A DNA stretch of 26,191 nt from a virus. The position numbers were made by a program, and so were the translations under genes. The stretch lies in the IMG/VR virus record IMGVR_UViG_3300043399_000671, positions 1 to 26,191 of that record; one strand, written 5' to 3'. Under the pieces are notes generated by a model, which was given only the letters and a program-made list of their open reading frames with translations, searched no databases and was not told where the DNA came from. Positions 1 to 26,191 of this stretch are shown one piece after another (position 1 is the first letter of the stretch; each line of letters begins with the position of its first letter).

Positions 1-590
1 TATGGCACACGACGACCATTTTGCTCTTTATACTGCACTCCTGAATGTTGCAAGTTAAGCATAAGCATTTCGCCAATAACAGCAAACATATTGCCATTAA
101 GCATACCTTTAACACCACGCTCAGGTGTTGCTCTATATCGTCCCCAAGTAGCAAGTGGTTCTGGATGAGGCATTATATCAATTTGTACCCATGCATCACC
201 TCCAATATTTAGAATTGGATGTCCAGGGGTTGATTCAGGATGTACGTAACTTGGATTAGTTGCTTTGGCAAACTCGCCAAATTGCTTATTCCAAAAATAT
301 TGTATTTGCCCAGTAGTCATATTTGGTTTGTCTTTTAACTCTGGAACAACAATTTGTAAATCAATATCACCGTAAATCTTATCTTCTGGATCTACATCGT
401 GATACGCACTGCTACCTGTTGGATGTCCAATCTTAACTGGAGGAATGCCATTTTGCTTGGCATAGGAATTAAAGTCAGCAATAAATTTTTCCATTATTGC
501 TAAAGCTTTTTTGACGGTACTTGGATGAATAACAGTACCTTGTGTTACAGTAGTGGTCCAGCCACCCTCAAATAATTCATGAATACGCAT
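1..590 (-). CDS. Nucleotidyltransferase-fold protein (C-terminus beyond window)
   Basis: This gene runs off the left edge of the window; 196 residues are visible. It looks like a polymerase-beta-type nucleotidyltransferase. A Gly-Ser-Ser stretch lies at residues 59-61, followed by GDIDLQI (Asp75, Asp77) and a third acidic position in VQIDIM (Asp138), the usual three-carboxylate pattern. The substrate cannot be read. The N-terminus MRIHELFE followed by Gly-Gly resembles T4 capsid-targeting peptides cut after L/I-x-E, so the protein may be packaged in the head (inference). The ATG has no Shine-Dalgarno, and a TAAATA box lies exactly 5 nt upstream of it. It is divergent from the amidinotransferase-fold gene. 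Confidence 0.75.
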   Translation of the reverse strand, partial: MRIHELFEGGWTTTVTQGTVIHPSTVKKALAIMEKFIADFNSYAKQNGIPPVKIGHPTGSSAYHDVDPEDKIYGDIDLQIVVPELKDKPNMTTGQIQYFWNKQFGEFAKATNPSYVHPESTPGHPILNIGGDAWVQIDIMPHPEPLATWGRYRATPERGVKGMLNGNMFAVIGEMLMLNLQHSGVQYKEQNGRRVP

Positions 591-595
591 GTGTG

Positions 596-603
596 TATTT
601 ACC
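596..603 (-). promoter_or_regulatory. Putative T4-type late promoter, leaderless (for the 590 gene)
   Basis: The minus strand reads GGTAAATA, then five bases (CACAC), then the ATG. With T4 late spacing, the sixth base after the box is +1, so transcription would start on the A of the ATG. No Shine-Dalgarno is present. Only 39 bp separate this gene from the divergent gene at 630, whose own box lies at 617-624, so the two promoters would share polymerase footprint. Confidence 0.5.
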
Positions 604-616
604 CGTTTTTAATAGA

Positions 617-624
617 ATTAAATA
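617..624 (+). promoter_or_regulatory. Putative T4-type late promoter, leaderless (for the 630 gene)
   Basis: The box ATTAAATA is followed by five bases (TCATT) and then ATG at 630. This is the same five-base geometry as the divergent gene on the other side. There is no Shine-Dalgarno in front of the ATG. Confidence 0.45.
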
Positions 625-629
625 TCATT

Positions 630-1700
630 ATGTTATCAGTTAACCAAACATGGGACCCTTTGGAAGTTTGTATTGTAGGAAAAATGTATGATCCCAAATC
701 TTTTAATTTTATATCTAGCAGTAGAGTTAGACAAGTTCTGGAAAAAATTGCAATTGAAACTGAGGAAGATTTTCAAACTCTAATAAAGCTTTTGAATAAA
801 TTTAATGTTGAATTAATTAGACCCAATGCTAAATTAATTGATAACAAGTTAATGCCGCCTCCGGTCACTCCTAGAGATCATACTGCTATGATTGGAAATA
901 AATTCTTTATCGATCCCAGAGTAGATTTAAATTTCTATCAGCCAATTGTTGATTATGTGCAACAATATAATAAAATTAATTGGGTCAAAAACATTAATAC
1001 AGCAACTATACTAAGACTAGGAAAAGATTTGCTGTATGGGCAGATGAACTTATCCCCAAGCAATGTTTGGACTAGTATCAGAAAAGATAATTGGCCAATA
1101 GATACTCCAAAAAATCTAGAGGATAGTTTTAATACCAAAGCAATAATTGATTATCAAAAATCTATTTCAACTTGGTTTAAGGATTATCGCTGCCATTTTT
1201 ATCCTAAAGAAAATCATCTAGACGGGTGCATGGCTGTTATTAAACCTGGATTGCTGATTAGCAATAAAGAACTAGATCACAAAAGTAGATTTAAAGATTG
1301 GGATATACTTTATCTTGATACAACTGTTAAAGACAAAATGATCAACAATTATTCTTATATGGAATTAAGAAAAAAGAATAGAGGTAAATGGTGGATACCT
1401 GGTGAAGAATCAAACGATGACTTTATAGAGTTTGTTGATTCTTACCTAAGCGCATGGACTGGCTATATCGAAGAAAGCCAATTTGATCTAAATCTATTAA
1501 TGATAGATGAATGCAATGCAGTTTGCACAAGTGCAAACGATATGATACAAAGGAAGTTTGATGAATATGGTATCAACTTGCATATAGTAAACTTTAGGCA
1601 TAGCTTGTTCTTTGACGGAGGTATACATTGTCTAACAAGCGACATAAAAAGAAAGGGAGAGCTAATTGATTTAGCTCTCCCTCAAGAAAGAAATGTTTAG
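630..1700 (+). CDS. Amidinotransferase-like (pentein fold) protein
   Basis: This 356-residue protein has the signatures of the glycine/arginine amidinotransferase branch of the pentein superfamily, which moves an amidino group from arginine to an amine through a cysteine intermediate. PRD lies at residues 81-83, His196 and Asp198 in NHLDGCMAVIKPGLLIS, and the candidate catalytic Cys334 in FFDGGIHCLTSDI near the C-terminus. Substrate is unknown; hydrolase activity (deiminase type) cannot be excluded. The ATG at 630 is chosen over upstream in-frame codons because the conserved fold begins there and a late-type box lies exactly 5 nt upstream. The 3' end contains, antisense, the terminator of the convergent operon, whose last gene ends 5 nt away. 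It is probably an auxiliary metabolic gene, expressed late if the box is real. Confidence 0.82.
   Translation: MLSVNQTWDPLEVCIVGKMYDPKSFNFISSSRVRQVLEKIAIETEEDFQTLIKLLNKFNVELIRPNAKLIDNKLMPPPVTPRDHTAMIGNKFFIDPRVDLNFYQPIVDYVQQYNKINWVKNINTATILRLGKDLLYGQMNLSPSNVWTSIRKDNWPIDTPKNLEDSFNTKAIIDYQKSISTWFKDYRCHFYPKENHLDGCMAVIKPGLLISNKELDHKSRFKDWDILYLDTTVKDKMINNYSYMELRKKNRGKWWIPGEESNDDFIEFVDSYLSAWTGYIEESQFDLNLLMIDECNAVCTSANDMIQRKFDEYGINLHIVNFRHSLFFDGGIHCLTSDIKRKGELIDLALPQERNV
1641..1682 (-). terminator. Rho-independent terminator of the 3973-1705 operon, inside the convergent gene
   Basis: A 12-bp perfect stem (1654-1665 with 1671-1682) has a 5-nt loop. On the minus strand it is followed by TTTCTTTTTATG. 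It ends the minus-strand operon just after the TAXI gene. The stem lies wholly within the 3' coding part of the plus-strand amidinotransferase-like gene, where it also encodes residues. Confidence 0.8.
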
Positions 1701-1704
1701 TTTA

Positions 1705-2631
1705 TTACTTTAGTTCGCCAAAGGTCTTCTTAATAGCAGGCTTTGCCTTTGCTACAGCAGTAATAAAGTCCTCAAGTGCCTTCTGATTACCGTTAAAATA
1801 TTCAGTGTTTACATAAATGCCAGCCTGCCAAGCAACAGTATCTGATCCACTAAACCAACCCGACTGTAGGTTCTGTGGATAAGTGCCACTTGGAATAGTC
1901 TGCCACTTATACAGTGCCTTGCCATCAATGTTGGTAGCATCGTTAAAGTCCATGTCATTGGCACCAACTAGGTTAATACCGTCACCAAAGTCAGTGTCTA
2001 CTTGTACAACTGTGGCATTACCAACAGCAGCAGGAACAAGCATACAAGTAGTGGTGTTAGAAGCGACGCTAGCCATAGCGATAGCACCTTCCTCGTTAGT
2101 AACTTGGACTTCTGCATAACCCTTGTCCTCTGCAATAAAATTCTGCCAAATTAGCCAAGCACCAGAACCACTGGCACCAAGAGCAACACTCTTGCTATTA
2201 TCCCCAGCAAGGTCGCTTAGGTCATCGACACCCGACTCCTTGCTGCAAAGTACATGCAGAAATTCGCGTGGACCTTGTCCAATAATACGAAGCTTAGTGG
2301 CTGCGGCTGGGTTCTTACGCTTTAGTAGAACTGCACCATCTGGCTGTCCAATAAAAGCATGGCATGCCTCCCCATTTGCCACAGCTTCAGGTGTAGCGGG
2401 TGTTAGAACAGTTCGTTCAATGTTGTCCCATGTACCCTTGCTGGTAACAACATTAATTTCGGCATTGCGACTATCTCGCATAAAACTGGCAATGTACTGC
2501 CCAGTTTCATGGTAAGGACGACCTTCGCTGCCTGTGCAAAGGTTAATCTTCATCTTCTCAACAGCGTTGGCAGTACCCGCAAATAGAGCAAGACCAACAG
2601 CGGCACTAAACATAAAAGTAGACTTAAGCAT
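1705..2631 (-). CDS. TAXI-family TRAP-type periplasmic solute-binding protein
   Basis: This 308-residue exported protein has a typical signal peptide: Lys3, a hydrophobic core at about residues 6-19 and an Ala-Asn-Ala cleavage site at about residue 23. The mature part has the two-lobed type-2 periplasmic-binding layout of the TAXI branch of TRAP transporters, including LCTGSEGRPYHETGQYIA near residues 31-48, a DLSDLAG segment, and GSGSGAW-like ligand-loop residues. The family captures small carboxylates or other solutes for a membrane symporter, and no such membrane partner is visible here. The start at 2631 is chosen for an AAGGA 8 nt upstream and because it begins the signal peptide. It overlaps the SWIM gene by 8 nt. 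As the last gene of an early-type operon it may be made early. It is probably host-derived. Confidence 0.8.
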   Translation of the reverse strand: MLKSTFMFSAAVGLALFAGTANAVEKMKINLCTGSEGRPYHETGQYIASFMRDSRNAEINVVTSKGTWDNIERTVLTPATPEAVANGEACHAFIGQPDGAVLLKRKNPAAATKLRIIGQGPREFLHVLCSKESGVDDLSDLAGDNSKSVALGASGSGAWLIWQNFIAEDKGYAEVQVTNEEGAIAMASVASNTTTCMLVPAAVGNATVVQVDTDFGDGINLVGANDMDFNDATNIDGKALYKWQTIPSGTYPQNLQSGWFSGSDTVAWQAGIYVNTEYFNGNQKALEDFITAVAKAKPAIKKTFGELK

Positions 2632-3034
2632 TAACATTTTCCTTCTTTTCATCGACATGCTTGCAGGACCGCCGGAATTGGAAGCCTGGGCATGTACAAT
2701 CATAACGACCGTGATCCAGCGTCACAGTATATGTTTTTCCTTTGGACCCCTGGACAGTCCAAATTTTTGTTGTTGGCTCAGTGTTACTTGGTTGAGTAAA
2801 AACTGCGTCATCAACAGATACAATACGCTCTATATCAATTACACGCAAGTCAAAGTTTGGCTCATTTGTTGTTAAACCAATTTGACCAGGCTTAATAGCA
2901 CGATGATCGCTAACCACTCTACCTGTGTAGGTGTTAAATTCTGGAATGTGTACATAACTCGCATATGCCTTCCTCATTGGCCAAACTGGATTCTTAACGG
3001 TAATAGTAATTGTGTCACCTGCATTAAGCTGCAT
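2624..3034 (-). CDS. SWIM zinc-finger protein
   Basis: This 136-residue protein has a C-terminal SWIM-type zinc-binding motif: Cys113, Cys115, Cys124 and His126 in CTCPGFQFRRSCKH, preceded by the beta-rich stretch YTVTLDHGRYDCTC typical of the domain. SWIM domains bind DNA or proteins. The first 100 residues are beta-rich and not recognised. The ATG at 3034 has AAGGAG 8 nt upstream and overlaps the previous gene by 11 nt; an in-frame GTG three codons earlier is less well placed. It overlaps the downstream TAXI gene, so the two are translationally coupled. Confidence 0.82.
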   Translation of the reverse strand: MQLNAGDTITITVKNPVWPMRKAYASYVHIPEFNTYTGRVVSDHRAIKPGQIGLTTNEPNFDLRVIDIERIVSVDDAVFTQPSNTEPTTKIWTVQGSKGKTYTVTLDHGRYDCTCPGFQFRRSCKHVDEKKENVNA

Positions 3035-3317
3035 CGCGGTCACTCCTTAACCAAGCGTCAACTGTTTCTTTATCTCCCCATGCACCTCTTGGCATACGGT
3101 TGGCTAACCAATTAGCATAGTCGTAGAGCTTTTCCCTATTCCAACTATCTGCCCTGCAAGCGGCACCTACAAAGTCATTGCATAGCATATGGTAAACAAA
3201 TCCGCCTGGTTCAATCTTGTGATAATAGTAATTAGAAATAGACTGTACTACATCATCATAGAGTATGTAACCACTAAAGTCTAACTGAAAAAGTGCCGTA
3301 TAAACATTGTCAGTCAT
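3024..3317 (-). CDS. Hypothetical early protein, 97 aa
   Basis: I do not recognise the family. The protein is soluble and rich in aromatic residues, with IEPGGFVYHMLCNDFVGAAC in the middle and a C-terminal half that looks alpha-helical (REKLYDYANWLANRMPRGAW). Small proteins of this type are common in accessory blocks of T4-like phages. Its Shine-Dalgarno (AAGGTGG) lies inside the final codons of the upstream gene, which it overlaps by 8 nt. It is the fourth gene of the operon from the promoter near 4035. Confidence 0.7.
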   Translation of the reverse strand: MTDNVYTALFQLDFSGYILYDDVVQSISNYYYHKIEPGGFVYHMLCNDFVGAACRADSWNREKLYDYANWLANRMPRGAWGDKETVDAWLRSDRDAA

Positions 3318-3501
3318 TTTGACACCACCTTAAAGCAAATATTGTTGCATCATTCTCATGTGCAAAATATACTTTAACACGAAGTACGCCTTCGTCAATC
3401 TGCCAATCGGAAAAATCTAAAATATTAGTTTTATAGTTTGGGCAATTTTCTATTGCCCATTCTATCGCCTCATGGGAGTATGGTACTGTTACTACTGCCA
3501 T
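3310..3501 (-). CDS. Small LRW-tail protein, paralogue 3
   Basis: This 63-residue protein is one of three consecutive small genes sharing the same C-terminal pattern: an acidic/beta segment, then F-A/L-L-R/K-W. Here the tail is ATIFALRWCQND. The first part (HEAIEWAIENC) looks helical. The family function is unknown to me. The Leu-Arg-Trp codons (TTA AGG TGG) double as the Shine-Dalgarno for the next gene, whose start lies within its last codons. It overlaps the previous gene by 10 nt. Confidence 0.7.
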   Translation of the reverse strand: MAVVTVPYSHEAIEWAIENCPNYKTNILDFSDWQIDEGVLRVKVYFAHENDATIFALRWCQND

Positions 3502-3719
3502 TTGAGTGCGAACATTACCCTGGCATCATCTTCCATGACATACCAAACGTCCTTCTCGCCGTACAAACTACCAACAAACGAAATAGTTGCGCCGCTTTTA
3601 CGAGACCATTCATGTATCTCATTTTTATGAACGTGGGAAGCCGTTACCAACTTCCCACGATACAATTCTTGGATGTAGTTTGGTAGGTCATTTATGGATG
3701 GCACATGATACGACAACAT
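3492..3719 (-). CDS. Small LRW-tail protein, paralogue 2
   Basis: This 75-residue protein ends in DDARVMFALKWQ, the shared tail of the three-gene set. The central part (ASHVHKNEIHEWSRKSG, then YGEKDVWYVMEDD) looks like a helix followed by two strands. The start at 3719 is chosen because AAGG lies 8 nt upstream and the codon overlaps the previous stop as TAATG; the in-frame GTG at 3728 is too close to the Shine-Dalgarno. Function unknown. Confidence 0.7.
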   Translation of the reverse strand: MLSYHVPSINDLPNYIQELYRGKLVTASHVHKNEIHEWSRKSGATISFVGSLYGEKDVWYVMEDDARVMFALKWQ

Positions 3720-3973
3720 TATGCCCACCTTAATAAAAAAAGAACTCCAGCAGAACTTAAGTCTGCAAATTTGATTTGTCCGTTCACTTTAATAAATGTT
3801 ATATTGTGAAATTTTCCAAAATCTTCAAGAAGTTTCTGAGCAGTAGCGGTAGGTGGAAGACGACCAATTTGATAAGGATAGATAAACTCATTAAATGATT
3901 TTTCAAACCAAGGAGCAAAATTTTTGCCATCTTCTAACAAAAGTTTTTTAATGATAGGTTTAGCGGGGGACAT
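3719..3973 (-). CDS. Small LRW-tail protein, paralogue 1 (first gene of operon)
   Basis: This 84-residue protein ends in SSAGVLFLLRWA, the shared tail motif. Its body carries a helical segment (TATAQKLLEDFGKFHN) followed by a strand (ITFIKVNGQIKFAD), the same order as its two downstream neighbours, so the trio probably arose by tandem duplication. It is the first gene after the host-type promoter at 4010-4037. The Shine-Dalgarno is weak: AAGGAA lies about 12 nt from the ATG. The codons AGG TGG for Arg-Trp form the ribosome-binding site of the next gene. Confidence 0.7.
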   Translation of the reverse strand: MSPAKPIIKKLLLEDGKNFAPWFEKSFNEFIYPYQIGRLPPTATAQKLLEDFGKFHNITFIKVNGQIKFADLSSAGVLFLLRWA

Positions 3974-4009
3974 TAGAAGCAGACGTTCCTTAATATTGTT
4001 TATATTGTT

Positions 4010-4037
4010 AGAATAACATAAAATATTATTTTGTCAA
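4010..4037 (-). promoter_or_regulatory. Host-type (sigma70-like) early promoter P1
   Basis: On the minus strand, TTGACA (4037-4032), a 16-nt AT-rich spacer and TATTCT (4015-4010). It drives the 3973-1705 operon. It belongs to a set of five promoters in the window with identical 16-nt spacers. A GIY-YIG endonuclease late promoter begins 4 bp beyond the -35, facing the other way. Confidence 0.75.
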
Positions 4038-4041
4038 GCGG

Positions 4042-4049
4042 AATAAATA
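4042..4049 (+). promoter_or_regulatory. Putative late promoter of GIY-YIG gene 1
   Basis: The box AATAAATA is followed by five bases (AAAAT). The next base, 4055, is the first base of the hairpin ACCGAT...ATCGGT. Using the same +1 rule as elsewhere in the window, the mRNA would begin with the hairpin. Confidence 0.5.
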
Positions 4050-4054
4050 AAAAT

Positions 4055-4084
4055 ACCGATCGCGATCCTGGCAGATCCATCGGT
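4055..4084 (+). promoter_or_regulatory. 5'-terminal hairpin of GIY-YIG gene 1 mRNA
   Basis: The outer stem ACCGAT/ATCGGT (6 bp) is followed by a 5'-side CGC against a single 3'-side C, an inner stem GATC/GATC (4 bp) and the 6-nt loop CTGGCA. The same architecture with a different stem sequence lies in front of the second GIY-YIG gene at 5277-5304. Its position at the predicted +1 suggests mRNA 5'-end protection or regulation. Confidence 0.6.
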
Positions 4085-4117
4085 TCTAATGGTAAGTTTT
4101 TAGAAAGGACCATCAGC

Positions 4118-4795
4118 ATGACTATTTATTTGTATGTAAAAACCCACAATGCTACTGGACTAAAATATCTTGGAAAAACTTCCAAGGATCCATATTCCTA
4201 TCTTGGATCTGGTAAGTATTGGCTTAGACATTTACAGAAATATGGCACGGACATTTCTACTGAAATTTTATTAGAAACTAATGACCCAAATGAATTAAAA
4301 GAATATGGATTATATTACTCAACATTGTTTAATGTAGTTGCTTCAACTGATTGGGCAAATCTAAAACCAGAATCTGGTGACGGAGGAATGGTAACTCCTG
4401 AAATAATACAAAAAATTCTTGAAACCAAAAAAGCAAACGGATATGTGATAACAAATGAAACAAAGACTAAAATTTCTAATAGTCTAAAAGGAAATAAACG
4501 AACCAACGAAAGCATCCAAAAAACTGCCAATAAGCTAAAAGGATGCAAGCGATCAAACGATTTCAAAGCAAATTTATCAAACAAAAGAAAAGGTAAATTA
4601 AATCCTTATTACGGCAAAAAACATTCCGATGAAGTGCGTAGAAAGATTTCCGAGTCACACAAAGGTAAAAAATATGACCAACCCAAATATGCTTGTGAGC
4701 ATTGTGGATTGGTCACTATTCGTTCAAATTTAGTTCGCTGGCATGGCGATAATTGTAAATCTAAAAATCGCCTGGAGCCACCTGGCACACTTTAA
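4118..4795 (+). CDS. GIY-YIG homing endonuclease 1 with NUMOD3 repeats and C-terminal zinc finger
   Basis: This is a free-standing homing endonuclease of 225 residues. The GIY-YIG core is at the N-terminus (IYLYVKTHNATGLKYLGKT, residues 3-21; likely catalytic Glu62). Three or four NUMOD3-like DNA-binding repeats follow (about 115-183: KISNSLKGNKRTNES, NPYYGKKHSDEVRRKISES). A zinc finger closes the protein: Cys193, Cys196, His209 and Cys213 (CxxC-x12-H-x3-C). The same finger closes the HNH endonuclease at 25320. The ATG has AAAGGA 8 nt upstream. The last 35 bp overlap, antisense, the end of the phosphatase gene, so the final residues may come from invaded sequence. The gene sits directly behind promoter P1 on the opposite strand. 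Confidence 0.88.
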   Translation: MTIYLYVKTHNATGLKYLGKTSKDPYSYLGSGKYWLRHLQKYGTDISTEILLETNDPNELKEYGLYYSTLFNVVASTDWANLKPESGDGGMVTPEIIQKILETKKANGYVITNETKTKISNSLKGNKRTNESIQKTANKLKGCKRSNDFKANLSNKRKGKLNPYYGKKHSDEVRRKISESHKGKKYDQPKYACEHCGLVTIRSNLVRWHGDNCKSKNRLEPPGTL

Positions 4796-5201
4796 TGCCT
4801 TCAGCTCTAATGGCATCTACTACTTGCTGCCTATCGTCGAACCAAAGATAGGGGGTTCCAAACTCCTGTCGGATCTGAGCCAGCAGTTCAACCTTAACGA
4901 TGTTGTCTGCACGGAAATCCTTGTGCGCCCTCATGTACAGAGCGTTAAACTCTACACCAAAGTCCTTCATCTGCTTCTCGGTCACTTCACGCGACTCCTC
5001 ACCGCGCCCGGAACACAGGATTACCTTGTTGCCCTGACCAGCAAACGTCTGCGCGAGGAAAACGATTTCCTCATGCGGCGTGTCCTGCGGGATTGCAGCA
5101 TTAAACGCCTTAAAGTTCTTCGGCTTGCTTGCCACGAACGCCCTGCGGTGCTCGATGTTACAAATGGTTCCATCCAGATCAAATACAATGATCTTGTTCA
5201 T
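4761..5201 (-). CDS. Polynucleotide 3'-phosphatase (PseT C-terminal domain-like, HAD fold)
   Basis: This 146-residue HAD phosphatase matches the phosphatase half of T4 polynucleotide kinase (PseT). It has the nucleophile motif FDLDGT (Asp8, Asp10), SGR at 64-66, Lys103 in the helix DNIVKVELL, and the acidic pair WFDDRQQVV (Asp122, Asp123). The ending KVCQVAPGDF is very like the end of T4 Pnkp. The family removes 3'-phosphate or 2',3'-cyclic phosphate from RNA or DNA ends during repair. The kinase half is absent here. It is a single-gene unit behind promoter P2. The cREC gene at 7342 belongs to the same RNA-end theme. Its 3' end is overlapped antisense by the GIY-YIG gene. Confidence 0.85.
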   Translation of the reverse strand: MNKIIVFDLDGTICNIEHRRAFVASKPKNFKAFNAAIPQDTPHEEIVFLAQTFAGQGNKVILCSGRGEESREVTEKQMKDFGVEFNALYMRAHKDFRADNIVKVELLAQIRQEFGTPYLWFDDRQQVVDAIRAEGIKVCQVAPGDF

Positions 5202-5233
5202 TTAAATATTCCCCAGTTGTTAAGTTATAATGT

Positions 5234-5261
5234 ATAATAACACAGTTTGAAACCATGTCAA
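5234..5261 (-). promoter_or_regulatory. Host-type early promoter P2
   Basis: On the minus strand, TTGACA (5261-5256), a 16-nt spacer and TATTAT (5239-5234), with GG directly before the -35. It drives the 3'-phosphatase gene. Confidence 0.82.
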
Positions 5262-5263
5262 CC

Positions 5264-5271
5264 GCTAAATA
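5264..5271 (+). promoter_or_regulatory. Putative late promoter of GIY-YIG gene 2
   Basis: The box GCTAAATA is followed by five bases (ATAAT), then 5277, the first base of the hairpin GTAGTT...AACTAC. The geometry is identical to GIY-YIG gene 1. Confidence 0.5.
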
Positions 5272-5276
5272 ATAAT

Positions 5277-5304
5277 GTAGTTCGCGGGTTGCCGCCCCAA
5301 CTAC
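5277..5304 (+). promoter_or_regulatory. 5'-terminal hairpin of GIY-YIG gene 2 mRNA
   Basis: The outer stem GTAGTT/AACTAC (6 bp) is followed by 5'-side CGC against a single 3'-side C, an inner stem GGG/CCC and the 6-nt loop TTGCCG. An alternative inner pairing GCGG/CCGC with loop GTTG is also possible. Stems differ from the copy at 4055-4084 while the CGC/C internal loop and sizes are kept. Confidence 0.6.
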
Positions 5305-5331
5305 TCTATACGCTTTGAAGGAGCATACAGC

Positions 5332-5934
5332 ATGTCTAAATATCCAGAAGGATATTATATCTACGCATATTTACGCAAGTCTGATCTAACCCCATATTAC
5401 ATTGGTAAGGGCAAAGAAGGCAGGGCTTGGCAACAACATTATCCAACAGTTAAACCTAATGATAAATCTAAAATAATTATTTTAGAGTCAAATTTAACTG
5501 AGGTCGGTGCAATGGCATTAGAACGTAGATTAATTAAATGGTATGGAAGAAAAGATATAGGAACAGGCATATTGTTAAATCAAACAGATGGCGGAGACGG
5601 TGCTACCGGTAGATTTGGCGAACTTAACAATATGTATGGAAAAACACACTCTCAAGAAATTAAAAAAGCCCATTCAAAAAGGATGAAAGGTCGTTTTGTT
5701 GGAGAACAAAATTCAATGTTTGGCGCTAAACGCCCTGAAGTTTCTGCTCGTAATAAATTACCAAAGAGATGGGTTACAAACGGATTAGTTGACAAGTTGG
5801 TATTAGTAGAACAAGCACAGATTTATTTAGAGCAGGGTTATTGGATTGGTCGTTCAAACCAATCCAATAAAGAGGCTGCATCTAAAACATTGAGTAAACT
5901 CCGCAAAGGTAAGGCACCCTGGAATAAGAAGTGA
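5332..5934 (+). CDS. GIY-YIG homing endonuclease 2
   Basis: This 200-residue protein has the GIY-YIG core at residues 8-35 ([20 protein letters not shown], then RAW) and a likely catalytic Glu64 in [20 protein letters not shown]3-type segment follows ([20 protein letters not shown], about 99-118), then a C-terminal part with RWVTNG...EQGYWIGRS seen in other phage endonucleases. It lacks the zinc finger of endonuclease 1. AAGGAG lies 8 nt before the ATG, and its leader is nearly the same as that of gene 1 (AAGGA, CAT, CAGCATG). It lies between the end of one early operon and the -35 of P2, the same kind of site as gene 1. Confidence 0.88.
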
Positions 5935-5940
5935 AGGTGC

Positions 5941-6180
5941 TCATACCCACTCCAGTTCCTCGGGGTTATCTTTAAAATACGGACTAATACCAAATCCGTA
6001 ATCGTACCTATTCGCGTATGCTGTAGGAAAACCTTCTAAAAATCCAGCAATCATAAACAGCACGGGAGCAAACACCCAACTTATGGGATTCCAAAAACGC
6101 CACACAAACCCGTAGCCGTCACCATCCTTATACACTCGAATTACATACAAGTAAGCAAAAATTTTACCAAGTGTATTCAT
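5941..6180 (-). CDS. Small membrane protein, 79 aa
   Basis: I do not recognise the family. There is one clear hydrophobic segment, WVFAPVLFMIAGFLEGF at about residues 34-50, and a polar, acidic tail (DNPEELEWV). It is probably an inner-membrane protein. The start at 6180 is preferred to a longer frame because GAGGT stands about 8 nt upstream and the longer N-terminus would run into the previous gene. It is the last gene of the 7185-5941 unit and ends 6 nt from the convergent GIY-YIG gene. Confidence 0.65.
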   Translation of the reverse strand: MNTLGKIFAYLYVIRVYKDGDGYGFVWRFWNPISWVFAPVLFMIAGFLEGFPTAYANRYDYGFGISPYFKDNPEELEWV

Positions 6181-6190
6181 TTTTTTTACC

Positions 6191-6442
6191 TCACGGGTTA
6201 AACTTTTTAAAGTCCTTAACACGCTGGGACCTTACGTTCTTGTCCCTTACTTCCCGCGCCCAACTGTCAGGTGTGTATCCAAGTTCATAAGCATGTTTGG
6301 GTGCAAGCGCAAACTCATCAAACCTATCCATTTCAAGCAGCTTAAAACGCCGCTGGGCTTCTTGGCACCAATCAACAAAATTAACGCTCTTATTGGTATA
6401 CACAAGATTCTTCTGTGTAAGTGTTACCGTATCCTTAACCAT
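6191..6442 (-). CDS. Hypothetical protein, 83 aa
   Basis: No family is recognised. The protein is charged and helical, with NFVDWCQEAQRRFKLLEMDR in the middle and a basic C-terminus (RDKNVRSQRVKDFKKFNP). AAAGGAG lies about 9 nt upstream of the ATG, and the gene starts 2 nt after the previous stop, so it is co-translated with the OB-like gene. Confidence 0.68.
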   Translation of the reverse strand: MVKDTVTLTQKNLVYTNKSVNFVDWCQEAQRRFKLLEMDRFDEFALAPKHAYELGYTPDSWAREVRDKNVRSQRVKDFKKFNP

Positions 6443-6444
6443 TA

Positions 6445-7185
6445 TTAAATCTCCTTTACGTAGTTGAGTTGCGTAACAGCAACGTTAGTATCACGGTCAG
6501 CATAGTGGGCCTTAACCTTACCCTTAATCGTCACGCGGTCACCCACGGTGTAGTTCTTCTTGGACCACCAACTAAACAGGTTGCCCTTACTACGCACATC
6601 AACGCGGTACATACCAAAGTTGTTATTGTAACGGACGGTCAGCACCTCAGCGTCCGGCACCATCACGTTATCCTTAACCTTACCAACATGCACGGAGTTG
6701 GACTGCATCTTAATGTCGTTTACAGCATCCTTAGCAAGGGCACGTTCCGCGCTTGCAATAAGGCTGGAGATCACGCTCACATCGTAAACAGTTTCAATCT
6801 GCTCCTTGTTAGCAAGCGCAATTGCAGTCTGTTCAAAATCGTTGGCAGCACCACTCAGCATCTTAAGCAGGTTAGTCTTCCAATATTCGCGGGCAGCATT
6901 GCCGCGCTCGATATCCTCTTCACCCCATGCCTTAGCCCCAGTGGCAAGCATGTTACGCACCATCACCTTGTTAGCTTCCTTGTCGAGCACGGATTGGTGG
7001 AGCGCCTCGTCCCACTTAAAAGTAGCCTCCTTAACGTACCCGCCGTTAATACGGTTAGCACAAGCGGCAGCAGCCCAAACGTCCTCAGCCTTATACATAA
7101 AAACAGCCTTCGCCTTCGCGCCGCTATACGGTTTGGAAAAGTTGGGGAGCGGACGGGGAGCGTAAGTCCTGCGGTAATATGCCAT
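6445..7185 (-). CDS. Phage protein with C-terminal OB-like domain, 246 aa
   Basis: The first 165 residues look helical and rich in Ala/Lys/Glu. The last 75 or so (from about 173) form a beta-strand pattern typical of OB folds: an MYRVDVRSKGNLFSWWSKK stretch, then VGDRVTIKGKVKAHYADRD and VTQLNYV. Many phages carry proteins of this shape, and a role in nucleic-acid binding is plausible but not shown. AAGGAG stands before the ATG. It is the first gene after promoter P3. Base composition looks richer in GC than the fibre genes. Confidence 0.7.
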   Translation of the reverse strand: MAYYRRTYAPRPLPNFSKPYSGAKAKAVFMYKAEDVWAAAACANRINGGYVKEATFKWDEALHQSVLDKEANKVMVRNMLATGAKAWGEEDIERGNAAREYWKTNLLKMLSGAANDFEQTAIALANKEQIETVYDVSVISSLIASAERALAKDAVNDIKMQSNSVHVGKVKDNVMVPDAEVLTVRYNNNFGMYRVDVRSKGNLFSWWSKKNYTVGDRVTIKGKVKAHYADRDTNVAVTQLNYVKEI

Positions 7186-7218
7186 GCGCTAAACTCCTTG
7201 CTTTGTTGCTATATTCGT

Positions 7219-7246
7219 ATAATACAGCCAAATAGGATAACGTCAA
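7219..7246 (-). promoter_or_regulatory. Host-type early promoter P3
   Basis: On the minus strand, TTGACG (7246-7241), a 16-nt spacer and TATTAT (7224-7219) followed by ACG. It drives the three genes 7185-5941. Confidence 0.85.
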
Positions 7247-7292
7247 CCGTTTTCTGCCCTATTTTTAGGGGAAAAATGAAAAAAATTAGGTG

Positions 7293-7345
7293 CTAAGTGC
7301 TTGATTTTGTTACAGAAAAATTCTGCAATGATTTCAAACACTTAG
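7293..7345 (-). repeat. 25-bp imperfect inverted repeat at the end of the cREC gene
   Basis: Arms 7293-7317 and 7321-7345 match at 19 of 25 positions around an AAA spacer. The minus-strand arm begins CTAAGTGTTTGAA and contains the stop codon of the cREC gene. On the minus strand the hairpin is followed by CACCTAATTTTTTTC, so it may act as a terminator. The arm motif recurs twice at 9158-9210. Confidence 0.65.
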
Positions 7346-7659
7346 CTTTCGTAGCCAAAATGCTTAATTGCTGCATCCATTTTGGCGCGGATATTGCCCG
7401 CCCCAATAGGGTTTTGGCTGTGGACAAAGTAGTCAAAGTTTTTAGGGAATTTGAGCCCCTCGTCCAACATATGCTCGATCAGCCAATCCACAAACGCAGC
7501 CCCAGTTGGACCATTACCGAGGTCATGGTCAAAACTGATATAAACGGGAAGTCCCATTTGAGAAACTTCCCAACATGCCTCTTCATAATCCCGCGCAATA
7601 AACCACTCGTCCTCACGCACAGGGAAACGCTCATCATCGAGGAAAAGTCGCCAGGTCAT
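7342..7659 (-). CDS. cREC-type receiver (cyclic-phosphate processing receiver domain)
   Basis: This 105-residue protein has the layout of the cREC family, a divergent receiver fold linked by comparative genomics to RNA 2',3'-cyclic-phosphate end processing. LFLDDER (Asp8, Asp9, Glu10) forms the acidic pocket, ISFDHDLGNG (Asp44, His45, Asp46) lies in the middle, and FVHSQNPIGAGNI (His80, Ser81, Asn83) near the C-terminus. These are the three usual motifs, in order and almost the whole protein. The unlinked 3'-phosphatase at 4761 fits the same RNA-repair theme. It is the last gene of the 8488-7342 unit and its stop codon lies in an inverted repeat. Confidence 0.82.
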   Translation of the reverse strand: MTWRLFLDDERFPVREDEWFIARDYEEACWEVSQMGLPVYISFDHDLGNGPTGAAFVDWLIEHMLDEGLKFPKNFDYFVHSQNPIGAGNIRAKMDAAIKHFGYES

Positions 7660-7871
7660 TAGTCACCCCATTCCTTGTGGTCATTGCAGAGTTCCTGATA
7701 ATAGTACCCTGACTTATATGCTTCGTATTCCTCTGTGCCTTCCTTGGCAACACGGCGAGGTCCATCCCCTGTCCCGCGATCATAATAGTGAGGGTCAAAA
7801 GGGCGGCGGTAATAAGAATCGGCACTGCCGCGATCATAAGGTCCACCATGTCGTTCGCTATACTTTCCCAT
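7659..7871 (-). CDS. Small conserved phage protein (GGPYDRGSADSYY motif), 70 aa
   Basis: The N-terminal part HGGPYDRGSADSYYRRPFDPHY is a pattern I know from small proteins of many T4-like and other phages. The C-terminal half (EEYEAYKSGYYY) resembles the short helical segment of ribosome modulation factor-like proteins, but no function is established. ATG at 7871 overlaps the previous stop as TAATG and has GGAGG 9 nt upstream. The downstream cREC stop and this gene are 1 nt apart or overlapping. Confidence 0.78.
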   Translation of the reverse strand: MGKYSERHGGPYDRGSADSYYRRPFDPHYYDRGTGDGPRRVAKEGTEEYEAYKSGYYYQELCNDHKEWGD

Positions 7872-8077
7872 TACCACTTGCCTCCAGTACCGTTAAAATC
7901 AATAAAGGTTTCGTCTTCGTCGTCCTCATCTTCATGTTCGAGGAATTCGTTTGCTTCCATCATGTCTCGGACCTCGTCCTCGCTCATGTACTTTACACAA
8001 GCCATAATGACCATATCCTTGTCGAGGAGACCTTCCTCAACCATTTCAAGAAGCTTATTGGTATATTCACGAGACAT
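7871..8077 (-). CDS. Small acidic phage protein, 68 aa
   Basis: The pattern MSREYTNKLLEMVEEGLLDK followed by ACVKYMSEDEVRDMMEANEF is a small helical protein seen in T4-like phages, of unknown role. The tail is very acidic (EHEDEDDEDE). The start at 8077 has GGAG 7 nt upstream; a longer frame would read through the previous gene. It is coupled at both ends in the P4 operon. Confidence 0.75.
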   Translation of the reverse strand: MSREYTNKLLEMVEEGLLDKDMVIMACVKYMSEDEVRDMMEANEFLEHEDEDDEDETFIDFNGTGGKW

Positions 8078-8081
8078 TAAA

Positions 8082-8246
8082 TTACTCCAGGTTAAGAAAT
8101 TTACGGGCCTGAGGAACAGCCTGTTTCCATAGTTCCGCAGGAAGATTTTCACCATGCTTGTCTTTTACAAGTGCCATCTTTTCTGCTGCAAACTGCCGGG
8201 CGAGAGGCTCAACCATTTGTTCAAGTTGTTCTTTAAAGTTTATCAT
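8082..8246 (-). CDS. Small hypothetical protein, 54 aa
   Basis: A short helical protein (MINFKEQLEQMVEPLARQFA at the start, then KMALVKDKHGENLPAELWKQ). The reading frame fills the gap between its neighbours exactly: its ATG overlaps the previous stop as ATGA, and it ends 4 nt before the next ATG, whose Shine-Dalgarno lies in its last codons. No family recognised. Confidence 0.72.
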   Translation of the reverse strand: MINFKEQLEQMVEPLARQFAAEKMALVKDKHGENLPAELWKQAVPQARKFLNLE

Positions 8247-8488
8247 CGCCAACCATCCCTTCCAGTATCATAAGCGCCTTCGGCGCGCAATCTATCGTTT
8301 TCCCAACTTGCTCCATCAACCTCGGGAACATAGGTCACTCTTTTGCCACGCACCATGATGCCAACAAAAGTGTTCTTAATAGAAATTCCATAGAGTTCCA
8401 TGTGCCACTCTAGTTCGGGCTTATCCAGCTTGAGACGCAATATTTTGGTCTTGCCCCAGTAAAACCCAATCCCAAAAATGCGCTTCAT
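8243..8488 (-). CDS. Hypothetical early protein, 81 aa
   Basis: No family is recognised. The first half is beta-like and basic (MKRIFGIGFYWGKTKILRLK), the second half charged (EVDGASWENDRLRAEGAYDT). ATG at 8488 has AAGGAG 6 nt upstream. It is the first gene behind P4 and overlaps the next ATG by 4 nt. Confidence 0.7.
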   Translation of the reverse strand: MKRIFGIGFYWGKTKILRLKLDKPELEWHMELYGISIKNTFVGIMVRGKRVTYVPEVDGASWENDRLRAEGAYDTGRDGWR

Positions 8489-8511
8489 GTTCAACTCCTT
8501 GTTATGTACGT

Positions 8512-8539
8512 ATAATAGCGTCTTTTGGTACTACGTCAA
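8512..8539 (-). promoter_or_regulatory. Host-type early promoter P4
   Basis: On the minus strand, TTGACG (8539-8534), a 16-nt spacer and TATTAT (8517-8512) followed by ACG. The T-run of the preceding terminator directly adjoins GGTTGACG and may serve as an UP element. Confidence 0.85.
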
Positions 8540-8540
8540 C

Positions 8541-8582
8541 CAAAAAGATAGCCCTGCTAAGTTCTTGACCTAACAGGGCTAT
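8541..8582 (-). terminator. Rho-independent terminator after the basic-tail gene
   Basis: On the minus strand, a 9-bp perfect stem ATAGCCCTG/CAGGGCTAT (8582-8574 with 8556-8548), extendable by wobble pairs, is followed by CTTTTTGG. It separates the single-gene P5 unit from P4. Confidence 0.85.
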
Positions 8583-8587
8583 TTGGG

Positions 8588-9037
8588 TTAGGCTACAGCA
8601 GCGAGCTTAGCAGCCTTTTCAGCAGCCCGCTTTTCACGCTTACGAGCAGCGTCCTTAATACGCTTCAACGCGAGCTTAGCAGCAGGGCTAAGCGGACCCT
8701 CAGTAACTTCAACAACGGGTTCCTCAACCACAGGCTTAGCAACCTTCTTTACAACCTTTGGCTTAGCAGCAACAGCTTTTTCAATCTTGGCGCGAACCGC
8801 TTTAACCTGCTTAGAGCCAATCTGGGCAGCAAGCTGCGGATGGTTAACCTCAAGCCAATCCAGCGCCTGGACCTTATTCATCGGCGCAGTATCAAAAAGC
8901 ACAACTTCTACGTGCCCACCACGGGTCAAACGCTTAGCGCGGTTTTCAGCACCACCGTTAGCAACACGAAGCTTCATAGCATCGCGCTCACGGATACGGG
9001 ACACACCAACAACGGTAAAAAGCTTGGACTTAGTCAT
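8588..9037 (-). CDS. Phage protein with Lys/Ala-rich basic tail, 149 aa
   Basis: The N-terminal 80 residues (KLFTVVGVSRIRERDAMKLR, RLTRGGHVEVVLFDT, then NKVQALDWLEVNHPQL) look like a small alpha/beta domain. The rest is a low-complexity Lys/Ala/Val tail ending in RKREKRAAEKAAKLAAVA, reminiscent of histone-like tails. DNA or RNA binding is plausible from charge alone; no family is named with confidence. The start at 9037 has AGGAG about 8 nt upstream. It is alone between promoter P5 and a strong terminator, suggesting high early expression. Confidence 0.72.
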   Translation of the reverse strand: MTKSKLFTVVGVSRIRERDAMKLRVANGGAENRAKRLTRGGHVEVVLFDTAPMNKVQALDWLEVNHPQLAAQIGSKQVKAVRAKIEKAVAAKPKVVKKVAKPVVEEPVVEVTEGPLSPAAKLALKRIKDAARKREKRAAEKAAKLAAVA

Positions 9038-9089
9038 ACTGTAATCTCCTAATTGTGTGGGGAACAATTCCCCTCAACTCACATTATGG

Positions 9090-9117
9090 ATAATAACACC
9101 TGTGTCCGTTACGTCAA
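9090..9117 (-). promoter_or_regulatory. Host-type early promoter P5
   Basis: On the minus strand, TTGACG (9117-9112), a 16-nt spacer and TATTAT (9095-9090). Several T-runs lie upstream of the -35 (9118-9156), as expected of an UP element. Confidence 0.85.
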
Positions 9118-9157
9118 CCAAAAAAACGCAAAAAAGTGTCAAAAAAGACAAAAAAGA

Positions 9158-9210
9158 TTCTGTAATGAATTCAAGCACTTAGGAAAAGTACAATGAATTC
9201 AAACACTTAG
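9158..9210 (-). repeat. Two tandem copies of the CTAAGTG-TTGAATTCATT motif
   Basis: On the minus strand, copies at 9210-9189 (CTAAGTGTTTGAATTCATTG) and 9182-9158 (CTAAGTGCTTGAATTCATTA). The first copy contains the stop codon of the 9539-9207 gene. The same motif forms the inverted repeat at 7293-7345. Each has the palindromic core TGAATTCA or a variant. Followed by long T-runs, then P5. Confidence 0.65.
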
Positions 9211-9539
9211 TTGGTTTGGGTTTCAACTGCAACCGGAGGTGTAGTTCCCCCTGTTTTACGCATAAAGTCCAAGAGTTGCTTTTCGTATGCCCCAATAAAG
9301 TAGTTCATCAATTGGCTCCAATCCGTATTTTCGTTCATGGAATTTTTGACTACTTTTTGTCCATCAATGTCGATGATGATTTGATTTTCTTCATCACGCT
9401 TCTTTAACCCAACGCTAAAACCGACTACTTCATCGTAGCGCACATTCTTTGGATCAGTCATATAACCCTTAATGTGCGTCTTAGTTGGGTCACGTGGTTT
9501 GGCTAGGTACTTGGCAAATAGATAACGATGCTTCTTCAT
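9207..9539 (-). CDS. Hypothetical protein downstream of clamp loader, 110 aa
   Basis: No family is recognised. It begins KKHRYLFAKYLAKPRDPTKT, has a beta segment (QIIIDIDGQKVVKNS) and a helix (DWSQLMNYFIGAYEKQLLDF), and ends in a Thr/Pro-rich tail. In T4 the gene after gp44 is the large clamp-loader subunit gp62, but this protein is too short and shows no visible likeness. ATG at 9539 overlaps the clamp-loader stop region by 1 nt (GAGTAATATG spacing); the in-frame TTG at 9551 is less likely. Its stop lies within the repeat at 9189-9210. Last gene of the 13823-9207 operon. Confidence 0.68.
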   Translation of the reverse strand: MKKHRYLFAKYLAKPRDPTKTHIKGYMTDPKNVRYDEVVGFSVGLKKRDEENQIIIDIDGQKVVKNSMNENTDWSQLMNYFIGAYEKQLLDFMRKTGGTTPPVAVETQTN

Positions 9540-9540
9540 A

Positions 9541-10467
9541 TTACTCTTCAATAGTTGTTAATTCGACTAGCGTAGCTGCAAGATTAATCTCAGTGTCTGC
9601 AACTAGCGAATGATTTACAAGACCATCCCTGATCTTCACAATAGCTACATCTTGTCCTTCTGGCGTCTTTGCCCATAGATGCAAGTTGTCATACATCCAA
9701 CGGAACATTTCTTCCATTTCATCTGGTCGTACATTAGCACAAGCAAGCTTACGTGCTTCTGCAATCTTACCAGCCTTAAACAGATCAACCATCTTAATAC
9801 GATAGTCAACTGTATTAGCACTAGCTTCCTTTGGATTAGTAAGCTTTCCACCAACGCTTGCCATCTGCAAGTTGTTAATACACTTACGTAGATCTGGATA
9901 CGCCGCTGTTACATAAACGTCTAGTGTATCTAGATCAAACTCAACTCCCTCTGTTACAAGGATAGTAGCGCAACGTGCAGTAAACTCTGTGTGGTCAATC
10001 TTCTCTACATGGAAACCTTGGCTACGTGAATGGATTGCAGGGATGATCTTGTTTGGGTAGTTGCAAGTAAGAATGAAACGAACACTGTCGCTGTATTGTT
10101 CCATTAAGTTGCGTAGTGCTGGCTGCACGGAGTTAACGTTTAGATAATCCGCCTCATCAATTAGCACTACCTTAAATGGACCAAACGGAACAGTTTGACA
10201 AAAGTTGATTAGCTTATCAACCCATTCAATCTTGCGACCTTCCTTAGAACCGTTAGCTTCCAAAACGTCATATTTTTCAACGCCAATTTCATTAATCAAA
10301 ATCTTTGCAAGTGTAGTTTTGCCAACCCCTGGAGATCCGCTTAATAGAATATGCGGAATTGACTTTTCCTTAATCCATTGTTCAACTTGCGACTTTTGAT
10401 CTTGATCACGCCAAACGTAATCATCAATTGTTTTTGGCCTATACGATTCTACCCAAAGCTGCTTCAT
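9541..10467 (-). CDS. 44: Sliding clamp loader small subunit (gp44-like AAA+ ATPase)
   Basis: This 308-residue protein is the clamp-loader ATPase of the T4 gp44/RFC small-subunit type, which opens the sliding clamp and loads it on primer-template DNA. Walker A GSPGVGKT is at residues 44-51, Walker B VVLIDEAD at 100-107, sensor 1 TCN at 134-136, and the SRx arginine finger at 147-149 (HSRSQGF). The N-terminal WVESYRPKTIDDYV is typical of the family. Length matches T4 gp44 (319). GAGG stands before the ATG. It lies near the end of a coupled operon containing a co-chaperonin and MazG. Confidence 0.95.
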   Translation of the reverse strand: MKQLWVESYRPKTIDDYVWRDQDQKSQVEQWIKEKSIPHILLSGSPGVGKTTLAKILINEIGVEKYDVLEANGSKEGRKIEWVDKLINFCQTVPFGPFKVVLIDEADYLNVNSVQPALRNLMEQYSDSVRFILTCNYPNKIIPAIHSRSQGFHVEKIDHTEFTARCATILVTEGVEFDLDTLDVYVTAAYPDLRKCINNLQMASVGGKLTNPKEASANTVDYRIKMVDLFKAGKIAEARKLACANVRPDEMEEMFRWMYDNLHLWAKTPEGQDVAIVKIRDGLVNHSLVADTEINLAATLVELTTIEE

Positions 10468-10476
10468 GTATTCCTC

Positions 10477-10638
10477 TTAATAGCGTTGCCCTAAGCTTAC
10501 ACTCTGCTCACGCTGTAAAGCAATAACTTGATCGGATAACTCAGCAATACGCTTGTATGCTTTGTTTAACTCTGCTTGCAAGTCTGCGACATTCCTTCTT
10601 AGAATATCTAGTTCTGTCATTATTTCTTGTTGGGTCAT
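10477..10638 (-). CDS. Small coiled-coil protein, 53 aa
   Basis: A 53-residue helical protein with a heptad pattern through most of its length (MTELDILRRN, VADLQAELNKAYKRIAELSD, QVIALQREQS). It overlaps the co-chaperonin stop as ATGA and ends 9 nt before the clamp-loader ATG. This places it firmly in the operon. Function unknown; it may oligomerise or bind a neighbouring product. Confidence 0.72.
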   Translation of the reverse strand: MTQQEIMTELDILRRNVADLQAELNKAYKRIAELSDQVIALQREQSVSLGQRY

Positions 10639-10982
10639 GATGCGTTTACGTTCTCATCAACCCCTGGATGGTCATCACTAACAAGCAATACATCGTTATT
10701 GTCGACACGACGAATAGTAATTGTCTTACCTTCATATGTAACATCAACGCCGCGAGTCCAACGACCATGACTTACAAGAATATATTGTCCTTCTTTTACA
10801 TCCTTTTGTTCATGCCCAACTGCATAAACGCGGCCCCAACGTGGACGAATGCCACGAACTTCGCCATTATCACCAGGTAGAATGATACCTGATCGTGTTT
10901 TACGTTCACCGAAGTTCATTTCCTCAACAAGAATATGATCTCTAACTGGAATTACTTTTCCTTCAACGTGTGTTACTGGCAT
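10635..10982 (-). CDS. GroES-like co-chaperonin (cpn10; functional analogue of T4 gp31)
   Basis: This 115-residue protein has the cpn10 layout: VIPVRDHILVEEMNFGERKT at about residues 10-29 (the strand before the mobile loop), SGIILPGDNGEV as the mobile-loop exit, GRVYAVGHEQKDVKEGQYIL as the core, then ITIRRVDNNDVLLV at the end. It would cap the host GroEL to fold phage proteins, as gp31 does for the T4 capsid protein. It is nearer in sequence to bacterial GroES than gp31 is, yet has an extra loop (RWTRGVDVTYEG) and an acidic tail. Coupled by TAATG to the upstream gene. Confidence 0.88.
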   Translation of the reverse strand: MPVTHVEGKVIPVRDHILVEEMNFGERKTRSGIILPGDNGEVRGIRPRWGRVYAVGHEQKDVKEGQYILVSHGRWTRGVDVTYEGKTITIRRVDNNDVLLVSDDHPGVDENVNAS

Positions 10983-11428
10983 TATTCAATCCTCTTTACT
11001 TTTTTCTCTGTACTTTTTGTCTTAGCAATAGCAGCAGCTAGACCACCCTTAAGCTTTGGTTCGGCTTTTGCTTCTGTTTTTGGTGCTTCTTGTGTAGCTG
11101 GTTTAATGTCATCTGGTCTAGCAATATCAGGTGTAAACTCAGATTTCTTGCTACTTGTAGGAAGCGGGTCGGTTCTACGACGACTTGGGTTGCTGCGTGT
11201 TGGAATTTCGCTTTGCTGCGGAATATTATCAGTAGCTGGTGTTGCACGAGTTTTGTAGTACTCGTCCATAATCATTTCGCGAGTCTTAACAATCTTTCCC
11301 CCTGGACCTAGCTGATCACCTCTTGCGTTAACACGCATATTACCCAAAGCTGGGACTAATTCGTTTTGTAAACGAATAGCTTCCATATCTAATTGACGAC
11401 CTTGAGCTGTTCTATAAATCTTACCCAT
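10982..11428 (-). CDS. Conserved T4-like phage protein (MGKIYRTAQGR), 148 aa
   Basis: The N-terminus MGKIYRTAQGRQLDMEAIRL, then NMRVNARGD, is a pattern I know from T4-like phages of aquatic bacteria; the role is unknown to me. The middle is low-complexity and rich in Pro/Ser/Thr/Arg, and the C-terminus is Lys/Ala-rich (KGGLAAAIAKTKSTEKKVKR). It is probably disordered apart from the first 60 residues. TAGGAG stands before the ATG. Confidence 0.75.
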   Translation of the reverse strand: MGKIYRTAQGRQLDMEAIRLQNELVPALGNMRVNARGDQLGPGGKIVKTREMIMDEYYKTRATPATDNIPQQSEIPTRSNPSRRRTDPLPTSSKKSEFTPDIARPDDIKPATQEAPKTEAKAEPKLKGGLAAAIAKTKSTEKKVKRIE

Positions 11429-11470
11429 GTAATTCTCCTAAAAGTATTTTAGTATATTTGTTGGCTAGAA

Positions 11471-12001
11471 TCAATTTACAAGTAACTCTTTAAAAAATTC
11501 TTCTAGCGGTAATTGATATTCAATACTGTTAATTCTATGTACTCCAATTTTGTAAAGTACAAAGCTTGCAGTTGAACTGCCTCTGCCTACACCCCAAACA
11601 ATGTTATTGGCGCGCATAGTGTCTACTAAGTATTTAAGGTATTGTAATAAGGGCAGTAAATCCCTAGCAGCATATTCAAGAAGTTCTTGCCCGCAACGTT
11701 GCAATTCAGTTTCGTTATTATTACATTCGTTTAGTACCCAAGCAGAAATATCAAAATTTTTGTATTCATCAGGCATACACCAATGTTGCTGATTTTGCTT
11801 GTGCCATACTTCTAGATCAATGTCAAGTATTGGTAGTTCGTTTAGTTTTGATAACTCGCTGTAATTTGCAGCAACGGCATTATTATGTTTAGTAGCATTA
11901 TCCAAATACGCATGTGACAAATCAACCGCAGGATTAATGTAGAGAAGATTTATAAGATCATTCTCACTTATAATCCTACGACTGTATTTGTCTAACAGCA
12001 T
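11471..12001 (-). CDS. DnaE-like fragment: C-family DNA polymerase palm motif without catalytic aspartates
   Basis: This is a 176-residue protein. Residues about 105-171 match the segment of bacterial DNA polymerase III alpha that precedes the active site: a helix (DLLPLLQYLKYLVDTMRANN), then IVWGVGRGSSTASFVLYKIG (GRGSS at 139-143, the phosphate-binding motif), then the SIEYQLPLEEFF element (LLFERFL in DnaE). It stops just before the place where DnaE carries its catalytic Pro-Asp-x-Asp motif, so it cannot polymerise alone. It may bind nucleotides or an end, act as a decoy, or form a complex. It is coupled by TAATG to the previous gene. Confidence 0.72.
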   Translation of the reverse strand: MLLDKYSRRIISENDLINLLYINPAVDLSHAYLDNATKHNNAVAANYSELSKLNELPILDIDLEVWHKQNQQHWCMPDEYKNFDISAWVLNECNNNETELQRCGQELLEYAARDLLPLLQYLKYLVDTMRANNIVWGVGRGSSTASFVLYKIGVHRINSIEYQLPLEEFFKELLVN

Positions 12002-12663
12002 TAAGATTTGCCGCCCTCAATTACCTTTGGTTTCCAACCCTTCTTGATTATGGGTTTATGATTGGCTGCTGCAACAGCTTCGTTTGCATTTGTAACAGGA
12101 GTTTGTTCCCAGTCCAATCCGTATGTTTTCCATTCATCAACATCGCGAATAATTTCGTGCTTCTTCTTTCCTTGAATCCAAATATCAGTTGATCCGGCAT
12201 CACTTCTCATAAACCATGCTGGTTCACCAGTAAACTTGCGTACAGGATTATCAATTAACCAAGGAACTTCCTTCATCAAATGTGCATCAAAATAGAATTC
12301 AACACCTTCAGAAATACGACTGCTAATACTAATACCATCGAACGATAAACGATCTTCTACAATACACATCATCTTGCTAAGTGTTGCAATTGCAATTGTA
12401 CTGTCGATGGCTTCATCTGGTAAAGTAATCTTATGACATAGAATCTTATCGTGTAACTTGCTAAATGTACCTTCTTCAACGTGCATAAACAATGCTTCTT
12501 GATAAGCTACTTCAATTAGGAACTTGCATCTATCAAATGCAATTTGCTCTTGATCTGGATCATTTGCTTCACCGTTAAACTCAACCTTAATTTCCCATTC
12601 ATTTGGAATTAGAATGTTGTCCAACAGCATCATTCCGTGCCAACCAGTTTTCCATGTAAACAT
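12001..12663 (-). CDS. Conserved T4-like phage protein, 220 aa
   Basis: I do not know a function. The first part (MFTWKTGWHGMMLLDNILIP, then WEIKVEFNGEAND) suggests strands. The middle (FDRCKFLIEVAYQEALFM) is helical. The end is basic and Ala/Lys-rich (NEAVAAANHKPIIKKGWKPK). The position in the clamp-loader operon, with 1-nt overlaps on both sides, suggests a replication-linked or late-transcription role (inference only). Confidence 0.7.
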   Translation of the reverse strand: MFTWKTGWHGMMLLDNILIPNEWEIKVEFNGEANDPDQEQIAFDRCKFLIEVAYQEALFMHVEEGTFSKLHDKILCHKITLPDEAIDSTIAIATLSKMMCIVEDRLSFDGISISSRISEGVEFYFDAHLMKEVPWLIDNPVRKFTGEPAWFMRSDAGSTDIWIQGKKKHEIIRDVDEWKTYGLDWEQTPVTNANEAVAAANHKPIIKKGWKPKVIEGGKS

Positions 12664-12899
12664 TAGTTAATATCTATCCTGTCTGCTAATTTTTTGTTTT
12701 GATCCATAAATTTTTGCTGAGCAATTTGTGCTCTGCGTTGCTGCTCATTTCTATAAGATTCAAGCAATAGTCTTAATTGGTGACTAATACTTGGATCTGG
12801 AAAGTAATAAGCCTTTTTAAGTCTATCGTATAGTTCGTTTACTTTCTTTAGTAGTTCTTCGTCACTAAGTTGAGTTAGGTCCCCTGCTAGTGGATGCAT
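12663..12899 (-). CDS. Small helical phage protein (MHPLAGDLTQLSDEEL), 78 aa
   Basis: A helical small protein with the N-terminus MHPLAGDLTQLSDEELLKKV, known to me from T4-like phages of aquatic bacteria but without assigned function. The central region (NELYDRLKKAYYFPDPSISH) and the Gln/Arg-rich segment (YRNEQQRRAQIAQQ) look coiled-coil. Start 12899 has AGGGA 7 nt upstream. It overlaps the zinc-ribbon gene by 35 bp, in a different frame. Confidence 0.75.
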   Translation of the reverse strand: MHPLAGDLTQLSDEELLKKVNELYDRLKKAYYFPDPSISHQLRLLLESYRNEQQRRAQIAQQKFMDQNKKLADRIDIN

Positions 12900-13086
12900 T
12901 ATCAAATCCCTTCACGAAATCGAGGAACTTGGCATTACCATCTAATTGTTCCTCTGTAAGACCACAGGACCATGTATGCCACTGTGGATTTTTATTACCA
13001 CAGTATTTACAATGCCAAGATTCTATGTCTACATCGTAATATGCATACACACCACAATGCTCACATACAGGAGGACCTAAACCCAT
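12865..13086 (-). CDS. Small zinc-ribbon protein, 73 aa
   Basis: Two CxxC pairs, Cys8/Cys11 (VCEHCG) and Cys26/Cys29 (HCKYCG), 14 residues apart, form a zinc ribbon. The rest (WHTWSCGLTEEQLDGNAKFL) is unrecognised. The gene begins right after the previous stop (TAA then ATG). Its last 35 bp are shared with the next gene in another frame. It probably binds nucleic acid or a protein partner. Confidence 0.72.
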   Translation of the reverse strand: MGLGPPVCEHCGVYAYYDVDIESWHCKYCGNKNPQWHTWSCGLTEEQLDGNAKFLDFVKGFDNASTSRGPNST

Positions 13087-13410
13087 TTACTTTTCACTTG
13101 GTTTAAACGCTCTACGAGTAATTGCAGAATGTTCAGTAACTATCATACGACCCGACCCTTCACAATACGGACATTCTTTTGAATATGTTTCATATTCGCC
13201 CTTGTGATAGTTTGTGCATTCATCCCAATATACAATACCCTCACCTTTGCAGTTTTCACAAAGTTCGATAGTACCTTTTTCATTTAGAGTTGGAATAACA
13301 CCCGCACGTTCCAAAAAGCGCATCACATCTTTTTTGTCAGCGTATTTGAGTCGTTCTGCACCCTGCTTTACAGCAGCAATAAGTTCGAGACCAAACTTAT
13401 TTTCGTACAT
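13087..13410 (-). CDS. DnaJ-type zinc-finger protein, 107 aa
   Basis: This protein carries two CxxCxGxG repeats, CENCKGEG (Cys51, Cys54) and CPYCEGSG (Cys80, Cys83), the hallmark of the DnaJ cysteine-rich domain, but has no J domain. The N-terminus (ELIAAVKQGAERLKYADKKD, VMRFLERAGVIP) is helical. DnaJ-type fingers bind unfolded proteins or zinc; many phages carry such short forms. It overlaps the MazG stop by 1 nt (TAATG). Confidence 0.78.
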   Translation of the reverse strand: MYENKFGLELIAAVKQGAERLKYADKKDVMRFLERAGVIPTLNEKGTIELCENCKGEGIVYWDECTNYHKGEYETYSKECPYCEGSGRMIVTEHSAITRRAFKPSEK

Positions 13411-13823
13411 TAGAGATCGCCTTCTTTTCGATTCTCGCTATGCCATACGTTAAACTCACCACCTGGATAACGTGCCTTAAGCTTTTCAACGTTTTCAGCA
13501 ATTACTTCGTTTGGGTCAAGTCTTAGTGCAGTACAAGCATTAATCCAATACCACATAATGTCGCCCAGTTCACGCTTCATATGAAAATGATTTTCTTCGT
13601 TAAGTGGTTTGCCTTGGAAGAACATCTTCTTAACAATTTCGTTAAACTCGCCGCCTTCGCTTGCTAGTCCAATACCAGCAGTTAATAGTAGCGGAACATT
13701 GATATCTACATCACTGCCATCTAGGTAATCTAATTGGTTCATAAATTCAGTAAGATCCTTGCTTGTCTTACTGGTTACTTCTAATACAAAATCTCGATAC
13801 TTGTTTAAATCAACTTGTGTCAT
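13410..13823 (-). CDS. MazG-like nucleotide pyrophosphohydrolase
   Basis: This 137-residue all-alpha NTP pyrophosphatase-type protein has the metal-binding ExxE...ExxD pattern: GLASEGGEFNEIVKK (Glu56, Glu59, Glu62) and ELGDIMWY (Glu85, Asp88). MazG-like enzymes hydrolyse dNTPs or, in phages, possibly ppGpp, adjusting nucleotide pools. It is the first gene of the 11-gene clamp-loader operon. AGGAG stands before the ATG, and a plausible promoter lies at 13841-13869. Confidence 0.9.
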   Translation of the reverse strand: MTQVDLNKYRDFVLEVTSKTSKDLTEFMNQLDYLDGSDVDINVPLLLTAGIGLASEGGEFNEIVKKMFFQGKPLNEENHFHMKRELGDIMWYWINACTALRLDPNEVIAENVEKLKARYPGGEFNVWHSENRKEGDL

Positions 13824-13840
13824 GCTTTACTCCTAGCACA

Positions 13841-13869
13841 ACATTAGCAAGTATTGTAAAACAATGCAA
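13841..13869 (-). promoter_or_regulatory. Possible host-type promoter of the MazG-clamp-loader operon
   Basis: On the minus strand, TTGCAT (13869-13864), a 17-nt spacer and TAATGT (13846-13841). It is weaker than P1-P5 and lacks their GGTTGAC context and 16-nt spacer. It lies between the fibre-block terminator and the MazG gene, where a promoter is needed. Confidence 0.4.
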
Positions 13870-13870
13870 A

Positions 13871-13898
13871 TAAAAACCCGGCAGCCTGAACTACCGGG
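13871..13898 (-). terminator. Rho-independent terminator of the fibre block
   Basis: On the minus strand, stem CCCGGTAG/CTGCCGGG (8 bp including one G-U pair) with loop TTCAGG, followed by TTTTTATTT. It ends the fibre block after the gene at 13940 and separates it from the MazG operon. Confidence 0.8.
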
Positions 13899-13939
13899 GT
13901 GCTTTTGTCACAACATAAAGCGAGGTTACTTTTTCGTCC

Positions 13940-14689
13940 TTAATAGGTGCTTACTGCGGCTCTTTTCCATATAACGGATGAACCATTATATGTTCCAGTG
14001 CATACGTAAACGTAAGCACTGTCGACTGCCATCATACCAGCAACATCACCAGCTCTGCCAGTATTTGCTGGAGTTCTTTGCTGCAATTGTATTTCTTGAC
14101 TATGGAAATATGTTCTTGCTCTACTTAAATCTTCTATATGAATGTCAGTTCCACCGTTTTCAGTTACAAATTCAAAAATGTAAGTTCCGGTAGAGAAGAA
14201 ACTAATTGTATCAGTTCCATCAAACCCTGCTAATCCCTGTGTTCCGTATGTTACACTTGAAGGAAGAACTAATGTGTCTGCTGTATCAGTAACAGTTAAT
14301 TCTAAACGAATTCTGCCAACTCTTCCTGCTGCCGGAAAACCTGCAAAGGAAAGTTCAATATTTCCAGATGTACTTGCAACATAATAATGTGCGGTGGTAT
14401 GATCTATGGTAACTGAACCGCTAACTGTACCAAGATCAACGCGACTTTCTCTAAAATCTCTAATTTCAGCTGAGCGTAAAACAGTGCCAGCCATATTATT
14501 ATCTACTGTAGTACCAGTTAAAGCGGTTTTAAGTACAACTTTCGCCTGTAAATCTTCAATTTCAGATTTAGTGTACACAAAGTTATTTTTAATGTTAGTG
14601 AAATTAGTTCTAAAACCTTGACTGTCATTATCCTGTCCTGCAACTGGATATGTGCCATCAATGTTATTTGGATTTACGTTTGATGCCAT
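13940..14689 (-). CDS. Fibre/virion protein with shared C-terminal knob, 249 aa
   Basis: The N-terminus NPNNIDGTYPVAGQDNDSQG, then FRTNFTNIKNNF, is an adaptor segment typical of fibre-like proteins in aquatic T4-like phages, a variant of the NDGTGD adaptors at 22009 and 22409. The middle is beta-rich and low in charge. The last 35 residues (AGMMAVDSAYVYVCTGTYNG, then IWKRAA) repeat the C-terminus of the short fibre at 22020, probably a trimer tip. AAAGGA stands before the ATG, and a late-type box lies at 14710-14717. Confidence 0.8.
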   Translation of the reverse strand: MASNVNPNNIDGTYPVAGQDNDSQGFRTNFTNIKNNFVYTKSEIEDLQAKVVLKTALTGTTVDNNMAGTVLRSAEIRDFRESRVDLGTVSGSVTIDHTTAHYYVASTSGNIELSFAGFPAAGRVGRIRLELTVTDTADTLVLPSSVTYGTQGLAGFDGTDTISFFSTGTYIFEFVTENGGTDIHIEDLSRARTYFHSQEIQLQQRTPANTGRAGDVAGMMAVDSAYVYVCTGTYNGSSVIWKRAAVSTY

Positions 14690-14701
14690 TGATTAATTCC
14701 T

Positions 14702-14944
14702 TTATACCATATTTATTATAGCTAAAGTAGTTTTTAACTCATCAGTAGTTTTTGCAGAATTAATCTTATCACCAATAGCTCTTAGCTCATCTCTGCGCTT
14801 TAATGCAAACTTTAATGCAATAGCGTCATTTTCTAATTGTGCATCACGAATAGCAATGTCATTCTTTTCAAATGCTGCTTTGCGAGCTTCTGCAATCTTA
14901 TCGCGCCAAATCTTTTTAGCTTTATCCATGTTAATTGTAATCAT
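14702..14944 (-). CDS. Tail-fibre assembly-like protein, C-terminal half, 80 aa
   Basis: This helical protein matches the C-terminal part of phage tail-fibre assembly/chaperone-like proteins: NMDKAKKIWRDKIAEARKAA, then IALKFALKRRDELRAI and TTDELKT. The matching N-terminal part is the separate gene directly upstream, which it overlaps as TAATG. In many phages both parts form one polypeptide. It lies beside fibre genes, as such chaperones do. Confidence 0.7.
   Translation of the reverse strand: MITINMDKAKKIWRDKIAEARKAAFEKNDIAIRDAQLENDAIALKFALKRRDELRAIGDKINSAKTTDELKTTLAIINMV
14710..14717 (-). promoter_or_regulatory. Putative late promoter of the 14689 fibre gene
   Basis: The minus strand reads AATAAATA at 14717-14710. 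By the five-base rule, +1 is at 14704, giving a 15-nt leader that starts just before the AAAGGA ribosome-binding site. Confidence 0.4.
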
Positions 14945-15156
14945 TATACTCTTTCTCCTATACCATCTTTAATAGAGAAATCATATTCCCAAGCATCAAA
15001 GAATGTATCATCAGAAGGAAGATCGCTATCCTTGACAACTTTAAATGGTAACCCTTTTGGAACAAACTTTTTACCAGCAGCAACTAGATCAGTAAACTTT
15101 GGATTTACTGCTGCAACTGCTACACCACCTGAGGGACTTGGATAAATTATCTTCAT
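14944..15156 (-). CDS. Tail-fibre assembly-like protein, N-terminal half, 70 aa
   Basis: The pattern MKIIYPSPSGGVAVAAVNP, then VPKGLPFKVVKDSDLPSDDT and FFDAWEYDF, matches the N-terminal domain of phage fibre-assembly-like proteins (usually KDVPxGxP, SDLPxDR, AWExD). The gene ends 1 nt into the next gene, which supplies the helical C-terminal half. AAGGA precedes the ATG. Probably a chaperone for the fibres encoded on either side. Confidence 0.72.
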   Translation of the reverse strand: MKIIYPSPSGGVAVAAVNPKFTDLVAAGKKFVPKGLPFKVVKDSDLPSDDTFFDAWEYDFSIKDGIGERV

Positions 15157-15166
15157 GTGTTAATCC

Positions 15167-16861
15167 TTATTGACTTAATACCACTAGACCCATTCTAGCA
15201 TTTTCACTAGTGGTTGTGATTGAAAAACTTGTTGCGCCAATACTTGGAATTGAAGTTAAGTTAGCGCCATTTGAACCTACAACTGCCATTGCTCCGCTTG
15301 AGATTGGATATTCAGTTGTGAATGTATAATTGTTTGTGCTTGTACGTGTTACAAAGTCGATGTTAAAGCTATCATATATTGCTAGACCAGCAAGCGTACC
15401 ATTAAATGCAATCCACATTTTAGGACTATTATAGCTTCGTATGCCATTTGTTTGTCCCATGCTGAAATCACCAACATTAGCATAACCAGTAGCAACTGCA
15501 GAGTTTAATCTAAGTCTGCCGCTTGTATCCCCAATAAGTATACCACCAACGTTAATACTTGAATCAACAGTTAGAGTACCTCCAACATATAAATTTGAAT
15601 CAACGTTTAATGTGCCGTCAGCGCCACTAATTGTATTAGCTAATGTTACTGGACCATTAAACCCAATTTCATTGTTAGAGAAAACTAATCCGTTTGGAGC
15701 AGAAATTGTTCCTGCACGAATTTGCACAGTGTTTCCTGCGTTTGATCCTAGTATTGTATTATTAACTACTTGTAAGCTTCCAGTAGTAGTTGAACCACTT
15801 ATTGATAATGAAGATGCAACAATGTTATCTGCATTAAGTGTTCCTGAAAAATTGGTTGCTTGTATGTTGCCAATAACAAACAATCCACCCGAGCTAATTT
15901 CCATTACTGGAGTTCCAGCAACAGTAACGCCAATTATATTTTCAGCTACACGGTAAATACCAGTATTATCATCTTCGATAAAACTGATACTTGGATTTGT
16001 TTCATCACCATCAGCAAATAATGATTGTCTATTTTCTGTAAGTTTTAATGTATTATCTAATCCAATTGCAAAATTGATATTGCCTTCAGATTTTGTGAAA
16101 TATCCATCAACCCCATCAGCGTACAACTGAATATCATTAAATTCACCAATAGTTAAACCTTCATTGGTGAGTGTTAGGCCACCATCAATTGAACCACTGA
16201 TATCGTTTCTTAGGTATCTGTTGGCTGCAATGTTTCCTAGTGATAAAGAATTTGACGCATTACCAGTAAACTGTTGCCCATTTATGGTAGCTAAATTAAA
16301 TCCAGGTTTAATTGATGAAAAACCTGAAATAGCAACTTGTGGTATCCATTCTGAATCACGGCATTGTATTGAAACAATGTTATTTTGCTGATAATGAACT
16401 AAGCAAACATGATTAGTATTTAAAACATCTCTAATGGTTTCTGCAAAAACTCCTGTCTTTGTTTGAGAAGAAGTAAATTGAGGACTAACTACTAACCAAG
16501 CTGTTCCAGTATAAAGTTTTAGTTGAGCATCAATAGTATCAAACCATAAATCGCCTTGTTTTGGTAAATTTGGCTGTGCAGAAGAAGTAGTTAAGTTAGC
16601 TAGTCCAGTAAAGCCAGTAGAACGATATACGTTCATTGCTCCTGTAGTTGTATTGTACCAAAGTTGCCCAATAATTGGGGCAGTTGGTGACGAACTGTTA
16701 GCAAAGTTTTCAAGCAACTTTACAAAATTTTCATTAACTAGTTCGCCATAATTTCTATACAAACGACCAATCAAAGTTAAATCAGTGCTGTCTGTGTCGA
16801 TAGCACCATCTTGAATAGTAGTTAAAACTATGCCATCTGTTTTGTTTATTGTAACTGCCAT
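15167..16861 (-). CDS. Tail fibre protein, 564 aa
   Basis: The N-terminal 120 residues (NKTDGIVLTTIQDGAIDTDS, DLTLIGRLYRNYGELVNENF, VKLLENFAN) are a phage-proximal domain I know from virion fibre proteins of T4-like cyanophages and related phages. It includes two tryptophan motifs (GQLWYNTTTGAMNVY, GDLWFDTIDAQLKLY) that look like repeats. The rest is beta-rich, Gly/Asn/Ser/Thr-rich and low in charge, with repeated short strands (GGTLTVDSSINVGG) as in trimeric fibre shafts. AGGAGAAGGA stands before the ATG. Receptor-binding role inferred. Confidence 0.85.
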   Translation of the reverse strand: MAVTINKTDGIVLTTIQDGAIDTDSTDLTLIGRLYRNYGELVNENFVKLLENFANSSSPTAPIIGQLWYNTTTGAMNVYRSTGFTGLANLTTSSAQPNLPKQGDLWFDTIDAQLKLYTGTAWLVVSPQFTSSQTKTGVFAETIRDVLNTNHVCLVHYQQNNIVSIQCRDSEWIPQVAISGFSSIKPGFNLATINGQQFTGNASNSLSLGNIAANRYLRNDISGSIDGGLTLTNEGLTIGEFNDIQLYADGVDGYFTKSEGNINFAIGLDNTLKLTENRQSLFADGDETNPSISFIEDDNTGIYRVAENIIGVTVAGTPVMEISSGGLFVIGNIQATNFSGTLNADNIVASSLSISGSTTTGSLQVVNNTILGSNAGNTVQIRAGTISAPNGLVFSNNEIGFNGPVTLANTISGADGTLNVDSNLYVGGTLTVDSSINVGGILIGDTSGRLRLNSAVATGYANVGDFSMGQTNGIRSYNSPKMWIAFNGTLAGLAIYDSFNIDFVTRTSTNNYTFTTEYPISSGAMAVVGSNGANLTSIPSIGATSFSITTTSENARMGLVVLSQ

Positions 16862-16872
16862 AAATCCTTCTC

Positions 16873-19800
16873 CTAGGCGAATATGTTGACACGTGGGAAC
16901 GCAAGGTATTTATCCCCTTCATCAGGAGTCTGATAAACGTTGATGTTTTCAACAAACCTCGTACTTCCACTATCAAATATCGTTTCGCTTCCTCTTGTTT
17001 GTTCACTTATTACTTTATAACTTGGGACTGTTTCTCCCACATCAAATTGTATTAGTGGCCCATATCTTAGTAATTTGCCACCATAGAGCGCTCCATTATT
17101 AACTTGAATTCGCTGTCCAGGAATCACAGTTTCTACTGGAACAAGTTTGATTAATCCAAAGCTATTTGTTGTAACTTGCCAAATTCCTGCTCGTTCGTTA
17201 TCGACATTTTGATTCGCTTGATTTTCGTTATAACCTGGAATTATACGATAATCATCCCACCCAATATCTGGATCATCCCAAACATTTCCATCATCCCACA
17301 TTACGTTGTTTTGTACCCAACCATCATTTGGCTCAATGTAACCTGAGTATTGTTCTTGTCTTGCAAAAATAATAGTTTTGCCTTCATATACAGTTATGAT
17401 TGAGTCAAACCCGCCCAATACATTAGTAATATAAGATGAAGGCATACCGTCTATTTTATTAAATGGTACAGTAACCGCATGATCAACATTTAATAGTAAG
17501 CTACTAGTATAGTTGATTATTACAGTTGCATTAGCTTCTGGAGCAGTAGTAAATGTAATAAAATTATTATTACGAGTAAAATCTACATTTTCAATTTGAA
17601 CACTACGGTTTAATGAAAGAGTAGAATCGGAAAGTAAAATGTATTTTTCAATAATAACTTCTATAATACCTGTTTCAATTTGTATGTTTGTATCAAATAC
17701 TTTAGTTGACCCGTCTCCAGCAAACGAGAAAGTTAGTGTGTCGCTTCCTTGTCTTACATCAGAATCAAATGTTGTAAGATTACTTTCAAGATATGTATTA
17801 GTTAAAGTGTTATAAACTGAACTTAAGTTGCAATCCCAAACGTATCTATCTACTTCAAAACTGATATCTTTTAAATCATATTCAAAAAGTCTATTAATTA
17901 AAAACTTAACTTGCTTACCGGTACCTGGTTTTAAATAAGCCAATACAGCCGCTGGATTCCAATAAGGAATAATCCCGTTTTCTTGCTTGCTTCTCATCCA
18001 AGTTGGTAAAACTTCTCTATCTACGTATCCCAGTGCATTGCGAATTTGTTCTCGCATAGCATTTAGACCATTAGGATAAATTACCTTATCATAAGTGTTA
18101 ATATTGAAGTATGTTAAATCAACCGACGGATTTATATTATCTGTTGTTACATTACGTTTAATTTTTGTTCTAAGATCAAGACTCTTAGCTACAGGGCCAC
18201 CGTCATCTCTCATCGGCAAATACAAGACTTCATACTTTACATTACCATCGCTATCAAGAGCTTGTGCAATCTCTGGTTCACCAATCAATAATTTTTTACG
18301 ATAATGATTAATAGCCATTGCTTCGATATATTCTCTAGCTTCGCTTGGATTTATTCCAGCAATTACTAACATGTCTAATGTTTTTTGTTTACCGAAGAAC
18401 GGATCCCCAGCTCTGTAAATAAATTCATTTGGAATTATATCTGAGTTGAATACAACTTGATTGTATATTTCTTTATCACCAAATCCTGGATATGCCCTCA
18501 AATACAATGATTCATATGGACGATTATAAACGGAAAGTAACTTAATTTTAAATGTTTTAAATGCTATAATATTATTATCTAAATCGCTAGCTCGTACAGT
18601 AAATGTATAATCTCTATCGATAGTTGTTTCAGGAATCAATGCTCCAGCTTCTCTAACATTTTTGTCAAATGTTAAAGTATTTTGATCAAATGTTGTTACC
18701 TCAAAGCTTGCTCTTCCAGAAATTAACCCATTGTCTAGTAATCTTAATCCTTGAGGCAATCTACTATCGGAACCAACTTCCAGTGTATAAATTAATCGTT
18801 TTCCTAAGACGTTGGATGCTTCAACTGCTAGCTCACTAACTTCCCCAGCAATAGCACTTCCTAAAAATTCTGGGCTAATCCAATTTACAACATAACGTAA
18901 ATCACCAACTAGCGTTAACTTAAACTGAACTAATTCTGATCTATATTGTGGGTAATCTCTCTTGTAAACATAAACACCAAATTGATATTCTTTTTGTATC
19001 GAATCGATGTTTCTTAAATTTCCATACAACCATCCAGTTTCTTCGCTTAAAGTTAAACCTGGTGGCAATTTAGATTCGCCAACATCTAATAATGTACTAT
19101 CAAACCCATTTGTTTCGTTATCAAAACCAATATTTTCTGCAACTAGTAATGAAAATGAAACATAATCCCCATCAAAATCTTTTGCTGTAAAGCGATAAGC
19201 AAAATAGTTATCGTGTGCGTAGGTTCCTAAATTTGCACTATATGTAGTTAGTACTGGGTTACGTTTTGTATCAAGATCAGCAGTAATAAAATCGTAATAT
19301 CCATTTACTGCAATTATATCATTATCCGCGGTTAATGAATTTTTGCTGACTATATAAATGCTAAACTTTTTAGAAACAATGTCTTTACCATCAGTTACGC
19401 TAACGTCGAATTCAAATCTTTTGCTAACCGCCTTAGAACCAAAATCCCATGGTTCTTGATCCCATGAAGCTTCTGTACTCCATCCTATTAATGAACCAAT
19501 CTCAAGTATTTCATTTGGTTCAACTACGCCTGAGATTAGCCCAGTGCTTTTATTTAAACTTAATCCTAACGGCAACGATCCGCTTGAAATGTAATATGTT
19601 AGTGGTTCTCTGTCTAAGTCTATTGCTGTTATTTGAAACTCTACATAAGTTCCATCAAATACTTGTCCTAATTCAATTACATTGGTTACAATTGTTGGAG
19701 CATCTTGCCCTGTAACTGTTATGCTAAATGTCCTATCAGCAACTTGATTTGTGCGTAAATTAGTTACCCTGCAACAAAACGTGCTTGTAACATCCTCTGC

Positions 19801-20031
19801 AACATCAAAAGGAACACCGCGGAAACGATACAAGTCCTTTGGACGACCATTTATAGATCCAGTAAATTCGTTTAAAACAATTCCTGGAGGAAGCGATCCT
19901 GCTATAACTTTATAACTTAAATTAGGAGTTTTGTCATCAGGAACAATAGCTTCCAAGTTTAACTCGTAAAACTCTTGTTCCTGAATAGTTCCTAGATTAC
20001 CTTTAGGTGTTTTCCATACTGGTGCAGCCAT
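16873..20031 (-). CDS. Large structural protein with putative Ig (He_PIG) repeats, 1052 aa
   Basis: At least four repeats of the putative Ig type show the Leu-Pro-x-Gly-Leu...Thr-Gly...Ile-Ser-Gly pattern: AGSLPPGIVLNEFTGSINGR (about 45-64), SGSLPLGLSLNKSTGLISG (about 150-168), SKLPPGLTLSEETGWLYG (about 320-340) and SRLPQGLRLLDNGLISGR (about 420-440). The C-terminal 450 residues are a different mixed domain. It is probably part of a tail fibre or baseplate appendage that touches surface glycans. The ATG has no Shine-Dalgarno; a late-type box lies exactly 5 nt upstream. Confidence 0.82.
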   Translation of the reverse strand: MAAPVWKTPKGNLGTIQEQEFYELNLEAIVPDDKTPNLSYKVIAGSLPPGIVLNEFTGSINGRPKDLYRFRGVPFDVAEDVTSTFCCRVTNLRTNQVADRTFSITVTGQDAPTIVTNVIELGQVFDGTYVEFQITAIDLDREPLTYYISSGSLPLGLSLNKSTGLISGVVEPNEILEIGSLIGWSTEASWDQEPWDFGSKAVSKRFEFDVSVTDGKDIVSKKFSIYIVSKNSLTADNDIIAVNGYYDFITADLDTKRNPVLTTYSANLGTYAHDNYFAYRFTAKDFDGDYVSFSLLVAENIGFDNETNGFDSTLLDVGESKLPPGLTLSEETGWLYGNLRNIDSIQKEYQFGVYVYKRDYPQYRSELVQFKLTLVGDLRYVVNWISPEFLGSAIAGEVSELAVEASNVLGKRLIYTLEVGSDSRLPQGLRLLDNGLISGRASFEVTTFDQNTLTFDKNVREAGALIPETTIDRDYTFTVRASDLDNNIIAFKTFKIKLLSVYNRPYESLYLRAYPGFGDKEIYNQVVFNSDIIPNEFIYRAGDPFFGKQKTLDMLVIAGINPSEAREYIEAMAINHYRKKLLIGEPEIAQALDSDGNVKYEVLYLPMRDDGGPVAKSLDLRTKIKRNVTTDNINPSVDLTYFNINTYDKVIYPNGLNAMREQIRNALGYVDREVLPTWMRSKQENGIIPYWNPAAVLAYLKPGTGKQVKFLINRLFEYDLKDISFEVDRYVWDCNLSSVYNTLTNTYLESNLTTFDSDVRQGSDTLTFSFAGDGSTKVFDTNIQIETGIIEVIIEKYILLSDSTLSLNRSVQIENVDFTRNNNFITFTTAPEANATVIINYTSSLLLNVDHAVTVPFNKIDGMPSSYITNVLGGFDSIITVYEGKTIIFARQEQYSGYIEPNDGWVQNNVMWDDGNVWDDPDIGWDDYRIIPGYNENQANQNVDNERAGIWQVTTNSFGLIKLVPVETVIPGQRIQVNNGALYGGKLLRYGPLIQFDVGETVPSYKVISEQTRGSETIFDSGSTRFVENINVYQTPDEGDKYLAFPRVNIFA

Positions 20032-20036
20032 ACAAT

Positions 20037-20044
20037 TATTTATT
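20037..20044 (-). promoter_or_regulatory. Putative late promoter, leaderless (for the 20031 gene)
   Basis: AATAAATA, then five bases (ATTGT), then ATG. It directly follows the stop of the upstream fibre gene at 20045. No Shine-Dalgarno is present. Confidence 0.5.
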
Positions 20045-22009
20045 TTAAATTGTTGAAACTACAAACCACCCGCTTGAATCACATGCTAAAGAATGTGCTG
20101 TATTTGGTTCAATACTTACAATAAATGAACTAGTGTCAGAGTCGAACAAATTATAATTGTGAGTTGTTGAACGATTATTGAATATCACTACACTTCCAAC
20201 AGTCTTTTCTAGGGACTTTTCAAGATTGATAATTACATCATTTCTAGTTGGGGTAAATGAATATATTTTCTTAGTTGGCATTAGCGTAAAGTCCGCTGTA
20301 ATACTTCCTTCTACTACTCCGCCTTTAGTATTTTCTGTAGTTTTAATTGTACCATGAACCTGTAGAAGTTCTCCTGTATCCACAAATCCATCTTTACTAG
20401 TAACACCATTCCCTAATATCCAGTTTCGTGTATCACCTTTAATTCTTCCAGCTTCCGCAGTATAACGAACACCATTGACATGGAATAACACATCATGCCC
20501 AGTCATTGTGCCAATAGTTAATTTGCTGCCGTTATTGTACATATAACTATCAGCACTTTGTCCTACTGTAAATGGATAGTTTGCATCTGGGAATTGTCTA
20601 ATTGTAATTGTTTTTCCAGAAGCAGGTACTTTATAGAATAAAATTTTATCAAACTGAATTGTAAAATCAACACCAGGTTTTTGTATTTCGCCATCGACTT
20701 TGACTTCAACGCTATCTGCTGCAAGTGCAACAGTAGGAGCAAATGCAGCTCTAGCTGTACTAGAATTTAGTGTATGTGTTCCCAAATTGTATTTTGATTC
20801 ACCAGTGGCAATAAATGTTTCTACAAGGTGATCTTTAGGAGTAGCAAAAGAAAAATCATTTTCGTTGAAGACATCCCCATAAGTTGAACCTTCTTCAAAT
20901 ATTCCAGTTGTACCTTCAAAAACTTTACAAACTCGAATCCTTACTTCATTAATATTAAAAGGGTTAATGATTTTTTCATCAATTACGCCACGTGCTAAAA
21001 TTGTTGATCCATCTAAATCATACTGTACAATTGTATGACCAACTTCCCATTCAAATGCTTCACTTGATGAATCAAAATAAACGTATTGTAAACTACCATC
21101 CCAATTCGAGTTGTTTTGCCCAATATCACAGAAATTATAGAAGTCTGAACCTTCATTAGTGAAAATAACAATATCAGAACATGCAAACTTTCCGTTACTC
21201 TTGTTTTGTACACCAATCTGTGTAAATGTATCTGCGTTACCTGTTGCTTGTAAAACAGGGTTTACCATTGGTGTAGTACCAGCACCAACAATTAGCTTTG
21301 TAGAAACATATACGTTACCTGTTCCGTTAGGTTTAATTTCAATATCAGTGTTCAAATCGTTAGTTGATATTTGATTATTTCTAATCAATAATTCACCTAA
21401 GTATGAATCTTCGGCACGCAGTATACTAAATCTACCCTCTGACGGATTAGATAAACCAATAAATGTATTATTGATTGAGCCGCCATTGATGTTTGCTCCT
21501 GCTGTATAGATACTAGTAGAATCAATTGTTCCACCAACATACACATCTCTATAACGCAAACTGGTAGTGCCTAGATCATATGCTAAGTTAAATGATGGTG
21601 TGATTGTTCCTGTAATATAACTGTTTAAAACAAGTCTATCAACAAGTGGGTCATCGCCAAATTCTGTATTGCCTCTAATTTTTACGTTACCTGAAACAAT
21701 TGTGCTGTAATTGTTATCAATTTCAGTAGTGTTAATTTTTACATTACCAAATAGAAATACATCTTTACTAAAATATGTTGGAGCAGCAATGTTTAAATTA
21801 CCAACGTTATTAGTAGTAATTGTCATGTCACTACTAATACTTAAAGTGTTTCCAGTAGTTGAAATATCAACACCAGTTTTAGTTGCATCCCCACCAGTGC
21901 GTACATACAACTCAACTAAGTTTTCGTTAATTTTTTGCATGGCATCGCGAAGGTTATCGCCAGTACCATCGTTAGCATTGGTTCCTAGATTAATATTCTG
22001 TCGTGCCAT
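20045..22009 (-). CDS. Tail fibre protein, 654 aa
   Basis: It starts with the adaptor MARQNINLGTNANDGTGDNL, then RDAMQKINENLVELY, shared with the short fibre just upstream. A long beta-rich shaft follows with repeated Gly-Asn/Thr-Ile strands. The region around 400-480 (ALAADSVEVKVDGEIQKPGV, DFTIQFDKILFY) looks like a small beta domain. The last 60 residues (VGSVVIFNNRSTTHNYNLFD, then SLACDSSGWFVVST) form a likely C-terminal head. TAAGGG lies about 9 nt before the ATG. It is probably a receptor-contacting fibre. Confidence 0.85.
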   Translation of the reverse strand: MARQNINLGTNANDGTGDNLRDAMQKINENLVELYVRTGGDATKTGVDISTTGNTLSISSDMTITTNNVGNLNIAAPTYFSKDVFLFGNVKINTTEIDNNYSTIVSGNVKIRGNTEFGDDPLVDRLVLNSYITGTITPSFNLAYDLGTTSLRYRDVYVGGTIDSTSIYTAGANINGGSINNTFIGLSNPSEGRFSILRAEDSYLGELLIRNNQISTNDLNTDIEIKPNGTGNVYVSTKLIVGAGTTPMVNPVLQATGNADTFTQIGVQNKSNGKFACSDIVIFTNEGSDFYNFCDIGQNNSNWDGSLQYVYFDSSSEAFEWEVGHTIVQYDLDGSTILARGVIDEKIINPFNINEVRIRVCKVFEGTTGIFEEGSTYGDVFNENDFSFATPKDHLVETFIATGESKYNLGTHTLNSSTARAAFAPTVALAADSVEVKVDGEIQKPGVDFTIQFDKILFYKVPASGKTITIRQFPDANYPFTVGQSADSYMYNNGSKLTIGTMTGHDVLFHVNGVRYTAEAGRIKGDTRNWILGNGVTSKDGFVDTGELLQVHGTIKTTENTKGGVVEGSITADFTLMPTKKIYSFTPTRNDVIINLEKSLEKTVGSVVIFNNRSTTHNYNLFDSDTSSFIVSIEPNTAHSLACDSSGWFVVSTI

Positions 22010-22019
22010 TTAAAATCCC

Positions 22020-22409
22020 TTACCAAGTGCCGCTAATAGCAGCTCTCTTCCAAATATTTGCTACACCATTGTAGTTTGCAGTACATACGTAGATGTAATT
22101 TGAATCCCACGCAACCATGCCAGCTTTGTCACCATCTACCCCAATGCTAGTTAGAGGAGTTTTGCTTGTGTTAATTGTTATACTATCATCTACTACAACA
22201 ACTCTTCCAGCGGCATTTGGTACTAATTCAACATTACCGTTTGAATTAGTTGCTTCAATTTTATTATCGCTTAAATCTAGATTTGAACCCGCAGCACCCT
22301 TTGCATACAGTTCTGCAAAGTTTTGATTAGCTTTTGTGAATGCTGTACGTAGTGGATCGCCGGAACCGTCATTAGCAGTACCGCCAATGTTAATAACCTG
22401 TTGTGCCAT
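22020..22409 (-). CDS. Short fibre-like protein: adaptor joined to C-terminal knob, 129 aa
   Basis: Its N-terminus MAQQVINIGGTANDGSGDPL (then RTAFTKANQNFAELY) is the adaptor of the 654-aa fibre. Its last 35 residues (AGMVAWDSNYIYVCTANYNG, then IWKRAA) match the end of the 249-aa fibre at 13940. Only about 50 residues lie between, so it is a minimal fibre made of modules found elsewhere in the block. Its start codon lies in a 12-bp hairpin that also contains a late-type promoter (22407-22439). Confidence 0.8.
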   Translation of the reverse strand: MAQQVINIGGTANDGSGDPLRTAFTKANQNFAELYAKGAAGSNLDLSDNKIEATNSNGNVELVPNAAGRVVVVDDSITINTSKTPLTSIGVDGDKAGMVAWDSNYIYVCTANYNGVANIWKRAAISGTW

Positions 22410-22439
22410 AAATATCTACCCTTTATTTAGATATTTATG
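22407..22439 (-). promoter_or_regulatory. Start-codon hairpin with embedded late promoter (short fibre gene)
   Basis: On the minus strand, CATAAATATCTA (22439-22428) pairs perfectly with TAGATATTTATG (22418-22407), whose last three bases are the ATG; the loop AATAAAGGG holds the ribosome-binding site. The left arm starts with a late-type box (CATAAATA, 22439-22432). By the five-base rule +1 is 22426, so late transcripts lack the left arm and are open, whereas read-through transcripts would be closed. Confidence 0.6.
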
Positions 22440-22448
22440 CGTTTTGAT

Positions 22449-22766
22449 TTAGACTGCGAAACTCTTTCCGCATCCACAACTTGATGTTTCGTTTGGATTT
22501 CTTAGTTTTAAGGCGCTTCCAGCCAGATCTTGAACATAATCTAACTCAGTTCCAGCAACATACATAAAGCTCATGCCGTCAACTAGGAATGCACCATCAA
22601 TAAGCGGAATTTCAAAGTCCATTGGATCCTTTTCATCCACAAATGAATAATCATAGCTAAATCCAGCACAGCCGCCACCTTTAACACTTAACTTTACATA
22701 CGGGCGATTGTTCCTTAATAGCTGATCATTTAGATAGTTTTTAGCTGTTTCGGTTACTGTAATCAT
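22449..22766 (-). CDS. A-type Fe-S carrier protein (IscA/ErpA/HesB family)
   Basis: This 105-residue protein has the three family cysteines: Cys33 in GGGCAGFSYDY, and Cys97 and Cys99 in the terminal SCGCGKSF. The LVDGMSFMYVAGTELDY segment in the middle is also typical. A-type carriers receive Fe-S clusters and pass them to target enzymes. The radical SAM protein at 24190 is a possible client. The start at 22766 begins the conserved domain; a longer frame from 22790 adds eight residues. There is no clear Shine-Dalgarno; a TAAATA box 10 nt upstream would give a 5-nt leader. Divergent from the lysin gene. Confidence 0.9.
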   Translation of the reverse strand: MITVTETAKNYLNDQLLRNNRPYVKLSVKGGGCAGFSYDYSFVDEKDPMDFEIPLIDGAFLVDGMSFMYVAGTELDYVQDLAGSALKLRNPNETSSCGCGKSFAV

Positions 22767-22776
22767 GTTATTATTG

Positions 22777-22782
22777 TATTTA
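22777..22782 (-). promoter_or_regulatory. Possible late promoter of the Fe-S carrier gene
   Basis: TAAATA lies 10 nt before the ATG at 22766, predicting +1 at 22771 and a 5-nt leader. It is a weaker case than the exact leaderless sites because AT-rich sequence gives such boxes by chance. Confidence 0.3.
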
Positions 22783-22898
22783 CGCAACATAATTTAGTCA
22801 ATATCCCCATAGAGTTTTATTATATTTTAATTCTAAACGGATGGTGCTTAACTACTACTGTTGCTGGGCATATAGCTCAGGGACAGAAAGGACAGAAA

Positions 22899-23351
22899 AT
22901 GACAAGACACATGGCTTCGGCTATGGTCTTGGCGCTATTTGTCAGTTTTGCCACTGGGCATTCTGATCAAGCTACAGCCTCAACTGTAGCCGCAGCCAAG
23001 ACCTATCAAGGAATGACGGAGGGCAAGAACTCAGGTTCTCTTTCCAAACTCCTAAAGGTAAATCCAAGGAAGACCCCTTGGTGTGCAGCATTTGCTAATG
23101 CTATACTAAAGAAGAAAGGCAAAAAGGGTACAGGCAGTTTAACTGCCCGCAGCTTCTTTGCCTGGGGTAAGAGAGTAACAAAGCCTCAACAAGGGGATAT
23201 TGTTATTATCAAAACAAAGCGTGGGTATCATGTTGGATTCTTTGTTGGCTTTAAGGGCGACAAGGTCTTGGTGATTGGAGGCAATCAGAGCAATAGCGTC
23301 AAGGTCACTGCCTATTCTAGAAAGAGCGTGGCTCAATTTAGAAGAGGGTGA
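22899..23351 (+). CDS. Exported cell-wall lysin (CHAP/NlpC-P60-like, TIGR02594 type)
   Basis: This 150-residue protein has a cleavable or signal-anchor-type N-terminus (hydrophobic about 5-20, then TGHSDQATAS). The papain-like domain follows: NPRKTPWCAAFANAILKKKG (catalytic Cys62), GTGSLTARSFFAWG, the QQGDIVIIK strand, GYHVGFFVG (His111) and IGGNQSN (Asn129), in the order of the TIGR02594 peptidoglycan-hydrolase family. A signal sequence suggests Sec-dependent export, which would ease the need for a classic holin. AAGGA lies in the tandem repeat GGACAGAAA before the ATG. It ends in a strong terminator. Confidence 0.87.
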   Translation: MTRHMASAMVLALFVSFATGHSDQATASTVAAAKTYQGMTEGKNSGSLSKLLKVNPRKTPWCAAFANAILKKKGKKGTGSLTARSFFAWGKRVTKPQQGDIVIIKTKRGYHVGFFVGFKGDKVLVIGGNQSNSVKVTAYSRKSVAQFRRG

Positions 23352-23358
23352 TACAACG

Positions 23359-23387
23359 GAGGGGCGGGCAACTGCCCCTCTCTTTTT
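23359..23387 (+). terminator. Rho-independent terminator after the lysin gene
   Basis: Stem GAGGGGC/GCCCCTC (23359-23365 with 23374-23380) with an 8-nt loop, followed by TCTTTTTAT. The T-run merges directly into the late-type box of the next gene. Confidence 0.9.
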
Positions 23388-23394
23388 ATAAATA
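23387..23394 (+). promoter_or_regulatory. T4-type late promoter, exact consensus, leaderless (kinase-like gene)
   Basis: TATAAATA at 23387-23394, then five bases (TTCCT), then ATG at 23400. It matches the T4 late -10 exactly. The gene has no Shine-Dalgarno and is cut off from upstream transcription by the terminator, so this promoter is needed. Confidence 0.75.
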
Positions 23395-23399
23395 TTCCT

Positions 23400-23969
23400 A
23401 TGAAAGTAAATGAATTAGTTGGCTACAAGCAAAAGCCAGAGTACCAAGCTTTTAAAAATCCCCCAAACACTCATCCGGCATCGGACCCAACTGCTCATTT
23501 AAAAACAATAGCAGCTAAATTAAATGAACTTGGATATCAACAGTATAACATTGGATCTGGATACTATGCCCAAGTATATGCTCGTCCACAAGACAACTAT
23601 GTCATTAAAATATTTCGTGAAGATCGTGGATATACAACATTCTTAAACTATGTAAGAAAAAATGCTAACAACCCATATGTACCAAAGTTAAAAGGTAAAA
23701 TTATAAAATTACCAAACAACTACAGCATTGTTAGATTAGAAAAGTTAAAAAGAATGGATATTGATCTGTTTAAAAAAATTGATTATGCAGTATTCAATGA
23801 ACACGATAAACCATTAATTGCTGAAATTGAAGAGCAATATCCAGGTCTAATTGAGTTTATAAGATCTCTAATGAAGATAGCAAGTGACAATAATATTCAT
23901 TACGACTTACACCGCAGCAATATGATGATGCGCGGCGATACTCCAGTAATTATAGATCCATTTGCTTAA
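23400..23969 (+). CDS. Protein-kinase-fold protein, 189 aa, possibly packaged in the head
   Basis: Its kinase-type motifs are a glycine loop [10 protein letters not shown] (51-60), Lys70 in YVIKIF, the catalytic loop [12 protein letters not shown] (Asp169, Asn174) and the metal-binding Asp186 in VIIDPF. The chain ends two residues later, so the C-lobe after the DFG-like site is missing. The loop is closer to aminoglycoside/choline-kinase types than to classic Ser/Thr kinases. Substrate unknown. The N-terminus [10 protein letters not shown] resembles that of the nucleotidyltransferase-like protein (MRIHELFE), so both may carry a capsid-targeting leader. It ends overlapping the stop of the convergent IF-1 gene by 4 nt. 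Confidence 0.8.
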
Positions 23970-24193
23970 CGATGACGGAAACTAATGCGGCCTTTCTTTA
24001 GGTCGTATGGAGTCATTTCTACTTCAACTTTATCGCCGCTAATTACCTTGATCTTGTTTTGTTTCATCTTACCAGATAGGTAAGCTATAACTTCGTGTTT
24101 TTCATTGGCCATCTCAAGCATGACCCTAAACATGTTATTTGGCAGTATCTCCTTGACAATGCCATCAAATTTGATTGTATCTTCTTTGCTCAT
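23966..24193 (-). CDS. infA: Translation initiation factor IF-1 homologue
   Basis: This 75-residue single-OB-fold protein matches bacterial IF-1 along its whole length: the start [20 protein letters not shown], then FRVMLE, the [11 protein letters not shown] segment, [20 protein letters not shown] and the terminal FRHR. E. coli IF-1 has 72 residues; the extra residues sit in one loop ([11 protein letters not shown]). IF-1 binds the 30S A site and helps initiator-tRNA selection. In a phage it could bias translation toward phage messages, for example leaderless ones (inference). It overlaps the radical SAM stop as ATGA, so it is coupled to that gene. Confidence 0.93.
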
Positions 24194-25161
24194 TTTAGTA
24201 TACTATTTAGCAGATAGATTGTTTCTGGATTTGTTTTGACTAAATTTAACGTCATTAACCTTTCTACTCTTTCCTTATTAATGTTTTGTATGTATCTAAG
24301 TTCTTCTGGAACAGTAAGTTCAGATAGTGTCCATTTGTTGATAGGCACAGTTTCTAAAAATGTTCCTAATTCAAATAGTTCATTAATGTTGTCTTTTTGA
24401 ACAACAGTATTAATGTGTAATGAAAAACCCGCATCTTTAAAAATGATTAAATTTTTATCTATAGCTTCCCAATTACTACCAATCCTAATTTTACTGTTTA
24501 AGTCCATATAACCGTCAATGCTAACAGTCATGTTAACGTTATGAAAGCGTTCTAATGCTTTCATCAAATGATCTGTAACTATAGTTCCATTTGTGTTGAT
24601 AACAACTTTGCAATTAGTGTTTTCAATCTTATTAAGCAGCGCAGAAAACTTTTTGATTAAAAATGGTTCCCCGCCTGCTAGATACATATAATTGGCTTTA
24701 GGATTGATATACACATCGGGCTCATAGGATAAAAATTCATTATCTATACCTAAGTTCTTTGCAATTGTTGAACTGCTTTTTGGACCACACATTATGCAAG
24801 CTAGATTGCATAGATTGCTAATACGCAAGTCATACTGATATGGGTCTAACAGTTCCCCTGCTAGATGCTTATCCACTTGATGCTGTAGCAATTCTGTATT
24901 CTCGTCACGCAATGCTTTTTGTCTAGGACTTATTAGCTTGCGTTGCTCTAAAGATTGGCATCCTTGGCAATGGACTGACCAATCACCATTAAGCATCATA
25001 TCTCTAACTTCTTTGTATTCGTTAGAGTTAAAATTAAACCCGCTTTGCATATCCGTTTCTGAAAAACAGCAAAGCTTAGATTGTTTTCTTGTATCTAAGT
25101 GCTGATGTAAAAATGGATAAGAACAAAACGGGTTATTGAATTTTAGTTTATCAGACGACAT
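24190..25161 (-). CDS. Radical SAM protein, twitch-domain type
   Basis: This 323-residue protein has the Fe-S/SAM motif CxxxCxxC in [11 protein letters not shown] (Cys118, Cys122, Cys125), the SAM-binding GGEP at 163-166 and the strand INTNGT. The N-terminal 70 residues carry further cysteines (Cys13, Cys31, Cys32, Cys65, Cys68; GCQSLEQRK) typical of twitch-type radical SAM proteins in aquatic T4-like phages. Substrate unknown. The A-type carrier at 22449 may help fill its cluster. A late-type box is 6 nt before the ATG. It is followed by IF-1 through an ATGA overlap. Confidence 0.9.
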
Positions 25162-25167
25162 CTAGGG

Positions 25168-25175
25168 TATTTAGT
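25168..25175 (-). promoter_or_regulatory. Putative late promoter of the radical SAM gene
   Basis: ACTAAATA, then CCCTA, then G as +1, directly before the ATG at 25161, giving a 1-nt leader. It overlaps the stop codon of the small membrane gene. Confidence 0.4.
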
Positions 25176-25320
25176 GAACACTTGCTACGCCTAAAACAGC
25201 GAAGAAGGATAGCAATCCTAACCAACCAGCTGCCTGTGCCCACCCCCTGTGAAGGGAATATAAGCATGACCCTAGACAAGCTAGGGCCACTATTGTTTTG
25301 AATAGATCAAGTTCAATCAT
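25171..25320 (-). CDS. Small two-segment membrane protein, 49 aa
   Basis: Two hydrophobic stretches (LFKTIVALACLGSCLYSL at about 6-23 and AAGWLGLLSFFAVLGVASV at about 30-48) flank the short loop HRGWAQ. It starts in a run of overlapping ATGs at the end of the HNH gene and ends 9 nt before the radical SAM ATG. The size and shape would fit a small holin or another membrane peptide, but it is not next to the lysin, and nothing proves either. Confidence 0.6.
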   Translation of the reverse strand: MIELDLFKTIVALACLGSCLYSLHRGWAQAAGWLGLLSFFAVLGVASVH

Positions 25321-25943
25321 CATCCTCGACGACTCTTTGTTCCAACTGTTTTACAATTATTTCCATGCCATCTAGCATACATTTGCTTTATAACTTCTTT
25401 CCCACAAATTTCACATTTTATTTTTGGACGATTTAACGCTTTTTGGATTAACTTTTCTTTATGCTCATCAGTAAACTCTTTGCCACGCATACTGTCACCG
25501 ATGCAATGTATTCTTCCTTCGGACATATGTTGTTTAGCTCTTTCGGAGTACTCAACAAGTCTTATATCTTTATCCTTGGTTAATCCTTTATTCCAAGGAT
25601 CAGGTCTATTTCCTTTTTCCCAAGAAATGCGTTGTGCTTCTTTTAACAACGCTTTTCCTTCTGGAGTTTTCATCCAAGATTTGTCTGCGTTTTTTTGAGC
25701 AAACTTTATTGCTTCTTCTTTGCCTATTTGTCCTGAAAGCATTTGCCAAGCAAGTTTATCTTGCCACTTCCCGTATTGTTCGAATAATATACGATGCGCT
25801 TCGGCATGTTCAGTTACAGTTAGGTACACAATATTAGAAGCATCATTTACTCCACCAGCGTGTAATGGAATAACATGATGTGCATGTAACCCTGGTTCAA
25901 TATCCTTTGGTTTTTTCCTAAAATTTTTGCGATTTGTGTACAA
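25320..25943 (-). CDS. HNH homing endonuclease with NUMOD3-like segment and C-terminal zinc finger
   Basis: This 207-residue protein begins with a TTG codon that stands 8 nt after AAAGGAG. The HNH core is HAHHVIPLHAGGVNDASNIV (His22, His23, Asn37), then TEHAEAH. A NUMOD3-type segment (RGKEFTDEHKEKLIQKALNR) lies at about 153-172. A zinc finger closes the protein: Cys177, Cys180, His193 and Cys197, with ARWHGNNCK. That finger is nearly the same as in the GIY-YIG endonuclease at 4118. The gene is inserted behind the gene ending at 25994. Its RBS lies in a 15-bp hairpin with a late promoter in it. Confidence 0.88.
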   Translation of the reverse strand: MYTNRKNFRKKPKDIEPGLHAHHVIPLHAGGVNDASNIVYLTVTEHAEAHRILFEQYGKWQDKLAWQMLSGQIGKEEAIKFAQKNADKSWMKTPEGKALLKEAQRISWEKGNRPDPWNKGLTKDKDIRLVEYSERAKQHMSEGRIHCIGDSMRGKEFTDEHKEKLIQKALNRPKIKCEICGKEVIKQMYARWHGNNCKTVGTKSRRG

Positions 25944-25949
25944 TAAAAA

Positions 25950-25987
25950 TGCTCCTTTATTGTACTTATTTATACAACAAAGGAGCA
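25950..25987 (-). promoter_or_regulatory. RBS-sequestering hairpin with embedded late promoter (HNH gene)
   Basis: On the minus strand the left arm TGCTCCTTTGTTGTA (25987-25973) pairs with TACAATAAAGGAGCA (25964-25950): 15 bp with one G-U, loop TAAATAAG. The right arm holds the ribosome-binding site AAAGGAG. The exact late box TATAAATA lies at 25974-25967, and its predicted +1 (25961) is inside the right arm, so late mRNA lacks the left arm and leaves the site open. T4 I-TevI uses this principle. Confidence 0.8.
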
Positions 25988-25993
25988 AATTAG

Positions 25994-26191
25994 TTATTTC
26001 TTTTTACCAATATCAGTTAGATCAGATTTGGGTGTGATATATTGGTATGCACCTTTTGAATATGCTGGAGCAATTCTTTTGGCTTTGTTCAAAATTTCTT
26101 TACGAGTTTGAGGAGATTCGTTTGCCAAGTTAGCCATTACACCAGACTGTGTACCAGAACCAACAACGTTGCTGTATTGGACTTTCTTATA
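25994..26191 (-). CDS. Conserved phage protein, C-terminal part (start beyond window)
   Basis: Only the last 65 residues are visible (KKVQYSNVVGSGTQSGVMAN, LANESPQTRKEILNKAKRIA, then YQYITPKSDLTDIGKKK). I do not recognise the family; the small polar composition would suit a virion or morphogenesis protein. The HNH endonuclease gene begins 50 nt after its stop. Confidence 0.6.
   Translation of the reverse strand, partial: YKKVQYSNVVGSGTQSGVMANLANESPQTRKEILNKAKRIAPAYSKGAYQYITPKSDLTDIGKKK

Follow-up and report, generated by a model that had tools for sequence, protein, structure and literature searches.

Several described antisense systems control genes through their leaders. FinP/traJ and RepX/repA each consist of two serial stem-loops with a 3′ U-rich tail, lie opposite the leader of the target gene and cover its ribosome-binding site (PMC8136791). 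Works cited in PMC3753616 credit the bulges and interior loops of the CopA stem with protection against RNase III and with faster pairing, and one title cited there names UUGGCG as the motif of the ColIb-P9 antisense target. At homing-endonuclease genes (HEGs) of T4-like phages, an antisense RNA transcribed opposite such a gene – CfrI – has been described in cyanophage S-PM2 (PMC2984593), and sense-strand hairpins mask the ribosome-binding sites of T4 I-TevI, I-TevII, I-TevIII and segB and of Aeh1 mobE in read-through or early transcripts; these hairpins are lost from the late transcript, the late promoter being located beside the leader (PMC2988022). Late promoters of T4 have no -35 element and consist of a TATA-like box placed roughly one helical turn ahead of +1, a form shared by T4-related phages (PMC2988020).

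Here, we describe a structured element that stands before two HEGs in a 26,191-nt stretch of DNA (the window) from a T4-like virus record in IMG/VR, which encodes a clamp loader and baseplate/tail-fibre proteins. We lean, with moderate rather than high confidence, to the view that the element is the gene of a cis-encoded antisense RNA over the HEG leader and ribosome-binding site, acting in the manner of FinP/traJ or CopA/CopT. Both genes are of GIY-YIG type with NUMOD3-like repeats: endonuclease 1 matches Pfam NUMOD3 (9e-14) and PHROG 314 (homing endonuclease; 1e-25) and leads by tblastn to Seg-like genes, and endonuclease 2 matches PHROG 15526 (1e-22) and PHROG 314 (1e-12).

An initial annotation of the window had reported a hairpin ahead of each gene, and both are present as described (ACCGAT-CGC-GATC-CTGGCA-GATC-C-ATCGGT in copy 1 and GTAGTT-CGC-GGG-TTGCCG-CCC-C-AACTAC in copy 2; Table 1), as is a TAAATA box that stops precisely five bases short of each stem. 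With both strands scanned, these are the sole fits to the hairpin plan in the window; dinucleotide shuffles of the window gave a mean of 0.03 chance fits per window and a maximum of 1. Copy 1 is intact in both of its hairpins (P1 and P2) and both of its late boxes, with P1 formed by an outer stem of 6 bp, a lone G-C pair that has a bulged G on either side, an inner stem of 4 bp and a 6-nt loop; its P2 loop is enlarged and contains the anti-Shine-Dalgarno stretch UCCUUU. The antisense promoter of copy 2 looks degenerate and may be weak, to judge from its box. Between the two HEGs lies a HAD-type polynucleotide kinase 3′-phosphatase-like gene (4761-5201, strand -; PF25109, 2e-29), and leftward sigma-70-like promoters abut the left side of both elements (TTGACA-16-TATTCT at 4010-4037 and TTGACA-16-TATTAT at 5234-5261, strand -, with TG in both), an arrangement that would result had the cassettes inserted immediately ahead of their neighbours' promoters.

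Table 1. Positions in the window of the two element copies and the endonuclease genes behind them.
Feature	Position	Strand	Basis or remark
Copy 1, TAAATA, T4-type late-promoter box of endonuclease 1 mRNA	4044..4049	+	presumed +1 = 4055; spacing 5 nt
Copy 1, the same TAAATA stretch read backwards, part of the predicted antisense RNA's U-rich tail (AUUUUUAUUUA)	4044..4049		
Copy 1, hairpin P1 of predicted antisense RNA (hairpin of the initial annotation)	4055..4084	-	covariance-model match
Copy 1, hairpin P2 of predicted antisense RNA, CUG-AUGGU ... ACCAU-UAG	4086..4116	-	RNAalifold, pair counts, model alignment
Copy 1, second TAAATA late box, within endonuclease codons 2-4	4123..4128	-	spacing, codon test; presumed antisense +1 = 4117 (G of GCUG)
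Homing endonuclease 1, 225 aa, GIY-YIG type with NUMOD3, Seg-like	4118..4795	+	Pfam, PHROG, tblastn
Copy 2, TAAATA late-promoter box of endonuclease 2	5266..5271	+	presumed +1 = 5277
Copy 2, hairpin P1 of predicted antisense RNA	5277..5304	-	covariance-model match
Copy 2, hairpin P2 of predicted antisense RNA, CUG...UAG closing stem, UGCUCCUU loop side	5306..5330	-	model alignment, alignment A1
Copy 2, antisense late box position, reads TATTTA not TAAATA	5337..5342	-	model alignment
Homing endonuclease 2, 200 aa, GIY-YIG type	5332..5934	+	PHROG

Searching IMG/VR with both endonuclease proteins yielded 160 loci, and in a simple scan dozens of these proved to have this hairpin roughly 40 nt upstream of the HEG start codon. 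With two further pattern scans that were independent of protein and contributed minimum counts of copies, the collection comprises at least 247 distinct element copies (effective number 184), aligned by anchors. The association with GIY-YIG genes proposed initially was borne out and proved to be wider: the element is tied to free-standing HEGs, which nearly all of the listed copies directly precede, and these belong to several GIY-YIG groups, two HNH groups and a PD-(D/E)XK/DUF7487-like type. The exceptions with no intact HEG are degraded cases (L202, L419 and L431); the HEG is truncated or absent beside the element in L419 and L431, and in L202 an orphan element (143-230) standing directly before a gp17-like terminase gene, its HEG gone, is the scar of a lost cassette.

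Whole-record scans found the element in 19 of 25 and in 16 of 30 records, with up to 13 copies per phage. Isolated carriers are Rhizobium phage RHph_I1_18, the single real match in a blastn comparison of the element with sequenced phages, and Variovorax phage V45v66, in which a copy is present elsewhere in the genome. The related HEGs of Acidovorax ACP17 and Sinorhizobium phiN3 stand without the element, and a model search found no element in the genomes of T4, KVP40, Aeh1, S-PM2, P-SSM2 and Acj61. Five pattern matches were obtained in a bacterial genome collection, of which three are chance occurrences without paired stems and two are on phage contigs in MAGs; in bacterial assemblies the element thus occurs on phage contigs only. 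Neither the window nor the element matches Rfam 15 at E values up to 5, and a literature search found no description of the element, in agreement with the earlier impression that nothing of this form had been described.

An alignment of 49 diverse copies (A1), analysed with RNAalifold and pair counts, has two hairpins linked by one A: P1, which is the one originally annotated, and P2, which on the antisense strand consists of a C-G pair, a U-A pair, an invariant G·U and five covarying pairs, with an anti-Shine-Dalgarno stretch in its loop. The close likeness of the two ribosome-binding leaders had been remarked upon, correctly, but the leaders are alike because they form this second, covarying hairpin, which had gone unseen. 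What had been taken for an internal loop, with CGC facing a single C, is, when read on the antisense strand, a lone and covarying R-Y pair with a bulged G on either side. It is G-C in most copies and G·U or A-U in variants including L421, L424, L427, L436, L450 and L452; the subgroup in which GUG replaces GCG (antisense) with G or A opposite, comprising L421, L424, L427, L436, L437, L440, L442, L444, L450 and L452, is what reveals a lone base pair between the bulges.

That pairing is kept rather than sequence was an early claim that the alignment upholds: 97.8% of the cells in A1 are paired (72.7% when shuffled), 227 cells are changed on both sides (60 when shuffled), both-side changes occur in 14 of 18 pairs, and the covariation score is 0.695, compared with 0.18 in shuffled and at most 0.12 in slid controls, all of which collapse. 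Mutual information is strongest for the P1 and P2 pairs; the other top pairs are adjacent-column and promoter-box correlations, with no further helix, pseudoknot or tertiary pair among them. Nothing is conserved left of the box in the aligned copies. The outer stem GTAGTT is common to half or more of the copies, partly because one search required it. A hammerhead- or HDV-like ribozyme core was also considered, and by-eye inspection gave no fit.

The non-Watson-Crick pairs indicate which strand folds. Read on the HEG strand, the stems of the 247 copies contain 180 A·C and only 11 G·U oppositions; the corresponding ratio is 88:4 in A1, and in the outer P1 stem it is 14:0 in the first set and 25:0 in a set gathered without a stem requirement. 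The closing stem of P2 has an A·C mismatch on the mRNA strand in all 247 copies, equivalent to the invariant antisense G·U. Because a folded mRNA would tolerate G·U, yet A·C is seen, the fold under selection is, by these pair counts, that of the strand antisense to the HEG, and a sense-strand 5′-terminal hairpin is rejected as the functional fold. The antisense strand also has the lower minimum free energy in 223 of the 247 copies (mean -16.4 versus -12.3 kcal/mol), and covariance model R1 matches copy 1 on strand - (4043-4129; 79.1 bits, E 2e-17) with 9.1 bits on strand +, and copy 2 on strand - (5265-5343; 68.1 bits, E 1e-14). The initial annotation had placed the hairpin at the extreme 5′ end of the HEG mRNA; it does begin at the predicted late start site, but its functional fold is the antisense one according to the A·C/G·U asymmetry.

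Two late-promoter boxes face each other across the element. Of the 247 copies, 173 have TAAATA at a distance of 5 nt from P1 and 182 have an antisense TAAATA ending exactly 5 nt from the G of GCUG; both boxes are well spaced in 204. The antisense box lies inside HEG codons 2-4 and does so in all three reading frames (168/27/27). Among 138 M-x-I-Y genes, the third base of codon 2 is T in 138 of 138, compared with 46% in the rest of the same genes, and the isoleucine codon is ATT in 136 of 138, compared with 41%; this bias, together with the use of three frames, argues that the antisense box is selected as nucleotides and not as protein. As read from the sequence, the two presumed +1 sites face each other and mark the exact limits of the structured element.

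In the antisense mechanism that we propose, transcription from the left TAAATA late promoter would give a HEG mRNA whose first base is that of P1, and the facing late promoter in HEG codons 2-4 would start an antisense RNA at the G of GCUG. This RNA, of about 55-70 nt, would comprise that G, the 8-bp hairpin P2 with its CUG...UAG closing stem and anti-Shine-Dalgarno loop, one A, the hairpin P1 (6 bp, the lone pair with its two bulged Gs, a further 3-5 bp and a loop of 6-7 nt) and a U-rich tail, and it would be perfectly complementary to the whole HEG leader to within a few bases of the AUG. The element stops 0-3 nt short of the ATG and covers the Shine-Dalgarno sequence, the anti-Shine-Dalgarno in the P2 loop being there by construction. 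Loop-loop kissing followed by pairing with the leader would hide the ribosome-binding site, the sense-antisense duplex might invite RNase III, and endonuclease synthesis would stay low and late. We infer that the antisense transcript is made, that it ends at P1 and the U tail, and that it represses translation. Because the leader alone is targeted, the module would work with any nuclease behind it, which would explain its sharing by unrelated HEG families.

The facing boxes, the antisense fold, the U-turn loops, the bulges and the portability among HEG families all fit an antisense RNA. The YUNR U-turn motif, on either strand, occurs in 67 of 107 distinct P1 loops versus 40.3 +/- 4.7 in column-preserving shuffles – a modest enrichment – and the commonest P1 loop is UUGGCG on the HEG mRNA strand. 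Against it, copy 2 has no intact antisense box, a terminator scan does not call P1, so that an end of the RNA there is less certain, the alleles, with GTAGTT so frequent in the outer stem, are less diverse than those of plasmid antisense systems that have specificity classes, and, since both promoters are late, the sense and antisense RNAs would be made simultaneously. Moreover, an antisense role alone would not call for the bulged Gs, the invariant CUG/UAG stem or the single-A linker; such a fold may be read by a protein, as the strict conservation of the bulged Gs and the G·U also suggests.

The element moves with the HEG, as the initial annotation had allowed in listing a mobile cassette among its options: in L353 and L354, which are most closely related to the locus, both HEGs are missing, no copy of the element occurs anywhere in the records, and the flanks are rearranged. 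HEGs occur in either orientation relative to their neighbours, (-,-) in 100 cases and (+,+) in 40, and the antisense RNA would therefore not simply be the neighbour's leader; a role as leader of the left neighbour gene is rejected, with left neighbours in either direction and nothing conserved left of the box. A cassette with a matching right-hand element was likewise rejected, no sequence being shared after the HEG stop codons. In L033, L039, L040, L056, L059, L062 and others, HEGs that differ from one another run out into the 3′ part of one host gene, with the recurring sequence ...GCAAGATTTTTACCTTTGCTTTCTGCCATTATATC... to their right, and this site is a repeatedly used homing neighbourhood. 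In L037 an apparent 3′ half of a tRNA (GGTTCGACTCCCTGCAGAAGCACCA) directly follows the HEG stop, which suggests that this HEG was inserted next to or in a tRNA gene.

Other roles for the element have to be weighed against an antisense RNA acting on the HEG leader. We regard as unlikely a terminator or insulator in which P1 and the U-rich stretch end leftward transcripts crossing the HEG in antisense and so shield the neighbour: A-C/U-UUUU-AUUUA does follow P1 on the antisense strand (U-rich ACUUUUAUUUA), and an antisense orientation relative to the neighbours is the more frequent one among HEGs, but such a device needs neither P2, GCUG nor the antisense box, the element is unchanged in (+,+) contexts, and P1 received no call in a consensus terminator scan. 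A terminator role may nonetheless hold for the 3′ end of the antisense RNA. There is also a small probability that the antisense strand yields a regulatory or protein-binding RNA that does not pair with the HEG leader – a trans-acting sRNA, a sponge or a put-like antiterminator. The kept bulged Gs, the single-A linker and the CUG/G·U stem suggest a fold read by a protein or polymerase, and HK022 put RNA, with two hairpins and one unpaired base between them at the 5′ end of the transcript, recalls the element; the unconserved sequence left of the element and the left neighbours facing either direction argue against a cis role on the neighbour.

An element of single-stranded DNA, in which a protein recognizes the folded antisense DNA strand in mobility, priming or recombination (compare attC and IS200/IS605 ends), seems to us decidedly improbable. 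Single-stranded DNA would tolerate the G·T wobble too, the element travels with mobile genes, and GCTG includes a primase-type trinucleotide; however, the ends of the element coincide with two promoter start sites, its loops are enriched in U-turns, the right end of the cassette has no conserved partner, the encoded proteins are HEGs with no cognate recombinase, and to our knowledge HEG homing requires no ssDNA hairpin site. We give an equally low chance to the folded RNA or ssDNA being, besides a brake, a working partner of the cassette, read by a phage or host protein through the bulged Gs and the invariant G·U and needed for the timing or success of homing; if true, it would constitute a new class of RNA-assisted mobile element. 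Very improbable indeed is a 5′-terminal structure of the HEG mRNA serving stability, protein binding or sense-strand translational control, for although the sense RNA would also begin with P1, the HEG late box being 5 nt ahead in most copies, and a stable hairpin upstream of an exposed ribosome-binding site is known in seg43(25) of Aeromonas phage 25 (PMC2988022), this does not account for the antisense box or for the codon constraint on it and is contradicted by the mismatches of the mRNA strand, the P2 closing stem above all, and by its poor model score and lower stability.

The element adds a widespread undescribed RNA family, numerous within single phages and absent from Rfam, and a portable control module common to three nuclease superfamilies. 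A selfish gene may in this way bring along its own regulator, which would let it insert in either direction with no harm to the phage that carries it. The family offers a defined structure, two start sites and isolated carrier phages, and it illustrates that G·U/A·C asymmetry can expose the functional strand of a conserved hairpin.

With the hairpins of T4 and Aeh1 HEGs, the element shares a late promoter next to the leader and, presumably, control of HEG translation at the RNA level; it differs in folding on the antisense strand, in having the Shine-Dalgarno sequence in the P2 loop rather than in a stem, and in being absent from T4 and Aeh1. The third HEG of the window (HNH type; 25320-25988 within 25320-26005, strand -) has the classic T4 layout, unlike the first two: TATAAATA lies inside TGCTCCTTT...AAAGGAGCA, so placed that read-through transcripts would mask the Shine-Dalgarno sequence and the late transcript would free it, and a second stem, GTACAATAAA/TTTTATTGTAC, lies over the TTG start. 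CfrI, at about 225 nt, links psbA and the HEG and differs in structure, and the model has 0 matches in S-PM2 (AJ630128) at E values up to 1, which places CfrI outside the family.

As in CopA/CopT and, from its mention in PMC3753616, the ColIb-P9 Inc RNA/repZ pair, there are a bulged stem, a U-turn kissing loop and the UUGGCG loop motif, although those systems control plasmid replication with one main bulged hairpin, whereas the element has two hairpins and presumably controls an endonuclease. As in FinP/traJ and RepX/repA, there are two hairpins, a U-rich tail, overlap with the target leader and an anti-Shine-Dalgarno in a loop; this is a likeness of layout, with no claim of sequence homology, and the lack of any Rfam 15 match at E values up to 5 places the element outside the FinP family proper. 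FinP is a plasmid RNA of 79 nt with a 4-nt linker and the FinO chaperone; the element has about 55-70 nt and a 1-nt linker and, unlike FinP, an invariant P2 G·U, bulged P1 Gs, T4-type late promoters on both sides and a place in phage HEG cassettes. Features of the FinP/CopA kind are nonetheless present: a position opposite the target leader with complementarity to the ribosome-binding region, U-turn (YUNR) kissing loops with bulges, and, in silico, an antisense promoter of its own (182 of 247 copies, with codon-level selection, degenerate in window copy 2). We therefore file the element as a new RNA family that would work like the plasmid antisense RNAs while being a member of none of their families.
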